From: Ignavibacteria bacterium
GTDB lineage: Bacteria > Bacteroidota > Ignavibacteria > Ignavibacteriales > SURF-24
Length of the DNA: 64,000 bases
Direction of reading: 5' to 3'
Assembly: GCA_025612375.1 (NCBI GenBank)
Contig: JAAXKN010000004.1
Span: 1 to 64,000 of the forward strand
A program made the position numbers and the translations under genes. Positions 1 to 64,000 of the stretch are shown here, piece by piece; position 1 is the stretch's first letter; each line of letters starts with the position of its first letter. The notes under the pieces are model-generated. The model ran no database searches. It saw only the letters and a list, made by a program, of their open reading frames with translations, and had not been told where the DNA came from.

Positions 1-2
1 GA

Positions 3-59
3 GTAAGTGTTGATGGAATTGGGAAAGAAAACCTAATTGTAAACAATATGGATGTGATC
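3..59 (+). pseudogene. Possible 5' side of IS-interrupted exported-protein gene
   Basis: The frame beginning at base 3 is open from the window edge up to the left end of the insertion sequence and reads VSVDGIGKENLIVNNMDVI. On the other side of the element another open frame encodes the C-terminal sorting domain of a secreted protein. I infer that these are the two sides of one gene split by the element. The fragment is too short to identify a domain, no target-site duplication is visible to prove the join, and the rest of the gene lies outside the window. Confidence 0.3.
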
Positions 60-81
60 TTACCCCCGCAAAGTACACACT
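60..81 (+). repeat. Left terminal inverted repeat of IS3 element
   Basis: Begins TTACCCCCG and pairs with 1331-1352 over 17 of 22 positions. It lies just outside the orfB stop codon, as expected for the right-hand (orfB) end of an IS3 element in its own orientation. Confidence 0.75.
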
Positions 82-902
82 CAGTTAAGACATATCTTCC
101 TCTTCATCAGCTCAAATTCCTCAGGCGTCTTATAGCCTAAAGCCGAATGCCTTCTTTTCCTGTTGTAGAATATTTCAATATAATCGAAGAGACTTATCAT
201 TGCCTCCATTCTTGTTTCATACTTTTCAGAGTGAACGAGCTCAGTCTTAAGCGAATGAAAGAAACTCTCTGTAATTGCATTGTCATAGCAGCTGCCTTTA
301 CGGCTCATGCTCTGGCGGAAGAAGTGGCGTTTTAAGTAGCCTTTCACCTTCAGGGAGTCATACTGGCTTCCACGGTCAGAGTGGAATATCAGACCAGGCT
401 TTGGCCTTCTCTGCCTGACTGCCTGGATGAGGGCACTCATTACCAGGTCCTCGGTAATCCTGTTTAACATCGACCAGCCCACGATCCCTCTTGAACATAC
501 GTCGAGGATTACGCACAGGTAAAGCCAGCCCTCACGGGTATGGATGTGGGTGATGTCGCTTGTCCAGAGGGTATTTACTTCTTCAGCATGGAATTTCCTT
601 TGTACCAGGTCAGGTATATTGTTCCTCGTATGTTTGGAATTGGTCGTCACCTTGAACTTCCTTGAAGCCTTGGCCCTTATGCCGTTTACACGCATAATCC
701 TCTGAATCCTTTTCTTGTTAAAGCTTTTACCCCTGGCCTTCAGCTCTTTTGTAATTCTTAAAACCCCGTAGGCTCTTCTGAACTCCGAGTAAATGCTTTT
801 TATATCCCTTAAGAGCTCCTTGTTTTCTATGGCCCTTCTTGAGACCTTCCTTCTCGTGTAGTGGTAGTAACCTGCCCTGGAGACGCCTAAGACAGTGCAC
901 AT
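81..902 (-). CDS. IS3-family transposase OrfB (integrase core)
   Basis: DDE transposase of the IS150 type. An N-terminal HTH_21-like region (VLGVSRAGYYHY, residues 4-15) is followed by an rve integrase core with the catalytic triad visible at D116 (TSDITHI), D176 (HSDRGSQY) and E212 (NAITESF). The ATG at 902 is probably not the working start. The same frame runs upstream without a stop into orfA and encodes a conserved-looking FEFIRVHR...EFRLEKM segment, and an A7 slippery run at 983-989 would fuse OrfA to OrfB by -1 frameshifting. The functional transposase is therefore most likely the OrfAB fusion. Confidence 0.92.
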   Translation of the reverse strand: MCTVLGVSRAGYYHYTRRKVSRRAIENKELLRDIKSIYSEFRRAYGVLRITKELKARGKSFNKKRIQRIMRVNGIRAKASRKFKVTTNSKHTRNNIPDLVQRKFHAEEVNTLWTSDITHIHTREGWLYLCVILDVCSRGIVGWSMLNRITEDLVMSALIQAVRQRRPKPGLIFHSDRGSQYDSLKVKGYLKRHFFRQSMSRKGSCYDNAITESFFHSLKTELVHSEKYETRMEAMISLFDYIEIFYNRKRRHSALGYKTPEEFELMKRKICLN

Positions 903-949
903 TTTCTCAAGACGGAACTCACACCTGTGAACCCGTATAAATTCAAACT

Positions 950-1252
950 TCAGGGCTTTACTCTTGAGAAAATGGCGATAGCTTTTTTTAATATGTCTCG
1001 CTCCTCTTTTACGTCACGGAGCTCTTTTTCAAGTTTCTTCATATACTCTTCCTCAGGCCTAAGGTGACCTTTTCCTGGGAAGGCTGAGGCACCATCTTCT
1101 TTCTGCTGGCGTATCCATTTGTGCAGAAGACTCTGCCCGATTCCAAGATCCCGTGCCACATCGCTAATCCTCCTGCCTTCCTCCTTTACCAGCCTTATTG
1201 CCCCTAGCTTAAACTCCTCATCGAAGACCCTTCGTTTTAATTCTCCTTCCAT
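950..1252 (-). CDS. IS3-family transposase OrfA (HTH protein)
   Basis: A 100-residue HTH_Tnp_1 protein. The helix-turn-helix is around residues 12-48 (FDEEFKLGAIRLV...VARDLGIGQSLLHKWI), followed by a charged, leucine-spaced coiled coil (about 66-92) that in IS3 elements mediates multimerisation. A strong ribosome-binding site (AGGAGGG) lies 7 bases before the ATG. The last codons cross the A7 slippery run at 983-989, where the zero frame reads TTA AAA AAA GCT. A -1 slip there enters the orfB frame. Confidence 0.92.
   Translation of the reverse strand: MEGELKRRVFDEEFKLGAIRLVKEEGRRISDVARDLGIGQSLLHKWIRQQKEDGASAFPGKGHLRPEEEYMKKLEKELRDVKEERDILKKAIAIFSRVKP
983..989 (-). promoter_or_regulatory. Programmed -1 frameshift site of the IS3 transposase
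   Basis: Seven consecutive A residues on the minus strand are read A AAA AAA in the orfA frame, a classic slippery heptamer. After slipping, the new frame is open through the gap between orfA and the orfB ATG and gives sequence typical of IS150-like OrfAB (FIRVHR, then the VLGVSR HTH). I did not model a downstream stimulatory stem-loop. Confidence 0.7.
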
Positions 1253-1330
1253 TTTAATTTCCCTCCTTGTATATTGGTACCACTGTTGATAATATAATAT
1301 CTTTCTTTTAATATCATATTGTCTATTCCA

Positions 1331-1352
1331 AGAGGGTACTATACGGGGGTTA
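1331..1352 (+). repeat. Right terminal inverted repeat of IS3 element
   Basis: Ends ...ACGGGGGTTA and is the imperfect inverted partner of 60-81. The last bases also form the TAG that closes the frame leading into the downstream sorting-domain fragment. Confidence 0.75.
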
Positions 1353-1353
1353 G

Positions 1354-1698
1354 TTTAATGTATATCTCTTAAACTCTGGAAAGGGAAAAGCAGAGAAGCC
1401 AGAGAAGGAACTTGTGGAAAGTGAAACTGCTCCTGTGGAGTATGCTTTAAGCCAGAACTACCCCAATCCCTTCAATCCCTCTACAGTCATAAACTATGAG
1501 ATCCCGAAGACTTCAAGGGTGACTCTTAAGATCTTTGACATGCTGGGAAAGGAAGTTACTACTCTTGTAAATGAGTATAAGGAGCAGGGAAGGTATTCTG
1601 TGGAGTTTAATGCCTCCCACCTTCCTAGCGGGACATATATCTATGAACTTAGGGCAAATGATTTTGTTAAGAGCGGCAAGATGTTGCTCTTGAAGTAA
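1354..1698 (+). pseudogene. C-terminal fragment of T9SS-exported protein (type A sorting domain)
   Basis: Immediately after the insertion sequence the frame is open for 114 codons. It encodes a short acidic/lysine linker (KAEKPEKELVES) and a complete type A sorting domain: QNYPNPFNPST, an IPK..RVTLKIFDMLGKEV strand, LPSGTYIYEL, and the final LLLK. This domain directs type IX secretion and is removed or anchored at the outer membrane. A GTG at 1414 could be read as a start, but there is no ribosome-binding site or signal peptide, and such a domain is meaningless alone. The gene is therefore best seen as the 3' remnant of a longer exported protein cut by the IS. Confidence 0.7.
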
Positions 1699-1740
1699 TT
1701 CTTGTCATAAATTTACAAAGCCCTATTTTTTAGGTCTTAA

Positions 1741-1768
1741 GGCAGAAGTTCTTTCGGGGACTTCTGCC
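1741..1768 (+). terminator. Hairpin terminator after sorting-domain fragment
   Basis: A perfect 9-bp stem (GGCAGAAGT / ACTTCTGCC) with a 10-base loop, 42 bases after the stop codon. Only a short T-rich tail follows. Confidence 0.6.
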
Positions 1769-1948
1769 TTCTGTAACTAATACCTGCAATCAGCAACAAA
1801 TTTGCTTGAGGAATATCCTGTCAGTTTTCGCTTCCCCGATAAAAAGCCTTTACTTCGTAATATTCAGATGTGTTGTTTTATTGAGTATTTCGACTTATTT
1901 TCGGGGCAAGTATTGAAGGTGAAAATTTATGGAGTCTGCGGCATTACT

Positions 1949-2617
1949 ATGAAAAAATTATCCTTTGGAGTTATACTTACCTTAACACTAATATTTGCCG
2001 GATGCGCAGCGCATACGAGCCTGGAACCGCTGGGGCGGGGCAATATGAATGCAAACTTAAGCCTGGGAGGCCCCATAGTGGCAGCCTTTAATACTCATAT
2101 ACCAATTCCCTATGCCACCGTTGGAATGTCTTACGGCTTAAATGAGAAAATGAATATAGATGGCAGCCTGCACCTGACCAGCCTTCCGTACAGGATTTTC
2201 GGCCTTGAATTGGGAGCTTCGTACTTTCCTGTATTGAACGAGGGACTTATTCCAACTGTCGGAATTCATCCTGAAGTTTTAACTTTTATCAGCCTGAAGC
2301 CGGACGTTGAAAGCCGTATGCGCGTGTATCCTTCCCTTTCAGCCTCTGCCGCCTGGCACCTGGGAAGTGACCTCATCTATACGGGGTTTGACTACACTTT
2401 CCCTCTTACAAGTTCCGATTATGATACTGACGCCCCGAAGTTTGTGCTCTCTCCGTTTTTTGGCTACAGGACTGACCTCGGGAAAAGCCTCCGTCTTACG
2501 ACTGAGGTAAAATGGCAGGGAGTAAACGTTAGGTCCGATCAGCTTGCGGCTGATTATATAAAGCCCGGAGGCCATGGCGCCGTTGGAATTTTGTTTGCTA
2601 TTGAGAGGAGCTTCTAA
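1949..2617 (+). CDS. Exported lipoprotein, beta-strand-rich, unknown function
   Basis: The frame is open from 1802, but the ATG at 1949 begins a clear lipoprotein signal (MKKLSFGV...LIFAGC, with the lipobox cysteine at about residue 20), so I place the start there; a GGAG stands about 15 bases upstream. The mature part (about 200 residues) has alternating polar/hydrophobic strands, glycine and aromatic residues and a terminal Phe (AIERSF), which suggests a small outer-membrane beta-barrel-like fold. I do not recognise a family. The next gene starts one base after its stop, so the two are an operon. Confidence 0.7.
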   Translation: MKKLSFGVILTLTLIFAGCAAHTSLEPLGRGNMNANLSLGGPIVAAFNTHIPIPYATVGMSYGLNEKMNIDGSLHLTSLPYRIFGLELGASYFPVLNEGLIPTVGIHPEVLTFISLKPDVESRMRVYPSLSASAAWHLGSDLIYTGFDYTFPLTSSDYDTDAPKFVLSPFFGYRTDLGKSLRLTTEVKWQGVNVRSDQLAADYIKPGGHGAVGILFAIERSF

Positions 2618-2618
2618 A

Positions 2619-3446
2619 ATGAAAAAAATTATATTATACATCTCTCTTTTTGTTGCTATAGCCGCACAGGGCTGCGATATGGACAGCTTCCTTTTTAACG
2701 ACAAGAAAATCTCAGCATACAAACTGCCCGGAAACAATATCCCCGATTCACTCATTAAGCAGGTGACTTTCATAAGCGGTGGAAACACGCTCTACGGGTA
2801 CTGGGTAAAAGGAGAAAATTACTATAATAGTTTTACTATACTGTACTGCCACGGAAATAAAGAAAACATAGATAACTACTGGGACAGGATTATGTATCTG
2901 CATCAGCTTGGAGTTAATGTCTTTATATTCGACTACAGGGGATTTGGAATGTCTGAAGGCACTTCTTCCGAAGTGGGAATGCATGAGGATGCAGAGGCAG
3001 CATGGAATTTCATTAAAGTAAATTATGCTGTAAAACCCGCATCGCTAATTCTATACGGCTACTCGCTTGGCAATGTGGCTTCAATCTATCTTGCTGCCGA
3101 GGTCGTAAAGCCGATGGCACTTATTGCAGAGGCCCCTTTTGCCTCGGCAAATTCCCTTACACAGGGAAGCCTGGTGCTGGATATCCCAGCGGGGTGGCTT
3201 ACAAAAGGAAAGTTTAATAATGCCGAGGAAATAAAAAAAATCACAACTCCGTTTCTGCTTCTTCATGGAAGTGACGACGACTTTGTACGCTTCCGTGACA
3301 ACGGTCAGGTTGTTTATGACAATGCGCCGGAGCCAAAAACTCTAATTGTTGTCCCGGGGGCGGTTCATACTAACATCCCGGAAAAGATGGGGGTGGAAGA
3401 ATATCTGATGTCTCTAAGAAAATTTTTACATCTGCTTTGGTTATAA
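2619..3446 (+). CDS. Alpha/beta hydrolase lipoprotein
   Basis: A 275-residue serine hydrolase of the alpha/beta fold. The start at 2619 is set by GAGAGGAG at 2603-2610 and by a lipoprotein signal peptide ending AAQGC (Cys near residue 19). Visible fold landmarks are YCHGN (oxyanion region), FDYRGFGMSEG, the nucleophile elbow GYSLGN, a D in GSDDDFV and a final H in GAVHTN, in the order expected for Ser-Asp-His. It resembles the BEM46/FrsA-like group of small hydrolases, and the substrate is unknown. It sits directly behind the preceding lipoprotein gene and is probably co-transcribed with it. Confidence 0.85.
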   Translation: MKKIILYISLFVAIAAQGCDMDSFLFNDKKISAYKLPGNNIPDSLIKQVTFISGGNTLYGYWVKGENYYNSFTILYCHGNKENIDNYWDRIMYLHQLGVNVFIFDYRGFGMSEGTSSEVGMHEDAEAAWNFIKVNYAVKPASLILYGYSLGNVASIYLAAEVVKPMALIAEAPFASANSLTQGSLVLDIPAGWLTKGKFNNAEEIKKITTPFLLLHGSDDDFVRFRDNGQVVYDNAPEPKTLIVVPGAVHTNIPEKMGVEEYLMSLRKFLHLLWL

Positions 3447-3508
3447 GTCCGGGCACTATTATTTTTGCTTTGCGGAATAATTAACATTTATACAATACAG
3501 GGAGTTAA

Positions 3509-5647
3509 ATGAAAAATCAGTTTAGAATGAATAGGCTTATGCTTACTGCAGCCTTATGTCTATTCATATGCTTTGGCGGTTTACGTGCCCAGGCCACCTT
3601 TGATGCCGATACAGTAAAGGCGCAGAAGTATGATACAGGCAAAATGTGGGCCTTTGAGTTCCCGCCTTTTGAATACCTGAAACAGGTATATAACTTTAAT
3701 GCCTCGCAGGAATGGTTTGATGACGTACGGCTTTCAGCCCTGCGCATACCGGGCTGCACGGCATCCTTTGTTTCTGAAGACGGTCTGGTTATGACAAATA
3801 ACCACTGCGCCCGCGGAATAAGAAGAATGGTCCAGAAAGAAGGCGAAGACCTTGCAAATACAGCCTTTATCGCAAGGACGCTTGAAGAGGAAAGAAAAAT
3901 CCCCAACTATTCGGCAGAACAATTAATCTATCTTAAGGACGTTACAAAAGAGGTCCAGACTGCAATCAGCTCAGGCAAGACTGAAAAGGAAAAGATCGCC
4001 TTAAGAGACGCAAAGCTTAAAGTGTTAAAAGATGAGTATGAAAAAGAAACCAAACTTAAGTGCGACGTTGTTTCTTATTACAACGGAAGCCTCTTCTTCG
4101 TTCAGGGTTTTAAGACTTATAATGACGTAAGACTCGTTTTTCAGCCGGAGGAAAATATTGCATATTTCGGAGGGGATCCGGACAACTTTACTTACCCGCG
4201 CTACAACCTTGACTGCACTTTCCTCAGGATATACGGAGATGACGGAAAGCCGGTCAAGTCTGAACACTTTTTCAAGTGGAGCGCAAATGGCGCACAGCCA
4301 GGAGAACTCGTCTTTACAGTCGGAAACCCCGGGTCAACCAACCGCCTGAGGACTGTTGCACAGCTCGAATATTTAAGGGACATTCAGTTCAGGAACAGCG
4401 CTTTTCTGGCCGACAATCTCTACAGCCGCCTAGACCAGCTGAAGAGCATTAACCCGCAGCAGGCCTCTGAATATGAAAACCTGAGGCTTGGTTTCAGCAA
4501 CGGGCAGAAAAATACCTCAAACACCTATAAGGCTCTTAATGATCCATATCTGATGGCCCGTAAAAAGGATTTTGAAAAACGCGCACGTGAGTTCGTTGCG
4601 TCCGACCCTCAGCTGGAAAAACAGTACGGCCACGTATGGAAGACAATTGAAACAACACGCGGGGAGCTGAGAAGTATTGATACGAAAATAGCAGCACTCT
4701 CAACAAACCCCACCTACTTCTCACGTTATCTTACAATTGCAAACGCGCTTGTAACTCAGGCAAAGCAGAGCGCTCTTCCTGAGGATCAGAAAGATCCGGA
4801 AACAAAGACCGAACGCTACCAGCAGATGCTGAAGAACATTTATCCTGATAACTTTGATCCTATTCTTGAACAGGCAAAACTTGAAATCAATATAGATTAC
4901 ATCATAATGAACCTGGGCAAGGATCACCCGTGGGTAAAGAAATTCTTCAGCGGATCGACATCTAAGGAGATAGCTCAGAACCTGATCTCAAAATCGGCAT
5001 TTAAGGACAAGAAAACCGTAATGGCTCTTTTCCAGAAAACGCCGGAAGAAATCCTTTCCCTTAATGATCCTTTTATCAGCTATTATGCAGAGACCTACGG
5101 TGACCTGGTAAAGCTGAAAAAAGAGCAGAAGGAAACTCTGGACACAGAAAACATTGCGTTTGGGCTCTTAGGACAGATAATCTACAAGATGTACGGCACC
5201 TCAGTTACGCCTGATGCAAACAGGACATTAAGGCTTTCAGACGGCCTCTTAAAAGGCTACAATTATAACGGCACTACTGCACAGGTTAAAACAACTTTCT
5301 TCGGCCTTTACGACAAGTATTTCGGCTTTGAAGGAAAGTATCCTTTTAATCTTCCTTCAAGGTGGCAGAATGTTCCGAAAGACCTGGATTTGAATACGCC
5401 CTTTAATTTTGTCTCGACAAATGACATCGTTGGCGGCAACTCGGGCAGCGCTGTAATAAACAAGAATGCCGAGGTTATAGGCCTGGCCTTCGACGGAAAC
5501 ATCGAGAGCCTGCAGGGTAACTTTATTTATCTGCCGACTTACAACAGGACTGTAGCCGTGGATTCCAAAGGAATGTATGAGGCTATAAAGAAGGTCTATA
5601 AAAACGACCGTCTGGCAGACGAACTAAAAGAAGGAAAGATCCAATAG
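3509..5647 (+). CDS. S46-family dipeptidyl-peptidase, DPP7-like
   Basis: A 712-residue exported serine peptidase of MEROPS family S46, which removes dipeptides from peptide N-termini in the periplasm. A signal peptide covers about residues 1-28. The chymotrypsin-fold triad is visible as H99 (TNNHCARG), D235 (RYNLDCTF) and S645 (GGNSGSAV), with an alpha-helical lid between the halves. Eighteen residues after the serine comes Gly663 (AFDGN). In characterised members Gly here goes with DPP7 (hydrophobic P1) and Arg with DPP11 (Asp/Glu P1), so DPP7-like specificity is inferred. The length matches the family. An AGGGAG ribosome-binding site precedes the ATG. It is probably a source of dipeptides for an amino-acid-using organism. 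Confidence 0.93.
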   Translation: MKNQFRMNRLMLTAALCLFICFGGLRAQATFDADTVKAQKYDTGKMWAFEFPPFEYLKQVYNFNASQEWFDDVRLSALRIPGCTASFVSEDGLVMTNNHCARGIRRMVQKEGEDLANTAFIARTLEEERKIPNYSAEQLIYLKDVTKEVQTAISSGKTEKEKIALRDAKLKVLKDEYEKETKLKCDVVSYYNGSLFFVQGFKTYNDVRLVFQPEENIAYFGGDPDNFTYPRYNLDCTFLRIYGDDGKPVKSEHFFKWSANGAQPGELVFTVGNPGSTNRLRTVAQLEYLRDIQFRNSAFLADNLYSRLDQLKSINPQQASEYENLRLGFSNGQKNTSNTYKALNDPYLMARKKDFEKRAREFVASDPQLEKQYGHVWKTIETTRGELRSIDTKIAALSTNPTYFSRYLTIANALVTQAKQSALPEDQKDPETKTERYQQMLKNIYPDNFDPILEQAKLEINIDYIIMNLGKDHPWVKKFFSGSTSKEIAQNLISKSAFKDKKTVMALFQKTPEEILSLNDPFISYYAETYGDLVKLKKEQKETLDTENIAFGLLGQIIYKMYGTSVTPDANRTLRLSDGLLKGYNYNGTTAQVKTTFFGLYDKYFGFEGKYPFNLPSRWQNVPKDLDLNTPFNFVSTNDIVGGNSGSAVINKNAEVIGLAFDGNIESLQGNFIYLPTYNRTVAVDSKGMYEAIKKVYKNDRLADELKEGKIQ

Positions 5648-5710
5648 TGTTACTTCAGGAACTGCCTTTTAAAAGGAAGGTCTAGAAGAAGTTGTCTGTA
5701 AAAACAAAGA

Positions 5711-5745
5711 AGCCGGCCTGAATATTATTTTTACCCGGGCCGGCT
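5711..5745. terminator. Hairpin terminator between convergent genes
   Basis: A stem AGCCGGCC / GGCCGGCT with a 19-base A/T-rich loop in the 117-base gap between the convergent peptidase (+) and propeller protein (-). It could serve both strands. Confidence 0.65.
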
Positions 5746-5764
5746 ATTTGGCAGTAAAAAGTGT

Positions 5765-8158
5765 TTATTTCAGTAATACAAATTTCTTTGTGCTTATATT
5801 GCCCGAGGCTTCAAGCCTGTAGAGATACATTCCGCTCGGCATGCTGCTTCCGTCAAAAGCCGCCTCGTGCTCGCCTGCAGTAAGCCTTCCGTTAACAAGC
5901 GTTGCCACCTCACTGCCCAGAAGGTTATATACTTTTAAGGTGACGAATGATTCTTTGGGAATGGAATACCTGATTTTTGTCGTTGGATTAAACGGGTTCG
6001 GGTAGTTCTGCTCGAGAGCAAAAACTGCCGGAGATGTCCCTGGCACTCTGACACCCGTGATGCTGATTGTAACGGCATTACTGAAGTCAGACTCAACTTC
6101 CTTTGTAAAAGCCCTTACTTTGTACTGATAACTGCCGGATGCTTTTGCAGTTGTATCTGTGTATGAAGTCTCATTCGGGCCAAGAGTTGCTATCACTATA
6201 AAATCAGAATCAAATTTTCTTTCAATTATAAATCCAGATTCATTGTTTGTTTTATCCTTCCATGTCAGTTTCACTCTCGGTACTTCCACAGACGCCTCCA
6301 GGCTGTCAGGGCTGTAGAGTTTTGTAGTGAAATTCCAGGTAGCGGAATTTGGCCCCGCTCCGGCAGCATTCTTACCCCTTACCTGCCAGTAGTACTTTGC
6401 CCCGTGCTTGAGCCCTTTTACCTCTTTGCTTATATCCGTCAGGCTGGAATCAGAGTAGAATAATGTGCTGAACTGATCATCTTCACTTATACTAAGCCTG
6501 TAAGAGGCTGCATTAAGAGTGCTGTTCCATGAAAGTGTGGCATTTTCATCCACATTTACCGCGTTATTCTGCGGAGACTTAAGCTCAGGAGAAAGAGGTA
6601 ATGAGAGCACCGTAAAAGTCCTTACTTCCGACCATGGCCCCGTGCCTCCTGTTATTATGGCCTGAACCTTCCAGTAGCACTTCATATTTGTAGAGAGATT
6701 TGATAAAGGAAGCACTGTGTCCTTTACAGAAGGCTCGTTTATTAAAAGGGTCTTAAAGCTGGTGTCGGTTGCAACTTTCAGTGCGTAGCCTTCGGCTAAT
6801 TCTGTTTTTCTCCATTTCAGGACCAGCTTAGATGGATCAGTATACGCTTCGTTTAAGGGAGCCAGCAACGCAGGAGCTTTTAATACAATGATGCTGAGGT
6901 TTGACGGACTTACCCCGTAAAGGGATGGATCCGAAACTGATTCTACTTTTATTCTGCACAAGTCGGACGGGTTTACCGGTACGGTAACATTCTCAGAGCC
7001 GTCGTTTGGAGTATCAGAGGCAAGTGTAATGGGGTAGGTCAGTCCCTCATCAAGCGAAAGCTTTATATTTACATTCCCGCTGACACTCTTGCTGTTCCAG
7101 ACTACTTTCTGCATGCTGCCTGAGGCCCATTTTGTGCCCCCTTCGGGCCCTGTGACAATTAAGTTCTTAATTACTATGCCGTTTTCATTATATATAAAGA
7201 GCCCTTTAGTGTAGGTGCCGATCCATTTGTTGTTGTACTTATCAACTGCAATTGATACAATACAGGTGTCGTTAACCGGGGAATTAAGGGAGTCAAATGC
7301 CGTCCAGGTCTCTGTCCCGTTTACCGATTCAAATTTCCAGAGCCCGATGTTGTTTGTTCCCACCCATTTTGCACCGCTCTGATCCAGGCCCACGCCCAGA
7401 ACCCATTTATGTTCAAGCTTGCGGGTGATCTTGGGGAAGTAGCTGCCCCAGCCCCATTTGGTACCGTCAAAGGATTCAAGGCCGCCATTCCACGTCCCGG
7501 CCCACAGTACACCTTTGGGGTCGAATCGGATATTAAGGAATGAGTTGCATGCTGTATAAGAATTTGTTTTCGTGAAAAAGGTCCAGTTTACGCCGTCAAA
7601 TTTTCCCAGACCCCCGCCGCTCGTCCCAATCCATTTTATGTTATTGTTATCCACAGCTACAGTATTGATATAGTCTACCAGGCCGCTTGTGTTGGCGGCA
7701 TTAAAAAGCCTCCAGTTAAAGCCGTCAAACATGGCTACTCCGCCTTCCTTGGTGCCGATCCAGATAAAGCCGTCTTTATCAACGGCTACGCCCCTTATGC
7801 GGTTGTCGGGAAGGTATGAGTTTGATTTTGTAAAAACTGTCCAGCTCTTGCCGTCAAATTTGGCAAGACCGCTGTCAGTGCCCACCCACTTGTTCCCCCT
7901 GGAATCGATCGCCACGCTGCGGACTATGTTGTTAGGCAGGCCCGAATTAAGTTTATTATACGATTTCCAGTTTGTTCCATCGAACCTTCCAAGGCCTACG
8001 CCGGTAGCTACCCATTTTATATCCTGATCGTCAATAACAATCTGGTATACCGTATTATTCGGCAGAAGTGATGTTGCACTGTTGTAGTTTTTCCAGTACT
8101 CCTGTCCAAATGACAGTGAATATATTAATAAGACAAAAAGTAAAGTGTGTTTATTCAT
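5765..8158 (-). CDS. T9SS-exported propeller / fibronectin type III protein
   Basis: A 797-residue surface or secreted protein. A signal peptide (about 1-18, ending SFGQ) is followed by six to seven tandem repeats of about 45 residues (about 20-330) with the two-component-regulator-propeller pattern: I.D..G..W.GT..GL..FDG..W. Next come a beta-sandwich region and three fibronectin type III-like modules (about 430-690). A type A sorting domain closes it (ALEQNYPNPFNPTTKIRYSI ... SMPSGMYLYRL ... KKFVLLK). Unlike hybrid two-component sensors, there is no membrane helix, kinase or regulator domain, so the propeller is used here as an extracellular binding or scaffold module. The ligand is unknown. 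Confidence 0.85.
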   Translation of the reverse strand: MNKHTLLFVLLIYSLSFGQEYWKNYNSATSLLPNNTVYQIVIDDQDIKWVATGVGLGRFDGTNWKSYNKLNSGLPNNIVRSVAIDSRGNKWVGTDSGLAKFDGKSWTVFTKSNSYLPDNRIRGVAVDKDGFIWIGTKEGGVAMFDGFNWRLFNAANTSGLVDYINTVAVDNNNIKWIGTSGGGLGKFDGVNWTFFTKTNSYTACNSFLNIRFDPKGVLWAGTWNGGLESFDGTKWGWGSYFPKITRKLEHKWVLGVGLDQSGAKWVGTNNIGLWKFESVNGTETWTAFDSLNSPVNDTCIVSIAVDKYNNKWIGTYTKGLFIYNENGIVIKNLIVTGPEGGTKWASGSMQKVVWNSKSVSGNVNIKLSLDEGLTYPITLASDTPNDGSENVTVPVNPSDLCRIKVESVSDPSLYGVSPSNLSIIVLKAPALLAPLNEAYTDPSKLVLKWRKTELAEGYALKVATDTSFKTLLINEPSVKDTVLPLSNLSTNMKCYWKVQAIITGGTGPWSEVRTFTVLSLPLSPELKSPQNNAVNVDENATLSWNSTLNAASYRLSISEDDQFSTLFYSDSSLTDISKEVKGLKHGAKYYWQVRGKNAAGAGPNSATWNFTTKLYSPDSLEASVEVPRVKLTWKDKTNNESGFIIERKFDSDFIVIATLGPNETSYTDTTAKASGSYQYKVRAFTKEVESDFSNAVTISITGVRVPGTSPAVFALEQNYPNPFNPTTKIRYSIPKESFVTLKVYNLLGSEVATLVNGRLTAGEHEAAFDGSSMPSGMYLYRLEASGNISTKKFVLLK

Positions 8159-8280
8159 ATTGACCCCTGTAATTATATTGACCGTTTCTTAATTCATGAA
8201 TTGCATTGTGTGGCGACATGTGTATAAAAATAATATAGAGTATAGAGGCATATTTTCAATAGGCTGTGACGCGGCGCAAC

Positions 8281-8334
8281 AAAAGGGATGAAAACTTAAA
8301 AAAGGATGAAAAATTCAAAAGGATGAGAAATCAG
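8281..8334 (+). repeat. Three imperfect 18-bp tandem repeats
   Basis: Three adjacent copies of a unit like AAAAGGATGAAAAATTC (8281-8298, 8299-8316, 8317-8334) share AAAGGATGA. They lie in the 240-base gap upstream of the propeller protein gene. Function unknown; they may simply be slippage products. Confidence 0.5.
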
Positions 8335-8344
8335 AAATGGTTCA

Positions 8345-8376
8345 GAGCCGCCTTCATATGGCGCTGATGGCGGCTC
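8345..8376 (-). terminator. Hairpin terminator downstream of lipoprotein gene
   Basis: Stem GAGCCGCC / GGCGGCTC with a 16-base loop. It lies 25 bases beyond the stop of the minus-strand lipoprotein gene, with a T-rich tract following on that strand. Confidence 0.6.
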
Positions 8377-8400
8377 CAAAATAACAAAAGTGCTGAAATT

Positions 8401-9018
8401 TTATTTCCCGGAGGAAAATCTTTTTGCCCAGGGTATATTGGGTACACTCATATATTTTTCATTCTTCCACCTGTAGAGCGTTGCACTGACCGGAAGAATC
8501 TCTTTTTCTTTTGTCTTTTTGTTTTTTACCAGGTCAACGGTTGTAATTAAAATGCTCAGGTTTTCCGAGGTCTTGTTCTCGTAAAACAGCTCGGGATACG
8601 ACTGCGAATAGCCTTCCAGCACGCTTTCAATTTTGTCCTGATTGAAATTAAAAACCTTAAAGCGGTATGTTACACCCGACTCCCAGATGGTCATGAGGTT
8701 GCCTGAATTGTCTTTTAACGGGAATATGGCAATAGGGTAGTTCCTGTCGCGCTGCGAGAAAAGTAAATTACTGCTTTTTACAGAGTCTTTATAAAAAGCT
8801 ATATTATTCATCTTATAGCCGGCGCTGTCTACTTCTTCAATAACGCACTGCACGGTTAATTTATCGTTTACCCATGGCACAAGAAACCTGAGGCTTCCTG
8901 AAGCTTCAAGTTTAGGTGGGGCATTGCCTTCTGTCTGTTTTACGGGGGCGGTACAGCCGTTAAGAATAACAGCTGATAAAATTGTTAAGTATATAACTAT
9001 GTTCCTGAAGTTTTTCAT
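8401..9018 (-). CDS. Lipoprotein of unknown function
   Basis: A 205-residue protein with a lipoprotein signal (hydrophobic residues 7-20, lipobox LNGC, Cys about 22) and a short disordered linker rich in Lys/Pro/Glu. The rest is a soluble domain with beta strands and several Lys/Asn-rich turns. I recognise no domain. It has its own terminator and no close partner, so it is probably monocistronic and exposed at the outer or inner membrane surface. Confidence 0.75.
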   Translation of the reverse strand: MKNFRNIVIYLTILSAVILNGCTAPVKQTEGNAPPKLEASGSLRFLVPWVNDKLTVQCVIEEVDSAGYKMNNIAFYKDSVKSSNLLFSQRDRNYPIAIFPLKDNSGNLMTIWESGVTYRFKVFNFNQDKIESVLEGYSQSYPELFYENKTSENLSILITTVDLVKNKKTKEKEILPVSATLYRWKNEKYMSVPNIPWAKRFSSGK

Positions 9019-9436
9019 CTTTCCTTTTGTTTGTTAGTTGTGTTTATAAGGCGTGAGAATCTTATACTATAAAATAAGCAAAATTAACGTAATATTTAGC
9101 CCCGGCAAATGAGATAAGTGGATATTCATATTGAGTTTACGGGAAGTGAAAAATATCTGCCCTGCATTAATAATCTTTCAATATTCCGGAACAATATGTA
9201 TCTTGCTGGAGTAAAAACAGGACAAAATGTACTAATTAAAGTACGCCCCATTAAGGCGGAATCTGTAATACTGCTCAATTTTCCGGGAAACGCCTTTTGG
9301 CATCAGTTTTGTCCTGTTATATAATGAAGAAAATAATTCATTGATTATGACAAATATATTGATGAGTTTTTAGCGTATCCCCAATAATAGGATTAATTAA
9401 CTTATTATCTAACATTTAACAACAAATGGAAGGAAT
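9019..9436. other. Intergenic region with an inverted-repeat pair
   Basis: A 418-base gap between the divergent lipoprotein (-) and cytochrome c (+) genes. It holds both promoters, which I could not place, and a 12-bp perfect inverted pair, AACAGGACAAAA at 9216-9227 and its complement at 9307-9318. A 68-codon GTG-started frame at 9118-9324 overlaps it but has no ribosome-binding site and is unlikely to be a gene. Confidence 0.5.
9216..9318. repeat. 103-bp segment with 12-bp terminal inverted repeats
   Basis: Perfect 12-bp inverted repeats (AACAGGACAAAA / TTTTGTCCTGTT) separated by 79 bases. The size and arrangement would fit a miniature inverted-repeat element, but no target duplication is evident and no second copy is in the window. 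It may equally be chance or a regulatory structure. Confidence 0.35.
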
Positions 9437-9772
9437 ATGAAAAGTAGAAATCTGGTTATCGCAGCTTTATTTTCAGTATCAGTTCTGGCTTCAGCTACAG
9501 TTGCTCAGTCGAAGGATGCCGATGGAAAGAAGATTTTTGAAGCAAATAAATGCACAATGTGCCATTCATTAAAGGCCGAAAATATTCAGCCTACAGGAAA
9601 GTCAAAAGCTCCGGATCTTTCAACTGTTGGTGCTACACAGAAACCTGAATGGATTCAGAAGTTCCTGACAAAGCAGGAAAAATTGGAAGGCAAACAGCAT
9701 CCGATCGCTTTCAAGGGAAGTGATGCTGAACTGAAGACATTGGCTAACTGGCTTGCTTCACACAAAAAGTAA
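9437..9772 (+). CDS. Small periplasmic cytochrome c
   Basis: A 111-residue monohaem c-type cytochrome. A Sec signal peptide (about 1-24, ending TVAQ) precedes one haem-attachment motif CTMCH at 39-43. The C-terminal amphipathic helix (DAELKTLANWLASH) is as in class I cytochromes. The only methionine after the signal peptide is the one inside CTMCH, so there is no candidate distal Met ligand. H88 in the GKQHPIAF loop, where the ligand Met would be expected, is the best alternative. It probably carries electrons in the periplasm. GGAAGGA stands just before the ATG, and a strong terminator follows. Confidence 0.9.
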   Translation: MKSRNLVIAALFSVSVLASATVAQSKDADGKKIFEANKCTMCHSLKAENIQPTGKSKAPDLSTVGATQKPEWIQKFLTKQEKLEGKQHPIAFKGSDAELKTLANWLASHKK

Positions 9773-9795
9773 TCTGTTTCCAATATATTGTTCCC

Positions 9796-9831
9796 AAAAA
9801 AAGCCCTGTATATTTACTGCAGGGCTTTTTT
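9796..9831. terminator. Bidirectional hairpin terminator
   Basis: AAAAAAAGCCCTG pairs with CAGGGCTTTTTT around an 11-base loop. It has A and T runs on both sides and lies between the convergent cytochrome c (+) and acetyltransferase (-) genes, so it is suited to both strands. Confidence 0.85.
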
Positions 9832-9866
9832 GTTTCTTTTTCAGTCTTTTTACCGGAAGTATCTTG

Positions 9867-10289
9867 CTAATAGATCATTCCTTTTTCCTTCATTCTAGGG
9901 GGATTAAGGAAAAGCGCCATCCCGGTTCTCATCCCGGAAAACCCCAGTTTCGAGTAAAAGACCTCTTTGCCGGGGCTGGCATAAAGTATCACGTTGCAGT
10001 GCGATACTTTTTGCAGTATGCGTTCCATAATCATTTTTCCGATCCCTAAATTCTGGTATTCCGGCAGCACCACGACGTCGTAAACCGCTGCCTGGTAGGC
10101 GCCGTCGGAAATTGCACGTCCAAAACCTATCATCTTTTCATTATTAAAGACAAACACGGTTGAAAAGCTGCTGCGGAAGGCTTTTTCGTGCAATTGGGGC
10201 TCATAATAACCCATTCCGGCATCTTTCAGGTACTGTCTTACCTCGTGCCAGTCAATGTCCTCACAATTTTCCTGAATCCTGAACTCCAT
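9867..10289 (-). CDS. GNAT-family N-acetyltransferase
   Basis: A 140-residue GNAT protein. The fold signature is clear: VYDVVVLPEYQNLGIGKMIM (strand 4 and motif A, the acetyl-CoA pyrophosphate loop Q-N-L-G-I-G) followed by the VILYA strand and F-Y-S-K-L-G-F, the usual end of the domain. The acceptor substrate is not predictable. It starts 34 bases after the stop of the amine oxidase gene on the same strand, so the two may be co-transcribed. Confidence 0.88.
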   Translation of the reverse strand: MEFRIQENCEDIDWHEVRQYLKDAGMGYYEPQLHEKAFRSSFSTVFVFNNEKMIGFGRAISDGAYQAAVYDVVVLPEYQNLGIGKMIMERILQKVSHCNVILYASPGKEVFYSKLGFSGMRTGMALFLNPPRMKEKGMIY

Positions 10290-10323
10290 TTTCTCTTTAA
10301 TCCGGTATTTTATAAAAATTCAG

Positions 10324-11598
10324 CTATAATTTTTCTGCTATATCCCGCCCGCTGCTAAGAGCGCCTTCGACCGTGCCCATTGCACTTCCCATGTAGAAAG
10401 CTTCACCAGCACAGTAAATGGTATCCTTTACAGGCTCCATGGCAACTTTAAGAGCCTCTTTAGCCTCTACTGTAGTATAGGCGTAGGCTCCGAGCGCAAA
10501 GGGGTCTTTGTTCCAGTTCACGGATTTTGAAGAAACGAGCTGTTCTTTGAGGATTTGAACATCCATTCCGAAAACATAGGCGAGTGAATGAAGAGCTTTA
10601 TCAATTATTTCATTTTCATTTAATTCACTTAGCTTTTCGGATTCCGGACCTGCAATCCAGCCTGTAAGAACGGGTACCTCATCCGGCATCTGTGTCCACC
10701 AGGTGGGGACATCCGCATCGGAAAGGAGGAATCCGAGATCCGGCGCCTTGTCCTTCTCCCAGAATCTGTACTTAAATTCCAGGAACAGCTTTATTACAGA
10801 TCCAAATCCCATTGACTTAAATGCCTTAACGGCTTCAGGAATTTCAGGCTGAAACTCAATATGACCTTTACTGTCCTTTTCAGACTGCAGTACGCCCAAG
10901 GGAACGGTGATTAGAACCTTCGGTGCCAGGAAAGTTCTTCCGTCTTCGCATGAAATTTCAACAGAACCTTCCTTCCAGCGGATTACTTTGGCAACTGAGG
11001 ATAGCTGTATATCGCAGCCAAGTTTTTTACTTTCCTCTGCAAGAAATTCAACCAGCTTCTTATAGCCCCCTTTAATTCTTGTTGGTGCGGCTTCACTTTC
11101 ATTTTTCCACTCATCTCTCAGGGCAATGCTGCTTACCCTTTTTATATCTGAAGCGTCATATCCCTGGGCATATCTTATTACTGAATCCCTGAGCACTTTA
11201 TATTGTTCCCCGGCAAAATATTTGTCGAGGAAGTCCGAGAACGCCATATCTTCTTTCAGATTTTCAAGCTCACTGATGAGCTGATGAAAGCCCTCAATAA
11301 ATTCCCCGCTTTCCTGAAGTTTCCCTTTTTCCATCTGGTAGGTTTTGCCTTCCATTGAAAAAGAAGCAAGCCCGGCTTCTTTTAATAGGGCTTCGGTAAT
11401 TGGAAGCTCCCCGTGAATAAACTCTGCCCCTTCTTCAAGAGGCTTAAGGAAACCCTTTGGGGAAGACGTTGCTATGCGGCCTCCAATGCGGCTGCGTGCT
11501 TCAAGAACTATTACTTTTTTCCCTTTTTTTGAGGCCACGCGTGCTGCCATAAGGCCGCTTACACCGGCACCAATAATCAGTACATCAGCCTTTATCAT
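10324..11598 (-). CDS. Flavin-containing monoamine oxidase family protein
   Basis: A 424-residue FAD amine oxidoreductase. The N-terminal Rossmann dinucleotide motif GAGVSGLMAA (10-19), the E at the end of strand 2 in VLEARSRIGGR (the second FAD motif) and the C-terminal FAD-binding block CAGEAFYMGSAMGTVEGA (about 398-415) are all intact. The family oxidises primary or polyamines to aldehyde, ammonia and peroxide. There is no signal peptide, so it is cytoplasmic. A GNAT acetyltransferase follows directly; acetylation and oxidation are the two common routes for polyamine handling, which is suggestive but unproven. Confidence 0.9.
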   Translation of the reverse strand: MIKADVLIIGAGVSGLMAARVASKKGKKVIVLEARSRIGGRIATSSPKGFLKPLEEGAEFIHGELPITEALLKEAGLASFSMEGKTYQMEKGKLQESGEFIEGFHQLISELENLKEDMAFSDFLDKYFAGEQYKVLRDSVIRYAQGYDASDIKRVSSIALRDEWKNESEAAPTRIKGGYKKLVEFLAEESKKLGCDIQLSSVAKVIRWKEGSVEISCEDGRTFLAPKVLITVPLGVLQSEKDSKGHIEFQPEIPEAVKAFKSMGFGSVIKLFLEFKYRFWEKDKAPDLGFLLSDADVPTWWTQMPDEVPVLTGWIAGPESEKLSELNENEIIDKALHSLAYVFGMDVQILKEQLVSSKSVNWNKDPFALGAYAYTTVEAKEALKVAMEPVKDTIYCAGEAFYMGSAMGTVEGALSSGRDIAEKL

Positions 11599-11650
11599 AT
11601 AGATTCTTTTCCTGTTTCAAAAACCATTTACTAATAAATCCCAAAAAATT

Positions 11651-12643
11651 CTACTTTATCAATTCCTTAAATTGCGGATCATTGTGAAGTTCTTTCAGGT
11701 CGTTATCTCCTGAGGCCTGCTGCTTCAGTTTCGGATTTAATTCCAAAGCCTTTTTAAGCGCCGCCAGGGAAGCATCTTTTTTGCCTGCCGCAAGCTCAAT
11801 AACAGCAAAGTCGTAGAGCAGTTCAGGGTTATTTGGCTGCAGGGATACGGCGCGTTCCATATGAGGAAGCGCATCCTGAGGTTTCTTCTCTGTAAAGAGT
11901 GTCCATCCTTCATTCCATGCGTAGTTCATTTGTGCATAGTCCAGGAGTCTTCCAAGTTCCTTAAATGGCTCCGGGCTGTCGTCAACTCTGATATCAATTG
12001 CCCTGTCCGTATAGCCGCCGTAGCCTGCCTTATCCTTTACTACAATAAGTGCCGCAGACTGCTTTCCGCGTGAGTCGCCGCCGGCTTTATCGCCTGCAAT
12101 AAGGGCGGCATACATTCTGTCGGCAAGTGTGCCTTTTGTTGTAAGAAAGGCCTTTTCCATATTAGCCACCACGTCTTCACCGGTAAGAATATTTCCCTGC
12201 ACGGCGTAGTTTCTGCCGCTTCTTCCGCCTGCCCATGGAAGGCACTTTGCACCGGTATATGTTGTGGATTTACCATCAGAGGAGACAATGCCTACCTGCC
12301 TTTGCTCTGGATTGTCATCATTTTTTAAGAGCTCTTTTAACACCTCTTCGGGGCTTAATCCTTTCTGCAGCATCTCAAGGCCGCGCGGGCCAAAAGAGGT
12401 GTTTGCAAATGACTGTGTTGCAACAGCCCCTATGTCAGCCTTTGCCCAGGGGACAACCGTTCCCACTGCAAAGAAACGGGATGCAACTGCAACTCCAAGC
12501 TCACCTGTTGCGGAATCCCTTGCGGTAATTGAGAAGGTGCAGATGAGCCTGTTTTCATGTGTTTGTGCCTGCGCATTGGTGAAAAGCCCAAGAAGACAGA
12601 AAAAAATACCAAAACCAACAAATGTTCTGCAATTCAGTTCCAT
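11651..12643 (-). CDS. Exported DUF1028 protein with C-terminal TPR
   Basis: A 330-residue protein. A signal peptide ends about residue 27 (TNAQAQ). Residues about 35-235 match the DUF1028 family, which has an Ntn-hydrolase-like fold, with CTFSITARD at the start, GVAVASRFFAVG, QSFANTSFGPRGL and a conserved GNILTGEDVV. A TPR-like pair (about 245-310: WTLFTEKKPQDALPHMERAV...LQPNNPELLYDFAVIEL) follows. Cytosolic DUF1028 proteins are uncharacterised; the signal peptide and TPR here suggest a periplasmic or outer-membrane partner. An amidohydrolase-type function is possible from the fold only. Confidence 0.85.
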   Translation of the reverse strand: MELNCRTFVGFGIFFCLLGLFTNAQAQTHENRLICTFSITARDSATGELGVAVASRFFAVGTVVPWAKADIGAVATQSFANTSFGPRGLEMLQKGLSPEEVLKELLKNDDNPEQRQVGIVSSDGKSTTYTGAKCLPWAGGRSGRNYAVQGNILTGEDVVANMEKAFLTTKGTLADRMYAALIAGDKAGGDSRGKQSAALIVVKDKAGYGGYTDRAIDIRVDDSPEPFKELGRLLDYAQMNYAWNEGWTLFTEKKPQDALPHMERAVSLQPNNPELLYDFAVIELAAGKKDASLAALKKALELNPKLKQQASGDNDLKELHNDPQFKELIK

Positions 12644-12841
12644 GATTATGTCTCCACAAAAAGATTATAAAATATTTAATTACATGGACCAAAGTGAACA
12701 GTTAAAACTTAATGTAATAAGATAGTAATTTTATTAAACAGATAAATATATGAAGATTCAATATTTGCAGAACAGAAGCCGGTACTTGTTAATAGGTCAT
12801 GGCTTTTATATTTTATAATAAGCATAAGAGAGTGTTTTGCC

Positions 12842-14470
12842 ATGAAAAAGACGATTCTGCTCATTTTATTTCTGCTTTCCGCTTCTTTCGCGCAGGACTT
12901 TGATTCACTCAGGGCCATAAAGAAAACTTATATACAGCTTAGCGGAAGCCTCTTTGAGGACGTGCAGATGTCCTCTGTATTCTCCGATTCCAAAACCTTC
13001 GTTGACGCCGTCCCGGTTAAAAACCCGGCATTTATCAGGAAGCTCTACGACTCAGTTAAGGCGATGCCGGACTTTAACCTGAGAGAATTTGTTTATGCTA
13101 ATTTTATTGTTCCCGGGGGAAAGACTGACTCACTTAAGCTGCCGGAAAGTGAGCCTATGATGCGGCACATTGAAACATTGTGGCAGTTTCTTATAAGGAA
13201 ACCGGACCTCCTTATAAACAGGTACAGTACAATTATTCCTCTCAGGCACCCATATATAGTTCCGGGCGGAAGATTCAGGGAGATCTACTACTGGGACAGT
13301 TTTTTTACTATGCTGGGACTCATTTCTGACGGAAGGGTGGATGAGGCTGAGAATATGGTCAGGAATTTTGCCGATTTAATTGACAGGCTTAAAATGATCC
13401 CTAACGGCAACAGGGTTTATTATCTTACACGCTCCCAGCCGCCGTTCCTTTCTCTGATGATTGACCTCATCTCATGGTATAAAAATGATTACTACTGGGG
13501 CGTACAGTTTCTGGATGAACTTTTAACTGAGTACCAGTTCTGGATGAACGGCCTTGAGGAACTCTCAGAGGGGGGCGGCGTGCAGGCTCTTAACAGGGTG
13601 GTCCTGCTAAATGATGAGGAGGGTGTCTTAAACCGCTACTACGACTTTGACACAATTCCAAGAGAAGAGTCCTTCAGGGCTGATTACACTAATTCACTGA
13701 AGGTTCCTGATTCTGTGCGTGCTGTGTTCTTTAGAAACCTGAGGGCTGCAGCAGAGTCGGGCTGGGACTTTTCAAGCAGGTGGTTTAAGGACGCTAAATC
13801 TTTAACCAGCATCAGGACAACCGACATTCTTCCTGTTGATCTGAACTGCCTTTTGTACTTTCTGGAAAACAGGCTTGGATATTACTATGAGCTTAACGGC
13901 AACGTGGAAAGAAGTGAATTTTTTAAGACCAAGGCCTCCAGGAGAGCGGACCTTATAAACCGGATATTTTATAATGAGACTGACGGGTTCTACCACGATT
14001 ATAACTGGAAAGAGGGAAGACAGACCAATACTATCTCCCTTGCCGGATGTTTCCCGTTGTACTTCGGAATAGCTAAGCCTGAGTACGCTGAAAGAATTGC
14101 TGAAAACCTGAAGAAAAACTTCCTAAGGCCGGGGGGACTTGTTACTACGCTTAATGAAACCCGTGAGCAGTGGGACGCACCGAACGGCTGGGCACCTTTA
14201 GAATGGATTTCGGTTAAAGCCTTAAGGGAATACGGCCTTGACTCACTGGCTGAAGAAATTAAAACCAGGTGGGTCAGCTTAAACGGCAGCGTTTATAAAA
14301 GAACGGGGCGCATGATGGAAAAATATAACGTGGAAAATCTTGAGCTCTTCGGAGGCGGCGGTGAGTACCCGCTGCAGGACGGCTTCGGCTGGACAAACGG
14401 AGTTGCGGAGGCATTTATAAATAACCTGGATGAAAATTACCTCCTTAAGAATATTAAAAAGGGGCCTTAG
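12842..14470 (+). CDS. treA: Periplasmic trehalase (GH37)
   Basis: A 542-residue GH37 trehalase that splits trehalose to two glucoses. A signal peptide (1-18, ending SFAQ) places it in the periplasm. Both trehalase signatures are present: [15 protein letters not shown] at 141-155 and [10 protein letters not shown] near 440. The C-terminal catalytic block [18 protein letters not shown] contains the expected Glu. The length is normal. Its TAG stop overlaps the TAA stop of the convergent recQ gene (shared bases TTAG), with no room for a terminator between them. Confidence 0.95.
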
Positions 14471-16632
14471 CCCCTCTTGTCCGACATATATAAAAGCCTG
14501 AGGAGCCTTAAGTCGTCGTAGCTGACCTCACCGTTTAGTTTTTCATATACCGGTGCCAGTCTTTCTGTACCAAACTGGTCAAAAAGAGAAAATATATTCT
14601 CCCGGATTGCCCTGGGCAGAATAGTAAACTCTTCAAGGCCTTCTTCCCTTAAAGAATTTCCGTCAAGGAAATATTTCAGGAGATGATCGAGTACCGTAAT
14701 TTCTTTTACTTTATAGCTCTCCATAAGTTTGCCAATGGAAGCGCCCCTGTTAAAAGCTTCACCTACTTCAACATGCCTGGGCTTTTTGCTCCTTGAAGGA
14801 GATGTGTGGGCTGGCTTATCCTGGAGAACTGCGTCTTCAATTCCATTCTGCCTGCAGTATTCATCAATAACTTCGATAAAAACGCTGCCGTATTTTTCGG
14901 CCTTAAACTGGCCTATACCCTGGACTTTCAGGAAATGATCTGTTGTTCTTGGGAAAGTGGCCGCCATTTGAATAAGAGTTTTGTCGGAGAAGACAACGTA
15001 AGGCGGTACGTTTGATTCTTCGGCGAGCTCTTTTCTTTTTTTTCTTAGCAGTTCAAAGAGGAGCGGATCGTGCTTTTCTTCTTCAATTGCTGCCTTTTTG
15101 TGTTTGGCTTCCTTTTCTTTTATATCGGCATAAACTTTCATGTCTTTAAGCAGAACCTCATAGGCTCTTTTGGTCAGCTTCAGGCTTCCGAATTCGATAC
15201 CTTTTACAATTATATGGTCTGCCAAAAGCTGGCGTGAAAGCTTAAGCCATTCATTTCTTGTAAGATCCTTGCCTATGCCGTAGACAGTCAGGTTCTGGTG
15301 TCCGAAGCTGAAGATCCTGTCGGTCTCAGCCCCAAGCAAGACGTCAATTAAATAGTTGGCTCCGAAGATCTCGCCCGTTCTTTTAACGCAGGAGAGGAAC
15401 TTTTGTGCCGCAATTGTTACGTCTGTCAGCTCTTTTTTCTCTGAAAGGCAGTTATCGCACATGCCGCAGTATTCCTGCTGGTAATTCTCCCCGAAATATC
15501 TGATAAGAGGGATCCTCCGGCAGATATTTGCCTCTGCAAAACGCACCATTGACTCAAGATGGAGCTTTGCAACAGTTCTTTCCAATTCTGTGTATTTCTG
15601 CTGAACGAAGTAGTTTATTTTACTTATGTCGCCGTAGCTGAAAAGAAGGAGGCAGTCGGACCTGAGCCCGTCACGCCCGGAACGCCCGATCTCCTGATAG
15701 TACGATTCAATGTTTTTAGGGAGGTCGTAATGAATTACAAACCGTATATTGGATTTATTTATTCCCATGCCGAAGGCTATGGTAGCGATAATGATCTGTA
15801 TCTTGTCCTTTAAGAATAAATCCTGATTTTCAGAGCGTTCACCGTTCTTAAGTCCGGCGTGATAAGGCCTGACCAGAAAGCCTAATGCTGAAAGCTGTTC
15901 TGAAAGGTCATCTACCTGCTTTTTAGAAAAGCAGTAGATTATACCGGGCTCATCCTTATGTTCGCTTAAAAAGTCCAGCGTCTGCTGAAAAGGATCGGTT
16001 TTAGGAACAACTCTAATAAAAAGATTTTTGCGGTTAAAGCTGGCCAGAAACTTCGCTGCATCCACAAGATTAAGGTTGGCTTTGATATCATCCTGAACTC
16101 TTGGAGTTGCAGTTGCCGTCAGGGCAATGCAGACAGCCGAAGGGAATTTTTTTCTGAATGAGCCGAGCTGCCTGTATTCAGGGCGGAAATCGTGCCCCCA
16201 TTCCGAGATGCAGTGCGCCTCATCTATAGTAATGCAGTCGAGTTTTACTTCACTTAGGAGTTCCTGAATTTCATCCTTAAAAAGCGATTCGGGCGCAAGA
16301 TACAAGATGCGTGCTTTTTTATCCCTGACTTCCCTGTAGTTGTTCCTGTATTCCTCAGCGCTTAAGGAACTGTTAAGAAGAACGGCATTAATTCCCAGAT
16401 CCCTTAACTGCTCAACCTGATCCTTCATAAGGGCAATCAGGGGGGAAACTACAATTGTAAGGCCTTCAAAAACTACTGCCGGTATCTGGTAGCAGAGCGA
16501 CTTGCCCCCGCCGGTAGGCATTATTACCAGGGAATCCTTCTTTTTAAGGACATTTTCAATGATTTCACTCTGAAGCGGTCTGAAAGTATCGTATCCGAAT
16601 ACGTCTTTTAATATTTTTTTTGCTCGATCCAT
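14467..16632 (-). CDS. recQ: ATP-dependent DNA helicase RecQ
   Basis: A 721-residue 3'-5' superfamily 2 helicase of the RecQ family, used in recombinational repair and fork restart. Walker A is TGGGKS (K44) and the Walker B box is DEAH (137-140) followed by the aromatic-rich loop ([13 protein letters not shown]). Motif VI is [10 protein letters not shown]. The RQC domain has the four zinc cysteines (CRRI...CGMCDNC, about 370-395). An HRDC domain lies near 515-600 ([11 protein letters not shown]). A C-terminal extension with a Helix-turn-helix-40-like domain follows ([14 protein letters not shown]). All motifs are intact, and there is no signal of lesion or transfer. Confidence 0.97.
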
Positions 16633-16674
16633 CTATAGACTTAAGTGTACGAAAAAAGTAACATAATATAAGAA

Positions 16675-16700
16675 AAAGCCCTGAAACTCTTTCGGGCTTT
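16675..16700. terminator. Strong hairpin in recQ/nth divergent spacer
   Basis: AAAGCCC-T-GAAA pairs with TTTC-GGGCTTT around a CTC loop (11 bp with one bulge). A T-rich stretch follows on the plus strand. It looks like an intrinsic terminator, but it lies between divergent genes, where no transcript should end. It may attenuate the leader of the downstream plus-strand gene or be a relic. Confidence 0.45.
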
Positions 16701-16854
16701 GTTCATTTTATAACAGTAAAATATCATTTAAAGTTTAGATAAAAGCCTGCCGGGGTGAGGGAAAAAAGCTGTAAAAACGGCCTTTTTCCCAAAATAACGA
16801 TATTGTTATGGATGCTGTAAAAATCTTATCTTTTATAAAAAGCCGGGAAATGAC

Positions 16855-17568
16855 ATGTCAAAAGAAAAGCTTTCAAAAATCAACAAAATCCTGATAAAGC
16901 AGTACGGGCTACCCCGTCAGGAGAACCCTGAGCCTGATCCGGTGGATATTCTCATTGCCACAATTCTCTCACAGAATACAAACGACCGGAATTCATATAA
17001 GTCATTTCTGAACCTTAAGAAGAAGTATCCCCGGTGGGAAGATGCCGCCCGGGCAGATGTTGATTCCCTGGAGGATCCGATAAAATCGGCAGGATTCAGC
17101 CGCCCCAAGGCAAGAGCAATAATAAATGTCCTTAATTACCTCCTGGAGACTTACGGCCGTATGTCCCTGGATTACCTGAAAGACATGGATACAACCCAGG
17201 CAATTGAAAGCCTGACAAGCCACAAAGGTATTGGAATTAAAACAGCGCAGTGCGTTATGATGTTTGCCTTTCACAGGAATGTATGCCCTGTAGACAGGCA
17301 CATCTTCCGCATATTAAACAGAACAGGTGTAATAAAAGCCACGACGCCCGAGAAGACCTCGCTGGAATTAAATAAAACGCTTCCTGAGGGGACGGCACAC
17401 TCGCTGCACGCAAATCTTATCCGATTCGGAAGGGAAATCTGCCGGCAGACGCTTCCAAACTGCTCAATCTGCCCTTTGTTTGACTTATGTGAATATGACA
17501 ATAAGAATATGACAGAGGTGAATGAATATAAAGGCGGTACATTCCTGCTGCTGGACCATGTAGGGTAA
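16855..17568 (+). CDS. nth: Endonuclease III (HhH-GPD, [4Fe-4S])
   Basis: A 237-residue DNA glycosylase/AP lyase for oxidised pyrimidines. The helix-hairpin-helix is SHKGIGIKTAQCV with catalytic K129, and the second catalytic residue D147 lies in CPVDRHIFRI. The iron-sulfur loop is complete with spacing C-X6-C-X2-C-X5-C (C196, C203, C206, C212). A roughly 20-residue tail follows the cluster. Transcribed divergently from recQ, it makes a small DNA-repair pair. Confidence 0.93.
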   Translation: MSKEKLSKINKILIKQYGLPRQENPEPDPVDILIATILSQNTNDRNSYKSFLNLKKKYPRWEDAARADVDSLEDPIKSAGFSRPKARAIINVLNYLLETYGRMSLDYLKDMDTTQAIESLTSHKGIGIKTAQCVMMFAFHRNVCPVDRHIFRILNRTGVIKATTPEKTSLELNKTLPEGTAHSLHANLIRFGREICRQTLPNCSICPLFDLCEYDNKNMTEVNEYKGGTFLLLDHVG

Positions 17569-17586
17569 CTGTTACAGACAAGGCAG

Positions 17587-17608
17587 GGGCGGACAGGGAA
17601 GTCCGCCC
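17587..17608. terminator. GC-rich hairpin between convergent genes
   Basis: GGGCGGAC / GTCCGCCC, an 8-bp stem with a 6-base loop, lies in the 63-base gap between nth (+) and the methyltransferase-like gene (-). There is no T run on either side, so termination efficiency is uncertain. Confidence 0.5.
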
Positions 17609-17631
17609 GGTGCCGGAAGATACTATAAAGG

Positions 17632-18495
17632 TTAAAATCCTGCTCTTTTGATCATCAAAGGGTCAATGGGTTTCATGGTCCCAATTTTGCGTTTTGCCGA
17701 AAATGCCAGTTCGTTTTCATCCTGCCTTTGAAGCGTTCCCTGAAACATATTTTCCATAGCCTTCCCTTTGAAGGTATGTTTTACCTGCTTATCACCTACA
17801 TTCCTGAGGATGCTGAATTCAAGAGAATCACCATCAAGTTTTGTATTCATAATCTGATAGGTTTCTTTTCCTACTTCAAGCGTCCCGTTAACCTTCTGGA
17901 ATTTCTGGTTAAGCGTGAGGGTGTAATTCTCATTAGACGTACCGTTGGGAATTACCCATTCCCATCTGCCGGAGGTGTTTGCGGGAATTTTCCAAAAATA
18001 CAATGTGCGCCCGTTAACCAGGTTGATCTGTTCAGGCTCCCACTCGTCCATGTCAAAACTATTAGACACAATCCTCGTGCCCGGTCTCAATTCATCGAAA
18101 AGCTTCGGACGGAGCTTAACGTTTATATCACTCAGGAGATACAGCGTTACGACAGTAGCTTTGCTTAAGTCGGTCTTGAAAAGGTTCTCTTGGCGGATCT
18201 CCACCTTATCCTTAACTCCGTTTGACTCCACGTTTTCCATGCTTTCCTTTACGCGCTGCGGATCGTTATCTACTCCCAGGCCATGGGCGCCGTATTTAGC
18301 TGCCGCTGTAACGACAATCCTTCCGTCCCCGCAGCCCAGGTCGTAGACTATGTCATCTTCACCAACATCTGCCAGTTTAAGCATTCCTTCGACGACCTCA
18401 TAGGGAGTCGGGACGAAAGGTACCTGAGAAAAACTTACATTCTGAATAAAAAACAGTGTCAGAATAAACAGATAATATTTTTTAACGTGTTTCAT
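17632..18495 (-). CDS. Signal-peptide-bearing class I SAM-methyltransferase-like protein
   Basis: A 287-residue protein. The start at 18495 is set by AGGAGGAG 6 bases upstream. The frame runs further but into the permease gene. A hydrophobic signal (about 8-23, ending SFSQ) precedes FVPTPYEVVEGML and a canonical SAM-binding motif I, VYDLGCGDGRIVV, with the acidic end of strand 2 at GVDNDP. A beta-rich C-terminal domain (about 180-280) follows. The pairing of an export signal with a SAM-binding domain is unexpected, because the periplasm is not known to hold SAM. Its ATG overlaps the TGA of the permease gene (ATGA), so the two are translationally coupled. The target is unknown. Confidence 0.82.
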   Translation of the reverse strand: MKHVKKYYLFILTLFFIQNVSFSQVPFVPTPYEVVEGMLKLADVGEDDIVYDLGCGDGRIVVTAAAKYGAHGLGVDNDPQRVKESMENVESNGVKDKVEIRQENLFKTDLSKATVVTLYLLSDINVKLRPKLFDELRPGTRIVSNSFDMDEWEPEQINLVNGRTLYFWKIPANTSGRWEWVIPNGTSNENYTLTLNQKFQKVNGTLEVGKETYQIMNTKLDGDSLEFSILRNVGDKQVKHTFKGKAMENMFQGTLQRQDENELAFSAKRKIGTMKPIDPLMIKRAGF

Positions 18496-19859
18496 AGTTG
18501 CTCCTCCTTTTCTTCGGAATTTTTTATGAATAAAAATGGTATTCCGGCAAATAAAACACATATGCCTATTAAGGCCCCGATACCCGTATAGCTTAAGCTT
18601 GAGTGAAGCATATAGGCTGCGCTTAAGCAGAACATGACAGGTACAACAGGGTACAATGGAACACTAAACGGGCGGAACGTAATTGGATCTTTATAGCGCA
18701 GAATAAAAAGAGTTACTCCAACAAGGAGAAAGAATAGCCAGAAGACAGGTGCCGTATATTCAACCATGGTAACAAAGCCGCTTCTTGTAAGGCTTCCAAG
18801 AATTATTAAAATAAAGGCAATCCCGCTCTGGAACAGGAATGCGTTTTGGGGGGATTTTTCATTACTGTTCCATTTGGAAAGAAAACGGAAGGTACTGAAA
18901 TCCCGTCCGAGGGCATAGTTCGTCCTGGCGCCCGTGATCATTACGGCGTTTACGGTGCTGAGGGCTGAGGCAGCAATTAAAAGGCTGATCAGTTTCACCC
19001 AGTCTTTGCCGAGTGCCCTTAGTACGAAGTCCGCTGCCACGGTTTCAGATGCGGAAACGTTCAAGAAGCCGAAACCTTTAAGTAAAGAAAAATTTATAAG
19101 GAGATAGACGAAAGTAATAAGTCCAATGCTGTAGAAAAGGACCTTAACTATTCCTTTCCTGCTTTTTACCTCGGCTGATATGTAAGCTGCCTCGTTCCAG
19201 CCTCCGTAGGTTAAAAGAATAAATATCATTGCCCTTCCAAACGCCAGGCTTGTTTCATCTGGAGCTTCACCTTCTGGGGCAGTAATGGCATTTAGCTCCT
19301 GAGGAGAAGGTGAGATAATGCCCGCGAAAACAATTATCATGATTCCGGCGAGCATTCCTGCAATCAGCGCCATCTGAAGCCTGCTGCTTGAAGGAAGTCC
19401 CAAGAGATTAACCCCTGTTAAGATGAGTACAGTTAAAGCAGCGTATATTGAAGATGAATATGTTCCCAGGCGGAGTGCTTCTGAAGCGTAGTCTCCAATA
19501 ATAAATGAAAGCATTACAATTGATCCGGTTTGAATGACCGTCATGCGTGCCCAGGCGAACAAAAATGCTATGCGTTTGCCGAAAGACTTTGTAAGAAAAT
19601 AATATTCTCCTCCGGCATTAGGGTAAGTGCTTGTAAGTTCTGCGTAGCAGAGAGCCCCGAGCAGCGATATAATTCCGCCCAGAAGCCAGAGGCCGAGAGT
19701 AATAATTTCACTGCCTGAATTTGCGGCAACAATTGAAGGGGTCTTGAAAATTCCGGGGCCAATTACCATCCCGCTTACAATTGCCACTCCTCCGGCGACG
19801 GAAATTTGTTTTGATGTAAGATGAAGTTCCCCTTTTATATTTCTTCCCGGTTCATGCAT
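18492..19859 (-). CDS. APC-superfamily amino acid permease
   Basis: A 455-residue inner-membrane transporter with about 12 hydrophobic helices. It belongs to the APC/LAT-like group: the N-terminal helix 1 motif GMVIGPGIF (substrate-binding glycine loop), YAELTSTYPNAGGEYYFL after helix 2, and a conserved GGWNEAAYISAEVK segment near helix 6. Such proteins take up or exchange amino acids; the exact substrate cannot be read. It is the first gene of a two-gene operon whose second gene, the methyltransferase-like protein, overlaps its stop by ATGA. Confidence 0.9.
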   Translation of the reverse strand: MHEPGRNIKGELHLTSKQISVAGGVAIVSGMVIGPGIFKTPSIVAANSGSEIITLGLWLLGGIISLLGALCYAELTSTYPNAGGEYYFLTKSFGKRIAFLFAWARMTVIQTGSIVMLSFIIGDYASEALRLGTYSSSIYAALTVLILTGVNLLGLPSSSRLQMALIAGMLAGIMIIVFAGIISPSPQELNAITAPEGEAPDETSLAFGRAMIFILLTYGGWNEAAYISAEVKSRKGIVKVLFYSIGLITFVYLLINFSLLKGFGFLNVSASETVAADFVLRALGKDWVKLISLLIAASALSTVNAVMITGARTNYALGRDFSTFRFLSKWNSNEKSPQNAFLFQSGIAFILIILGSLTRSGFVTMVEYTAPVFWLFFLLVGVTLFILRYKDPITFRPFSVPLYPVVPVMFCLSAAYMLHSSLSYTGIGALIGICVLFAGIPFLFIKNSEEKEEQL

Positions 19860-20213
19860 AAGATTAACCCGCAGAAATTTCTTAAAACCGATTCAGTCGA
19901 GAAAGGGAATAATCGCTTAAGGAGGATTTGAAAAGCGAATATAATTTAGGAAGCCATGCAGATGATTCAGATCAAAGTTACTTTTAGGTATTTTAAATAT
20001 TTCCCGGTCAATAGCAAGCGTCTTTCATTCCCCCATATGCTTTTGAAGTGTTGCGCGTGGCCATGTCTTAGAGAGCCTTGGGGTATCATAAAAAAATATC
20101 CGGACAAATTAAAATTTTCTTTCTTCAGAAAATAAAATAAGCTAATTTAAAGACCCGGTAACTTACTGCCGGAAGATGAAAAAGAACTTTTTACATTATC
20201 TATAGGAGTATAA
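19860..20213. other. Intergenic region, no gene seen
   Basis: 354 bases between the divergent APC permease and the small winged-helix gene. It is A/T-rich, with no frame of useful length and no clear RNA structure. It must carry both promoters; I could not place either with confidence. Confidence 0.5.
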
Positions 20214-20393
20214 ATGGAAGTAGCAGAGCAGGTACTGGAAACAATGAAAAAGGCACAGAAGCCTTTGTCGGCAGGTCAGATAGCCGAAATCTCAGGCATT
20301 GAAAGAAAAGAGGTTGACAAGGCCATGAAAAAATTAAAAACTGATGGGAAAATATCTTCCCCAAAGAACTGCTTCTGGGAACCCGCAAAGTAA
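20214..20393 (+). CDS. 59-residue winged-helix-like small protein
   Basis: A short gene with an AGGAG at 20204-20208, five bases before the ATG, and a strong terminator after the stop. The product reads like a minimal winged helix-turn-helix: helix 1 ([11 protein letters not shown]), a turn with [12 protein letters not shown] (helix 2), recognition helix [11 protein letters not shown] and a wing ([14 protein letters not shown]). It has no other domain. It could be a DNA-binding regulator or a DNA-associated adaptor. The sequence pattern is clear but the family is not certain. The DUF488 gene follows after the terminator and is probably separate. Confidence 0.75.
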
Positions 20394-20417
20394 GCAGTTT
20401 TTATCTTAATTCTTAAT

Positions 20418-20450
20418 AAAGCCGCCCGCACTGTGCCGGGCGGCTTTATT
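20418..20450 (+). terminator. Intrinsic terminator
   Basis: GCCGCCCG / CGGGCGGC, an 8-bp stem with an 8-base loop, followed by TTTATT, 27 bases after the small winged-helix gene. Confidence 0.85.
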
Positions 20451-20520
20451 CTAAAACCTATCTCCATTTCTTTTCTCCGTCTTTCTTTTTATCTTCATTC
20501 ATAACAGCCCGGAAATTGGT

Positions 20521-20859
20521 ATGGTAAAGCTTAAACGAATATATGAAGAATACGACGAGGAGGACGGCTTTAGAATCCTTGTCGACCGCCTGTGGCCAAG
20601 GGGGATAAAAAAAGAAGGCTCACACGTTGACCTATGGCTTAAGGAACTGGGGCCGAGCAGCGAACTCAGGAAGTGGTTTAATCACGATCCGGCAAAGTGG
20701 CAGGAGTTCAAAAAGAAGTACCGCAGTGAACTCTCTGGTAAAAAAGATCTATTAAGTGAAATCCGTAATGCTGAAAAGGAAAACAAGACTGTAACTCTCC
20801 TCTACGGGGCAAAGGATACTGAACATAACCAGGCAGTGGTAATTGCCGGAATGCTATGA
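20521..20859 (+). CDS. DUF488 family protein
   Basis: A 112-residue protein of the DUF488 (YeaO-like) family, recognised by the near-invariant VDRLWPRGIKK block (residues 21-31), the central WF.HDP.KW..F..RY motif (LRKWFNHDPAKWQEF) and the C-terminal TLLYGAKDTEHNQAVV. No enzymatic role is firmly established for the family. It is cytoplasmic, with a weak ribosome-binding site. Its neighbours give no clue. Confidence 0.92.
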   Translation: MVKLKRIYEEYDEEDGFRILVDRLWPRGIKKEGSHVDLWLKELGPSSELRKWFNHDPAKWQEFKKKYRSELSGKKDLLSEIRNAEKENKTVTLLYGAKDTEHNQAVVIAGML

Positions 20860-20956
20860 AAATTTTAAGCCGCAGAGCAGTTTCATAACTGCAGGAATTA
20901 TATATTTGTATAATTAATCTGAATGAGCTTTCATTTTTACCGGGGAGGAAAGATAA

Positions 20957-23809
20957 ATGTATAATGCCTTATTTATAGCTCTGCTTTTAATTGCTGCTTT
21001 TCTGTTTTTTACAGGAGCAAAAAGACAGGAAAAGGGAAGAATGCTGCTTGGCGCCGTAATTGCAGCCCTCACGATCTTCTTTTTCTGGTTTATGGATTTC
21101 TGGGGAGAGGCGCTGTGGTACGAAAGCCTCGGCTACGGCGACCGGTTCTGGATTATTAATTCCTCAAATATCGGCTTCGGCGTACTTGGAGCCATTCTGG
21201 GCTACATCTTAATTTACGTTCTGATGCTTTCAATTCCACGAAGGAATAAAACCGTCCACATAGCTGCCCGTGTGCTGGGACTTGTCATGGGCGGGCTCTG
21301 GGGATATTCCAACTGGGAGGTGATCCTTAAATTCTTCAACAGGGTAGATACCGGAATTCGTGAGCCCATACTTGGACAAGACGTAGGCTTCTACCTGTTC
21401 TCGCTTCCTTTTTATGATTCCATTTACTGGCTCTTCATGCTTTCCTCGACAGTTGCGCTTATTGCAGCACTCGTCGTTTCATTTACGCGTTTCAGGGAGA
21501 ATAATATCTTCCTTTATTTCCCGTATGAAATTGAAATAAACAGCGCCGGATGGTCGAGCCCGTTATTCCTTACTTCTTCCGTCTTTGTCCTTGCTCTTGC
21601 CGTGGGAAGATATTTAGAGCGCTATCACCTTATGTTTTCCTCCACAGGAGTAGTTGCAGGACCGGGCTGGACGGATGTAAACATTCTTCTTCCGGCATAT
21701 GCAGTTGTAATTGTTTTACTCGTTATTATCGGTTTATTGTTATTAGTGCCCTACACGCGCCGCAAGGCAGGGGAGTTTTATTCGAGGAAGTTCCGCAAGT
21801 TTTCCGACCGCCCATATATTGGCGTGCTTGCGGTGCCGGCCGTTCTTATTGCGGCAATCTGGATTATAGCCTTTGGAGCACTTCCGCAAATTTTTCAGTG
21901 GCTCGTGGTTGAACCAAACGAAATAACATTCGAACGCCCGTATATACAGAACAACATAAAGTTTACACGCATGGCTTTCGGGCTGGATAATATGGAGGAA
22001 AAGGAATACCCCCTTACAGGATCATTTACACAGCAGACTGTTCAGAATAATCCAAATATCTTTAATAACGTCCGGCTCTGGGACTGGAAGGCTCTCGACG
22101 CTGTCTACAGGCAGTTTCAGTCGATCCGCCTTTATTATGAGTTTTCTGACGTTGACGTGGACCGCTATAATATTGACGGTAAAATGAGGCAGGTTATGGT
22201 CTCCGGCCGCGAGATTAATCTGGACAACCTGCCGCCTCAGAGCCAGACCTTCGTCAACAAAAGATTCCAGTACACTCACGGCTACGGAATCACAATGGCA
22301 GCCGTTAATGAATTTACGGAGCAGGGGCTGCCGCACCTTTTAATAAAGGATATTCCGCCGGTCAGCGAATCACCTTCTCTCAAGGTCAGCCAGCCGCAGA
22401 TCTATTTTGGAGAGGAAACGAACTCGCCCGTTGTTGTAAACACCAAGGCGAAGGAGTTTGACTACCCCAGCGGCGAGGATAATGTCTATACAAAATATTC
22501 GGGCAAAGGAGGAGTTGAGCTATCAAACTTCTGGAGGAAATTCCTTTACGGGTGGAAGTTCGACGGGACCAATTTCCTCTTCTCAGACTATCCCACAACC
22601 CAAAGCCGCCTCATGTTTCACCGCCAGGTGCAGGAGAGGGTAAAGCTGCTTGCCCCGTTCCTTAATTTTGATAAGGATGCCTATATAGTCCTTGCCAACG
22701 GGAGACTTTACTGGATGCTGGATGCTTATACCACCTCGGGCAACTACCCGTACAGCCAGCCCTTTTCAGCTCAGGAAAATATTCCCTATAAGGAAGGCAA
22801 CGAGACAAGAAACCTCACTACGGATTTCAGCTCTTATCTGGAAGGTGCAAATTATATCCGCAATTCCGTTAAAGCTGTTGTTGATGCATACGACGGAACG
22901 GTGAACTTCTATATTATGGACAAGAAAGACCCTATAATTAAGGTCTGGAGCAAAATATTCCCTCATCTTTTCAAGTCACGTGAGGAGATGCCTAAGGAAA
23001 TTCTGAACCACTTGCGTTATCCCATGGAAATGCTTCTGACTCAGGGCATAGTTTATGCAAAATATCATATGACAGATCCTACGGTCTTCTACAACCAGGA
23101 GGACCTCTGGGTCAGGGCGACGGCAAAATATTATAACGAGGTGCAGCCGGTAGATCCATACTATATAATGTGGCAGGTACCGGGCTCAGACAAGCAGCAG
23201 TTTGTCCTGATGCTTCCATTTACTCCCAAGAACCGGCAGGTGCTTATCGGATGGATTGCAGGAATGTGCGACCCTGAAAATTACGGGCGATTTATCTCGT
23301 ACCAGTTCCCAAAGGATCAGACTGTGCTTGGACCTCAGCAGGTGGAAACGAAAATTGACCAGGACAGCTACTTGTCAGGACAGCTTACGCTCTGGGATCA
23401 GCACGGTTCAAAGGTGATACGCGGAAATGTACTGGCGATCCCGGTAAATAACACACTTTTTTATGTTGAACCGATCTACCTGCAGGCAGAAACAGCAGCT
23501 TATCCAGAGCTGAGGCTTGTGGTTGTAATGCATCAGGAAAATATGAGTTATGCAAAAACCTTTGAGGATGCCTTAGGCGGACTATTCAGCCGCTCGCCCC
23601 AGCCGCCTCCTGCCGAGACTGCTTCAAGCGGCACTAAGCCTCAGGCGGCGCAGCAGCAGGCTCCCAGTATGCAGGCGCAGATTAAAACTGCCAATGATGC
23701 CTTTAACAATTATCTGAGGCTTCAGGGAGAGAAGAAATTTCCTGAGGCGGCCAGGGAACTTGAAAGACTGCAGCAGACGCTGCAGACACTTTCAAATCAG
23801 GCCAAATAA
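20957..23809 (+). CDS. UPF0182 family membrane protein
   Basis: A 950-residue protein of the UPF0182 family. Seven hydrophobic helices occupy about residues 1-310, beginning MYNALFIALLLIA and including WFMDFWGEALWYESLGYGDRF-type loops and GVGFYLFSLPFY-like conserved segments. A long extracytoplasmic domain follows (about 310-890; ERPYIQNNIKFTRMAFGL, typical of the family). A Pro/Gln-rich linker and a helical tail (QIKTANDAFNNYLRLQGE) end it. The function is unknown. GGGGAGGAAAG precedes the ATG. Confidence 0.93.
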   Translation: MYNALFIALLLIAAFLFFTGAKRQEKGRMLLGAVIAALTIFFFWFMDFWGEALWYESLGYGDRFWIINSSNIGFGVLGAILGYILIYVLMLSIPRRNKTVHIAARVLGLVMGGLWGYSNWEVILKFFNRVDTGIREPILGQDVGFYLFSLPFYDSIYWLFMLSSTVALIAALVVSFTRFRENNIFLYFPYEIEINSAGWSSPLFLTSSVFVLALAVGRYLERYHLMFSSTGVVAGPGWTDVNILLPAYAVVIVLLVIIGLLLLVPYTRRKAGEFYSRKFRKFSDRPYIGVLAVPAVLIAAIWIIAFGALPQIFQWLVVEPNEITFERPYIQNNIKFTRMAFGLDNMEEKEYPLTGSFTQQTVQNNPNIFNNVRLWDWKALDAVYRQFQSIRLYYEFSDVDVDRYNIDGKMRQVMVSGREINLDNLPPQSQTFVNKRFQYTHGYGITMAAVNEFTEQGLPHLLIKDIPPVSESPSLKVSQPQIYFGEETNSPVVVNTKAKEFDYPSGEDNVYTKYSGKGGVELSNFWRKFLYGWKFDGTNFLFSDYPTTQSRLMFHRQVQERVKLLAPFLNFDKDAYIVLANGRLYWMLDAYTTSGNYPYSQPFSAQENIPYKEGNETRNLTTDFSSYLEGANYIRNSVKAVVDAYDGTVNFYIMDKKDPIIKVWSKIFPHLFKSREEMPKEILNHLRYPMEMLLTQGIVYAKYHMTDPTVFYNQEDLWVRATAKYYNEVQPVDPYYIMWQVPGSDKQQFVLMLPFTPKNRQVLIGWIAGMCDPENYGRFISYQFPKDQTVLGPQQVETKIDQDSYLSGQLTLWDQHGSKVIRGNVLAIPVNNTLFYVEPIYLQAETAAYPELRLVVVMHQENMSYAKTFEDALGGLFSRSPQPPPAETASSGTKPQAAQQQAPSMQAQIKTANDAFNNYLRLQGEKKFPEAARELERLQQTLQTLSNQAK

Positions 23810-23839
23810 TTATGGATTTATGAAACAGAGGCTGAAGGT

Positions 23840-24994
23840 TCAGGATTCTAAAAGTATTTTCTTTAGTTCCCGGATGTTCAGCTCTGTTTCAAGCCCGTCT
23901 TTGTGCCAGTGTTTTTTGCAGCCGCAAAAGTCCAGAATGACGCACTGGGCGGGTACATCGTAGCGTTTGAGCTCCCAGCCTCCTTCAACAAGAGTTGTAA
24001 TGCAGGCCGATGCAATTACTCCCCGGCTTGGGGCACTCTCACGCGGCCCCCAGAGCGAAAGGTCGGATGCATGGGGAATGACGTAAACTTCAAAATTATA
24101 CTTCCTTCCCATCTCGCGGATCTGGTTAACGCGGCAGCCTGCAAGGCAGCCTTCACAGCGCAGCCCTCCCGGGACCTTTGTGGCTTCACACTCTTCAGCC
24201 GGGCGGCCTCTCATGCAGCCGGGAAGCAGAACGGCTTTAGTCTCCGTATTCTGAAAATCTTTCCTGAATGCCCTGTTCATCAGCTCTGCTCCGGCCATGT
24301 TAAGATGATACTCTGCACGCGAGCGCGTGCAGGAAATCCGGTCCTCACGCCACATGTAATGATTAAATGATTTTCTTAAGAAACCTTCCACATTTTCCGT
24401 GTATTTGCCAAGCGCCTTGAGTGAGCTTTCCTGAAACCACAGGGTGAAATTGTATATGGTTTGAAAAATAACCTGCAGTTCCTCCTTGCTCTTAGTCTGC
24501 CAGTAAGCCCTCCAGAGAATGAATCGCAGTGCCTGCTCGCGGAATTCCCCCGTTGCTTCGAACCATTTGCAGACGTGGTCTATCTGGTTTAAGGTCGGAA
24601 GTGAATGTTCTTTGGATCGTGACTTCTGCGGCAGAAGAAAAAGAGTGGTGAGGAGGCCCCGGGCTATGTCAATATATGGTTTTACCTTCTGATGCCTTTT
24701 GCGCCACTCCGACATATGGGAAAGTGTTACAAAAGGTGCAGCGTGGACTTTGAGTGCAACGTGAGCGTAAGTCTGCCACAATACTCCAAAACTGATCAGT
24801 TCAAGAAGATATTCCTCATCTTCACGGATTTCTTCGAGCTTGTATTTCTTCAGATATTCTTTAAAATCTTTAATGAGCGGCAGAAGGGAATCCTCAGACT
24901 TTATTAAAACCTCGTCAGCAAACCTGCTTACAGTTTTATAGTACTCCTGCGAATTTTTATCCCCGCATCTGAGAGAATATGTGATAGTTTCCAT
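23840..24994 (-). CDS. DUF116 domain protein, cysteine-rich C-terminus
   Basis: A 384-residue protein. I prefer the ATG at 24994, preceded by AGGGGGAT, over the in-frame ATG at 25018. The N-terminal two thirds are helical with many aromatic residues. The C-terminal DUF116 part carries a dense cysteine set (LPGCMRG, EECEATK, GLRCEGCLAGCRVNQI, then FCGCKKHWHKDG). This suggests binding of a metal or iron-sulfur cluster, as proposed for the family, though no activity is known. No signal peptide is seen. It is monocistronic, facing the UPF0182 gene tail-to-tail. Confidence 0.85.
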   Translation of the reverse strand: METITYSLRCGDKNSQEYYKTVSRFADEVLIKSEDSLLPLIKDFKEYLKKYKLEEIREDEEYLLELISFGVLWQTYAHVALKVHAAPFVTLSHMSEWRKRHQKVKPYIDIARGLLTTLFLLPQKSRSKEHSLPTLNQIDHVCKWFEATGEFREQALRFILWRAYWQTKSKEELQVIFQTIYNFTLWFQESSLKALGKYTENVEGFLRKSFNHYMWREDRISCTRSRAEYHLNMAGAELMNRAFRKDFQNTETKAVLLPGCMRGRPAEECEATKVPGGLRCEGCLAGCRVNQIREMGRKYNFEVYVIPHASDLSLWGPRESAPSRGVIASACITTLVEGGWELKRYDVPAQCVILDFCGCKKHWHKDGLETELNIRELKKILLES

Positions 24995-25099
24995 GAATAT
25001 CCCCCTGTAAAAATTCAATAATCACTTCAGGGAAATATAATTAAATTTGGGTTTGTTTCAACGGTGAAAGTTTTCTTCTGGGAGAAGTTCCGGAGATAT

Positions 25100-25133
25100 A
25101 AAGCCCCTGAAAAAGAATTTCTCAGGGGTTTTT
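25100..25133 (-). terminator. Hairpin terminator of the GH97 gene
   Basis: CCCCTGA / TCAGGGG, a 7-bp stem with an 11-base loop, 27 bases past the minus-strand GH97 stop and before the DUF116 start. Confidence 0.7.
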
Positions 25134-25154
25134 CAGTAATTGTTAATTTGGCGG

Positions 25155-27173
25155 TTATTTAGCAGGAGTTAAAATTCCAGCCCATCCTCCTCCGGGTGCA
25201 AGTTTTATCTTTAATGTTTCTGAAGATTTAATGTCCTTATTGCCAAATTTATAGTCTGAGGCATGGCGGTTTGCATTAACCCCGTCCTCAATGTATTCAA
25301 GTCTGTAGCTCCCAGCCTCAAGAAATGAAAGCGGGATTTCAAGCTCCCGGCTATTCCAGTCCGTCATTGCACCAATGTACCAGGAGCTGCCGCTTTTTCT
25401 TGCAACAGACACATATTCTCCTGCCTGGGAACTGAGCCCCACGGTTTTATCCCAGACTGAGGGCATGCGTGAAATGAAACGTGTATAAGCCGAATCTTTC
25501 ATATAATTTGAAGGATTATCCGAAAACATCTGCAAGGGGCTTGTAAATACCACGTACATTGCCGCCTGATGGCATCGTGTCCCCTGGCTCATCGGTTCAG
25601 AGAATATTGCGCGGAAATCGTCCTTGTTTGCGTTTATCATTGCGCCCGGCGTAAAATCCATGGGTCCTGCGGCCATCCTTGTAAATGGGAGTGTAACGTC
25701 GTGCGTGGGGGTGACGTCTGTACTCCACTTATCGTGTTCCAGACCCTTTACACCTTCCTGCGAAAGGACGTTCGGATATTTGCGGTTAAGTCCCGAAGGC
25801 TTGTACGCCCCATGAAAATCTACAGCAAGTTTTCTTTTAGCAGCCTCATTGGCTGTGCGTTCATAGAAGTTTACCATATACTGGTCGCCCCTTTGCATGA
25901 AGTCGACTTTAATTCCCTTAACACCCCAGGAAGCAAACTGGTCCAGAACCTGTGTTATATTTTCGTCGAGCGCATTCCAGAGGACCCATAGTATAAGACC
26001 GACGTTTTTCTTTTGGGCATACTGAATAAGTTCCGGAAGGTCAAGTTCCGGTACGGTATGCAGAAGGTCGTGGCTCGAACGTGACCACCCCTCATCCAGA
26101 ATCACATATTCCAGGCCAAATCTGGAGGCGAAATCAATATAATACTTATATGTGTTTGTATTAATTCCGGAGGGGAAACTGACGTTATATATATTGCGGT
26201 CATTCCACCAGTCCCATGCAACCCTGCCAGGCTTGATCCAGTTCGTATTTTCAATTTCGTTAGGGCTTGAGAGTTTATAGACGAGGTCACATTCAAGCAG
26301 GTCTTTGTCGTCGGGTGCAACAGCAATAACGCGCCAGGGGAAAGTTCTTCTGCCTTTTACAACTGCTATATAATCGGCAAGTTTTGTTATGTCGTCATCC
26401 CTGTCGTTAACGTGGTTAAGTGCAAGCGTGACTTTGGGAAAGGCCGGCCTGAAGGCTGCAGCTCCTGTTCCATAGAGGAACATGTTGGGATAGTCGTAAA
26501 GGTCAGCTTCAGTTATAAGAATCTTAGTTTTGTTTTCAGTAGAAAGAAGGACAGGGAGTGAACAGAACTGTGTATCTTTTATTGCCAGAAGATGCGTGTC
26601 CTTATATGAACGTTCATAATGGGATACAAAGTCCCAGAGCTCTTCTTCGGGAAAGAAGACCCTGTAGTCGCCGGCAAAATTGAACCTGGCATTTTCCCAT
26701 TCCACGGTTATCTCCTTGTCGGGGAAGTCTGTAATAAACCTGTAGGCCATTCCGTCGTCGTAAGCCCTGAAGGCCAGGCTGTAATTCCCCTTGAAGTTTA
26801 TTAAGAGCTCATTGCAGTTATTTTTAATTATCTTATTCTTAACGGGTACAACCGCTTCAATTGTTTCATTTATTGTATTTTTCTTTGTCCCTTTAACTGA
26901 AGTGTTTTTACCCAGCTGCATCCCATTTTTCAGCCTCATTGAAACAGGGCTCGGGTTAATCAGGTTTTTTCCGTCCAGTAAAACGGAAAAAATTACGCTG
27001 TCCTTAGTTGAGACTGTAACTGTCAGTCTACCATTGGGTGACTTAACGGAATAATCCTCACCCGAGGCGGTGCTGAAAAGAAGAATAGAAAACAGAATGG
27101 TGTACTTTGAAATAAGTGAAGCCCCAGGGTGCTTAAGGAAGAGAAAGCAATCTGCAGTTTTCTTTGAAAACAT
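25155..27173 (-). CDS. GH97 family glycoside hydrolase
   Basis: A 672-residue exported glycosidase of family GH97, which includes alpha-glucosidases (inverting) and alpha-galactosidases (retaining). A signal segment covers about 20-38. The N-terminal beta-sandwich starts at YSVKSPNGRLTVTV. The (beta/alpha)8 barrel contains YVILDEGWS, GLILWVLWN and GIKVDFMQRGD with D423, then VDFHGAYKP..L and EGVKGLEHDK. The C-terminal sheet domain is SYRLEYIEDG. An Asp at KVDF is the nucleophile position in retaining members, so I lean to an alpha-galactosidase-type enzyme. There is no SusCD pair next to it. The upstream 230 bases have no gene. Confidence 0.9.
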   Translation of the reverse strand: MFSKKTADCFLFLKHPGASLISKYTILFSILLFSTASGEDYSVKSPNGRLTVTVSTKDSVIFSVLLDGKNLINPSPVSMRLKNGMQLGKNTSVKGTKKNTINETIEAVVPVKNKIIKNNCNELLINFKGNYSLAFRAYDDGMAYRFITDFPDKEITVEWENARFNFAGDYRVFFPEEELWDFVSHYERSYKDTHLLAIKDTQFCSLPVLLSTENKTKILITEADLYDYPNMFLYGTGAAAFRPAFPKVTLALNHVNDRDDDITKLADYIAVVKGRRTFPWRVIAVAPDDKDLLECDLVYKLSSPNEIENTNWIKPGRVAWDWWNDRNIYNVSFPSGINTNTYKYYIDFASRFGLEYVILDEGWSRSSHDLLHTVPELDLPELIQYAQKKNVGLILWVLWNALDENITQVLDQFASWGVKGIKVDFMQRGDQYMVNFYERTANEAAKRKLAVDFHGAYKPSGLNRKYPNVLSQEGVKGLEHDKWSTDVTPTHDVTLPFTRMAAGPMDFTPGAMINANKDDFRAIFSEPMSQGTRCHQAAMYVVFTSPLQMFSDNPSNYMKDSAYTRFISRMPSVWDKTVGLSSQAGEYVSVARKSGSSWYIGAMTDWNSRELEIPLSFLEAGSYRLEYIEDGVNANRHASDYKFGNKDIKSSETLKIKLAPGGGWAGILTPAK

Positions 27174-27319
27174 AATGAGCTCCCATTAATGAATTTTAAT
27201 AATATATAAATTCAAAAGTTACAGGGGATTATTACAGATAAAATTCAGGAAGGAATATAAAATAAAAAAGATAAACTTCATATTTAAAATATTTGCAGCG
27301 CGATCTGATTAAGAAAGCT

Positions 27320-27353
27320 GAATTGCCGCGAGCTTTAGCCTTCGCGGCAATTC
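27320..27353 (-). terminator. Long perfect hairpin terminator
   Basis: GAATTGCCGCGA pairs perfectly (12 bp) with TCGCGGCAATTC around a 10-base loop, about 50 bases beyond the stop of the minus-strand BNR-type surface protein gene. Confidence 0.75.
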
Positions 27354-27405
27354 AAAAGAGAAATAGGCAAAAAAGCATAAATGCCCGGGCCTTCTCACTG
27401 AATGG

Positions 27406-28725
27406 TTACTTTAGCAGCATCAGTTTTCTGCTTTCAGTAAATGTTCCGGCCTGAATCCTGTAGATATACATTCCGCTTGGCAGGCTGCTTCCGTCAAACT
27501 GAAGGGTATATGTGCCCGCATCCTTAAAGTCATTTGTGAGAACTGCAACTTCTTTCCCCAGGATATCGAATACCTTAATATTGACAAGCTTTCTTTCAGG
27601 AATGGAATATTTAATTGTTGTGCTGGGGTTAAACGGATTCGGGTAATTCTGGCTTAAGCTATAAACTGTTGGTGAAGTATTGCCTTTTTCAACTGCAGAT
27701 GGCTGGCTTTCTGATGGCGAGTGCAGCCCGATTGTAATTCCTCCATTCTGTCTAACCGCCCATGCATTGCCCTGTCCGTTACGGGCCTGAGTAAGATATA
27801 AATATGCGGATGTATCAGGCGCGGTATAGGCAACGTGCCAGGTGCTGTCGCCGAAGTTCTGGGCGCTGTAGACGTGATTATCCGGTATTGTTTTATTTCC
27901 CATTCTCGTCATAAAGCAGTCCCAGTTCTCGTGTACAATTATTCCGGTGATCATTCCGGTTCCGGAAGCGTTTACAGTTCTCCAGGTTTTTCCCAGGTCT
28001 TCAGTTCTTAGTAAGCTTTCACCTGCTGCAAAGCCGTTATTATTGGAGAAATAAATTGCAGTGATATCTCTAAGTCCCTTTGTGGCTTTGGAGGTCCAGG
28101 TTTTTCCTGAATCAGTTGAGACGTAGAGTGTTGAATCATTTGTTCCGAAAGCCAGCATGTGGGATGAGGTATCTCCCCAGACCGAGTTATTCCATCCGGA
28201 GCTGGATTGGGCAGCCATTGCAATTTTTATTTTGCTAGAGTCCCAGGTTATGCCGCCGTCATTTGTAATCCAGATGGACCATCGGTTATTAACCGGGTTT
28301 CCGCAGGCAATGCCACGGCTGGTATCGAAGAAAAACATTCCGTTTATCCGTCCATCTGATTGCGTAAAAACTTTTGTCCAGGTTTTGCCGGCGTTGCTTG
28401 TCTTAAATATGTAGGAGGTAGTCTTATACATTATTGTATCTGTCACCGGGGAAGCGCTGCAGAAGGCTGTAGAGGAATCCAGGGCGAAAATGTTCAATAT
28501 GTCCATTGTATCGAGTACAGATCCGCCTCCAGCATTCCGCCAGGTTGTGCCTTCATCTACAGTGCGGAGTACAGTACCATGACGGCCGCTTATCCAGACG
28601 ATCTTGTTTGTTACAGCCGAAATGGAAAGAAGGTCCTTTTTTGTTCCTGATGCCTGTTCCTTCCACTCATGTGCGCTGAGGGATAAAGTTAAAATTAAAA
28701 AAAAGAAAATGGTAAAACGTTTCAT
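27406..28725 (-). CDS. T9SS-exported YCF48/BNR-repeat protein
   Basis: A 439-residue protein with a signal peptide (1-18, ending LSLSA) and a seven-bladed-type repeat region of about 45-residue units. Each unit contains a T.DGG.TW or S.D.GKTWT..-like signature (TVDEGTTW, TSNAGKTW, TNDGGITW, STDSGKTW, TEDLGKTW) as in YCF48/photosystem assembly-factor and BNR/sialidase-like propellers. A type A sorting domain ends it (LSQNYPNPFNPSTTIKYSIP ... LPSGMYIYRI ... RKLMLLK). It is secreted or surface-anchored. The lack of sialidase catalytic residues in the repeats argues against sialidase activity. Confidence 0.87.
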   Translation of the reverse strand: MKRFTIFFFLILTLSLSAHEWKEQASGTKKDLLSISAVTNKIVWISGRHGTVLRTVDEGTTWRNAGGGSVLDTMDILNIFALDSSTAFCSASPVTDTIMYKTTSYIFKTSNAGKTWTKVFTQSDGRINGMFFFDTSRGIACGNPVNNRWSIWITNDGGITWDSSKIKIAMAAQSSSGWNNSVWGDTSSHMLAFGTNDSTLYVSTDSGKTWTSKATKGLRDITAIYFSNNNGFAAGESLLRTEDLGKTWRTVNASGTGMITGIIVHENWDCFMTRMGNKTIPDNHVYSAQNFGDSTWHVAYTAPDTSAYLYLTQARNGQGNAWAVRQNGGITIGLHSPSESQPSAVEKGNTSPTVYSLSQNYPNPFNPSTTIKYSIPERKLVNIKVFDILGKEVAVLTNDFKDAGTYTLQFDGSSLPSGMYIYRIQAGTFTESRKLMLLK

Positions 28726-29007
28726 ACACTATCCTGACCTTTCTATTATTCATTTAGCAATGAACAATCGCTTTGAGATAATTTCTTAAGTATCACTTAA
28801 CTTAAAGACAACGTTACCAGGATGGCCAGAGTGTAACGGCAAAGAGCATCAGTAAGCTGGATGCTTTTAATCTGCTTCCGGCAATTTATAAGTATGGGAT
28901 AAAGCATTATAACAGGATCCGGTCTAATTAATAGATTAACGCTGAAAGAGGTGAAATGTCAAGGTAAATGGGAAAGAACCTCAACCTGAGGTTCTTTCCT
29001 GAAATAA
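28726..29007. other. Intergenic region with a possible coding remnant
   Basis: 282 bases between two minus-strand genes. On the plus strand 28806-28931 is open for 41 codons and reads like protein (SISKLDAFNLLPAIYKYGIK), but it lacks a start codon and ribosome-binding site. It may be the tail of a decayed gene. Nothing else is evident. Confidence 0.3.
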
Positions 29008-29937
29008 CTAGCTGCTTTTCAGAAGGTCGTTCAGTGCATCTTCAAACCTGGAAAACTGAAACCGGTAGCCCAGCTCCTGAGTCCTTTCAGGCAGGACTTT
29101 TATTCCTTCTGTAACAGGAACCGAAGCTTCGCCAATTGCGGCTTTAATCGGGAATTCAGGTATTTTTAGCCACGAGGGCCTGTTCATCACGCCGCCCAGG
29201 ATTTCCATAAAATCCTTCATTCTGACGGGGTTTGGTGCAACGGCATTAAGCGCTCCGTCTACAAAATCATTATCCAGGGCAAATATAAATATATTTGCCA
29301 CATCAATCAGGTGTATCCAGGAGATCCACTGGTTCCCTTCACCTACCGTTCCCCCCATGAAGTATTTGAACGGGGTAAGCAGTTTTTCAAGAGCACCTTC
29401 TCTTGTATCGAGGACGATTCCAACCCTGACGCTTGCCCGCCTCAGTCCAAGGCTTTCAGCTTCGGCAGCCTCGGTTTCCCAGCGTTTGCATACTTCTGCC
29501 AGAAAGCCATCTCCGGGAAGGCTTTCCTCTGTATACGTGACGTTGTTTTCAGAAGAGCCGTAATAGCCGATTGCCGAGGCAGAAATAAAAGCTTTAGGCT
29601 TATTATCTGTCCGGCTGATGGCATAAACGAGGGTTCTGGTGCCAAGTTCACGGCTTTTAAGTATTTTTTCCTTGTAGTCGTTGCTCCACAGGGCGCCCAG
29701 GAGCGGTTCCCCGGCAAGGTGCAGAATTGCGTCCTTACCCTCGATGTGCCTCTGCCATTCACCGGTCTTATCATATGAGTCCCACTTGACAAATTCCCTT
29801 GCGCCCGGGAGTTCGTTTTTGGCAGTATTAGGAGAGCGTGTAAAAACGGTTACCTCGTCGCCGCGTGAGCTTAAGACCTGTGTAATATATTTCCCGATCA
29901 GGCCTGTTGCGCCTGTAATAATGATTTTCTTTCCCAT
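29008..29937 (-). CDS. TIGR01777 family NAD(P)-dependent epimerase (YfcH-like)
   Basis: A 309-residue extended short-chain dehydrogenase-like protein. The N-terminal nucleotide loop is GATGLIGKYI (8-17), then LHLAGEPL, a conserved SASAIGYYGSS segment and WISWIHLIDVANIF, all as in the TIGR01777/YfcH group. The C-terminal DUF1731-like tail ends in LPERTQELGYRFQF and the family's usual short helix. It is cytoplasmic. The substrate is unknown for the family. Confidence 0.93.
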   Translation of the reverse strand: MGKKIIITGATGLIGKYITQVLSSRGDEVTVFTRSPNTAKNELPGAREFVKWDSYDKTGEWQRHIEGKDAILHLAGEPLLGALWSNDYKEKILKSRELGTRTLVYAISRTDNKPKAFISASAIGYYGSSENNVTYTEESLPGDGFLAEVCKRWETEAAEAESLGLRRASVRVGIVLDTREGALEKLLTPFKYFMGGTVGEGNQWISWIHLIDVANIFIFALDNDFVDGALNAVAPNPVRMKDFMEILGGVMNRPSWLKIPEFPIKAAIGEASVPVTEGIKVLPERTQELGYRFQFSRFEDALNDLLKSS

Positions 29938-30276
29938 ATTCCTCTCAATCTGATTGTTAATTTTATTTACAAACCTAATTTCTTTATTTCAAGTGCATTC
30001 ATTTTCTGTAACTATATGTAAAATACGCCCTTAATATTGGCCGGATATATGGTCTGATTATCTGATTTGGGGTTCGGTGAGGAAAAATTATTTAAAAAGT
30101 ATTTCTTGCTAGAAAACTATTAATGTCTTAGCTTTGCCATTACTTTTCAACTCCAAGGGTCCCGTACCCCATACGGGGAAAGGATCTCATAGGAGCAGTC
30201 CTTTAATTTTGTTCGCTTTTCATTTTAGTCTTTTTCTTTAATTCATCTTATTTATTAATTACTTCGGGGATTCCAA
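29938..30276. other. Divergent intergenic region with promoter and leader hairpin
   Basis: 339 bases between the epimerase (-) and the large surface protein (+). It contains a Bacteroidetes-like promoter candidate at 30106-30136 and, downstream of it, a small leader hairpin CCCGTA / TACGGG (30161-30177). No gene is seen. Confidence 0.45.
30106..30136 (+). promoter_or_regulatory. Candidate Bacteroidetes-type housekeeping promoter
   Basis: TTG at 30106-30108, a 20-base spacer, then TAGCTTTG at 30129-30136, matching the TTG-N19/20-TAnnTTTG pattern of Bacteroidetes sigma-ABfr promoters. It lies 140 bases upstream of the large surface-protein gene. Whether this lineage uses that consensus is not known to me. 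Confidence 0.4.
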
Positions 30277-33200
30277 ATGAAGAAAATCTTTTCAATTGTG
30301 TTCTTACTGGTGGTGCTGTGTTCAATTAGCACCTACGGACAGTTGAATTACAAGTTCTCCTCGGCTCCAGGAACGTTTACTGCTCTTTCAGGAGCAAATC
30401 CGTTTACTTGGGTTGCAGGAGCTACAGCCGATGAAGGTTACACTAATGCGACCGAAATCGGCTTTTCGTTTAACTATGCTGGAAAGGATTATACCCAGTT
30501 CCAGGTCTCAACCAACGGTTTCTTAAGGTTTGGTGCAGATCTTGCTAATGCTACAAAAGCCGATGCTCTGGACGGAGCCTTAAGGCAGATTGTTGCACCA
30601 TTATGGGATAATCTGGCGGTTGGAGCAACTTCCGACATTACTTATTTGCTAGAGGGTGCTGCAGGAAGCCGTATACTTACGGTTGAATGGAAAAATGTAA
30701 AGTGGAACAGTTCCACTTCAGCAAATTCTCAGTTTCAGGTAAAACTTTATGAAGGCACAAATAAAATAGAATTTGTTTATGGTGCCATGACAAAGGCTAA
30801 CAATGTAAGTACCTCAGCCTCAATTGGTCTGGCTGACAATACAGCGATTACAGCGGCTGGCTCGGCAACAGGGAAATTCTTAAGCATTAACGTCGGTGGT
30901 ACAGCAAGTCCAAGGGTATACCACCAGACAATGACAAATGCTTTCAGCTCTATATCAAACTCACCTGATGCGAACACAGTATTCACTTTTGAGCCTGTAA
31001 CACCAACTCCAATTCCTGCTGGTACTTACACCGTAGGTGGAACAGGTGCGGACTACAAGACGATAAGTGACGCGGCAACGGCACTGAACATAAATGGAAT
31101 TGCAGGACCTGTGGTTCTGAAAGTCCGTGAAGGATCCTATGATGACATTTTTCATCTCCTTAATGTAAAAGGAACTTCGGAAACAAATACCATCACACTG
31201 ATGAATGAAAGCGGTCCGGTTGTCCTGATGCCTACGAACGGTAGCAGCGGCAGTACTTCCGGTGCTTCTACTGCTGATGCAATTATCCGCCTCGATGGAA
31301 CACAGTATACGACAATTCAGGGCCTGACCTTAAATGACAACGGCTTGTCAACTCTCGCACTGAAGTTCGAATTTGGTGTTTGCGTGGGTAACTCCCAGTT
31401 AAACGGTAAAATGACACAGGGCGGCAGGTTTAATCACCTGAAGGACCTTAAGATTGATATGAAGCCTACTGCAGGAATAGTTCAAACCGGTGCGATGGGT
31501 GTACGTTTCTATACATCCAGCTCATCAGAAACAGATACCAGCATGGCAATAAGCTATAATAAGATAGAAAACTGTAATTTCGCAGGTTTCTGGCTTAATG
31601 CCTGGAAAACTTATGGTATCAGCGGTACTAATCCAAACCGAGGCAACGTTGTAACAGGATGTACATTTGGAAACTTTTCAATTAAATCGGGCGCAAGCTA
31701 CGATGTGCGCGTAATGCAGATTGATTGCGAATCCGATCTTACAATTGAGAAAAATAAGTTCCAGAATCTTGATGTGGCAATTCAGACCACAAATCAGGTT
31801 TATGGAATCTGGTTCAATGCAGGTGGAAGCGCTACAGTCGTTAGCAGCGGAAAAATTATAATCCGCGATAACGAGATGAGCTCAATTTATAACAGCAATT
31901 CTGCATTAACAACCGGTTCAACTATCGCTATTTGTGTTCCTGCGGTTAAGGACGGTACAGATATCGAAATTTCCGGCAATAAGATCCACGATATCTTTAC
32001 AAATGCCACTACTACAGGTCGCGCTGACGGAATCTTTACAAATATTCACGCCGGAGCTAATGTAAAGGTGAAGATCTTTAATAATATGGTCTATGACCTC
32101 AGAGCTCCAAAGGCTTCCAGTACAATTAATGCTGTAAGAGGAATTGCCATTACAAACGGCGGCGGAAACGGAACCTTTAGTGTCTATAATAACACTGTTT
32201 ATTTGAATAATTCTGTTCCCCCGGCAGTAGCTGCAACAAATGCTGCTCATCGTTCATCATGCCTGAATGTGCAGAGTTTTACAACTGCTACACTGGATCT
32301 TAAGAATAATCTGTTAGTAAATACGATGGGTACAAGCTCTAATGGTACAGGCGTAACTGAAGCAAGCTGCTTCCAGGTTGAAAATTCAGCAGTCCTCCAG
32401 AGAATGACAGTAGGCAGCGATAATAATTTGTTCTTTGCTGATACATCAGTTGCTAACAGCGGTGTTGTTTATGACGGAACTAAGATCTACAGAACAATGC
32501 CAGAATATAAGGCAATCGCAAATCTGGCTCCAAGAGAAACAAACTCTTTCTCAGTTGATCCCAGAACCTCATTCGTTAAATCTGATACTTTATATGACCT
32601 TCACATAAATCCATCCTCATGGCTCGTGAAGGCACAGGGTACTCCAAGTGCTATGGTTTCAACTGACATTGATGGGGATGCAAGAAGCACAGGTTTCACT
32701 ACCGGACCTGTATCAATAGGTGCTGATGAATATGTCCCTACAGGCAAGCCTTCAGTTACAGCCACTGGAAAAATTGCAGACAGCCTGACCACTGTATTCA
32801 CAGGCGTTGACGGCAAAACGATCGGCGAAATTACCTGGCATAAGGGAAAAGGCACACTGCCCGATTCAGTAGCCATGACTTATGTCCCGGGCTCTCAGCT
32901 TACCTCAAATGCCCAGGCTTCAATATTCAAGAACTATTCAGTCTCAACTTTCGGTGGCGTAAAAGGCTGGAATGCCGACCTTAAACTCTACTACAACCCG
33001 ACTACAGAGTTAAACGGTATCTATGAACCGGCCCTCAAAATGCACCAGAAGTCTTCTGACACATGGAGCCAGCTGCCTTCAACTGTTGATACATTAAAGC
33101 ATTTTGTCCTCTCAAAGATAATTGGCGGGGCAGACTTTACGCTCGGCACTGAGGCCCCGGTTCCATCAATCTCAATTGCCTCGGCAAGAGAGGACTTGAA

Positions 33201-34749
33201 TAGTGATCTTGTACCTGACAAAATGGGTCAGAGTGTAACGATCGTTGGTGTTGTGGTTACAGATAACCTCTCAAAAAGCGACACAGGAAGCGTCTATTTC
33301 TTAAACGACAAGACTGCCGGTATCGTTCTTTCTGCAGCAAAGAAGCTTACTAAAGAACTGACCGTTGGCGACAGCCTCAGGGTAACAGGCGTAATCGGCC
33401 AGCATAACGGCCAGACTGAAATCACCCCTGCGGATACCGTTATCGGCGACCAGGGAAGTATGGTTGTTCTTAAAGCAAATGCTTCTGTTCCTGCTCCGGT
33501 GGTCATTACTGTAAAAGACCTTAAGTCTGAACAGTATGAAGGTAATCTTGTTGTTGTAAGAGGCCTTTCAAAAATGACTTCAAGCGTGCCATGGCCGGTT
33601 TCAAACGACACAACTTTGACTGTCGGCACTAGTACAGATTCTTTGTCACTCTTTATTGATCACGACACAAAGCTGCCGGGAACAAGTGAACCTGAATGGC
33701 CGCTGGATATCATTGGCGTGGTCGGACAGAATTCGCAGACCCTCAGTGACGGTTACATACTTATACCGAGAAATACAACAGACGTAACTGTACCGGTTCT
33801 TTCTCTGGCAACGGCAAGAGAAGACTTGAACACCGACTTTATACCCGACAGAAAGGGACAGACACTTAAGGCTAAAGGCATTGTTGTTTCACCCGACTTT
33901 ACCGCAAGTGCCGGTGGAAATAACTACTATATTACTGACGGAACTGCAGGTGTACTGCTCTATTCAGCCAAGAAACTTTCAGCCGCGCTGAACATTGGCG
34001 ACAGCATACTTGTAAAAGGCAAGATCGATCAGTATAAGGGTGCAACTGAATTTGTTCCTCTTACAACTGAAGTAGGTGAAAAAGGAAGCGTTACGGTACT
34101 CAAGACAAATGCAAGAGTTCCTGCTCCAATTGAAATATCAATAAAAGATGTTAATTCAGAAAAATATGAGGGAAGTCTTGTAAAAGTTAAAAACATTTAC
34201 AGATATCCTTCAAGCCCTATCTTGCCGGCATCGGGCGTAAATACCAGCATGATAGTTGGTAACGAGAAAGATTCAACTATACTCTTTATCGATCTTGATA
34301 CCGATATCGACGGAGCAAAAGAACTTAAATTGCCTGCTAATATTACGGGTGTCGTTGGTCAGTATACTTCATCCAAAGACCTGAACGACGGCTACGAACT
34401 GATTCCGAGAAGCATGGCTGATTTTGACGCTGTAAGCGGAGTTGAAGATAATTTATCAAAGATTCCTGCTACATATGCTCTTAATCAGAACTATCCGAAC
34501 CCGTTTAACCCTTCAACTACCATCAGCTTTGACCTTAGGACAAATGCAAACGTAACATTGAAGATCTATAGTGTTCTTGGAGAGGAAGTCTTAACACTTA
34601 TGAATGGCAGCTTAATGCCTGCCGGCCATAAGATACTTTCATTCAATGCGTCTAACCTGCCAAGCGGAATGTATATTTACAGGCTGGAAGCAAAGGGAAT
34701 TGACGGAACCAACTTTACGGGCATTAAGAAAATGATGCTTCTTAAGTAA
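30277..34749 (+). CDS. Giant T9SS-exported beta-helix / OB-fold protein
   Basis: A 1490-residue surface or secreted protein. A signal peptide (1-21, ending STYGQ) is followed by a nidogen/Ig-like N-terminal sandwich (about 25-240; FQVSTNGFLRFG, IVAPLWDNL) and a right-handed parallel beta-helix (about 250-820; repeated N..I.N.N.....I.. turns). A linker leads to two tandem copies of an OB-fold-like module of about 200 residues (from about 967 and 1171) that begin ASAREDLNSDLVPDK and ATAREDLNTDFIPDR. Each has a LNDKTAG/ITDGTAG strand and a GD.L.V.G.I.Q..G..E pattern. A type A sorting domain completes it. It may bind or cleave polysaccharide, but catalytic residues are not identifiable. A strong terminator follows. 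Confidence 0.87.
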   Translation: MKKIFSIVFLLVVLCSISTYGQLNYKFSSAPGTFTALSGANPFTWVAGATADEGYTNATEIGFSFNYAGKDYTQFQVSTNGFLRFGADLANATKADALDGALRQIVAPLWDNLAVGATSDITYLLEGAAGSRILTVEWKNVKWNSSTSANSQFQVKLYEGTNKIEFVYGAMTKANNVSTSASIGLADNTAITAAGSATGKFLSINVGGTASPRVYHQTMTNAFSSISNSPDANTVFTFEPVTPTPIPAGTYTVGGTGADYKTISDAATALNINGIAGPVVLKVREGSYDDIFHLLNVKGTSETNTITLMNESGPVVLMPTNGSSGSTSGASTADAIIRLDGTQYTTIQGLTLNDNGLSTLALKFEFGVCVGNSQLNGKMTQGGRFNHLKDLKIDMKPTAGIVQTGAMGVRFYTSSSSETDTSMAISYNKIENCNFAGFWLNAWKTYGISGTNPNRGNVVTGCTFGNFSIKSGASYDVRVMQIDCESDLTIEKNKFQNLDVAIQTTNQVYGIWFNAGGSATVVSSGKIIIRDNEMSSIYNSNSALTTGSTIAICVPAVKDGTDIEISGNKIHDIFTNATTTGRADGIFTNIHAGANVKVKIFNNMVYDLRAPKASSTINAVRGIAITNGGGNGTFSVYNNTVYLNNSVPPAVAATNAAHRSSCLNVQSFTTATLDLKNNLLVNTMGTSSNGTGVTEASCFQVENSAVLQRMTVGSDNNLFFADTSVANSGVVYDGTKIYRTMPEYKAIANLAPRETNSFSVDPRTSFVKSDTLYDLHINPSSWLVKAQGTPSAMVSTDIDGDARSTGFTTGPVSIGADEYVPTGKPSVTATGKIADSLTTVFTGVDGKTIGEITWHKGKGTLPDSVAMTYVPGSQLTSNAQASIFKNYSVSTFGGVKGWNADLKLYYNPTTELNGIYEPALKMHQKSSDTWSQLPSTVDTLKHFVLSKIIGGADFTLGTEAPVPSISIASAREDLNSDLVPDKMGQSVTIVGVVVTDNLSKSDTGSVYFLNDKTAGIVLSAAKKLTKELTVGDSLRVTGVIGQHNGQTEITPADTVIGDQGSMVVLKANASVPAPVVITVKDLKSEQYEGNLVVVRGLSKMTSSVPWPVSNDTTLTVGTSTDSLSLFIDHDTKLPGTSEPEWPLDIIGVVGQNSQTLSDGYILIPRNTTDVTVPVLSLATAREDLNTDFIPDRKGQTLKAKGIVVSPDFTASAGGNNYYITDGTAGVLLYSAKKLSAALNIGDSILVKGKIDQYKGATEFVPLTTEVGEKGSVTVLKTNARVPAPIEISIKDVNSEKYEGSLVKVKNIYRYPSSPILPASGVNTSMIVGNEKDSTILFIDLDTDIDGAKELKLPANITGVVGQYTSSKDLNDGYELIPRSMADFDAVSGVEDNLSKIPATYALNQNYPNPFNPSTTISFDLRTNANVTLKIYSVLGEEVLTLMNGSLMPAGHKILSFNASNLPSGMYIYRLEAKGIDGTNFTGIKKMMLLK

Positions 34750-34768
34750 AACTGGTCAAATCCTTCTC

Positions 34769-34804
34769 TAAAAAAGCCGGTTCTTCTTGAACCGGCTTTT
34801 TTTT
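34769..34804 (+). terminator. Strong intrinsic terminator
   Basis: AAAAAGCCGGTTC / GAACCGGCTTTTT hairpin with a 5-base loop and a run of eight T residues, about 20 bases after the giant surface-protein gene. Confidence 0.92.
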
Positions 34805-34960
34805 GCCATTAGCTGACTTTGCTCTCATGCTATTTCCCGCAGACGGCCGCTCACGGAGAAAAAAATATCCCCTTTTATTCATTTTCTGCCGCAAAACAAT
34901 GGCATCATTTCCGAATATTTTGTATTCTCATAATTATATTATCAGAAAACTGAGGAAACT

Positions 34961-35914
34961 ATGAAAGTTGGAATAATTGGTGCCGGACTGGTGGGATCTA
35001 CATCAGCCTACGCTATAGTAATGACAAAAGCCGCAAGTGAAATTGTCTTAATAGATGCTAATGAAAAACGCGCAATTGCCGAGGCTGCAGATATACAGCA
35101 TGCAGTTCCTTTTACACACGCTACCGACATACATGCCGGGAGTTACGAGGACCTGAAAGAGGCCAAAATTATTATAATTGCTGCCGGTGCAAGCCAGAGG
35201 CCGGGAGAAACCAGGCTCGCGCTTTTCGAAAGAAATGCCGCAATATTAAACCAGATAATCCCTAATACAGTGAAATTTGCCCCTAATGCAATATTCCTGA
35301 TTGCAACAAACCCGGTGGATATTATTACACATATCAGTACAAAAATTGCTCAGAAGTACGGGGTCCCTTCTTCGCACGTTATCGGATCGGGTACTACTCT
35401 GGATACCGCCCGTTTCAGGGCGCTGGTCGGAATCCATGCCGGAGTTGACTCACAGCATGTGCACGGATATGTGATAGGTGAACACGGGGATTCTGAAGTC
35501 CTTACATGGGCTAATATCGATATCAGCGGAATTCCTCTGGCAGACTTCATCCAGTTCAGAAAAGTTGAATTTAACGATCAGATCAGGCGCGAAATTGATG
35601 AAGGAGTGCGCAATGCTGCATATAAAATTATTGAAGGCAAAGGTTCAACCTACTACGGTATAGGCGCTGCAATTGCAAGAATAGTTGATGCAATTAACAG
35701 GGATAACCGGGCAATACTGACAGTCTCAACCATAAATGAAGAGGTCGAAGGGATAAGGGAAGTCGCGCTGTCGCTTCCGCACCTGATCGGAGGAAACGGG
35801 GATTTAGGTACGCTTCCATTAAGATTAAGCTACGAAGAAAGGCTCCTCTTAAGAAAAAGCGCACAGATAATAAAAGAAAAAATTGATGAATATGAAAATA
35901 AGGCGGAGAAATAA
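34961..35914 (+). CDS. ldh: L-lactate dehydrogenase
   Basis: A 317-residue NAD-dependent 2-hydroxyacid dehydrogenase. The Rossmann loop is GAGLVGST (7-14), with D32 for NAD ribose and NPVD. The catalytic His is H175 in GEHGDSE and the substrate Arg is R151 (LDTARFR). The specificity loop reads GASQRPGETR. Gln79 here corresponds to the residue that is Gln in lactate and Arg in malate dehydrogenases, which favours lactate. A His two residues before the VIGEHGD strand region (VHGY) is as in FBP-regulated bacterial LDHs. It interconverts pyruvate and L-lactate and fits a fermentative or facultative metabolism. Confidence 0.93.
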   Translation: MKVGIIGAGLVGSTSAYAIVMTKAASEIVLIDANEKRAIAEAADIQHAVPFTHATDIHAGSYEDLKEAKIIIIAAGASQRPGETRLALFERNAAILNQIIPNTVKFAPNAIFLIATNPVDIITHISTKIAQKYGVPSSHVIGSGTTLDTARFRALVGIHAGVDSQHVHGYVIGEHGDSEVLTWANIDISGIPLADFIQFRKVEFNDQIRREIDEGVRNAAYKIIEGKGSTYYGIGAAIARIVDAINRDNRAILTVSTINEEVEGIREVALSLPHLIGGNGDLGTLPLRLSYEERLLLRKSAQIIKEKIDEYENKAEK

Positions 35915-35940
35915 GACGGGGTACTATGCCCTGTCTTATT
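35910..35940 (+). terminator. Hairpin terminator overlapping ldh stop
   Basis: AATAAGAC...GTCTTATT arms with G/C pairs between them. The 5' arm includes the ldh stop codon. T-rich sequence follows. Confidence 0.6.
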
Positions 35941-36026
35941 ATTTCTGTAACGTTTGGTGAGATTCTTAAATTTGCCAATCGATAATCATTTATAAATCTG
36001 CCTCATTTATACAAAACGGCACAAAA

Positions 36027-37019
36027 ATGGAACTCTTTATGAAATTTAGGTTTACAATAGCTCTATTATCCCTGATTATTGCTTTCTTTTTCAATACATC
36101 TTTACTTGATGCCCAGAACCTTGAGGGCAGTCATCCGGAAAGGGAAGTTGCAATCACCTTCGACGACCTCCCGGCCGTATCCACAAGGCAGGATATTAAG
36201 TCCTGGAATGAGCTTACAGATAACCTCCTTTCAATAATTAAAGATAATAATGTGCCGGCAGTGGGTTTTGTAATAGAAAGCCACCTCTATGATGAAAACG
36301 CGTATAATACTAAAAAGGCGGAGCTCTTAAATAAATGGCTCGATCAGGGACTTGAGCTTGGAAACCATACGTATTCACATCCGAGCCTTAACCGTATTCC
36401 TCTTCAGAAATATGAGGACGACCTGATTAAAGGAGAGGCAACTGTGGGGAAAGTGCTCCAGGAGCACAATATGAAACTCAGGTATTTCAGACACCCATTC
36501 CTCCAGACCGGAAGAACCATCGCCAAAAGAGACTCATTTAATACTTTTCTTTCTGAAAGAGGCTATACTGTTGCTCCTGTAACAATAGATAATTCCGACT
36601 GGATATTTGCTCGCGCATATGACAATGCAAGGGACAAGGGGGATAAAGAGATGATGAAAAAAGTTGCAGATGCATACATCCCCTACATGGAAAGCAAATT
36701 TGAATATTTTGAAAAACAGTCTGTGAAACTATTCGGACGCGAAGTTAAGCAGGTGCTTTTAGTTCACGCCAATACAATCAATTCGGAACATTTCGGTGAA
36801 ATAGCCCGTATGCTGAAAAACCGCGGCTATAAGTTCATTACTCTTCAGGATGCAATAAGCGACAGCGCGTACAAGTCGCCCGATACATTTACCGGCGCCG
36901 GCGGCATCAGCTGGCTTCACCGCTGGGCATACACAAAGGGGCACAGAAGGGAATTCTTTGCCGGTGAACCTATGACCCCGGAATTCGTAATGGAAGAGGC
37001 CGGAGTTACAGAAGAATAA
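36027..37019 (+). CDS. Exported polysaccharide deacetylase family protein
   Basis: A 330-residue NodB-homology (CE4-like) protein. The start may be the second ATG at 36039 (MKFRF). A signal peptide ends near residue 29 (LLDAQ). The NodB motifs are visible: TFDDLP (motif 1, Asp-Asp), GNHTYSHPSL (motif 2, the HxxxH metal site) and a RHPFLQTGRT region corresponding to motif 3. Family members remove N-acetyl groups from chitin, peptidoglycan or other glycans with a divalent metal. The C-terminal half (about 200-330) is less typical. Substrate unknown. Confidence 0.88.
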   Translation: MELFMKFRFTIALLSLIIAFFFNTSLLDAQNLEGSHPEREVAITFDDLPAVSTRQDIKSWNELTDNLLSIIKDNNVPAVGFVIESHLYDENAYNTKKAELLNKWLDQGLELGNHTYSHPSLNRIPLQKYEDDLIKGEATVGKVLQEHNMKLRYFRHPFLQTGRTIAKRDSFNTFLSERGYTVAPVTIDNSDWIFARAYDNARDKGDKEMMKKVADAYIPYMESKFEYFEKQSVKLFGREVKQVLLVHANTINSEHFGEIARMLKNRGYKFITLQDAISDSAYKSPDTFTGAGGISWLHRWAYTKGHRREFFAGEPMTPEFVMEEAGVTEE

Positions 37020-37029
37020 AAAGCATTCC

Positions 37030-37656
37030 CTATTTTTCAAATCTGAAGGAGATGAGCCTGGGCACTCCTTGTGCCTCGTCTTTCTCATGGCGCCATTCCC
37101 TGAGGTCCTTCAGATTTAACCTGCTGCTTTTAGAAGATGCCAGGAAATCTGAGATGTCGTGTACATATGCCTGTATTTCAATTGTCTTGTCCCCGCGTTC
37201 AAACCTGGCTTTTTTACCCTGATACTGCCTGAATGGGTGGAGCTCGCATACAAAGAATGCCCCTCCCTTTTTAAGCGTCCTGGAGGCTTCAGAGAATATA
37301 AAATCCAGCTCTTCAATGTGTTCAAGTACAAGGTTTGAGACAATCAGGTCAAACGTCCCGTCTGAAAAAGGCCATGGCTTCGTAATATCAGCGAGTGAAA
37401 ATGTAACATTGCCGGACCTCAGCTTTTCTTTTGCCCTGGAAATCATTCCTTCTGAAAAATCCACCGCCCACATTTGTTCTGAAATGCCCGAAAGAAAAGA
37501 TGTATTTTTCCCCGTGCCGCATCCGAGCTCAAGCGTCCTTCCGTAGCTGATTCCTTGCAGGCTTTCTCTTGTTGCCGTTTCATCCAGGTCACGCGTGAGG
37601 TTAACGTCCGTGTCGTAAGTCTCAGACCAGCTGTTGTACGCCTTCTTAACTGTCAT
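37030..37656 (-). CDS. Class I SAM-dependent methyltransferase
   Basis: A 208-residue cytoplasmic methyltransferase of the Methyltransf_11 type. Motif I is LELGCGTGKNT, strand 2 acid VDFSEGMI, motif II/IV DLIVSNLVLEHIEELDF and post-motif LKKGGAFFVCELHP. It begins YNSWSETYD, as in many small-molecule or quinone-type methyltransferases. The substrate is not identifiable. It is convergent with the deacetylase gene with only 10 bases between stops. Confidence 0.9.
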   Translation of the reverse strand: MTVKKAYNSWSETYDTDVNLTRDLDETATRESLQGISYGRTLELGCGTGKNTSFLSGISEQMWAVDFSEGMISRAKEKLRSGNVTFSLADITKPWPFSDGTFDLIVSNLVLEHIEELDFIFSEASRTLKKGGAFFVCELHPFRQYQGKKARFERGDKTIEIQAYVHDISDFLASSKSSRLNLKDLREWRHEKDEAQGVPRLISFRFEK

Positions 37657-37776
37657 TGTGCTATTAAAAAAGTTTGTAATGCTCTAATTTATCAAAAAAA
37701 GACATAAAATCCCGGGCAACAGGAGTTTCCTTCATGAATTCTTGACTGGGCACGGGTAAAACATTATATTTACCGC

Positions 37777-38745
37777 ATGAGAAGAAGCGTTATAAATAGA
37801 AACCTCTCATTATTATTGTTCCTCGTTTGGGGAACATCCCTCTTAAATGCACAGGATGTTTACACCGGAGGCATTTCACCGGTTTTTAAGACAAGCAGGT
37901 CTCTTCTGCAGGCTCATTCAGCATCCTCCTTAAGTTTAAGCCGCCCGGGCTTCAGTAATGCAGTCTCACTTTCCACCTCTGCAGTAAATCAGCCCGGGCC
38001 TGATATAAAGATTTACAGCGGCCTGGGAGACAACATTGTAAACAGCTTTAAGGGAATTAACCTTTACCTCCATCTGGCAGGAATAGCTTCAACCGCACTG
38101 CTTACCTCAACCGGAAGCGACTATTACGTTTTTAAGTATTTTAACGAACACCCTGCCTATGGAGATGCGGCAAGGCCCGTGATCCGTTTTGCGCAGTATT
38201 TCCCTTTTGTAATAGGGGGAGCGCTTTATGCGCATGGCAAGCTAAATTCCGATCAGGAGGCTGTTGCGGCATCCTTTGCCGTTCTGCAGTCCACCGCACT
38301 GGCATTTGTATATAATTCCATGCTTAAGGCAATTACAGGAAGGCCGCATCCCAACTGGAGGGAGGAAAGTGATATGATGGCTCTAAGCAAACAGTTCCGT
38401 TTTGGCTTTTGGCGGGGAGGGATATTCTGGGGCTGGCCCTCGGGTCATACATCTTCAACAATGGCCGTGGTTTCGGCTTTAACGAACTTCTACCCAGGTA
38501 AGACCTGGCTTAAGGTTCTGGGCTATGGTTATACGGCTTATATGATGTTTGGCGTTTCTTCCCTTAACAGGGGAGGAATGCACTGGTTTTCCGATGCTGT
38601 AGCCGCTGCATTGATGTCCTATGCAATAGGTTCGACTGTAGGCAAGTTTTACCGCAGACAATTCGAGAATAAGGCGCCTTCTCAGGCCGGAACATCGCCG
38701 TCCATGCGGATTTTCCCTGATTTTAGCTTCTCAATCCCTCTTTAG
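37777..38745 (+). CDS. PAP2-family phosphatase, exported/membrane
   Basis: A 322-residue type 2 phosphatidic acid phosphatase-like protein. A signal peptide is followed by a Ser-rich segment and about five hydrophobic helices. The three PAP2 motifs are intact: KAITGRP (184-190), PSGH (221-224) and R265...H269...D273 in LNRGGMHWFSD. Members dephosphorylate lipid phosphates, including undecaprenyl pyrophosphate and lipid A groups, at the periplasmic face. The exact substrate is unknown. No operon partner. Confidence 0.92.
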   Translation: MRRSVINRNLSLLLFLVWGTSLLNAQDVYTGGISPVFKTSRSLLQAHSASSLSLSRPGFSNAVSLSTSAVNQPGPDIKIYSGLGDNIVNSFKGINLYLHLAGIASTALLTSTGSDYYVFKYFNEHPAYGDAARPVIRFAQYFPFVIGGALYAHGKLNSDQEAVAASFAVLQSTALAFVYNSMLKAITGRPHPNWREESDMMALSKQFRFGFWRGGIFWGWPSGHTSSTMAVVSALTNFYPGKTWLKVLGYGYTAYMMFGVSSLNRGGMHWFSDAVAAALMSYAIGSTVGKFYRRQFENKAPSQAGTSPSMRIFPDFSFSIPL

Positions 38746-38885
38746 GCTCCTGCAGGGATCATGCCCTTCCTGTTTTATACATTTATTTATTAATTTCGTA
38801 ACTTTATATCCTGAAATAAATTAACAAAGAACACATCTGTCCTTTGCTTATAAATGATATATGTGGAATAATTGAGGAATTAAAA

Positions 38886-41264
38886 TTGAAATATTTTGTA
38901 CTGCTTTTTACTTTATTGGTCTTTGCTGAAGCATCTTACACGCAGAATTATTCAGTCAAAGGATCTGTCAGGGATTATTATACCGATCAGGCCGTTTCTG
39001 AGGTGAAAGTGATTCTTTCCAGGGGTAATTTTAATACAGAAACAGACAGCCTGGGCGGCTTTACCCTCAGCAATATCCCCGAAGGAGAATATTCCATTAC
39101 ATTCTCGCGCATTGGGTATAATGCAAAAACATTAAGACTTTCTCTGCTTCCGGGTAAAAAAGAGGAGTATCTTGAGGTAACACTTGAACCCGTTAAACTG
39201 AACGACATATATGTAACCAGTACCAGATATGAAAAAAATATCAGGGAAGTTCCTCTTCCTGTAGAGGTAATGACGGGAAGCGATATTGAAAAAATATCCG
39301 CTGTTTCCGTATCAGATCTGTTAAAAAATAAACCCGGAATTGCACTTCAAAGAGACGGAGTCTGGGGTACAACCGTAAATATCAGAGGGCTCAGCCGTTC
39401 ATCCGTTGTGACCTTGATAGACGGGAACAGAATTGAAACTGCCACAGACATTTCGGCAGGGCTATCCTTAATTGACATCAACAATATAGAAAGAATTGAA
39501 GTTATTAAAGGCGCCGCATCATCTCTATACGGCACCGGAGCCCTTGGCGGAATTGTAAACGTTATTTCCAAAAGCGGACAGTACAGCGACAGCTTTACAA
39601 TTGGCGGCTCCCTGGGAAGCGGCTACAATTCAGTCAATAACAGCGGTTTCGGCACGGTGTCATTAAGCGCAGGCGCCTCCTCATGGTTTGCACACGCAAG
39701 CGGCTCATTAAGAAATGCAGACAACATTAAAACCCCAAGAGGGACCTTGAACAACAGCCAGTTTAAGGACAACAGCTTTTCTGCCGACCTTGGAATTAAG
39801 CCTCTGGCCGACAACGAATTAAAAATCAGCTATCAGAGATTCTATGCCTCAAATGTCGGTATACCGGGCGGAGGAAGCCTTTTCCCTTCAGCGGCAATTG
39901 TAAGATATCCGACCGAGGAAAGGAAGCTCTTAAGCGCTGAATACAGCCTTAAAAATATTTCGCGGAACTTCCTTAAACTCTCAGCTAAATATTACTACCA
40001 GTTTATTTTAAGGGATGTGGAAAACATTCCAAATACCGTAACTAAGACCCCGGCTCAGAACGGGCAGCCGGCAAAGATGACCAGCGTCCTGAAGATTACT
40101 CCCAACGCCAGGCACTATACAAACGGACTTCAGCTGCAGACTGACTGGAGAATTGGTGAAAGTAATTACTTTATTGCAGGCGTCGATGCATGGCAAAGAG
40201 CGCTCGACTCAAGACGTGAAAGATCCATACGGGTGTCGGTCTTTAATGCAAAAGGCGACTCGGTTGTAAAGGCAACAAATCAGATAGTGGGCGAAAGACC
40301 CCTTCCCGAGTCACGCTTCCGCAGCATAGGATTTTATGCCCAGGATGAAATTAAGGTGATTAAAGACAAGCTGAGAATGACGCTGGGCGGAAGATTTGAC
40401 CAGATCAACATTAAAAACAACAGCGTCAGCAATCCGGTCTATACAATTGTAAACGGAGTAAGAAATGACGCTCCTGCCAATACCCCATACTGGCTTGAAG
40501 GAAAAGCCAATAATTACTCCTGGAGCGGAAACGTGGACATGCTTTATTCCCTTACTAAGGGAGTAAATTTTAACCTTAATTTTGCGCGCTCTTTCAGGGC
40601 CCCTTCTTTGGAGGAAAGGTTCAGGTATATCGATCAGGGCAGCGTAATCTACTTGGGTGATCCTGATCTTAAGCCAGAAGACGGGTTCAGTACCGATGCC
40701 GGCGTAAGGATATTTAATGAAGTCCTTTCCTTTAATTTCAACGTGTTCTTAAACAGCCTGAGCAATATGGTTGTCGATAAGCCTTCAACGTATGAAGGAC
40801 GGGCGGCTTTTGTAAGCACAAACGTTGGGAAGGCCAGACTCTACGGCTTTGACCTCAATGCGGAGTATAACCTGTTAAATAACTACGTCCTCTACATGCT
40901 TGCCTCATACGTCAACGGAAGAGACGTTGAAAAAGACCTTTATCTGCCCCTGATGCCGCCGTTAAACGGAAAGGTTGGTTTCAGGGCTCCTGTTATGGAA
41001 TATGCAAACGTTGATTTGTCGGCAACCCTGTTTTCAGCGCAGAACCATACAGCCCAGGGAGAGATGAAGACTCCGGGCTATGCAACTTTCGATCTCTATC
41101 TTAATTCTGTTCCGTTAAAGTTATGGAATAGCAGCCTTACGGCTTCTGCCGGAATTGAAAACATTATGGACAAAGCTTACAGGAATCACCTGGCGTCAAA
41201 CCGCGGGCTTCTTAACGTTGAACCGGGAAGAAATTTCTTCCTGAAATTGAATTTTAACTGGTAA
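38886..41264 (+). CDS. TonB-dependent outer membrane receptor
   Basis: A 792-residue receptor. The start is a TTG at 38886, chosen because GAGGAA lies 8 bases upstream and a signal peptide (KYFVLLFTLLVFAEAS) follows directly; an earlier TTG would spoil it. After a CarboxypepD_reg-like domain (about 20-105, YSVKGSVRDYYT) come the plug (DIYVTSTRYEKN; DLLKNKPGIAL, NIRGLSRSSVVTLIDGNR, IEVIKGAASSLYGTGALGGIVNVISK) and a 22-strand-type barrel ending in an aromatic residue (LKLNFNW). It imports a scarce large ligand using TonB energy; the ligand cannot be read. A 33-base gap leads to an EamA transporter. Confidence 0.93.
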   Translation: MKYFVLLFTLLVFAEASYTQNYSVKGSVRDYYTDQAVSEVKVILSRGNFNTETDSLGGFTLSNIPEGEYSITFSRIGYNAKTLRLSLLPGKKEEYLEVTLEPVKLNDIYVTSTRYEKNIREVPLPVEVMTGSDIEKISAVSVSDLLKNKPGIALQRDGVWGTTVNIRGLSRSSVVTLIDGNRIETATDISAGLSLIDINNIERIEVIKGAASSLYGTGALGGIVNVISKSGQYSDSFTIGGSLGSGYNSVNNSGFGTVSLSAGASSWFAHASGSLRNADNIKTPRGTLNNSQFKDNSFSADLGIKPLADNELKISYQRFYASNVGIPGGGSLFPSAAIVRYPTEERKLLSAEYSLKNISRNFLKLSAKYYYQFILRDVENIPNTVTKTPAQNGQPAKMTSVLKITPNARHYTNGLQLQTDWRIGESNYFIAGVDAWQRALDSRRERSIRVSVFNAKGDSVVKATNQIVGERPLPESRFRSIGFYAQDEIKVIKDKLRMTLGGRFDQINIKNNSVSNPVYTIVNGVRNDAPANTPYWLEGKANNYSWSGNVDMLYSLTKGVNFNLNFARSFRAPSLEERFRYIDQGSVIYLGDPDLKPEDGFSTDAGVRIFNEVLSFNFNVFLNSLSNMVVDKPSTYEGRAAFVSTNVGKARLYGFDLNAEYNLLNNYVLYMLASYVNGRDVEKDLYLPLMPPLNGKVGFRAPVMEYANVDLSATLFSAQNHTAQGEMKTPGYATFDLYLNSVPLKLWNSSLTASAGIENIMDKAYRNHLASNRGLLNVEPGRNFFLKLNFNW

Positions 41265-41297
41265 GTATTAATAATCAAAAATATTTTCTGAGATATA

Positions 41298-42173
41298 ATG
41301 AACTGGTTTTTACTGGCTTTTATTTCGGCAGTATTTTCTGCCATGGCAGCTATTTCACAAAAGAAGGTACTTTTTAAGATAGAAGGGCTCGAGTTTTCAT
41401 TTTTAGTTTCACTGGTAAGCCTGTTGTTTTCTCTTCCTTTTATTGCGCTTACAAACTATAATACGCTTGAGCCTGTTAATCTTTTGATCCTTTTTCTTAA
41501 GACAATACCCGGGACAGTAGCATTTTTTCTTGTAATGCTTTCGCTGAAGAACCTTGAGATCAGCAAGGCGCTTCCGCTTCTGGCATTAACGCCCGGGCTT
41601 GTTGCTATATTCGCCTTTCTTATACTGAAAGATGAGCTTTCTCTTTCCGGAGTAGGCGGTATTGTACTCCTCTTTACAGGCACATACCTGATTGAAACCA
41701 GGCCGGGACAGAAAATATTTGATCCCTTTGTTACAATAATCAAATCAAAGAAGCACCACTATGTACTTGGTGCGCTGCTTCTTTTTACGGCAACATCAAT
41801 TGTAGACCGCTGGCTTTTGGGGCGCTACAAGCTTATGCCTGAAGCATTCATGGGTTTTCAGCAGCTCTTCATGGCTTTCAATTTCTTTGTAATAACGCTG
41901 TTTCTTAAAAAGAAACCGTTTCATATTATAAGGTCCCTGGATGCATCTGTATGGAAATGGATATGCCTGATAGCATTTTTTACAATTGTTTACAGGTACA
42001 CCGAGATTCTGGCTGTAAAGAGTGCCTCAGTAGCTCTTGTTCTGGCGGTAAAAAGGATATCTGTCTTTATTGCAGTAGTAATAGGCGGGAGATTATTCAA
42101 GGAAAGCAGCCTCCTTTTAAGGGCGGCTGCCACTGTTATAATTATTGCAGGGCTTTTTGTAATAGCAGGATAA
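41298..42173 (+). CDS. EamA/DMT-family membrane transporter
   Basis: A 291-residue protein with about ten hydrophobic helices in two EamA-type halves, as in the drug/metabolite transporter superfamily. Helix 1 is LLAFISAVFSAMAAI. A lysine-rich loop (KSKKHHYV) between the halves and a C-terminal ALVLAVKRISVFIAVVIGGR segment match the usual end of EamA domains. It lies 33 bases after the TonB receptor and is probably co-transcribed, so it may handle the same compound across the inner membrane; this is inference. Confidence 0.88.
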   Translation: MNWFLLAFISAVFSAMAAISQKKVLFKIEGLEFSFLVSLVSLLFSLPFIALTNYNTLEPVNLLILFLKTIPGTVAFFLVMLSLKNLEISKALPLLALTPGLVAIFAFLILKDELSLSGVGGIVLLFTGTYLIETRPGQKIFDPFVTIIKSKKHHYVLGALLLFTATSIVDRWLLGRYKLMPEAFMGFQQLFMAFNFFVITLFLKKKPFHIIRSLDASVWKWICLIAFFTIVYRYTEILAVKSASVALVLAVKRISVFIAVVIGGRLFKESSLLLRAAATVIIIAGLFVIAG

Positions 42174-42180
42174 ATTTATT

Positions 42181-42202
42181 GAGGCAGACCATCAACTGCC
42201 TC
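42181..42202. terminator. Hairpin terminator between convergent genes
   Basis: GAGGCAG / CTGCCTC, a 7-bp stem with an 8-base loop, lies between the EamA gene (+) and the outer-membrane protein gene (-). Confidence 0.65.
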
Positions 42203-42231
42203 AGAATTTACTTATCGCCGGGCTAATCTCA

Positions 42232-42957
42232 CTATTGAAAATACAGGCTCAGGCCGAACTTCACACTGCTGCCAGCAAGGTTCCATCCTTTTGATTTGGC
42301 ATTGCTTATTTGATCCACACTATTATTGTTTTGAGTTTTGGTGGTAATTTTAGATTCATTCCAGAAATAGCTTAACTGAAGACCGTACTCGGCTGAGAAA
42401 GAAATAGCTTTTGACGCAAACCACTCTACGCCGACTATCCCGCTTGCTCCCGGGGTCCATTGTGAGGATTGGGTTTCAATAGTAGTTCTATACATACGAG
42501 TATCGTCCTGAGGATAAGAAGTTTCGTTTTTTTCGAAACTGCGGTCGTAACGTAAGAAAGGTCCCGCTCCGCTGAAAAGTAAAAGCCTGGATCCAGGATT
42601 AAGATACCAGATATACTGAGTACTTAATTGAAGCCCAGTGCTATTTTTTTCAATGTCGTACTTTCTGATATGGGTCAGAGAATTTTGATTATACCAAAAC
42701 TGATCATCAGACTGGTCCAAATTATTACCTCCGACTGATACACTCAATCCGATTCTTAATGCCCTTTCTTTTGTAAAATGATGCATGTAAGAAAACACAG
42801 AGCCCTGAAAAGAGGAAAGACTGAAGTTGTCAGTAATCTGAAACTGCAGAGCCCGAGAGCTGTCGGATAAATCTTCAGCAGGTGATGCCTTTGCCTGGGC
42901 ATAACCGCATTGAGTGATGACTAAGAATAGTACAATAGCTGAGAAATACGTTTTCAT
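42232..42957 (-). CDS. Outer-membrane beta-barrel-like protein
   Basis: A 241-residue protein. The ATG at 42957 is preceded by AAAGGA and opens a signal peptide (MKTYFSAIVLFLVITQCGYAQ); the frame reads back further but without signals. The mature part consists of amphipathic beta strands with aromatic girdles (RLLLFSGAGPFLRYDR, WFASKAISFSAEYGLQLSYFW) and ends ...GLSLYFQ, like an eight-stranded OmpA/OmpW-type barrel. No specific family is recognised. It is the second gene behind the 163-residue exported protein. Confidence 0.78.
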   Translation of the reverse strand: MKTYFSAIVLFLVITQCGYAQAKASPAEDLSDSSRALQFQITDNFSLSSFQGSVFSYMHHFTKERALRIGLSVSVGGNNLDQSDDQFWYNQNSLTHIRKYDIEKNSTGLQLSTQYIWYLNPGSRLLLFSGAGPFLRYDRSFEKNETSYPQDDTRMYRTTIETQSSQWTPGASGIVGVEWFASKAISFSAEYGLQLSYFWNESKITTKTQNNNSVDQISNAKSKGWNLAGSSVKFGLSLYFQ

Positions 42958-43014
42958 TTTGTTTTGTCCTTTAATTGTGAAGAGTGATATATAGAACAAG
43001 TATAGTATTCAAAG

Positions 43015-43506
43015 CTATCTCAGGCAGACTGAAGTGCCGTAAAACCTGACGCCTTCTTCATTAGTTCCAGGTGCTGGAAAAATATCAATTCTTGTCTGTC
43101 CTTTTATGTGAGTCTTTAAGTCAATACTGAAATTGTAAAATTTACCGGGGTAAAGCGGAAACATCTCTTCGTTAATAATTATTGTTTGTGCATCTCCGTT
43201 TTCAAAAGTGAAGCGGACCTGAAGAGGTTTGTCCCACAGGAAATCTTTGCCATCCAAAATTACTGTTAATTCAATATTGTAAAGATATCCGTCAAATCCC
43301 CATGTGGGCTGGACTGCAGGTCTGTAATGTCCGGTGACATAGCGTGGGTATATATAATCATAAACTTCCTTAATGAAATGGCTTTCTGCATAATGAACTG
43401 TAATAATAGGAATAGATTCAGGATTGACATCCCGGGAATAGGCGGGCGTTATTAGCAGGCCGAGCAATAAGGCCGATGCAAGGTAAAGTTTTCCAGATAA
43501 ATTCAT
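43015..43506 (-). CDS. Small exported protein, unknown function
   Basis: A 163-residue protein with a signal peptide (about 1-24, ending ITPAYS) and a single beta-rich domain rich in Tyr/Phe (HYRPAVQPTWGFDGYLYNIEL). It has one cysteine near the C-terminus (SVCLR) and no known domain that I can name. The next gene (beta-barrel protein) starts 57 bases downstream on the same strand, so they are probably an operon and may act together at the outer membrane. Confidence 0.7.
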   Translation of the reverse strand: MNLSGKLYLASALLLGLLITPAYSRDVNPESIPIITVHYAESHFIKEVYDYIYPRYVTGHYRPAVQPTWGFDGYLYNIELTVILDGKDFLWDKPLQVRFTFENGDAQTIIINEEMFPLYPGKFYNFSIDLKTHIKGQTRIDIFPAPGTNEEGVRFYGTSVCLR

Positions 43507-43683
43507 TTTTCCCCTCAGAATGTTGCACTTAAAGCCATCCGGGAAATACCGGCTTTAAATAACATAAGCCAACATCTGTGCCAGGGGGAAAGCCTGTAAA
43601 ATTTAACATTCTGTGAGGAAGGCTGCAGAATGTGTCCCTTACAGGCTACAAAATTGTCCAATGGAATATACGGTCCAGTGTCT

Positions 43684-44637
43684 TTATGCTTCTTCTTTTA
43701 CTGCTGAGTCCACTTTTACTAAATGCAATTTGATAAATGAAATGACCTCTTCCATTGCTTCTTTCGCCTCGGGAATGAATGCGGGCAGGAATGGATAGCA
43801 GTGCAGCATCCCTTCACCGCGCCTGAAAGTGACATCCACACCCGCGGCCATGGCCTTTTCAACGAACTGAACCGAGTCGTCAAAAAGCTCGTCGTCTGTA
43901 CCTGCCTGAAGCAGGAGCGGCGGAAGCCCATAAAGATCGCCGTATAAAGGTGAAATGAGAGGATTTTCGGCGTCATTATCCCCGCAGTAATACTTGCCGA
44001 AGACTGTCCATGAATTTAATGGCGCCACTGATACTTCATTTTTTGTTCTGTAGGACTCTCCCGTGCACTTTAAGTCCGTCCATGGTGAAATAGCAACTGC
44101 GGCAGAGGGCAAAGGAATCTTTTCCTCCCTAAGAGCCAGCAGTGTTGCCAGGCAGAGGCCCCCTCCTGCGGATTCACCAACTATCATGATATCAGAAGGA
44201 GAAACGCCCTGGTTAAGTACCCATTTATATGCCGTAACGGAGTCTTCAATTGCCCCGGGGAACGGGTGCTCGGGAGCCAGGCGGTATTCAAAAAGCAGTG
44301 CCGGAATGTTTGTATCTTTAACTAACCTCGAGACAACTCCGCGGTGGTCCGAACAGGAGCCTGAAACGTAGCCTCCGCCATGAGTGTAAAAAATGACTTT
44401 ATCTTTCTTTACACCTGAAGGCGAAATCCATTCGGCTTTTATATCCTGAATCTTAAGAGGTGTTACCTCGATACCTTCAGGCAGCTTGCCGAACATCCTT
44501 GCCCCTTTTTCACAATCCTCCCTGAACTTCGGTATGGAAGTATTAAAATCAAAAACATCCTTTCTTTTCAGCTCAAAGCGAAGTAAATGTCTGTGCTTTA
44601 AAATAAAGCGGAATATACGGCTCTGAAAACTTGGCAT
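43684..44637 (-). CDS. Alpha/beta hydrolase, HSL (lipolytic family IV) esterase
   Basis: A 317-residue hydrolase of the hormone-sensitive-lipase family. The oxyanion-hole motif HGGGYVSGS, the YRLAPEHPFPGA block and the nucleophile elbow GESAGGGL identify the group. The acid is in GTDDELFDDS and the His in GMLHCYP. There is no signal peptide, so it is a cytoplasmic carboxylesterase. A strong AGGAGG precedes the ATG. The acyl substrate is unknown. Confidence 0.93.
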   Translation of the reverse strand: MPSFQSRIFRFILKHRHLLRFELKRKDVFDFNTSIPKFREDCEKGARMFGKLPEGIEVTPLKIQDIKAEWISPSGVKKDKVIFYTHGGGYVSGSCSDHRGVVSRLVKDTNIPALLFEYRLAPEHPFPGAIEDSVTAYKWVLNQGVSPSDIMIVGESAGGGLCLATLLALREEKIPLPSAAVAISPWTDLKCTGESYRTKNEVSVAPLNSWTVFGKYYCGDNDAENPLISPLYGDLYGLPPLLLQAGTDDELFDDSVQFVEKAMAAGVDVTFRRGEGMLHCYPFLPAFIPEAKEAMEEVISFIKLHLVKVDSAVKEEA

Positions 44638-44843
44638 GCTGCCTCCTGTTTGGATTATTTCTGAAGTGCAAAAATATAAGGGTTTAGCTCCGCCATCCTG
44701 CCGGATGAAAAAAATCTTTATGCAAATTAATTAAATCGGCTGCAATTGTAAATAAGGCGGGAAATCAGGCGAAAATCATCTGCCGCCTCGCAAAAGAATG
44801 AGTAATTTGCGTAAATTTACTGTAATAACAATTTTGGCTATAA

Positions 44844-47009
44844 ATGAAAAAAATATATCCTGTTCTGCTGATACTCCTGATGCAATATAATTTGTCTATT
44901 GCCCAGAATGTATTCAGGGCACGCGTTTTAGATTCGGAAACAAAGGAGGCACTTGCAGGCGTAACGGTTCAGCTTGAAGGCACTTCATATGGCGCCCAGA
45001 GCGACAATGCGGGAAATGTTGCAATCAGAAACATTCCCAATGGGGAGGATAAGTTCCAGTTCAGCTTTGTGGGTTATGAGGCCGCTGAAGTTGAGGTTAC
45101 ATACCCCGCATCTGATACAACACTTATTGTCAGCCTTAAGCCTGTGTCTCTCTCGACCAGCGAGGTTATGGTTACATCGTTAAGGAGCACATCCAGGATA
45201 GAGGATCTGCCGATCAAAGTTGAAGTCCTGGGCTATGATGAGATCAATGAAGAAAACGGGATTGTGCCCGGAAATGTCGTCAGCCTACTGGGCGACATCT
45301 CAGGCGTGCAGGTCCAGCAAACCTCCGTTGCCTCTGGTGAGCAGAGCCTCAAAATGCTAGGCCTCGGAGGGAAATATACGCAGGTCCTGAGGGACGGCCT
45401 GCCGCTCTATGAAGGCTTAAGCGGCGGCCTCGGTCTTTTGCAGATCCCGCCTCTTGACTTGAAGCAGGTTGAAATCATTAAGGGGGCTTCTCCCATACTC
45501 TACGGCGGAGGCGCAATTGCGGGAATTATCAACCTGGTTTCCAAAGAGCCCACGGACAAAAAGGAAATTACCTTTACGCTTAACCGCACTTCTTTAAGCG
45601 AAAATAATTTCAACGGATACTATTCTGCCAGAAATGTGAAGACGGGCATTACAATGTTTGCTGCAGTTAATACAAGACAGGCCAAAGACGTTGATAATGA
45701 CGGATTTTCCGATTCCCCTGAATTCAAGAACTACTACATACATCCAAGACTTTTTTATTATCCCGATGAAACTTCCAAACTAATAGTAGGCTACTCTAAT
45801 TTGTTTGAAAACCGCATCGGCGGGAATATGTCAGCCGTTAATAACAGCAATGGCCCCCTGCACAATTATTTTGAAAGGAATAAGTCCTACAGGAATACGG
45901 CTGAGCTGGAGTTCCATAAGGAGCTTAATGGAAAGAGATCCCTTGACATAAAATCAACAGGCACACTCTTCCGCCGCAGCTTTAATATGAATGACTTCAG
46001 CCTTGACGGCAGACAGTTTTTAACCTATAGTGAAGCATCTTATGCCATACCCTCCAGGGAACATACGACAGTATTCGGACTGAATTTCCTTTCTGAAAAC
46101 TATAAGACCCTGGCCTCAGAAAATAAGAATATTACGCTTTACAGCAATTATACTTCAGGCATGTTCATACAGGACGAGTGGGCATTCCAGGAACACATTT
46201 CTCTTGAAAGCGGCCTGAGAGTTGACTACAACAATAAATATAAATTCTTTTTCCTTCCGCAGCTTTCATTTCTCTACAGGCCGGAAAAAACACTCAGCCT
46301 CCGCCTGGGCGGGGGACTGGGCTATAAGACACCCGGGCTTTTTACAGAAGACGTTGAAGATAACGAGCTAAAGAATTTAATGCCCATAAGCAGCTCAGTT
46401 AATGCCGAACACTCCCTGGGCTTAAACTTTGACGCTAAATATGAAACACTCCTCTTTGATGAAATCTCACTGACCATGGATCAGGCATTCTACTATACGA
46501 GAATAAATGATCCGGTGTCAAATGAAATACGCGGCGGACAGATACTGATTGGGAACTACTACGACTATCTTGACAGCAAGGGCTCCGAGTCTTACCTGAG
46601 GCTTACGGCAGATGAACTGGACATCTACTTCGGCTATAATTATACTTTTGCCCGCAGGAGCGTGAACAGCTTAAAGTCTGAGCTTCCATTTACTCCAAGG
46701 AACAAGGCGGCTGCAATTGTAACTTATGACCTCGAGGGACTGGGTCGCATGGGGCTTGAAGCAAGTTATGTGGGAAGGCAGTTTACTGAAGATAAAGTTC
46801 AAAAAAGAGGCTACTGGATAGCTGCTGCCATGATAGCCGGAAGCTACAGGTATTTCGAAGTTGTCTTTAATGTCGAGAATTTATTTGATATCCGCCAGAG
46901 CAGGTATGAGAAGATAATAACGGGCCCCCTGGTTAACCCGGTATTCCAGACCCTGTGGGCTCCCATTGAAGGACGTGTGTTTAATCTTTCACTTAAAATA
47001 ACAATGTAG
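44844..47009 (+). CDS. TonB-dependent outer membrane receptor
   Basis: A 721-residue receptor. A signal peptide (ending LSIAQ) and a CarboxypepD_reg-like domain (VFRARVLDSETKEALAGVTV) precede the plug, which has SEVMVTSLRSTSRIEDLPIK, LLGDISGVQVQ and VEIIKGASPILYGGGAIAGIINLVSK. The barrel ends in FNLSLKITM. The plug lacks the usual ...IRG... arginine-glycine wording (MLGLGGKYTQVLRDGL instead) but the rest is ordinary. The ligand is unknown; there is no neighbouring ABC or SusD gene. Confidence 0.92.
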   Translation: MKKIYPVLLILLMQYNLSIAQNVFRARVLDSETKEALAGVTVQLEGTSYGAQSDNAGNVAIRNIPNGEDKFQFSFVGYEAAEVEVTYPASDTTLIVSLKPVSLSTSEVMVTSLRSTSRIEDLPIKVEVLGYDEINEENGIVPGNVVSLLGDISGVQVQQTSVASGEQSLKMLGLGGKYTQVLRDGLPLYEGLSGGLGLLQIPPLDLKQVEIIKGASPILYGGGAIAGIINLVSKEPTDKKEITFTLNRTSLSENNFNGYYSARNVKTGITMFAAVNTRQAKDVDNDGFSDSPEFKNYYIHPRLFYYPDETSKLIVGYSNLFENRIGGNMSAVNNSNGPLHNYFERNKSYRNTAELEFHKELNGKRSLDIKSTGTLFRRSFNMNDFSLDGRQFLTYSEASYAIPSREHTTVFGLNFLSENYKTLASENKNITLYSNYTSGMFIQDEWAFQEHISLESGLRVDYNNKYKFFFLPQLSFLYRPEKTLSLRLGGGLGYKTPGLFTEDVEDNELKNLMPISSSVNAEHSLGLNFDAKYETLLFDEISLTMDQAFYYTRINDPVSNEIRGGQILIGNYYDYLDSKGSESYLRLTADELDIYFGYNYTFARRSVNSLKSELPFTPRNKAAAIVTYDLEGLGRMGLEASYVGRQFTEDKVQKRGYWIAAAMIAGSYRYFEVVFNVENLFDIRQSRYEKIITGPLVNPVFQTLWAPIEGRVFNLSLKITM

Positions 47010-47039
47010 ATGCTGCCGCATAAAACAGATCTTAAATCC

Positions 47040-47069
47040 GGGAGGAACAATATTCCAACTGTTCCTCCC
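47040..47069. terminator. Hairpin terminator between convergent genes
   Basis: GGGAGGAACA / TGTTCCTCCC, a 10-bp perfect stem with a 10-base loop between the TonB receptor (+) and the multi-helix membrane protein gene (-). Confidence 0.75.
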
Positions 47070-47107
47070 CGAAGTAATCAGAATTAGCTGTCTTTAGAAT
47101 TAGGCCA

Positions 47108-48745
47108 TCACCTCCTCAGTTGAGCCTTGCTTTTCAAATAAGAATATGTCATGGAAACACCCACCAGTGCAGCTCCAAGCACAAGAAATGACATCATCTT
47201 GTATGTGGCTTCAGAACTTGAAATGCCCTGCAGGAACACATAAAGAATTGTTGCGGCAAATGTAGTCAGTGACATCCATCTGTATTTCCTTGAGTTCAGC
47301 ACCTTCCCCAGGTAATAATAAATAAGAGCGACAGCTATCCACGACAGTCCTACAAAACCAGCGGGGATGTTGCTGTAAAGGGCATATGGAATAATCAGGA
47401 GTGCAATCAGAAGATAGGAATTTCTCATCATTTCAGTCTTCAACTCAAGGCGCTCTTTCTGCCAGTTCATCAGCCGTGCACTTAAAAGCGATACAACGCC
47501 GAAGCTTATGCTTGTAAGCTCAATCCTCTGATCAAAAATCAGAAATGAGATTGTGAGCAGCAGATATATGATGAAATTTGCTACAACAATAAACCTCGAG
47601 CGGAACCATATTGCCATTGAAACAACAAGAAGGCTCTGCCAGCATAATGGAATGAAGGCGGCAGGGAATTGCAGGTAGCTGATTATTGAAAGGCTGAGTG
47701 CAAGGTATCCTGTCATGGCATAGATGAAAGTAAGGTGCTTATGGTTCAGCCGTAAATACAAAATTGCCGAGAGCGTTATAAATACAGCGGCGGCAACTAA
47801 GCTGAGAGAGGCAAAATACCCTGTAGGCGAAATTGTAAGAGTGAACAATCCGAAACTAAGCAGAACGTTTAAGGTTGAACTGGAATATCTTAATCCCTCA
47901 GCCGGCTCTTTATTGGTTCCAAGATAGAAAGCAGAAGTATGAATAAGCATATAAAGAAGCAAGATAGAGGAATAAAAAGGATCAACATTTCTGAAATGGG
48001 AACTGCCCGTTAAAACAGGATTACCGATAAGCCAGTCAAGATAAGAGAAATAACTCATTAAGACAGAGGCAATTAACAGCTTAAACCAGTTGTTCTTAAG
48101 TGAGAGGTAAACTCCGAGAACCGAAAGAAGCGCAATACCTCCCATGATCAAGGCATCATTATCCGATACAAGCAGAGTTATATATCCTATAAGCAGGCTC
48201 AAACCAGAAAGGTAGGCCGAGTTTCTCTTTACAGCTATTGCCAGGCTTGATAAAAAGACAATGGCAAGCAGAAACAGTTCCGGCCAAATGCTGTTTAGTG
48301 CAATGCCTGTGGAAAAGAAATGCAGCCTAAGAACTGAAAAACAAAAAATAATTATGGCTCCTGAGACCAGATGAACATTTATATGCGGCAGTACTTTGTT
48401 GAATAATTTTGATGTGAAATAAAGTGCTGCTGCAATAATGAAACCTAAAACTGAAGGAAGCAGAGGGCTGACCTCCTTATATGGGAATGCCAGAAGGAAA
48501 ATGACCCCGATGATAAAGAGCAGTACACCCACTTTTGCAAAAATGTATTCTCCTATTTTGTACTCCAGTGCATCATTGCTGCTTTCTTTTTCACTGCTGA
48601 TCCTGTTGATGGCGTCAATCTCATTGTTTACTTTGTTTTCAAAAATCAGATTGACCTTGAATTCAAGCGAGGTAATTCTCTCATCCATCTTCTGAAGGCA
48701 TGAGCCGATGTCTTCATTTAAAAATTTGTTTGCAGTTGTATCCAT
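47108..48745 (-). CDS. Polytopic membrane protein (DUF2339-like)
   Basis: A 545-residue protein with a soluble N-terminal coiled-coil-like region (about 1-60, MDERITSLEFKVNLIFE) followed by about sixteen closely spaced hydrophobic helices to the C-terminus. An EYIFAKVGVLLFIIGVIFLLAF start to the helical part and a simple helix-after-helix layout resemble the DUF2339 group. No transport or catalytic motif is seen. It begins 50 bases downstream of the multihaem cytochrome gene on the same strand and could be part of that transcription unit. Function unknown. Confidence 0.65.
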   Translation of the reverse strand: MDTTANKFLNEDIGSCLQKMDERITSLEFKVNLIFENKVNNEIDAINRISSEKESSNDALEYKIGEYIFAKVGVLLFIIGVIFLLAFPYKEVSPLLPSVLGFIIAAALYFTSKLFNKVLPHINVHLVSGAIIIFCFSVLRLHFFSTGIALNSIWPELFLLAIVFLSSLAIAVKRNSAYLSGLSLLIGYITLLVSDNDALIMGGIALLSVLGVYLSLKNNWFKLLIASVLMSYFSYLDWLIGNPVLTGSSHFRNVDPFYSSILLLYMLIHTSAFYLGTNKEPAEGLRYSSSTLNVLLSFGLFTLTISPTGYFASLSLVAAAVFITLSAILYLRLNHKHLTFIYAMTGYLALSLSIISYLQFPAAFIPLCWQSLLVVSMAIWFRSRFIVVANFIIYLLLTISFLIFDQRIELTSISFGVVSLLSARLMNWQKERLELKTEMMRNSYLLIALLIIPYALYSNIPAGFVGLSWIAVALIYYYLGKVLNSRKYRWMSLTTFAATILYVFLQGISSSEATYKMMSFLVLGAALVGVSMTYSYLKSKAQLRR

Positions 48746-48795
48746 TTTAATACTCCTTTAAAATAGTTTTTGCCGAACCGGAGTCAAGTTTTAGT

Positions 48796-50265
48796 TCAGG
48801 AATCAGATCCGTCTTTCTTTTCGATCTTTTTTATATAGAAGAACAATGTTACGGCAAGTGAACTCATTATGGCAATTGATATACCCAAGCCAATCCTCCG
48901 GAAATAATATTCTTTAATTTTATCATGTGCTTCTTCGATTACTTCTTTTGTGGTGCTAAGTCCTTTATCCTTTACAACTCCCGTGAATTTATTCAGATCA
49001 AAAGAATGCACCATGGTTTTAGCCTCCATTTCAGCTTGTCCGGCATCCCTGAGCTTAAAAGCCGCTTCCGAGACCTCCATTCCCTTCTGCTCAGCTTCCT
49101 CAATAAGCCTCCGTGCTCTTACAGCTGAACTGCTCAGGCTGTCCAGGAGATGCCTCATTAAACCGGCGGTCTTAAAGCCTTTCACGTTTCTATTGTCGCT
49201 GTGGCACTTTGAGCAGGCGGCTTCTTTATCCGTTCCAAGCAGGCTTACCGAGGCTGCCTTTACGAGGTGGTTGCCGTGACAGGTTTCACATTCGGGATAA
49301 TTATTTTTATCAAAGGCTTTTTTGTGCGGGCTTGACGCAAATAACTCTGCGTTCAGCGTGTGGCAGAGGCCGCAGACTTTTGATATTGAAGTGACTCCTG
49401 GCGGTGTGGCGGCATGGTTACCGTGACAGTCGTTGCAGGAAGGAGCGCCGCTAACCTTATTTACAAGCAGTGCCTGACCGTGGACTCCTTCAGAATATTT
49501 TTCGAACTGATCTGTCGGGATCTTGTAAGCACTCATGTATTCTTTATTGCTGTGGCACTCTGCACACGTTGAGGGGAGATTTGTTTTATAAACTTTTGAA
49601 GTAGGTACGCCGGGCGCCTGAATGTCGTGATAGCCGTGGCAGTCGGCACAATCGGCAGCTTTCGGGTCATGCATCAGATTGAGCCTCCCGTGGCGGCTCG
49701 TTATATATTTCTGATACTGGTCTGTCGGCAGTGCCGGATTGTAGGACCGCATATAAACTACATTGCTGTGGCACCGGGCACAGGTCTTTGGAACATTTAA
49801 TGAATAGGCGGGAGACAGGGGACTTTTTACATCTCTTACACCGTGAGCCCCATGGCATGTGGTGCACTGAAGGATCCTTTCTTTTCCTGACAGGGACAGC
49901 TTGCCGTGGACGCTTGCCTCAAGCAGCCTGAACTGGTCTGTGCGGAGTGCCGATCCGAATGATCTCATTTTCTTTTCATCGGAGTGACACCTTATGCAGA
50001 CCTCAGTTTTTACGTCTCCCTTGGGAACGCCAATAAAGCCTGCGGACGCGTTCATTGCCTGTTCCATGTCCTCTGAGCGGCTGTTGCCTCCATGGCATCC
50101 GGAGCATGAGATTCCCTTACTGAAATGCACGTCGCCCGTAAAGATTTTTGAGGCGTTATCACCAAGTGAATTGTGGCAGTTATAGCATTCATCTGCCTTT
50201 GCAAAAACAACGGATGAAAAGATAATTGTGACGAAAAATGCGGTTAACGTTTTCATGACATCCAT
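48796..50265 (-). CDS. Undecahaem c-type cytochrome, C-terminally anchored
   Basis: A 489-residue multihaem cytochrome. A signal peptide (ending VVFA) is followed by 11 CXXCH motifs: CYNCH, CSGCH, CIRCH, CTTCH, CARCH, CADCH, CAECH, CNDCH, CGLCH, CETCH, CSKCH. HG and HGNH residues between them can serve as distal ligands. A haem-free helical stretch (about 370-455) leads to one transmembrane helix ([16 protein letters not shown]) and a lysine-rich cytoplasmic tail, so the haems face the periplasm. Its start overlaps the cytochrome b gene by 13 bases. It probably takes electrons from the Rieske/b module in place of cytochrome c1 or f. Confidence 0.93.
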
Positions 50266-51332
50266 CCGAGAATTGTTAAAACAATTATGATGGAGACAGC
50301 CAGTATACCTATATAATTTATCAGCCGGTTTTTTCTTCCCCGCGAGCTTTTAACGTCCCAGAACGGCACCAAAAGCCATAACACACCGGCAATTGAAAAC
50401 ATGACTATTCCGAAGACTTCGCCATCCATAAAAATGATTTTTGCAGGCAGGTACTTCAGTATCTGAAACATAAAGAGGAAGTACCATTCAGGTCGTATTC
50501 CCGCCGGAGCAGGGGCAAAGAGCTCGGCTTTTTCACCTAAGTCAGCCGGGAAAAATACTGCCAGTACGGCTAGTACATTCAGCACAAGCAGCCATAGGAG
50601 TAAATCACGCAGCATAAAATTCGGGAAGAAAGGCATTGTTTTCTTTTCACCTTGAGGGGCTTTCTCAATTCCCATCGGTTCACTCATTCCCTGGCGCTGA
50701 ACCAGAACGAGATGAAACAAGAGAAGGAACGTGAATATCCCGGGAAAGAGAGCAACATGAAAGCCGAAGAATCTGGATAGTGTGGCATCTGTTACATCGT
50801 CTCCTCCCCTTAAGAATATCTTCAGAGGCTCTCCTATAACGGGCACTGAGCCTACTATATCGGTCCCCACTTTTGTTGCAAAGAATGCGAGTTTGTTCCA
50901 GGGCAGCAGGTATCCGCTGAAACCGAAGGCTAAAGAGATGAAAAACAAAACTGTTCCTGTAACCCAGGTTAACTCCCTCGGGCGGCGGTAGGACTTCTCA
51001 AAGTATACGCTGAACATATGAATAAATACAGAAAGTATGAAAAGGTTGGCAGCCCAGGAGTGAATTGATCTTATGAGCCAGCCGAATTCAACTTTTGACA
51101 TAATGAATTTTATGCTTTCAAATGCAATGTCGGCGCTTCCTTTATAATAAAAGAGCAGGAGAATTCCTGTAAATACCTGAATGATGAAAAGGAAAAGTGA
51201 TACTCCCCCGAAGTAATACCAGATTGAATTGCGGTGTATGGGAACGGTTTTTTTTCTGAAGAAGTGCACTATTTCCCCGGTGTTAAATCTTTCATCCAGC
51301 CAGCCGCCAATTTTTGCAGTCATGTTCTTCAT
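50253..51332 (-). CDS. Cytochrome b6-type quinol oxidoreductase subunit
   Basis: A 359-residue membrane protein with about seven or eight helices, the b subunit of a cytochrome bc-type complex. Four haem-ligating histidines are H91 and H105 (13 residues between) and H192 and H207 (14 between); the 13/14 spacing is that of cytochrome b6 rather than mitochondrial cytochrome b. The quinol-site motif PEWY is at 281-284, in a region corresponding to subunit IV, so b6 and subunit IV appear fused. It starts 5 bases after the Rieske stop and overlaps the 11-haem cytochrome gene: one operon. Confidence 0.95.
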
Positions 51333-51337
51333 AATGT

Positions 51338-51841
51338 TTATGCATTTTTAATGATTATTATTTCATTATTTTTTAGCATGGTCCTGTATTCATCAAGAGG
51401 GCGGGGAGGAGGCCCGGAAATGTTTCTCCCCGTAAGGTCGTACTTCCCGTTATGGCAGGCGCACCAGATTGCATTCATATCGCTTCTGTACTGAACTGTA
51501 CAGTTTAAGTGCGTGCAGGAAGCTGAGAAGGCCTTAAATGTGTCTTCTTTTGTTCTTATTACAATTACCGGCTTATTGCCAAAGCGTATGATCTTGCCTG
51601 AGTCGAGCGGATAATCCTTTATCATGCCTGCGCTCTGGCTGTTGACTTCAACCTCTCTTTGCCTTGGGGGCTTTAAGTATTCCATCAGGGGATAAAGTAC
51701 CGATGCGGCAAAACCAAGCATGCCAAGTCCGAGCAGCCTTTTGAGAAATGAGCGCCTGGATTGCGGCTTTGCCTGAATGAATCTGCTCTTATCCTCAAGC
51801 TTTTCGGATAATATTTCAGTTGTCTCAGTTAGATTTCTCAT
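51338..51841 (-). CDS. Rieske [2Fe-2S] protein of a bc-type complex
   Basis: A 167-residue Rieske subunit. A twin-arginine-type signal/anchor ([11 protein letters not shown], then a hydrophobic helix about 35-55) suggests Tat export of the folded cluster protein, as for other Rieske subunits. The cluster motifs are C109-T-H111-L-N-C114 and C127-A-C129-H130: ligands Cys109, His111, Cys127, His130, with Cys114-Cys129 as the disulfide. It passes electrons from quinol at the Qo site of cytochrome b to the c-type haems. It is the first gene of the operon, preceded by a sigma-54-like promoter and two palindromes. Confidence 0.95.
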
Positions 51842-51877
51842 GGTATTTGATCCGGTTTTGAATCTTTATTCCGTGAG

Positions 51878-51892
51878 GCTAAAATCATACCA
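51878..51892 (-). promoter_or_regulatory. Candidate sigma-54 (-24/-12) promoter of the bc operon
   Basis: The minus strand reads TGGTATGATTTTAGC, with GG and GC exactly 10 bases apart as required for sigma-54, and agreement with TGGCACG-N4-TTGC at T, G, G, A, G, T, G and C. The predicted start site (about 51867) lies some 26 bases before the Rieske ATG. The neighbouring upstream gene encodes a sigma-54 activator, which raises the likelihood. Confidence 0.6.
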
Positions 51893-51952
51893 TGATTAAA
51901 AGCGGCTGTTTTCAGCTGTTTTGAAGGGGTAGTGATAAATCGGCCGGGGAAA

Positions 51953-51972
51953 GTGTGAAATCTATTTCACAC
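51953..51972. promoter_or_regulatory. Palindromic activator site 1 upstream of the bc operon
   Basis: A perfect 8-bp inverted repeat, GTGTGAAA-TCTA-TTTCACAC. Its centre is about 95 bases upstream of the predicted sigma-54 transcription start, a normal enhancer position for an NtrC-type activator. Confidence 0.65.
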
Positions 51973-52037
51973 AAAGCATTTTTTGCGGGTCATGTATGTT
52001 ACAGAATCCTTCTATCTTACTTAAAAACAGGGTAATT

Positions 52038-52057
52038 GTGTGAAATCAGTTTTACAC
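52038..52057. promoter_or_regulatory. Palindromic activator site 2 upstream of the bc operon
   Basis: GTGTGAAA-TCAG-TTTTACAC has the same spacing as site 1 and one mismatch. Centre-to-centre distance from site 1 is 85 bp, about eight DNA turns, so both face the same side of the helix. An additional small inverted pair ACACT-TTTT-AGTGT (52054-52067) overlaps its distal arm. Confidence 0.6.
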
Positions 52058-52074
52058 TTTTTAGTGTGAGGGGG

Positions 52075-53511
52075 CTATTTCCTCCATTTGTCAGGATCGA
52101 AACCGTAAATGTTTAACAGCCTGTGAATATTTCTGCGCGTCATACCGGCCTCAAGCGCCATATGGGTCACGTTGCCGTTATATTTTCTTAGGAGATAGAT
52201 GAGGTATTTTTTCTCCACTTCATCAATTGCTTTTTGCTTTGCCTCAGGGAGTTTCAAATTATCGAACGATAATCCTTTTAGGTCTTCATTTATCAGCTTC
52301 GGCGGCAGATCTGCAAGAGTAATTACGTCGCCTTTTGACATAATTACCATCCTTTCAATTACATTCTCCAGCTCGCGGATGTTGCCGGGCCAGGCGTAGC
52401 TTTCAAGTATTTTAATTACTTCATCACTAAAGCCTGAAATGTTCTTACCAGCTGTTTTGATGAATTTCTTCAGGAAGTGGCCGGCCAGGAGCGCAATGTC
52501 CTCTTTCCTCTGCCTCAAGGGAGGCAGGTGAATGTTTATGACATTAAGCCTGTAATACAGGTCGCTTCTAAGCTGCCCGAGCTCTGCAGCCCTGTCGAAG
52601 TCGTGGTTGGTAGCTGAAATTATCCTGAAGTTCACACTTATCAGCTCGTTGCCTCCCAGTCTTCTTACAGCCCGTTCCTGAAGAACCCTCAGGAGTTTTA
52701 CCTGGAGGTTCAATGGCAGCTCGCAGACTTCATCTAAAAAGAATGTACCTTCGTTGGCATATTCAAGCAGTCCCATTTTTCTTGAAGCAGCTCCCGTAAA
52801 GGCGCCTTTTTCATAGCCGAATAATTCTGCCTCAAATAAATGCTCCGGAAAGGCTCCGCAGTTTACCGGAACAAAAGGCTTTGTTTTCCTGCTGCTGTGG
52901 GCGTGAATGCTTCTTGCAATAAGCTCTTTGCCTGTTCCGCTTTCTCCTGTAACGAGTACGTTGACGTCAGTCTTTGAAATATTCTCTATCATTTCGAAGA
53001 TCTTCAGCATCTCTTCACTTCGGCCCACAATGTTATCGAACTGGAACTTGTCATCCAGCTGCCTGATTAAATTATTTCTTTCCTTGAAGAATTTTTTCTG
53101 CCTGAGCCCTTTTTCAATTACAATCTTCAGCTTTTCAGTGTCAACTGGCTTTTCGAGGAAATCGAAGGCACCCAGCTGCATGGCCTGCACAGCGCGTTCC
53201 ACGGTACCGTATGCTGTAAAAATTATTATGGGTGTGCCGGGAGAGATTTTATTTGCTTCCTTAATTATTTCAAAGCCGTTCATCTCATCCATAAGAAGGT
53301 CGCAGAATATAAGGTCGAACTCTTCCTGCTGAAGGATTTTAAGGGCTGAGGGGCCGTCGCTGAAAGCCAGGGGGCTGAAGCCAAGAGCAGACAATATGCT
53401 TGAAAACCCGCTCAGCATGTCCGGCTCGTCATCAATAACAAGTATCCGGGAAGGCTTTTTAGTTAATTTGCCGGCCCCGGGCTCTTTACTAATTTCAGGT
53501 AATCTGTTCAT
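52075..53511 (-). CDS. NtrC-family sigma-54-dependent response regulator
   Basis: A 478-residue regulator. The receiver domain (about 20-135) has the acidic pair DDEP, phospho-acceptor D71 (FCDLLMDEMNG), T (FTAYG) and K (LEKPVD). The AAA+ sigma-54 interaction domain (about 160-395) has Walker A TGESGTGKE, the sigma-54 contact loop GAFTGA, and LFLDEV-type Walker B (TFFLDEVCELP). A Fis-type HTH (about 430-475; VTHMALEAGMTRRNIHRLL) ends it. Its start overlaps the stop of the sensor kinase gene (ATGA). It probably binds the two palindromes downstream of its own gene and activates the bc operon. Confidence 0.95.
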   Translation of the reverse strand: MNRLPEISKEPGAGKLTKKPSRILVIDDEPDMLSGFSSILSALGFSPLAFSDGPSALKILQQEEFDLIFCDLLMDEMNGFEIIKEANKISPGTPIIIFTAYGTVERAVQAMQLGAFDFLEKPVDTEKLKIVIEKGLRQKKFFKERNNLIRQLDDKFQFDNIVGRSEEMLKIFEMIENISKTDVNVLVTGESGTGKELIARSIHAHSSRKTKPFVPVNCGAFPEHLFEAELFGYEKGAFTGAASRKMGLLEYANEGTFFLDEVCELPLNLQVKLLRVLQERAVRRLGGNELISVNFRIISATNHDFDRAAELGQLRSDLYYRLNVINIHLPPLRQRKEDIALLAGHFLKKFIKTAGKNISGFSDEVIKILESYAWPGNIRELENVIERMVIMSKGDVITLADLPPKLINEDLKGLSFDNLKLPEAKQKAIDEVEKKYLIYLLRKYNGNVTHMALEAGMTRRNIHRLLNIYGFDPDKWRK

Positions 53512-55274
53512 TTTATAGATCCCCTAATGTTATTCCCGGCTGCCCCGGGCAGCGTTATGTTAAATATTGTACTTTTCCCGGGCTCCGATTTAACGGTGAT
53601 TTTTCCGTCGTGCCGCAAAATAATTGCTTTTACTATGGAAAGGCCCAGTCCTGTACCGTTTGAGTTCTGCTTTGTAGTAAAGAAAGCTGTAAATATTTTG
53701 GGAAGGTTTTCTTCAGCTATGCCCGTTCCATTGTCCTCAATGCTGATGACGGCGTTCAATGTTCCATTGTTATTTTCAGAGCCAAGCCTAATTGTTATCT
53801 CGCCGTGGCTGTCGACGGCGTCGATAGCGTTATTAAGCAGATTCATGAATACCTGCTCCATCTGTCTTGAATCTGCGTATACAACCGGGATATCGCCTTC
53901 AAAGTTTCTGTTAATTCTGATGCGCTTGGAGCGGAAGCGGTGCCCAAGAAGGTAGAGGCATTCTTCAATGACGCTTTTTATATCAATGGGTTCCGGATAA
54001 AAGGTCATTCTCTGTGAATAGCTTAAAAGGCTTTTTGTATAATTGCTTATGCGCTCAGCCTGCTTTCTGATTATTTTAAGCGTGGGCAAAATGCCATCAG
54101 GGGAGTTATTGCTTAAGATAATGCCGTCAACGTGGGCTGCAATAATTCCCGTGGGTGTATTTATTTCATGGGCAACAGAATCGACCAGCTCGCCGATTGA
54201 AGCAAGCTTTGAGGCCTGGTTTAACTGCTCCTGGTAAGCCTGTATCTGCTCAAGGTTCCTCCTGGCTTCTTCGGCTCTTATTCTCCTGGAATTTATCACG
54301 TAAATGAGGCTGCTGAAGAGCAGCAGGAGTCCAAGTATTACAAAGCCGATGATAAAGAAAATTTTGAACTTTTCTCTTAAGCTTTCAGTCACATGTGTAA
54401 CCAGTGTGGATATTACGAGTACCCATTTCTGGTTCCCGATTTTAACGGGGAAATAAGCCATAATTTTATCCGGCTCGTTTTCAACTACTGAGTATTCACC
54501 AAAGGATGGACCGGAAGCCTTTACAATTGACTGCTGAACAGAGAATGACTTGTGGCATTGTGAACACCCGGGAGTTGTGTTGTTAATGGAGCGGAGGAGC
54601 ATCTCTTTATGCAGGGGATGATAGATTAGTCTGCCCATGCCGTCAATGATCCAGGCAAAGTCGTTTTTGCTCAGTTTTAACGGCCTTATAAACTGATCTA
54701 CCAGCCCGTTGAAGTTAATCAGGTATCCCAGGTATCCTATTGTATCTCCCCCGGCCGGGGAGGCTTTATTCAGTATGGGGACAACAATCTGGAAGTAGAG
54801 CTTTGGATCAGGCTTTGTCTTTTCATTTGAGCTTACGGCTGAAATAAAATAGTCTCCGCTTCTGCCCGAGGAAACTGCCTGCCTGGTGTAGTAAATTTCC
54901 CAGGCGTCGACCGGTTCTCCTGTAAAGCAGCAGACCTTAAGGTTTTTATCTGTAACGAAGACTGAGCGTACAATCTCCGAATCGTAGGCTGCGGGGAGCT
55001 GTTTTATAAAGGAAAGGGAATGGCTGTTAACATCTTTTATGCCCGGATAATTGGATAACAGCCTTATATCTCTGACAAGGTGGTGAATAAGGTACGTAAT
55101 TCCCTGGGCAGTTGATTTTGTCATTTCTAATTGCTGGAATTGATGATCTTTTTTGATATCGTCCAGGGTGTTTTTATATATTCCAACTATCAGGGATGCA
55201 AAAAGAACTACAAAGACTACCGGTCCTAACACCAACCAGTATTTTTTATGCCTGCCGTAGCTGAGCCTTTGCAT
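53508..55274 (-). CDS. Sensor histidine kinase with a c-type haem sensor domain
   Basis: A 588-residue kinase from the ATG at 55274 (a TTG at 55286 is also possible). TM1 (about 12-33) and TM2 (about 310-335) enclose an extracytoplasmic double-Cache-like domain of about 270 residues, which carries CSQCH (54552-54566), the motif for covalent haem c attachment, in GCSQCHKSFS near its membrane-proximal end. The cytoplasmic part has the H-box SVAHEINTPTGI, N-box (FMNLLNNAIDAV), G1 (EDNGTGIAEENL) and G2 (GTGLGLSIVK). It is probably a redox- or gas-sensing kinase. It is translationally coupled to the sigma-54 regulator, its obvious partner. Confidence 0.92.
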   Translation of the reverse strand: MQRLSYGRHKKYWLVLGPVVFVVLFASLIVGIYKNTLDDIKKDHQFQQLEMTKSTAQGITYLIHHLVRDIRLLSNYPGIKDVNSHSLSFIKQLPAAYDSEIVRSVFVTDKNLKVCCFTGEPVDAWEIYYTRQAVSSGRSGDYFISAVSSNEKTKPDPKLYFQIVVPILNKASPAGGDTIGYLGYLINFNGLVDQFIRPLKLSKNDFAWIIDGMGRLIYHPLHKEMLLRSINNTTPGCSQCHKSFSVQQSIVKASGPSFGEYSVVENEPDKIMAYFPVKIGNQKWVLVISTLVTHVTESLREKFKIFFIIGFVILGLLLLFSSLIYVINSRRIRAEEARRNLEQIQAYQEQLNQASKLASIGELVDSVAHEINTPTGIIAAHVDGIILSNNSPDGILPTLKIIRKQAERISNYTKSLLSYSQRMTFYPEPIDIKSVIEECLYLLGHRFRSKRIRINRNFEGDIPVVYADSRQMEQVFMNLLNNAIDAVDSHGEITIRLGSENNNGTLNAVISIEDNGTGIAEENLPKIFTAFFTTKQNSNGTGLGLSIVKAIILRHDGKITVKSEPGKSTIFNITLPGAAGNNIRGSIK

Positions 55275-55412
55275 TTGCTGCCGCAATATATTTGCCGCAA
55301 TATAATATGGGGAAACTTAAAGCGCTACGAAAAAATTAGGATATTAGGTCCATAAATCGGGTATGAACAGTCTCAACAGTCTGCAAAGGCGGCCATTTCT
55401 GAAGAATTCCTC

Positions 55413-57461
55413 TTAGTTTTCAACTGCTTCATGCCTGAAGGCAGGAAGTGTGAAAGTAAAAGTAGTACCTTTTCCCATGCGGCTTTCCACGCTAAGCTTT
55501 CCGCCGTTTTTTTCTGTAAGTTCCCTGCACAGAACCAGACCCAGTCCTGAACCGGTTTCTCCGTGAGTCCCCTTGGTACTCTGTGCAGAGTCTATGTCGA
55601 ATATTTTTCTTGCAGCATCCTCTTGCATTCCGATGCCTGAATCTGCAACTGAAATCTCCAGAAATTCCGGTGTGGATTTTGAACTTACACGGATATAGCC
55701 GCCCACGCCTGTAAACTTGACGGCATTTGAAATAAGATTCCTCAGTATCGTTTCTACCATGTTTTGATCGGCATATGCCGCCTCAGAAACCTCAACCGCA
55801 TTATCTATTGTAATTGATTTGTTGAGGGCTGCTGAGATGAAAAGGCCCTTGATACTTTCCACTTCATCATGGATATTCAGCTTCCCAAATTCCGGGTTAA
55901 GCCTCCCGCTCTGAAGTAAAGACCACTCGAGAAGATTGTTTACAAGATTAAATATTTTTTTTGCCGACTGGTTGATTATTCCGGCATATTCGGAAACTTC
56001 TTCCTTAGTGAGGCTGGCTGAATTTTTTGCCAGTTCTTCTGAAATTCCCAGGAATCCGAAAAACGGGCTTCTCAGGTCATGAGCTAAAATGGAAAAGAAC
56101 TTATCCTTAGTGGCATTCGAAACTTCAAGCTCATCATTCAGCCTTTTTAACTCTTCATGGTGGCGGCTGATCTCACGGTTTTTTTCTTCGAGGAGCAGAT
56201 TGGTTTTCTTCTTTGACCTGTAGGCCGTAAATGTTCCAAGAGCAATAACGGTAACCAGAATGAAGCCCACAATCAGAGAGTTGCGGAGGGTTCTTTGAAT
56301 TACATTATCTTTCTGCAGAAGAGCAATTTCCTTGTCCTTCTTTTCCGATTTGTACTGCATATCCATCTGTGCAAGCTTCTGCAGCGTCTGCGCCTTGTTA
56401 AGGCTGTCTTTATAATTATAATAAAGGTCCTGGATCTCGAAGGCTTTCTTAAAATTGCCCAATTTTGCATAGGCGGTACTGAGATGGAAATATGTCCTGA
56501 TAAGTGCGCGTTTATCCTTAATCTCCTGCCTTATCTTAAAAGCCTTCAGAAAGTGGTCCAGCGCCAAAGGGTATTTCCCCTGAACTATGTAGATTTCCCC
56601 AAGGCTAGTCAGGGAAGCGGCAATGCCGCGCTTTTCCCCCAGATCTTTCCTCATCTGCAGCGCTTTTAAGAAGTAGCTTTCAGCCAGGTCATATTTCTCC
56701 AGCTGCCTGTATACCATGCCCAGGTTCTGGTAAGAGCCGGCAACTCCGATTTTATCATCAAGCTCCCTCTTAACCTTCAGTGCAAGCCTGTGGTATTTCA
56801 GAGATTCATTAAATTTCTTGGAGTCAAAATTTATCAGTCCCATCAGTTCATATGAATTTGCCATCCCGTATTTTTCATCTATTTTTTCTCTTATCCTCAT
56901 TGCCTTAGAGCAGTATTCCAGGGCTTTCGGGTAATCTTTCAGTATATAATGAAGTGTTGCTACAAGGCTGTATGAAACCGAAAGCTCTTTTGTGTCTGAA
57001 TTCTCTTCTGCTATTTTTATCGCCTGATAATAATTTTTCATGGCCATATCATAATTGCCAAGGTGCTCGAGAATTCCGCCAATGGAATTAAGTGACAGGG
57101 CAATTCCATGCTTATCGCCAGAGGATTTTCTTATTTCAAGGGCTTTCCTGTGATATTCCATTGCAGAATTGAAATCGGAAAGATTTACGTACATTTCTCC
57201 CAGGTTTGCATAACTGACGGCCTTGCCTTTTGCATAATTTAATTCTTCCGACATTTTCAGAGCTTGGGAGGCGGTCTGAATCCCTTTTTGCGGGTCGGCA
57301 TTCTGGTAATAATCCGCAAGGGCGAGCATAACATCTATTTTTTCAGTACCTGATTTCGTTTTAATTAAGCCTTCGAGGCTATCCGGTCTGACTTGTGCAG
57401 ACATGGGGCTGCCAGTAAAGCTTAATACAGCCATGACTAATAAGGTTAGAGTAGGTTTCAT
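55413..57461 (-). CDS. TPR-repeat sensor histidine kinase
   Basis: A 682-residue kinase. A signal peptide (ending MSAQ) is followed by seven or eight TPR units in the periplasm (about 60-370; many A..Y...L.I....G.K...A.S...LG.I signatures). Then come one transmembrane helix (LIVGFILVTVIALGTFTAY, about 400-420), a coiled coil, the HisKA domain (FFSILAHDLRSPFFGF, the H-box) and a HATPase (NLISNAVKF, DSGIGM, GSGLGLVLC). TPR kinases of this layout are common in Bacteroidetes, with partners often encoded elsewhere. No regulator gene is adjacent on its own. It could feed the neighbouring sigma-54 regulator or be unrelated. Confidence 0.93.
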   Translation of the reverse strand: MKPTLTLLVMAVLSFTGSPMSAQVRPDSLEGLIKTKSGTEKIDVMLALADYYQNADPQKGIQTASQALKMSEELNYAKGKAVSYANLGEMYVNLSDFNSAMEYHRKALEIRKSSGDKHGIALSLNSIGGILEHLGNYDMAMKNYYQAIKIAEENSDTKELSVSYSLVATLHYILKDYPKALEYCSKAMRIREKIDEKYGMANSYELMGLINFDSKKFNESLKYHRLALKVKRELDDKIGVAGSYQNLGMVYRQLEKYDLAESYFLKALQMRKDLGEKRGIAASLTSLGEIYIVQGKYPLALDHFLKAFKIRQEIKDKRALIRTYFHLSTAYAKLGNFKKAFEIQDLYYNYKDSLNKAQTLQKLAQMDMQYKSEKKDKEIALLQKDNVIQRTLRNSLIVGFILVTVIALGTFTAYRSKKKTNLLLEEKNREISRHHEELKRLNDELEVSNATKDKFFSILAHDLRSPFFGFLGISEELAKNSASLTKEEVSEYAGIINQSAKKIFNLVNNLLEWSLLQSGRLNPEFGKLNIHDEVESIKGLFISAALNKSITIDNAVEVSEAAYADQNMVETILRNLISNAVKFTGVGGYIRVSSKSTPEFLEISVADSGIGMQEDAARKIFDIDSAQSTKGTHGETGSGLGLVLCRELTEKNGGKLSVESRMGKGTTFTFTLPAFRHEAVEN

Positions 57462-57865
57462 AAAATTCTTTTAGTAAATAGTAAAAAGTTAAGCAGTTGC
57501 TGGCTGCAAATGACAAAATTTATGAAATTGGAAAGGGAGCTGAACGTTACCTGATCTTATGGACAAACATAAATATATTATCGCCCAAATTCCCGTTTTA
57601 TTTAAAGAACTTAAGCCTTTTGCGGGCTGAATATCCAAAAATTCACATTTGTGTGGTTAATATTAGCCATGGCTCCATCTATTTGATCCCTTATCTAATC
57701 CCTTAGTTGGCACAAATCTGTCTCTTTCCCTGCAATAAGCTTCAAAATAAAGGAATTGTTTGTAGCTTATTACCGGAATTCTGTAATGTGTGGACTGGCC
57801 CGGAAGTTGGGTCCTTATAAATAGAAACGATGTTTATTCAAGATTTTTATTTTTAAGGGCACGAA
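57462..57865. other. Intergenic region, no convincing gene
   Basis: About 400 bases between the TPR kinase (-) and the small orphan gene (+). A 69-codon frame (57497-57706) starts with TTG and has no ribosome-binding site or familiar composition, so I do not call it. The kinase promoter must lie at its left end. Confidence 0.45.
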
Positions 57866-58030
57866 ATGAGAACTAAGAAACAGATATCGATGAAAGAGTA
57901 TATGAGTTTACAGGTGAGATTCATTTTATACAAGTCACAGGCCAACAAGATGGATAATCTTACAGCTGCCGAAATCTACGCTCCTCTCTTAGCACAGAAA
58001 ATAAGAAGCAAATACGAAGTTACCTTCTAG
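57866..58030 (+). CDS. Small orphan protein, 54 residues
   Basis: The ATG at 57866 follows an AAGGGC six bases upstream and the frame encodes a compact basic/helical peptide beginning MRTKKQISMKEYMSLQ and ending RSKYEVTF. There are no cysteines, no signal peptide and no family I recognise. A short hairpin (AGCCTG / CAGGCT, 58055-58081) follows. Codon use is not obviously random, but with 54 codons the call is tentative. It might be a small regulator or an unexpressed frame. Confidence 0.45.
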   Translation: MRTKKQISMKEYMSLQVRFILYKSQANKMDNLTAAEIYAPLLAQKIRSKYEVTF

Positions 58031-58054
58031 ATCTGTTAAAAAAGTTTATAAAAT

Positions 58055-58081
58055 AGCCTGAATATCCCGGATTTCCAGGCT
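58055..58081 (+). terminator. Weak hairpin after the small orphan gene
   Basis: AGCCTG / CAGGCT stem with a 15-base loop, 24 bases after the stop. T content downstream is low. Confidence 0.4.
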
Positions 58082-58196
58082 TTGCAATTCTGATGCTTAA
58101 GGCTTCAAACGATTAATTCCCTGAAAGCCCTGCTTTTACCCGCCCGGAAGAACAATTTCCTTGTTATATTTGCACTTCACTTTTGACCGGGGAATT

Positions 58197-60047
58197 ATGA
58201 AAATTTTATATAAATCAGGGGCTGCAATTGCTCTTTCAACCTTTTTAATCCTTAGTTCTTTCCCTTCCGTTATTTTTTCGCAGGAGCCGGAGGATACAGT
58301 TATTACAGAAAACGTCTATGTAACGGCTAAGAAAATAACTGAACTTACAGTAGAGTCCTCAAAAAATATAACCGTAATTTCCAGGGAGGATATTCAGAAT
58401 GCTCCTGCCGGGAGCCTGCAGGACATACTCGGGTATTTTGCAGGGGTGGATGTTAAAAAACGCGGGCCTTCGGGCGTACAGGCCGACCTCAGTATCCGCG
58501 GGGGATCGTTTGAACAGATCCTTATTCTTGTTGACGGGGTCAGGCTGAGCGATCCGCAGACGGGACATAATAACCTGAACCTGCCCGTTAACCTGGAGGA
58601 CGTGGAAAAAATTGAAATCCTCAAAGGCCAGGCTTCAAGCATCTACGGGCCAAATGCACTCTCGGGCGCAATTAACATAATCACCAGAAAAACAAAGGGA
58701 AATGAACTCCTCCTGAACGCCTCGGCAGGGGAGAAAGGGTACTATAAAGGCGGCTTGTCTTTCTCCTATGCACCCGGAGAGTTTTCAAATAAAGTTTCAC
58801 TGTCCAAGGAAAAGTCAGACGGCTACAGATACAATACAGCCGTCGACGTCTTAACTGTGGCCCTTAATTCGGCAATTCAGTTTAATTCCGGAAGCGGAAA
58901 GTTTTCTTTGGGCCTAACCGACAAGAAGTTTGGTGCAAACGGATTTTATTCCGACAAGTATCCCAATCAGTGGGAACACTTAAAAACCGTGTTTTCATCA
59001 CTCGGCCTGAATTATGCGCTTAAGGGCGTTTCAATTTCTCCAAAGTTCTACTGGAGGAGTAACAGGGATAATTACCTTCTTGACTACACCAGGCCTGACT
59101 TCTATAACAATCTGCACAAAACAAATTCCTATGGCGCTGAAATTCAGAGCTCCTGGTCAAAGGGCATTATGCGCATCCTGCTTGGAGGCGAGATGGGTTA
59201 TGATGATATCGTTAGCTCAAACCTTGGAAACCATAACAGAAGAAAAGGAGGCCTTTCACTCTCGGCAGTCTTAAGTCCGGTGGAAAACCTAAAGATTGCT
59301 GCCGGCGGATTTCTATATAATTACGACAGCTTCGGCTGGAAGTACTGGCCCGGTGTGGACCTCAGTTACCATTTTACAGAGAATGTCGGTATTAAAGCCT
59401 CGATCGGGAAATCATTCCGCATCCCAACATTTACCGAGCTTTATTATAACAGCCCTGCTCAGACGGGTAATGCGGTGCTTCAGCCCGAAGAAGCTTTGTC
59501 TTATGAAGCAGGTCTTTATTTCACAGGCTATGATATCTCCGGAAATGTGTGCCTGTTTACCCGGAAGGGGAATAACCTGATCGACTGGATAAGATATTCT
59601 CCGGAAAAACCCTGGCAGGCAGAAAATATAACTAAGATAAATACCAGCGGAATTGACGCTAACATTTCCATTAATCCCGCCTTAATCAAAATGGGCCTGA
59701 TCATTAAAAAGCTGACACTGGGATACTCATATCTGACTTCAGATCTGAAGCTGGGTAACTACCAGTCGAAATATATTCTGGATCATCTGAGGCACCAGTT
59801 TGTGGCCTCAGTAATGCACGTGCTCCCTTTGGGATTAGAAATGAACTGGGCCTTCAGATATGAGAACAGGCTTAACCAGGATGAGTACTTTATTACGGAT
59901 GCAAAACTTTCCTGTGGAATCCGTGAGCATGAACTATTCCTGGAGGCTTCAAATCTATTCAACAAGTATTATATGGATTTTAGCGGAATCCCGATGCCGG
60001 GGCGCTGGATAATTGGAGGCGTTAAATTCAAATTGGACCTGAATTAA
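58197..60047 (+). CDS. TonB-dependent receptor, BtuB/Cir-like size
   Basis: A 616-residue receptor. The ATG at 58197 follows GGGGA and opens a signal peptide ending VIFSQ. There is no CarboxypepD domain, unlike the other two. TonB-box-like DTVITENVYVTA is followed by the plug (GVDVKKRGPSGVQADLSIRGG, LVDGVRLSD, VEKIEILKGQASSIYGPNALSGAINIITRK) and a barrel ending IIGGVKFKLDLN. The plug wording and compact size resemble vitamin B12 or siderophore receptors; no cobalamin riboswitch is seen upstream, so I leave the ligand open. A TATATTTG element at 58165-58172 may be its promoter. Confidence 0.9.
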   Translation: MKILYKSGAAIALSTFLILSSFPSVIFSQEPEDTVITENVYVTAKKITELTVESSKNITVISREDIQNAPAGSLQDILGYFAGVDVKKRGPSGVQADLSIRGGSFEQILILVDGVRLSDPQTGHNNLNLPVNLEDVEKIEILKGQASSIYGPNALSGAINIITRKTKGNELLLNASAGEKGYYKGGLSFSYAPGEFSNKVSLSKEKSDGYRYNTAVDVLTVALNSAIQFNSGSGKFSLGLTDKKFGANGFYSDKYPNQWEHLKTVFSSLGLNYALKGVSISPKFYWRSNRDNYLLDYTRPDFYNNLHKTNSYGAEIQSSWSKGIMRILLGGEMGYDDIVSSNLGNHNRRKGGLSLSAVLSPVENLKIAAGGFLYNYDSFGWKYWPGVDLSYHFTENVGIKASIGKSFRIPTFTELYYNSPAQTGNAVLQPEEALSYEAGLYFTGYDISGNVCLFTRKGNNLIDWIRYSPEKPWQAENITKINTSGIDANISINPALIKMGLIIKKLTLGYSYLTSDLKLGNYQSKYILDHLRHQFVASVMHVLPLGLEMNWAFRYENRLNQDEYFITDAKLSCGIREHELFLEASNLFNKYYMDFSGIPMPGRWIIGGVKFKLDLN

Positions 60048-60068
60048 CGCCTTAAAACACTTCGGCAT

Positions 60069-61280
60069 TTATTCAACTTCGGCAGACGGCAGCTTCAGGC
60101 GGCTTTGCATTACGCGGTCGTATAAAATGGCCAGCAGCCCTAAAACAGAAAAAATCGTCATAAATGCTGCCATCGGCAGGGCGGTCCCGGTATGGAAGAG
60201 GCTTACGAAGGCCGAGGCCGCAGCGCCGAAGACCATCTGCATGCTGCCCAGCATGGCCGAGGCTGTGCCGGCATTTTTCTTAAATGGCTCAAGTGCAAGT
60301 GCGGTAGTGTTTGGATTTAAGAACCCGAGCCAGAACAGGTAGAAAAATATCAGTAGCATTATTACCAGGTAATAAACATTCATCAAAACACAAACTGCCA
60401 GAATAATTGAAACCGCAAACTGAATTACTATTGTAACTATTGTAACCTGGCGGCTCGTTCTTCTTGAAAGCCAGAGGCGGTTGAACTGGCTTGCAGAGAC
60501 AAGCGCAAGTGCATTTACGCCGTATATCCAGCCGAAATAAGCTTCCGGGATTCCAAAGAGCTGTATAAAAACAAATGAGGAATCCGATATATAACTGAAA
60601 AGTGCCGCTGTGGCAGCCCCGCTTGCAACTGCGTAAACTAGAAATGTCCTGTTCCGGAAGAGTGAGAAATATCCCTGTACTAACTTCAACGGGTGAAACG
60701 ACACGGTTGGATCGGCTTCTTTTGTTTCGGGCAGATATTTACTGATAACAAAAGTCATGGTGGCAGAAACAATGAGAAGAAGAAGGAATATATAGCGCCA
60801 TCCCGCTGAGGCAACAATAAAGCCCCCCAGTATCGGCGCCAGAATGGGCGCTACACCCATTACAAGCATCATCATTGAGAATACCTTTGCAGTCTCGTGC
60901 GGCGAGAACAGGTCCCTTACAACTGCACGTGAGGCCACCATGCCAACGCAGCCCCCGATTGCAAGTAAAAACCTGAATGCAATTAGTAAATAGATCGAAG
61001 GCGCAAAGGCGCATCCAATGGCTGAAGCCATATAGATAAAAAGTCCCGCAAGCAGTGGCTTTTTGCGTCCAAAGCGGTCTAATATGGGGCCGTAGAAAAG
61101 CTGGCCCAGGGAAATTCCGATAAAGTAGCTTGTAAGTGAAAGTGTGACGTGTTCAATGTCTGTTGCAAGATCCTTTGCTATTGACGGGAAGCCCGGAATA
61201 TAAGCATCAATAGAAAAAGGGCCGATTGCAGTCAAAAATCCCAGTACATATATTATTCTTAAGTGCGCTTTATTTTCCAT
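60069..61280 (-). CDS. MFS drug efflux transporter (Bcr/CflA type)
   Basis: A 403-residue, 12-helix major facilitator. It belongs to the Bcr/CflA drug:H+ antiporter group: helix 1 FLTAIGPFSIDAYIPGFPSI with the D-Y-x-P core of that subfamily, the loop motif GPILDRFGRKKPLL between helices 2 and 3, and the motif C-like segment MMLVMGVAPILAPILGGFIV. Members export bicyclomycin, sulfonamides, chloramphenicol and similar compounds; the natural substrate here is unknown. Single gene, 120 bases from the ROK regulator on the same strand, which might control it. Confidence 0.92.
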   Translation of the reverse strand: MENKAHLRIIYVLGFLTAIGPFSIDAYIPGFPSIAKDLATDIEHVTLSLTSYFIGISLGQLFYGPILDRFGRKKPLLAGLFIYMASAIGCAFAPSIYLLIAFRFLLAIGGCVGMVASRAVVRDLFSPHETAKVFSMMMLVMGVAPILAPILGGFIVASAGWRYIFLLLLIVSATMTFVISKYLPETKEADPTVSFHPLKLVQGYFSLFRNRTFLVYAVASGAATAALFSYISDSSFVFIQLFGIPEAYFGWIYGVNALALVSASQFNRLWLSRRTSRQVTIVTIVIQFAVSIILAVCVLMNVYYLVIMLLIFFYLFWLGFLNPNTTALALEPFKKNAGTASAMLGSMQMVFGAAASAFVSLFHTGTALPMAAFMTIFSVLGLLAILYDRVMQSRLKLPSAEVE

Positions 61281-61400
61281 TTAACCTTTTATTGCCGATA
61301 AAATCTAAACTTATAATATAGCTCCATTCCATCCCAAAAATCCACATTGAAGAATTTTATAAATTTTAAGAGGCATACTTAAGCATTCAGGTGTAATGGA

Positions 61401-62585
61401 TCAGTAATTGGACATCGGCAGCTTGAAGAAATTACTAAGTCCCAGGGATGCGGCCCCTACTGCAACCGAGAACTGCCGGTTTCTGCCAGCAACAATTTTA
61501 AGCGCGTTGCTCGTAACGGCAAGAACATTCATCTGAATGGCGTTTTCAATCGGGTTAATGATTATCTCTCCCAGTTCGGCTATGGTACCCGTAATTATGA
61601 GTGTGTCGGGATTAAGCAGGGCAATTGAAGGGGCAATTACTTCGCCGATTTTCCGTCCGAACATTGAGAATATCAGCAGAGCAATTTCATCTCCCTGTCT
61701 GGCCATATCTATCAGGCTGTTGACATCCAGATTTTCAGAAGATGAAATAAAGTTCTTTAGTATTTTCCCTTCAGAAAATCTGGGTCTGACCATATCAATA
61801 AGCTGCCTCAGGTTCGGCATATGAGGATAGAGCTCCCCGGCGCTGAAGGATGCTCCCCGGTAGATGTTTCCCTCAAGAATGATTCCTATTCCCAGGCCTA
61901 CTACATTCATATCAAATTCAATTAACAGGACCAGGAAATTATTCTTGTTTTTCCCCTGCCCGGTCCACTTTTCTCCTATTGCAGCGGCGTTGGCGTTATT
62001 TTCAACCAGGATAGGAAACTTAAAACAGTGCTTCAGTTTTTCAAGTAGCTGGAGGTTCAGGTTGAAAAGGACTCCCGACATTACAACTACGCCCCTTAGG
62101 TAGTCTACAATACCGGTAAAAGCAATACAGCAGCCCAGAATTTTTTCCTCCTTAACCCCGGAATCTGAAATTATGCTGCTTATTACAAATATTATGCTTT
62201 CAACCAGTTCATCCAGGTTACTTGAAACATCTACTTTATAAATATTTTTTTTAACCGCTTCTCCCGTAAGGTCAAGTATAACGGCGGTCATTTCGCCAAT
62301 TTCAACGTCGATGCCTATTGCGTAAAAGGCATCCGCGTTCAGTTTCCACAGAGCAGGGCGTACGCCTCCTTTTTCAGTTGCCTCGCCCTTGCCTGTACTT
62401 ACAATGAGCGACCTGGCGGAGAGTTCTTTCAGTATGCTGAAGATGGTGGATTTATTCAGATTAGTAATTCTTATGAGTTCGGAGCTGGATATGACGGAAT
62501 TTTCCCTTATAACGTTAAGAGTGAGCTTTTCATGGTATCCCTTTACAGCTGCCGGGTCAAGGGTCATGTGTTTTCTTGTTTTCAT
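61401..62585 (-). CDS. ROK-family transcriptional regulator, degenerate kinase core
   Basis: A 394-residue NagC/XylR-type regulator. A winged HTH (about 30-85; SSSELIRITNLNKSTIFSIL, recognition helix) precedes the ROK sugar-binding domain (AIGIDVEIGEMTAVILDLTG). The catalytic Asp of ROK kinases is replaced by Asn197 (VENNANAAA). The zinc motif GH...CxCGxxGCxE is absent (GELYPHMPNLRQL instead). It therefore cannot phosphorylate and probably binds a sugar ligand without zinc. It lies upstream of the MFS gene on the same strand and diverges from a second ROK gene across a 237-base spacer. Confidence 0.88.
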   Translation of the reverse strand: MKTRKHMTLDPAAVKGYHEKLTLNVIRENSVISSSELIRITNLNKSTIFSILKELSARSLIVSTGKGEATEKGGVRPALWKLNADAFYAIGIDVEIGEMTAVILDLTGEAVKKNIYKVDVSSNLDELVESIIFVISSIISDSGVKEEKILGCCIAFTGIVDYLRGVVVMSGVLFNLNLQLLEKLKHCFKFPILVENNANAAAIGEKWTGQGKNKNNFLVLLIEFDMNVVGLGIGIILEGNIYRGASFSAGELYPHMPNLRQLIDMVRPRFSEGKILKNFISSSENLDVNSLIDMARQGDEIALLIFSMFGRKIGEVIAPSIALLNPDTLIITGTIAELGEIIINPIENAIQMNVLAVTSNALKIVAGRNRQFSVAVGAASLGLSNFFKLPMSNY

Positions 62586-62768
62586 TTATGTACCCTGGGA
62601 AATGACTGAGTCAGTGGGCCGTCCGGACTAACCTGCCCTGTTTTAATATAATGTAAATATTCTGCGGCAGAAATTACAGCCTTAAGGAGGTGAAAAAGGG
62701 GTAAAAAAGAATGATACCAATTTTTGGACCTTGATTAACAATCACAAAAAGATAGATTCTAATTGAAG

Positions 62769-62793
62769 TTAGTTTGTTCGGAGGACAAACCAA
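62769..62793. promoter_or_regulatory. XylR/ROK-type palindromic operator candidate
   Basis: TTAGTTTGT-TCGGAGG-ACAAACCAA, 9-bp arms with one mismatch. It resembles XylR operators of the TTAGTTTGTTT...ACAAACTAA type. It lies in the divergent ROK spacer, 30 bases before the start of the plus-strand ROK gene, so autoregulation or cross-regulation is likely. Confidence 0.5.
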
Positions 62794-62822
62794 AAGATTT
62801 TGTGAACAGGAGCAATGAGCAG

Positions 62823-64000
62823 ATGAATGAGGAAAGCTTTATTCCAGGAAATCAAAAGGTTGTCAGAATTATAAACCGGGCAATGATCTTAAATTTAATC
62901 CGTACCAAGCAGCCGATACCAAGGACCGAGATTGCCAGGATTACGGGACTGAACAAAAGCACCGTCTCAAGCATCGTATCGGGCCTCCTGCAGGAAAACC
63001 TTATCTATGAACAGGCAACCAGCGACCAGAACGTAGGGCGTAATCCGGTTAGCCTATTTCTCAGGAAAAACAGATTTTATGCGGGCGCAATTAATGTAGA
63101 TCCCGAAACTACCACGCTGGGGGTTGTGGATATTGACGGCACTATTATAGGGACTTCATCCCTCAGAACAGAATATGCCGGGCCGGAACGGTTCATCAGC
63201 CGCTGCACGGAAGAGATAAAAAGTCTTTGTCAGGAAAACCGTATTGATGAGCTAGAAGGAATAGGCTTTACAATAGGAGGTATTGTAGAGGACGGCAATT
63301 CAATTGCAAGCTATACCCCAAATGGGCGCTGGGAAAACTTTAATGTCAGCCGGGCAATCAGGAGTAACTGGCCGGGGCTCAAAATCGTTTCGGCAGGCAA
63401 CGAGGCAAAGTCCTGCGCACTGGCTGAGCTGTGGTTCGGCGGCAGTGAGGCAGATCTCTCAAGCTTTGTCTTTGTTTTGGTAGGCCCCGCTATAAGCTCC
63501 GGAATTGTTATAGACAACAGGCTCCTTGACGGCGGCTCACAGGCCTCGGGTGAATTCGGTCACATTACCATTGTCGAAGGGGGCGAAGCATGCGAGTGCG
63601 GTAACAAGGGCTGCTGGGAAAAATATTCCTCGGACCAGGCAACCATTAAAAGGTATGAAGGAAAATCATCCTCCGGAAAAGTTTCCCTGAATAATAAAGA
63701 AATAACCCTGCAGACAATCATCGATTCGGCATTCTTAGGAGAAAAGACTGCCATAAATACGTTGAAAGAAACAGGGTACTATATGGGGCTTGGAATTACA
63801 AACATTGTCCGCTCCATTGATCCCAAGGCAGTGATTCTTAGCGGAAGAATTACCCAGGCCTGGGATATTATTTATCCCGAAATGATTAAAGTTGTTAAAG
63901 AACGCACATCTTCAGGCAGAGAGAGAAATATTCAGATTCTTCCATCCTCGCTGTCTGAACACTCGGGGCTGCTTGGGGCAGCAACGCTCGTTATAAAGGA
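62823..64000 (+). CDS. ROK-family protein, 3' end beyond the window
   Basis: Open from the ATG at 62823 (AGGAG at 62808-62812; the nearer ATG at 62815 stops after three codons) to the window edge: 392 codons visible. A winged HTH (about 15-65; PRTEIARITGLNKSTVSSIV) is followed by a ROK domain with the zinc site intact: H247 in GEFGHITI and C257, C259, C264 in CECGNKGCWE. The catalytic Asp of kinases is Glu194 here (AGNEAKS), so it is a regulator, not a kinase. It probably responds to a sugar and controls genes to the right of the window. Confidence 0.92.
   Translation, partial: MNEESFIPGNQKVVRIINRAMILNLIRTKQPIPRTEIARITGLNKSTVSSIVSGLLQENLIYEQATSDQNVGRNPVSLFLRKNRFYAGAINVDPETTTLGVVDIDGTIIGTSSLRTEYAGPERFISRCTEEIKSLCQENRIDELEGIGFTIGGIVEDGNSIASYTPNGRWENFNVSRAIRSNWPGLKIVSAGNEAKSCALAELWFGGSEADLSSFVFVLVGPAISSGIVIDNRLLDGGSQASGEFGHITIVEGGEACECGNKGCWEKYSSDQATIKRYEGKSSSGKVSLNNKEITLQTIIDSAFLGEKTAINTLKETGYYMGLGITNIVRSIDPKAVILSGRITQAWDIIYPEMIKVVKERTSSGRERNIQILPSSLSEHSGLLGAATLVIK

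What the first reader, a model, noticed from the sequence alone, without database searches (positions are those of the whole stretch)
51842..52074. Sigma-54 promoter with two phased palindromes controlling a cytochrome bc operon
The 233-base gap between a sigma-54 activator gene and the Rieske gene holds TGGTATG-N4-TAGC (-24/-12, exact GG-N10-GC spacing) and two GTGTGAAA-N4-TTTCACAC-type palindromes (one perfect, one with a single mismatch). The palindromes are 85 bp apart, about eight helical turns, and centred about 95 and 180 bp upstream of the predicted start. This is textbook enhancer geometry for an NtrC-type activator. I am not aware of a bc-type quinol oxidoreductase placed under a dedicated sigma-54 circuit in this lineage. 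The sites are visible; the binding is inferred.
Basis: partly seen in the sequence, partly recalled or inferred. Interest (0 to 1): 0.78.

Follow-up and report, generated by a model that had tools for sequence, protein, structure and literature searches.

The report
Heme-kinase sigma-54 switch for cytochrome bc
A stretch of DNA in front of a respiratory (cytochrome bc) operon carries a conserved on-switch, almost certainly worked by the neighbouring regulator pair, whose sensor appears to carry a covalently bound heme, so the cell probably makes this respiratory complex only when a redox or gas signal outside the membrane calls for it.

Summary
The gap holds a perfect and a one-mismatch GTGTGAAA-N4-TTTCACAC palindrome and a GG-N10-GC element; no other place in the 5.2-Mb genome matches the palindrome within one mismatch, and rpoN is present. 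Orthologues of the adjacent NtrC-type regulator occur in 16 of 164 genomes searched in the order, all carrying the same bc operon. In these genomes (plus one with only a regulator fragment) the gap no longer aligns, except that the palindrome and the TGGYAY-N7-G promoter persist: both in 12 of 17 upstream regions, against 1 of 41 in relatives with the operon but no regulator. The regulator association changed at least 5 times on the cytochrome b tree, and the sites follow it. In three genomes where regulator and operon are separated, the sites stay with the operon. The 85-bp spacing of two palindromes is not conserved. Binding, phosphotransfer, heme attachment and transcription start are inferred. 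New variant of a known kind.

The parts
53508..55286 (-). Sensor histidine kinase, 592 aa (TTG start): two TM helices, periplasmic double-Cache domain with CSQCH (C241, C244, H245) and HPLHKEM (H223, H226, M229), HisKA-HATPase
   Evidence: Pfam dCache_1 1e-13, HATPase_c 7e-28; CxxCH and HPxHxxM invariant in 14 of 14 orthologues; AlphaFold2 pLDDT 86; double-Cache fold match Z 16-19
52075..53511 (-). NtrC-type response regulator, 478 aa; overlaps the kinase gene by 4 nt
   Evidence: Pfam Response_reg 2e-28, Sigma54_activat 2e-69, HTH_8 1e-5; D71 invariant and GAFTGA motif conserved in 17 orthologues
52038..52057 (.). Distal palindrome GTGTGAAATCAGTTTTACAC (one mismatch), centre about -181
51953..51972 (.). 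Proximal palindrome GTGTGAAATCTATTTCACAC (perfect), centre about -96; predicted enhancer bound by the response regulator
   Evidence: conserved with the regulator gene
51878..51892 (-). -24/-12 element TGGTATGATTTTAGC; predicted start near 51866
   Evidence: conserved in relatives as TGGYAY-N7-G
51338..51841 (-). Rieske iron-sulfur protein, first gene of the controlled operon
   Evidence: Pfam Rieske 3e-12
50253..51332 (-). Cytochrome b (N- and C-terminal parts in one protein)
   Evidence: Pfam Cytochrome_B 7e-52 and Cytochrom_B_C 5e-10
48796..50265 (-). Membrane-anchored multiheme cytochrome c with 11 CxxCH; overlaps the cytochrome b gene
   Evidence: Pfam multiheme families; CxxCH count
47108..48745 (-). 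DUF2339 membrane protein, probable last gene of the operon; linked to the bc operon in many relatives
   Evidence: Pfam DUF2339 5e-12; linkage in relatives

Best explanation
This is the control region of a dedicated two-component, sigma-54 circuit. [quoted passage not shown] The phosphorylated regulator oligomerises on the TGTGA-N8-TCACA palindromes about 96 and 181 bp upstream and, by DNA looping and its AAA+ GAFTGA module, opens sigma-54 RNA polymerase at TGGTATGATTTTAGC, transcribing the Rieske - cytochrome b - multiheme cytochrome c - DUF2339 operon. Shown here: the sites, gene order, domain content, and conservation of the sites together with the regulator gene. Inferred: binding, phosphotransfer, heme attachment, start site, and the nature of the signal (redox state or a diatomic gas such as NO).
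For: Sites real and, within one mismatch, unique in the genome; rpoN present. Regulator orthologues (52-63% identity; the best other regulators are at or below 47%) in 16 of 164 order genomes including this one, each also with a cytochrome b orthologue; kinase directly upstream in 13 of 14 relative loci with enough sequence, G068 being the exception. Regions upstream of the operon: -24/-12 within 150 nt of the start in 15 of 17 RR+ versus 2 of 41 RR- regions (p 6e-10), palindrome in 13 of 17 versus 2 of 41 (p 7e-8; 10 of 17 versus 1 of 41 with the window's own 8-bp spacer only), both in 12 of 17 versus 1 of 41 (p 8e-8); window excluded. The gaps do not otherwise align with the window's; the best local match is the -24 element, and several of the others are palindrome pieces. 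Regulator presence changed at least 5 times on the cytochrome b tree. In G048, G092 and G068 the regulator and operon are separated and the sites remain with the operon. CxxCH and HPxHxxM invariant in 14 kinases.
Against: G160 has the regulator but no recognisable site; G028 has both sites but no regulator orthologue was found (it nests among regulator-bearing genomes). The -12 box is weak in many relatives (final C in only 8 of 17). The palindrome is degenerate in G082, G116 and G153, and its spacer is 9 in G143, G137 and G153; the 9-bp option was added after looking. Genomes are related, so the Fisher p-values overstate independence. The operon's absence from the four own-genus and own-family relatives searched allows horizontal arrival. 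No experiment.
Confidence: 0.86

Rival explanations
1. The palindromes are bound by a CRP/FNR-type protein and the operon is under a sigma-70 promoter.
For: TGTGA...TCACA resembles CRP half-sites (own knowledge; no tool result supports this).
Against: Spacer is 8 or 9, not 6; allowing only 6 gives 2 of 17 versus 0 of 41. Sites follow the NtrC-type gene across the tree. Only two sites in the genome at up to 1 mismatch, unlike a global regulator. No sigma-70-like site on the operon strand, while a -24/-12 element is conserved.
Confidence: 0.06
2. The palindromes are transcription terminators or RNA hairpins at the end of the kinase-regulator operon, and the -24/-12 is a chance match.
For: They lie just downstream of the regulator stop codon in the window and in many relatives.
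Against: No T-run, and the terminator scan found none. In G048, G092 and G068 the palindrome lies in front of the bc operon, away from the regulator (inserted genes in the first two, another contig in the third). The -24/-12 is conserved in 15 of 17.
Confidence: 0.03
3. A sigma-54 circuit exists but the kinase senses a small molecule through its Cache pocket, and the CxxCH carries no heme or serves only structure.
For: Double-Cache domains usually bind small organic ligands; the structural neighbours are amino-acid chemoreceptors such as PctA and PctB. Heme was not observed.
Against: CxxCH and nearby His/Met are among the few invariant positions of a sensor domain otherwise at 31-42% identity; the motif recurs in a second sensor group of the order; c-type heme in Cache sensors is established (PMC12889525).
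Confidence: 0.2

Closest known systems
NtrC-family two-component systems acting at sigma-54 promoters (for example Myxococcus NmpRSTU, PMC11841059)
   Same: Response regulator of the NtrC type; two upstream binding sites with an inverted-repeat consensus (NmpR: GCGCA-N5-TGCGC) at a sigma-54 promoter; in NmpRSTU the sensor binds heme and a respiratory oxidase operon is a target.
   Different: Different palindrome; here the kinase has a periplasmic double-Cache with a c-type heme motif rather than a protoglobin, and the target is a Rieske/cytochrome b operon next door.
Geobacter sulfurreducens CbcBA with its sigma-54 regulator BccR (Joshi et al. 2021; the regulator's role is recalled, paper not held)
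   Same: Inner-membrane b/c-type quinol oxidoreductase induced when better acceptors run out (PMC12307469), under a dedicated sigma-54 activator (recalled).
   Different: No relationship between the proteins was tested here; the window operon has a Rieske protein and full cytochrome b.
sCache_heme sensors (DUF3365/Tll0287, PF11845; GSU0582, GSU0935; PMC12889525)
   Same: Extracytoplasmic Cache sensor with CXXCH; signalling members behave as NO sensors; in both, the motif sits on a short helix inserted between strands.
   Different: The window kinase matches dCache_1 and not PF11845; it is a double Cache with the motif in the membrane-proximal module.

Membership tests
NtrC-type sigma-54 activator (response regulator) | Receiver with phospho-Asp, AAA+ sigma-54 interaction domain with GAFTGA, Fis-type HTH | tested here: met
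   Pfam domains over cut-off; D71 invariant and GAFTGA conserved among 17 orthologues
Sigma-54 promoter | GG-N10-GC at -24/-12, close to TGGCACG-N4-TTGC, in a genome with rpoN | tested here: met
   TGGTATGATTTTAGC, shuffle p 0.010; rpoN E 1e-60; -24/-12 found in 15 of 17 RR+ regions
Sigma-54 promoter | Transcription start 12 bp downstream, dependent on rpoN and on an activator | not testable with these tools
   No expression data
NtrC-type enhancer | Dyad sites about 80-250 bp upstream that accompany the activator gene | tested here: met
   Centres -96 and -181; relatives about -87 to -255; 13 of 17 versus 2 of 41
CRP/FNR-type site | TGTGA-N6-TCACA | tested here: not met
   Spacer 8 or 9
sCache_heme (PF11845) | Match to the Tll0287-like profile | tested here: not met
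   Four kinase sensors of this family match dCache_1, none PF11845 even at E up to 5
Cache sensor with c-type heme | Extracytoplasmic Cache fold with conserved CXXCH | tested here: met
   Fold; CXXCH invariant in 14 of 14
Cache sensor with c-type heme | Covalent heme observed | not testable with these tools
   Needs purified protein
Rieske/cytochrome b (bc-type) complex | Rieske protein and cytochrome b with N- and C-terminal domains in one operon with cytochrome c | tested here: met
   Pfam hits; same gene order in many relatives

The most novel reading that the evidence does not exclude
The kinase belongs to an undescribed family of double-Cache sensors with a covalent c-type heme, arisen separately from sCache_heme, which reads redox or NO in the periplasm and, through its own sigma-54 regulator, switches a Rieske/cytochrome b complex on or off: a respiratory chain that senses the state it controls.
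Probability: 0.5. Interest if true: 0.75.

Novelty: new variant of a known kind. Interest (0 to 1): 0.62.

Why it matters
bc-type complexes are usually treated as constitutive or under global regulators. Here a dedicated sensor and activator travel with the complex, are repeatedly gained or lost with it, and the sensor itself appears to be a heme protein. That gives a concrete, testable prediction of when these largely uncultured bacteria use this quinol oxidoreductase, a binding motif and promoter model for annotation, and a lead to a c-heme sensor class beyond the recently described sCache_heme family.

Tried and rejected
Genome-wide regulon search: no further sites within 1 mismatch; of three 2-mismatch hits inspected, two lie inside genes and the third has no gene start within 700 bp, so no wider regulon is claimed. 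Phasing of two palindromes as a conserved feature: rejected, seen only in the window. Terminator and CRP readings: rejected as above. A named-organism search with the regulator alignment returned only generic regulators at or below 46% identity, so the lineage name (Ignavibacteria) was not confirmed here; relatives are known only as same order. A PDB sequence search with the sensor profile gave nothing significant. Known heme-c Cache structures (5B82, 3B47) did not appear in the listed fold matches, which excludes nothing. G093/G094 carry a 46% regulator beside the bc operon (in G094 with a different kinase lacking CxxCH); no similar sites were recognised there.

Full report
WHAT IS THERE. On the minus strand the order is kinase (53508-55286), response regulator (52075-53511, overlapping by 4 nt), a 233-bp gap, then Rieske protein, cytochrome b, an 11-CxxCH cytochrome c and a DUF2339 membrane protein. 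The gap contains the two palindromes and the -24/-12 element at the stated places. Within one mismatch the palindrome occurs nowhere else in the 5.2-Mb assembly, and the genome has one rpoN. The -24/-12 has exact GG-N10-GC spacing; the published consensus of 186 elements is mrNrYTGGCACG-N4-TTGCWNNw (quoted in PMC2725144).

CONSERVATION TEST. Cytochrome b orthologues (55-79%) are found in 61 of 164 order genomes including this one, but not in the four own-genus and own-family relatives searched. Regulator orthologues (52-63%, clearly apart from other regulators at or below 47%) are found in 16 of the 164, including this genome, all with the cytochrome b, plus a fragment at a contig edge in G048; a sample of 395 genomes of the phylum added no other. 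The kinase lies directly upstream in 13 of 14 relative loci with enough sequence. I compared the region upstream of the operon's first gene in 17 RR+ cases (one genome contributes two loci, and in one of those the genes following the regulator include no recognised Rieske or cytochrome b gene) with 41 regions from relatives having the operon without this regulator. The scoring model for the palindrome was the window's own GTGTGA-N8-TCACAC; the window was left out of the counts. Palindrome (at least 10 of 12): 10 of 17 versus 1 of 41 with spacer 8 only, 13 of 17 versus 2 of 41 with spacer 8 or 9. The -24/-12 within 150 nt of the start: 15 of 17 versus 2 of 41, both of the latter from G028. Both elements: 12 of 17 versus 1 of 41. 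The one exception, G028, sits inside a regulator-bearing clade of the cytochrome b tree and has a good palindrome and TGGTATACAAATTGC; its regulator is lost, diverged or unassembled. G160 has the regulator but no site. The gaps are otherwise unalignable with the window's: global alignment scores are near shuffled values, and the best local match is the -24 element (ATGGTATGATTT in G022), with pieces of the palindrome among the others.

INDEPENDENCE. On a maximum-likelihood cytochrome b tree, regulator presence needs 7 changes, at least 5 forced by well-supported branches. Sites and regulator therefore appear and disappear together several times. In G048 and G092 genes on the opposite strand lie between regulator and operon, and in G068 they are on different contigs; in all three the palindrome and -24/-12 lie before the operon, not after the regulator. 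This rules against a terminator and ties the sites to operon control.

GEOMETRY. Palindrome centres lie about 87 to 255 bp upstream of the predicted start. Only the window has two full palindromes 85 bp apart. G061, G022, G092 and G048 have one palindrome with a GTGKGACAT half-site 21-23 bp upstream. Helical phasing of two sites is thus not a conserved property.

THE SENSOR. The kinase sensor domain is dCache_1 by sequence and double-Cache by predicted structure (pLDDT 86; Z 16-19 to double-Cache sensors). Within a domain at 31-42% identity to the window's, H223, P224, H226, M229, C241, C244, H245 and F248 are invariant in 14 sequences. The CxxCH lies on a short helix (239-244) between two strands of the membrane-proximal module, reminiscent of the insertion described for sCache_heme, which is a different family (PF11845) whose signalling members have NO-sensor properties (PMC12889525). 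A second group of larger proteins in the order has the same H..H/HPEM...CxxCHxSF signature, so a double-Cache heme-c group may exist. Heme attachment is inferred.

MECHANISM. Signal at the heme, then kinase, regulator phosphorylation at D71, oligomerisation on the palindromes, and activation of sigma-54 polymerase at 51878-51892. Six relatives encode a receiver-only protein after the site, lacking the usual acidic pair; the window lacks it. The sign of control (which state activates) cannot be told.

LIMITS. Sequences are related, so p-values are guides. The 9-bp spacer was allowed after looking. The lineage name was not verified. Start site, binding and signal are untested. Literature was searched only in the open library; Geobacter BccR is from memory.

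Noticed in passing
L125 4193-4555 and L124 4179-4547 (reversed orientation), also L147, L139, L114, L144: A receiver-only protein of about 125 aa lies between the regulator and the downstream operon genes in six relatives; it lacks the usual acidic pair, so may be a phosphate sink or pseudo-receiver. Absent in the window.
   Followed up: partly
L244, L245, L246, L247: Larger sensor proteins in the order carry the same double-Cache signature (H..H/HPEM ... CxxCHxSF), suggesting a wider double-Cache heme-c group.
   Followed up: partly
L157 (reversed) 3255-6133, L159 2348-5196, L160 2769-5630: The next nearest regulator group (45-46%) is paired with kinases (HAMP type in the two scanned) that also have one CxxCH (weak PF11845-like match in one), beside multi-CxxCH genes on the opposite strand: possibly a parallel heme-kinase/sigma-54 system.
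   Followed up: partly
L152 1413-4796: G094 has a different kinase without CxxCH plus a 46% regulator plus a small receiver-like gene directly before the bc operon, as if the regulator pair had been exchanged.
   Followed up: partly
L141 and L114 (G144): Two copies of the regulator in one genome, each followed by its own palindrome and -24/-12: one before the bc operon, the other before a receiver, a C554-like cytochrome and other genes.
   Followed up: partly
window 47108-51841: The cytochrome b orthologue is absent from the four own-genus and own-family relatives searched but common in two other families of the order, so the operon may have arrived by transfer.
   Followed up: no
window 55413-57461: TPR-repeat histidine kinase directly upstream of the heme-type kinase, same strand; relation unknown.
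   Followed up: no
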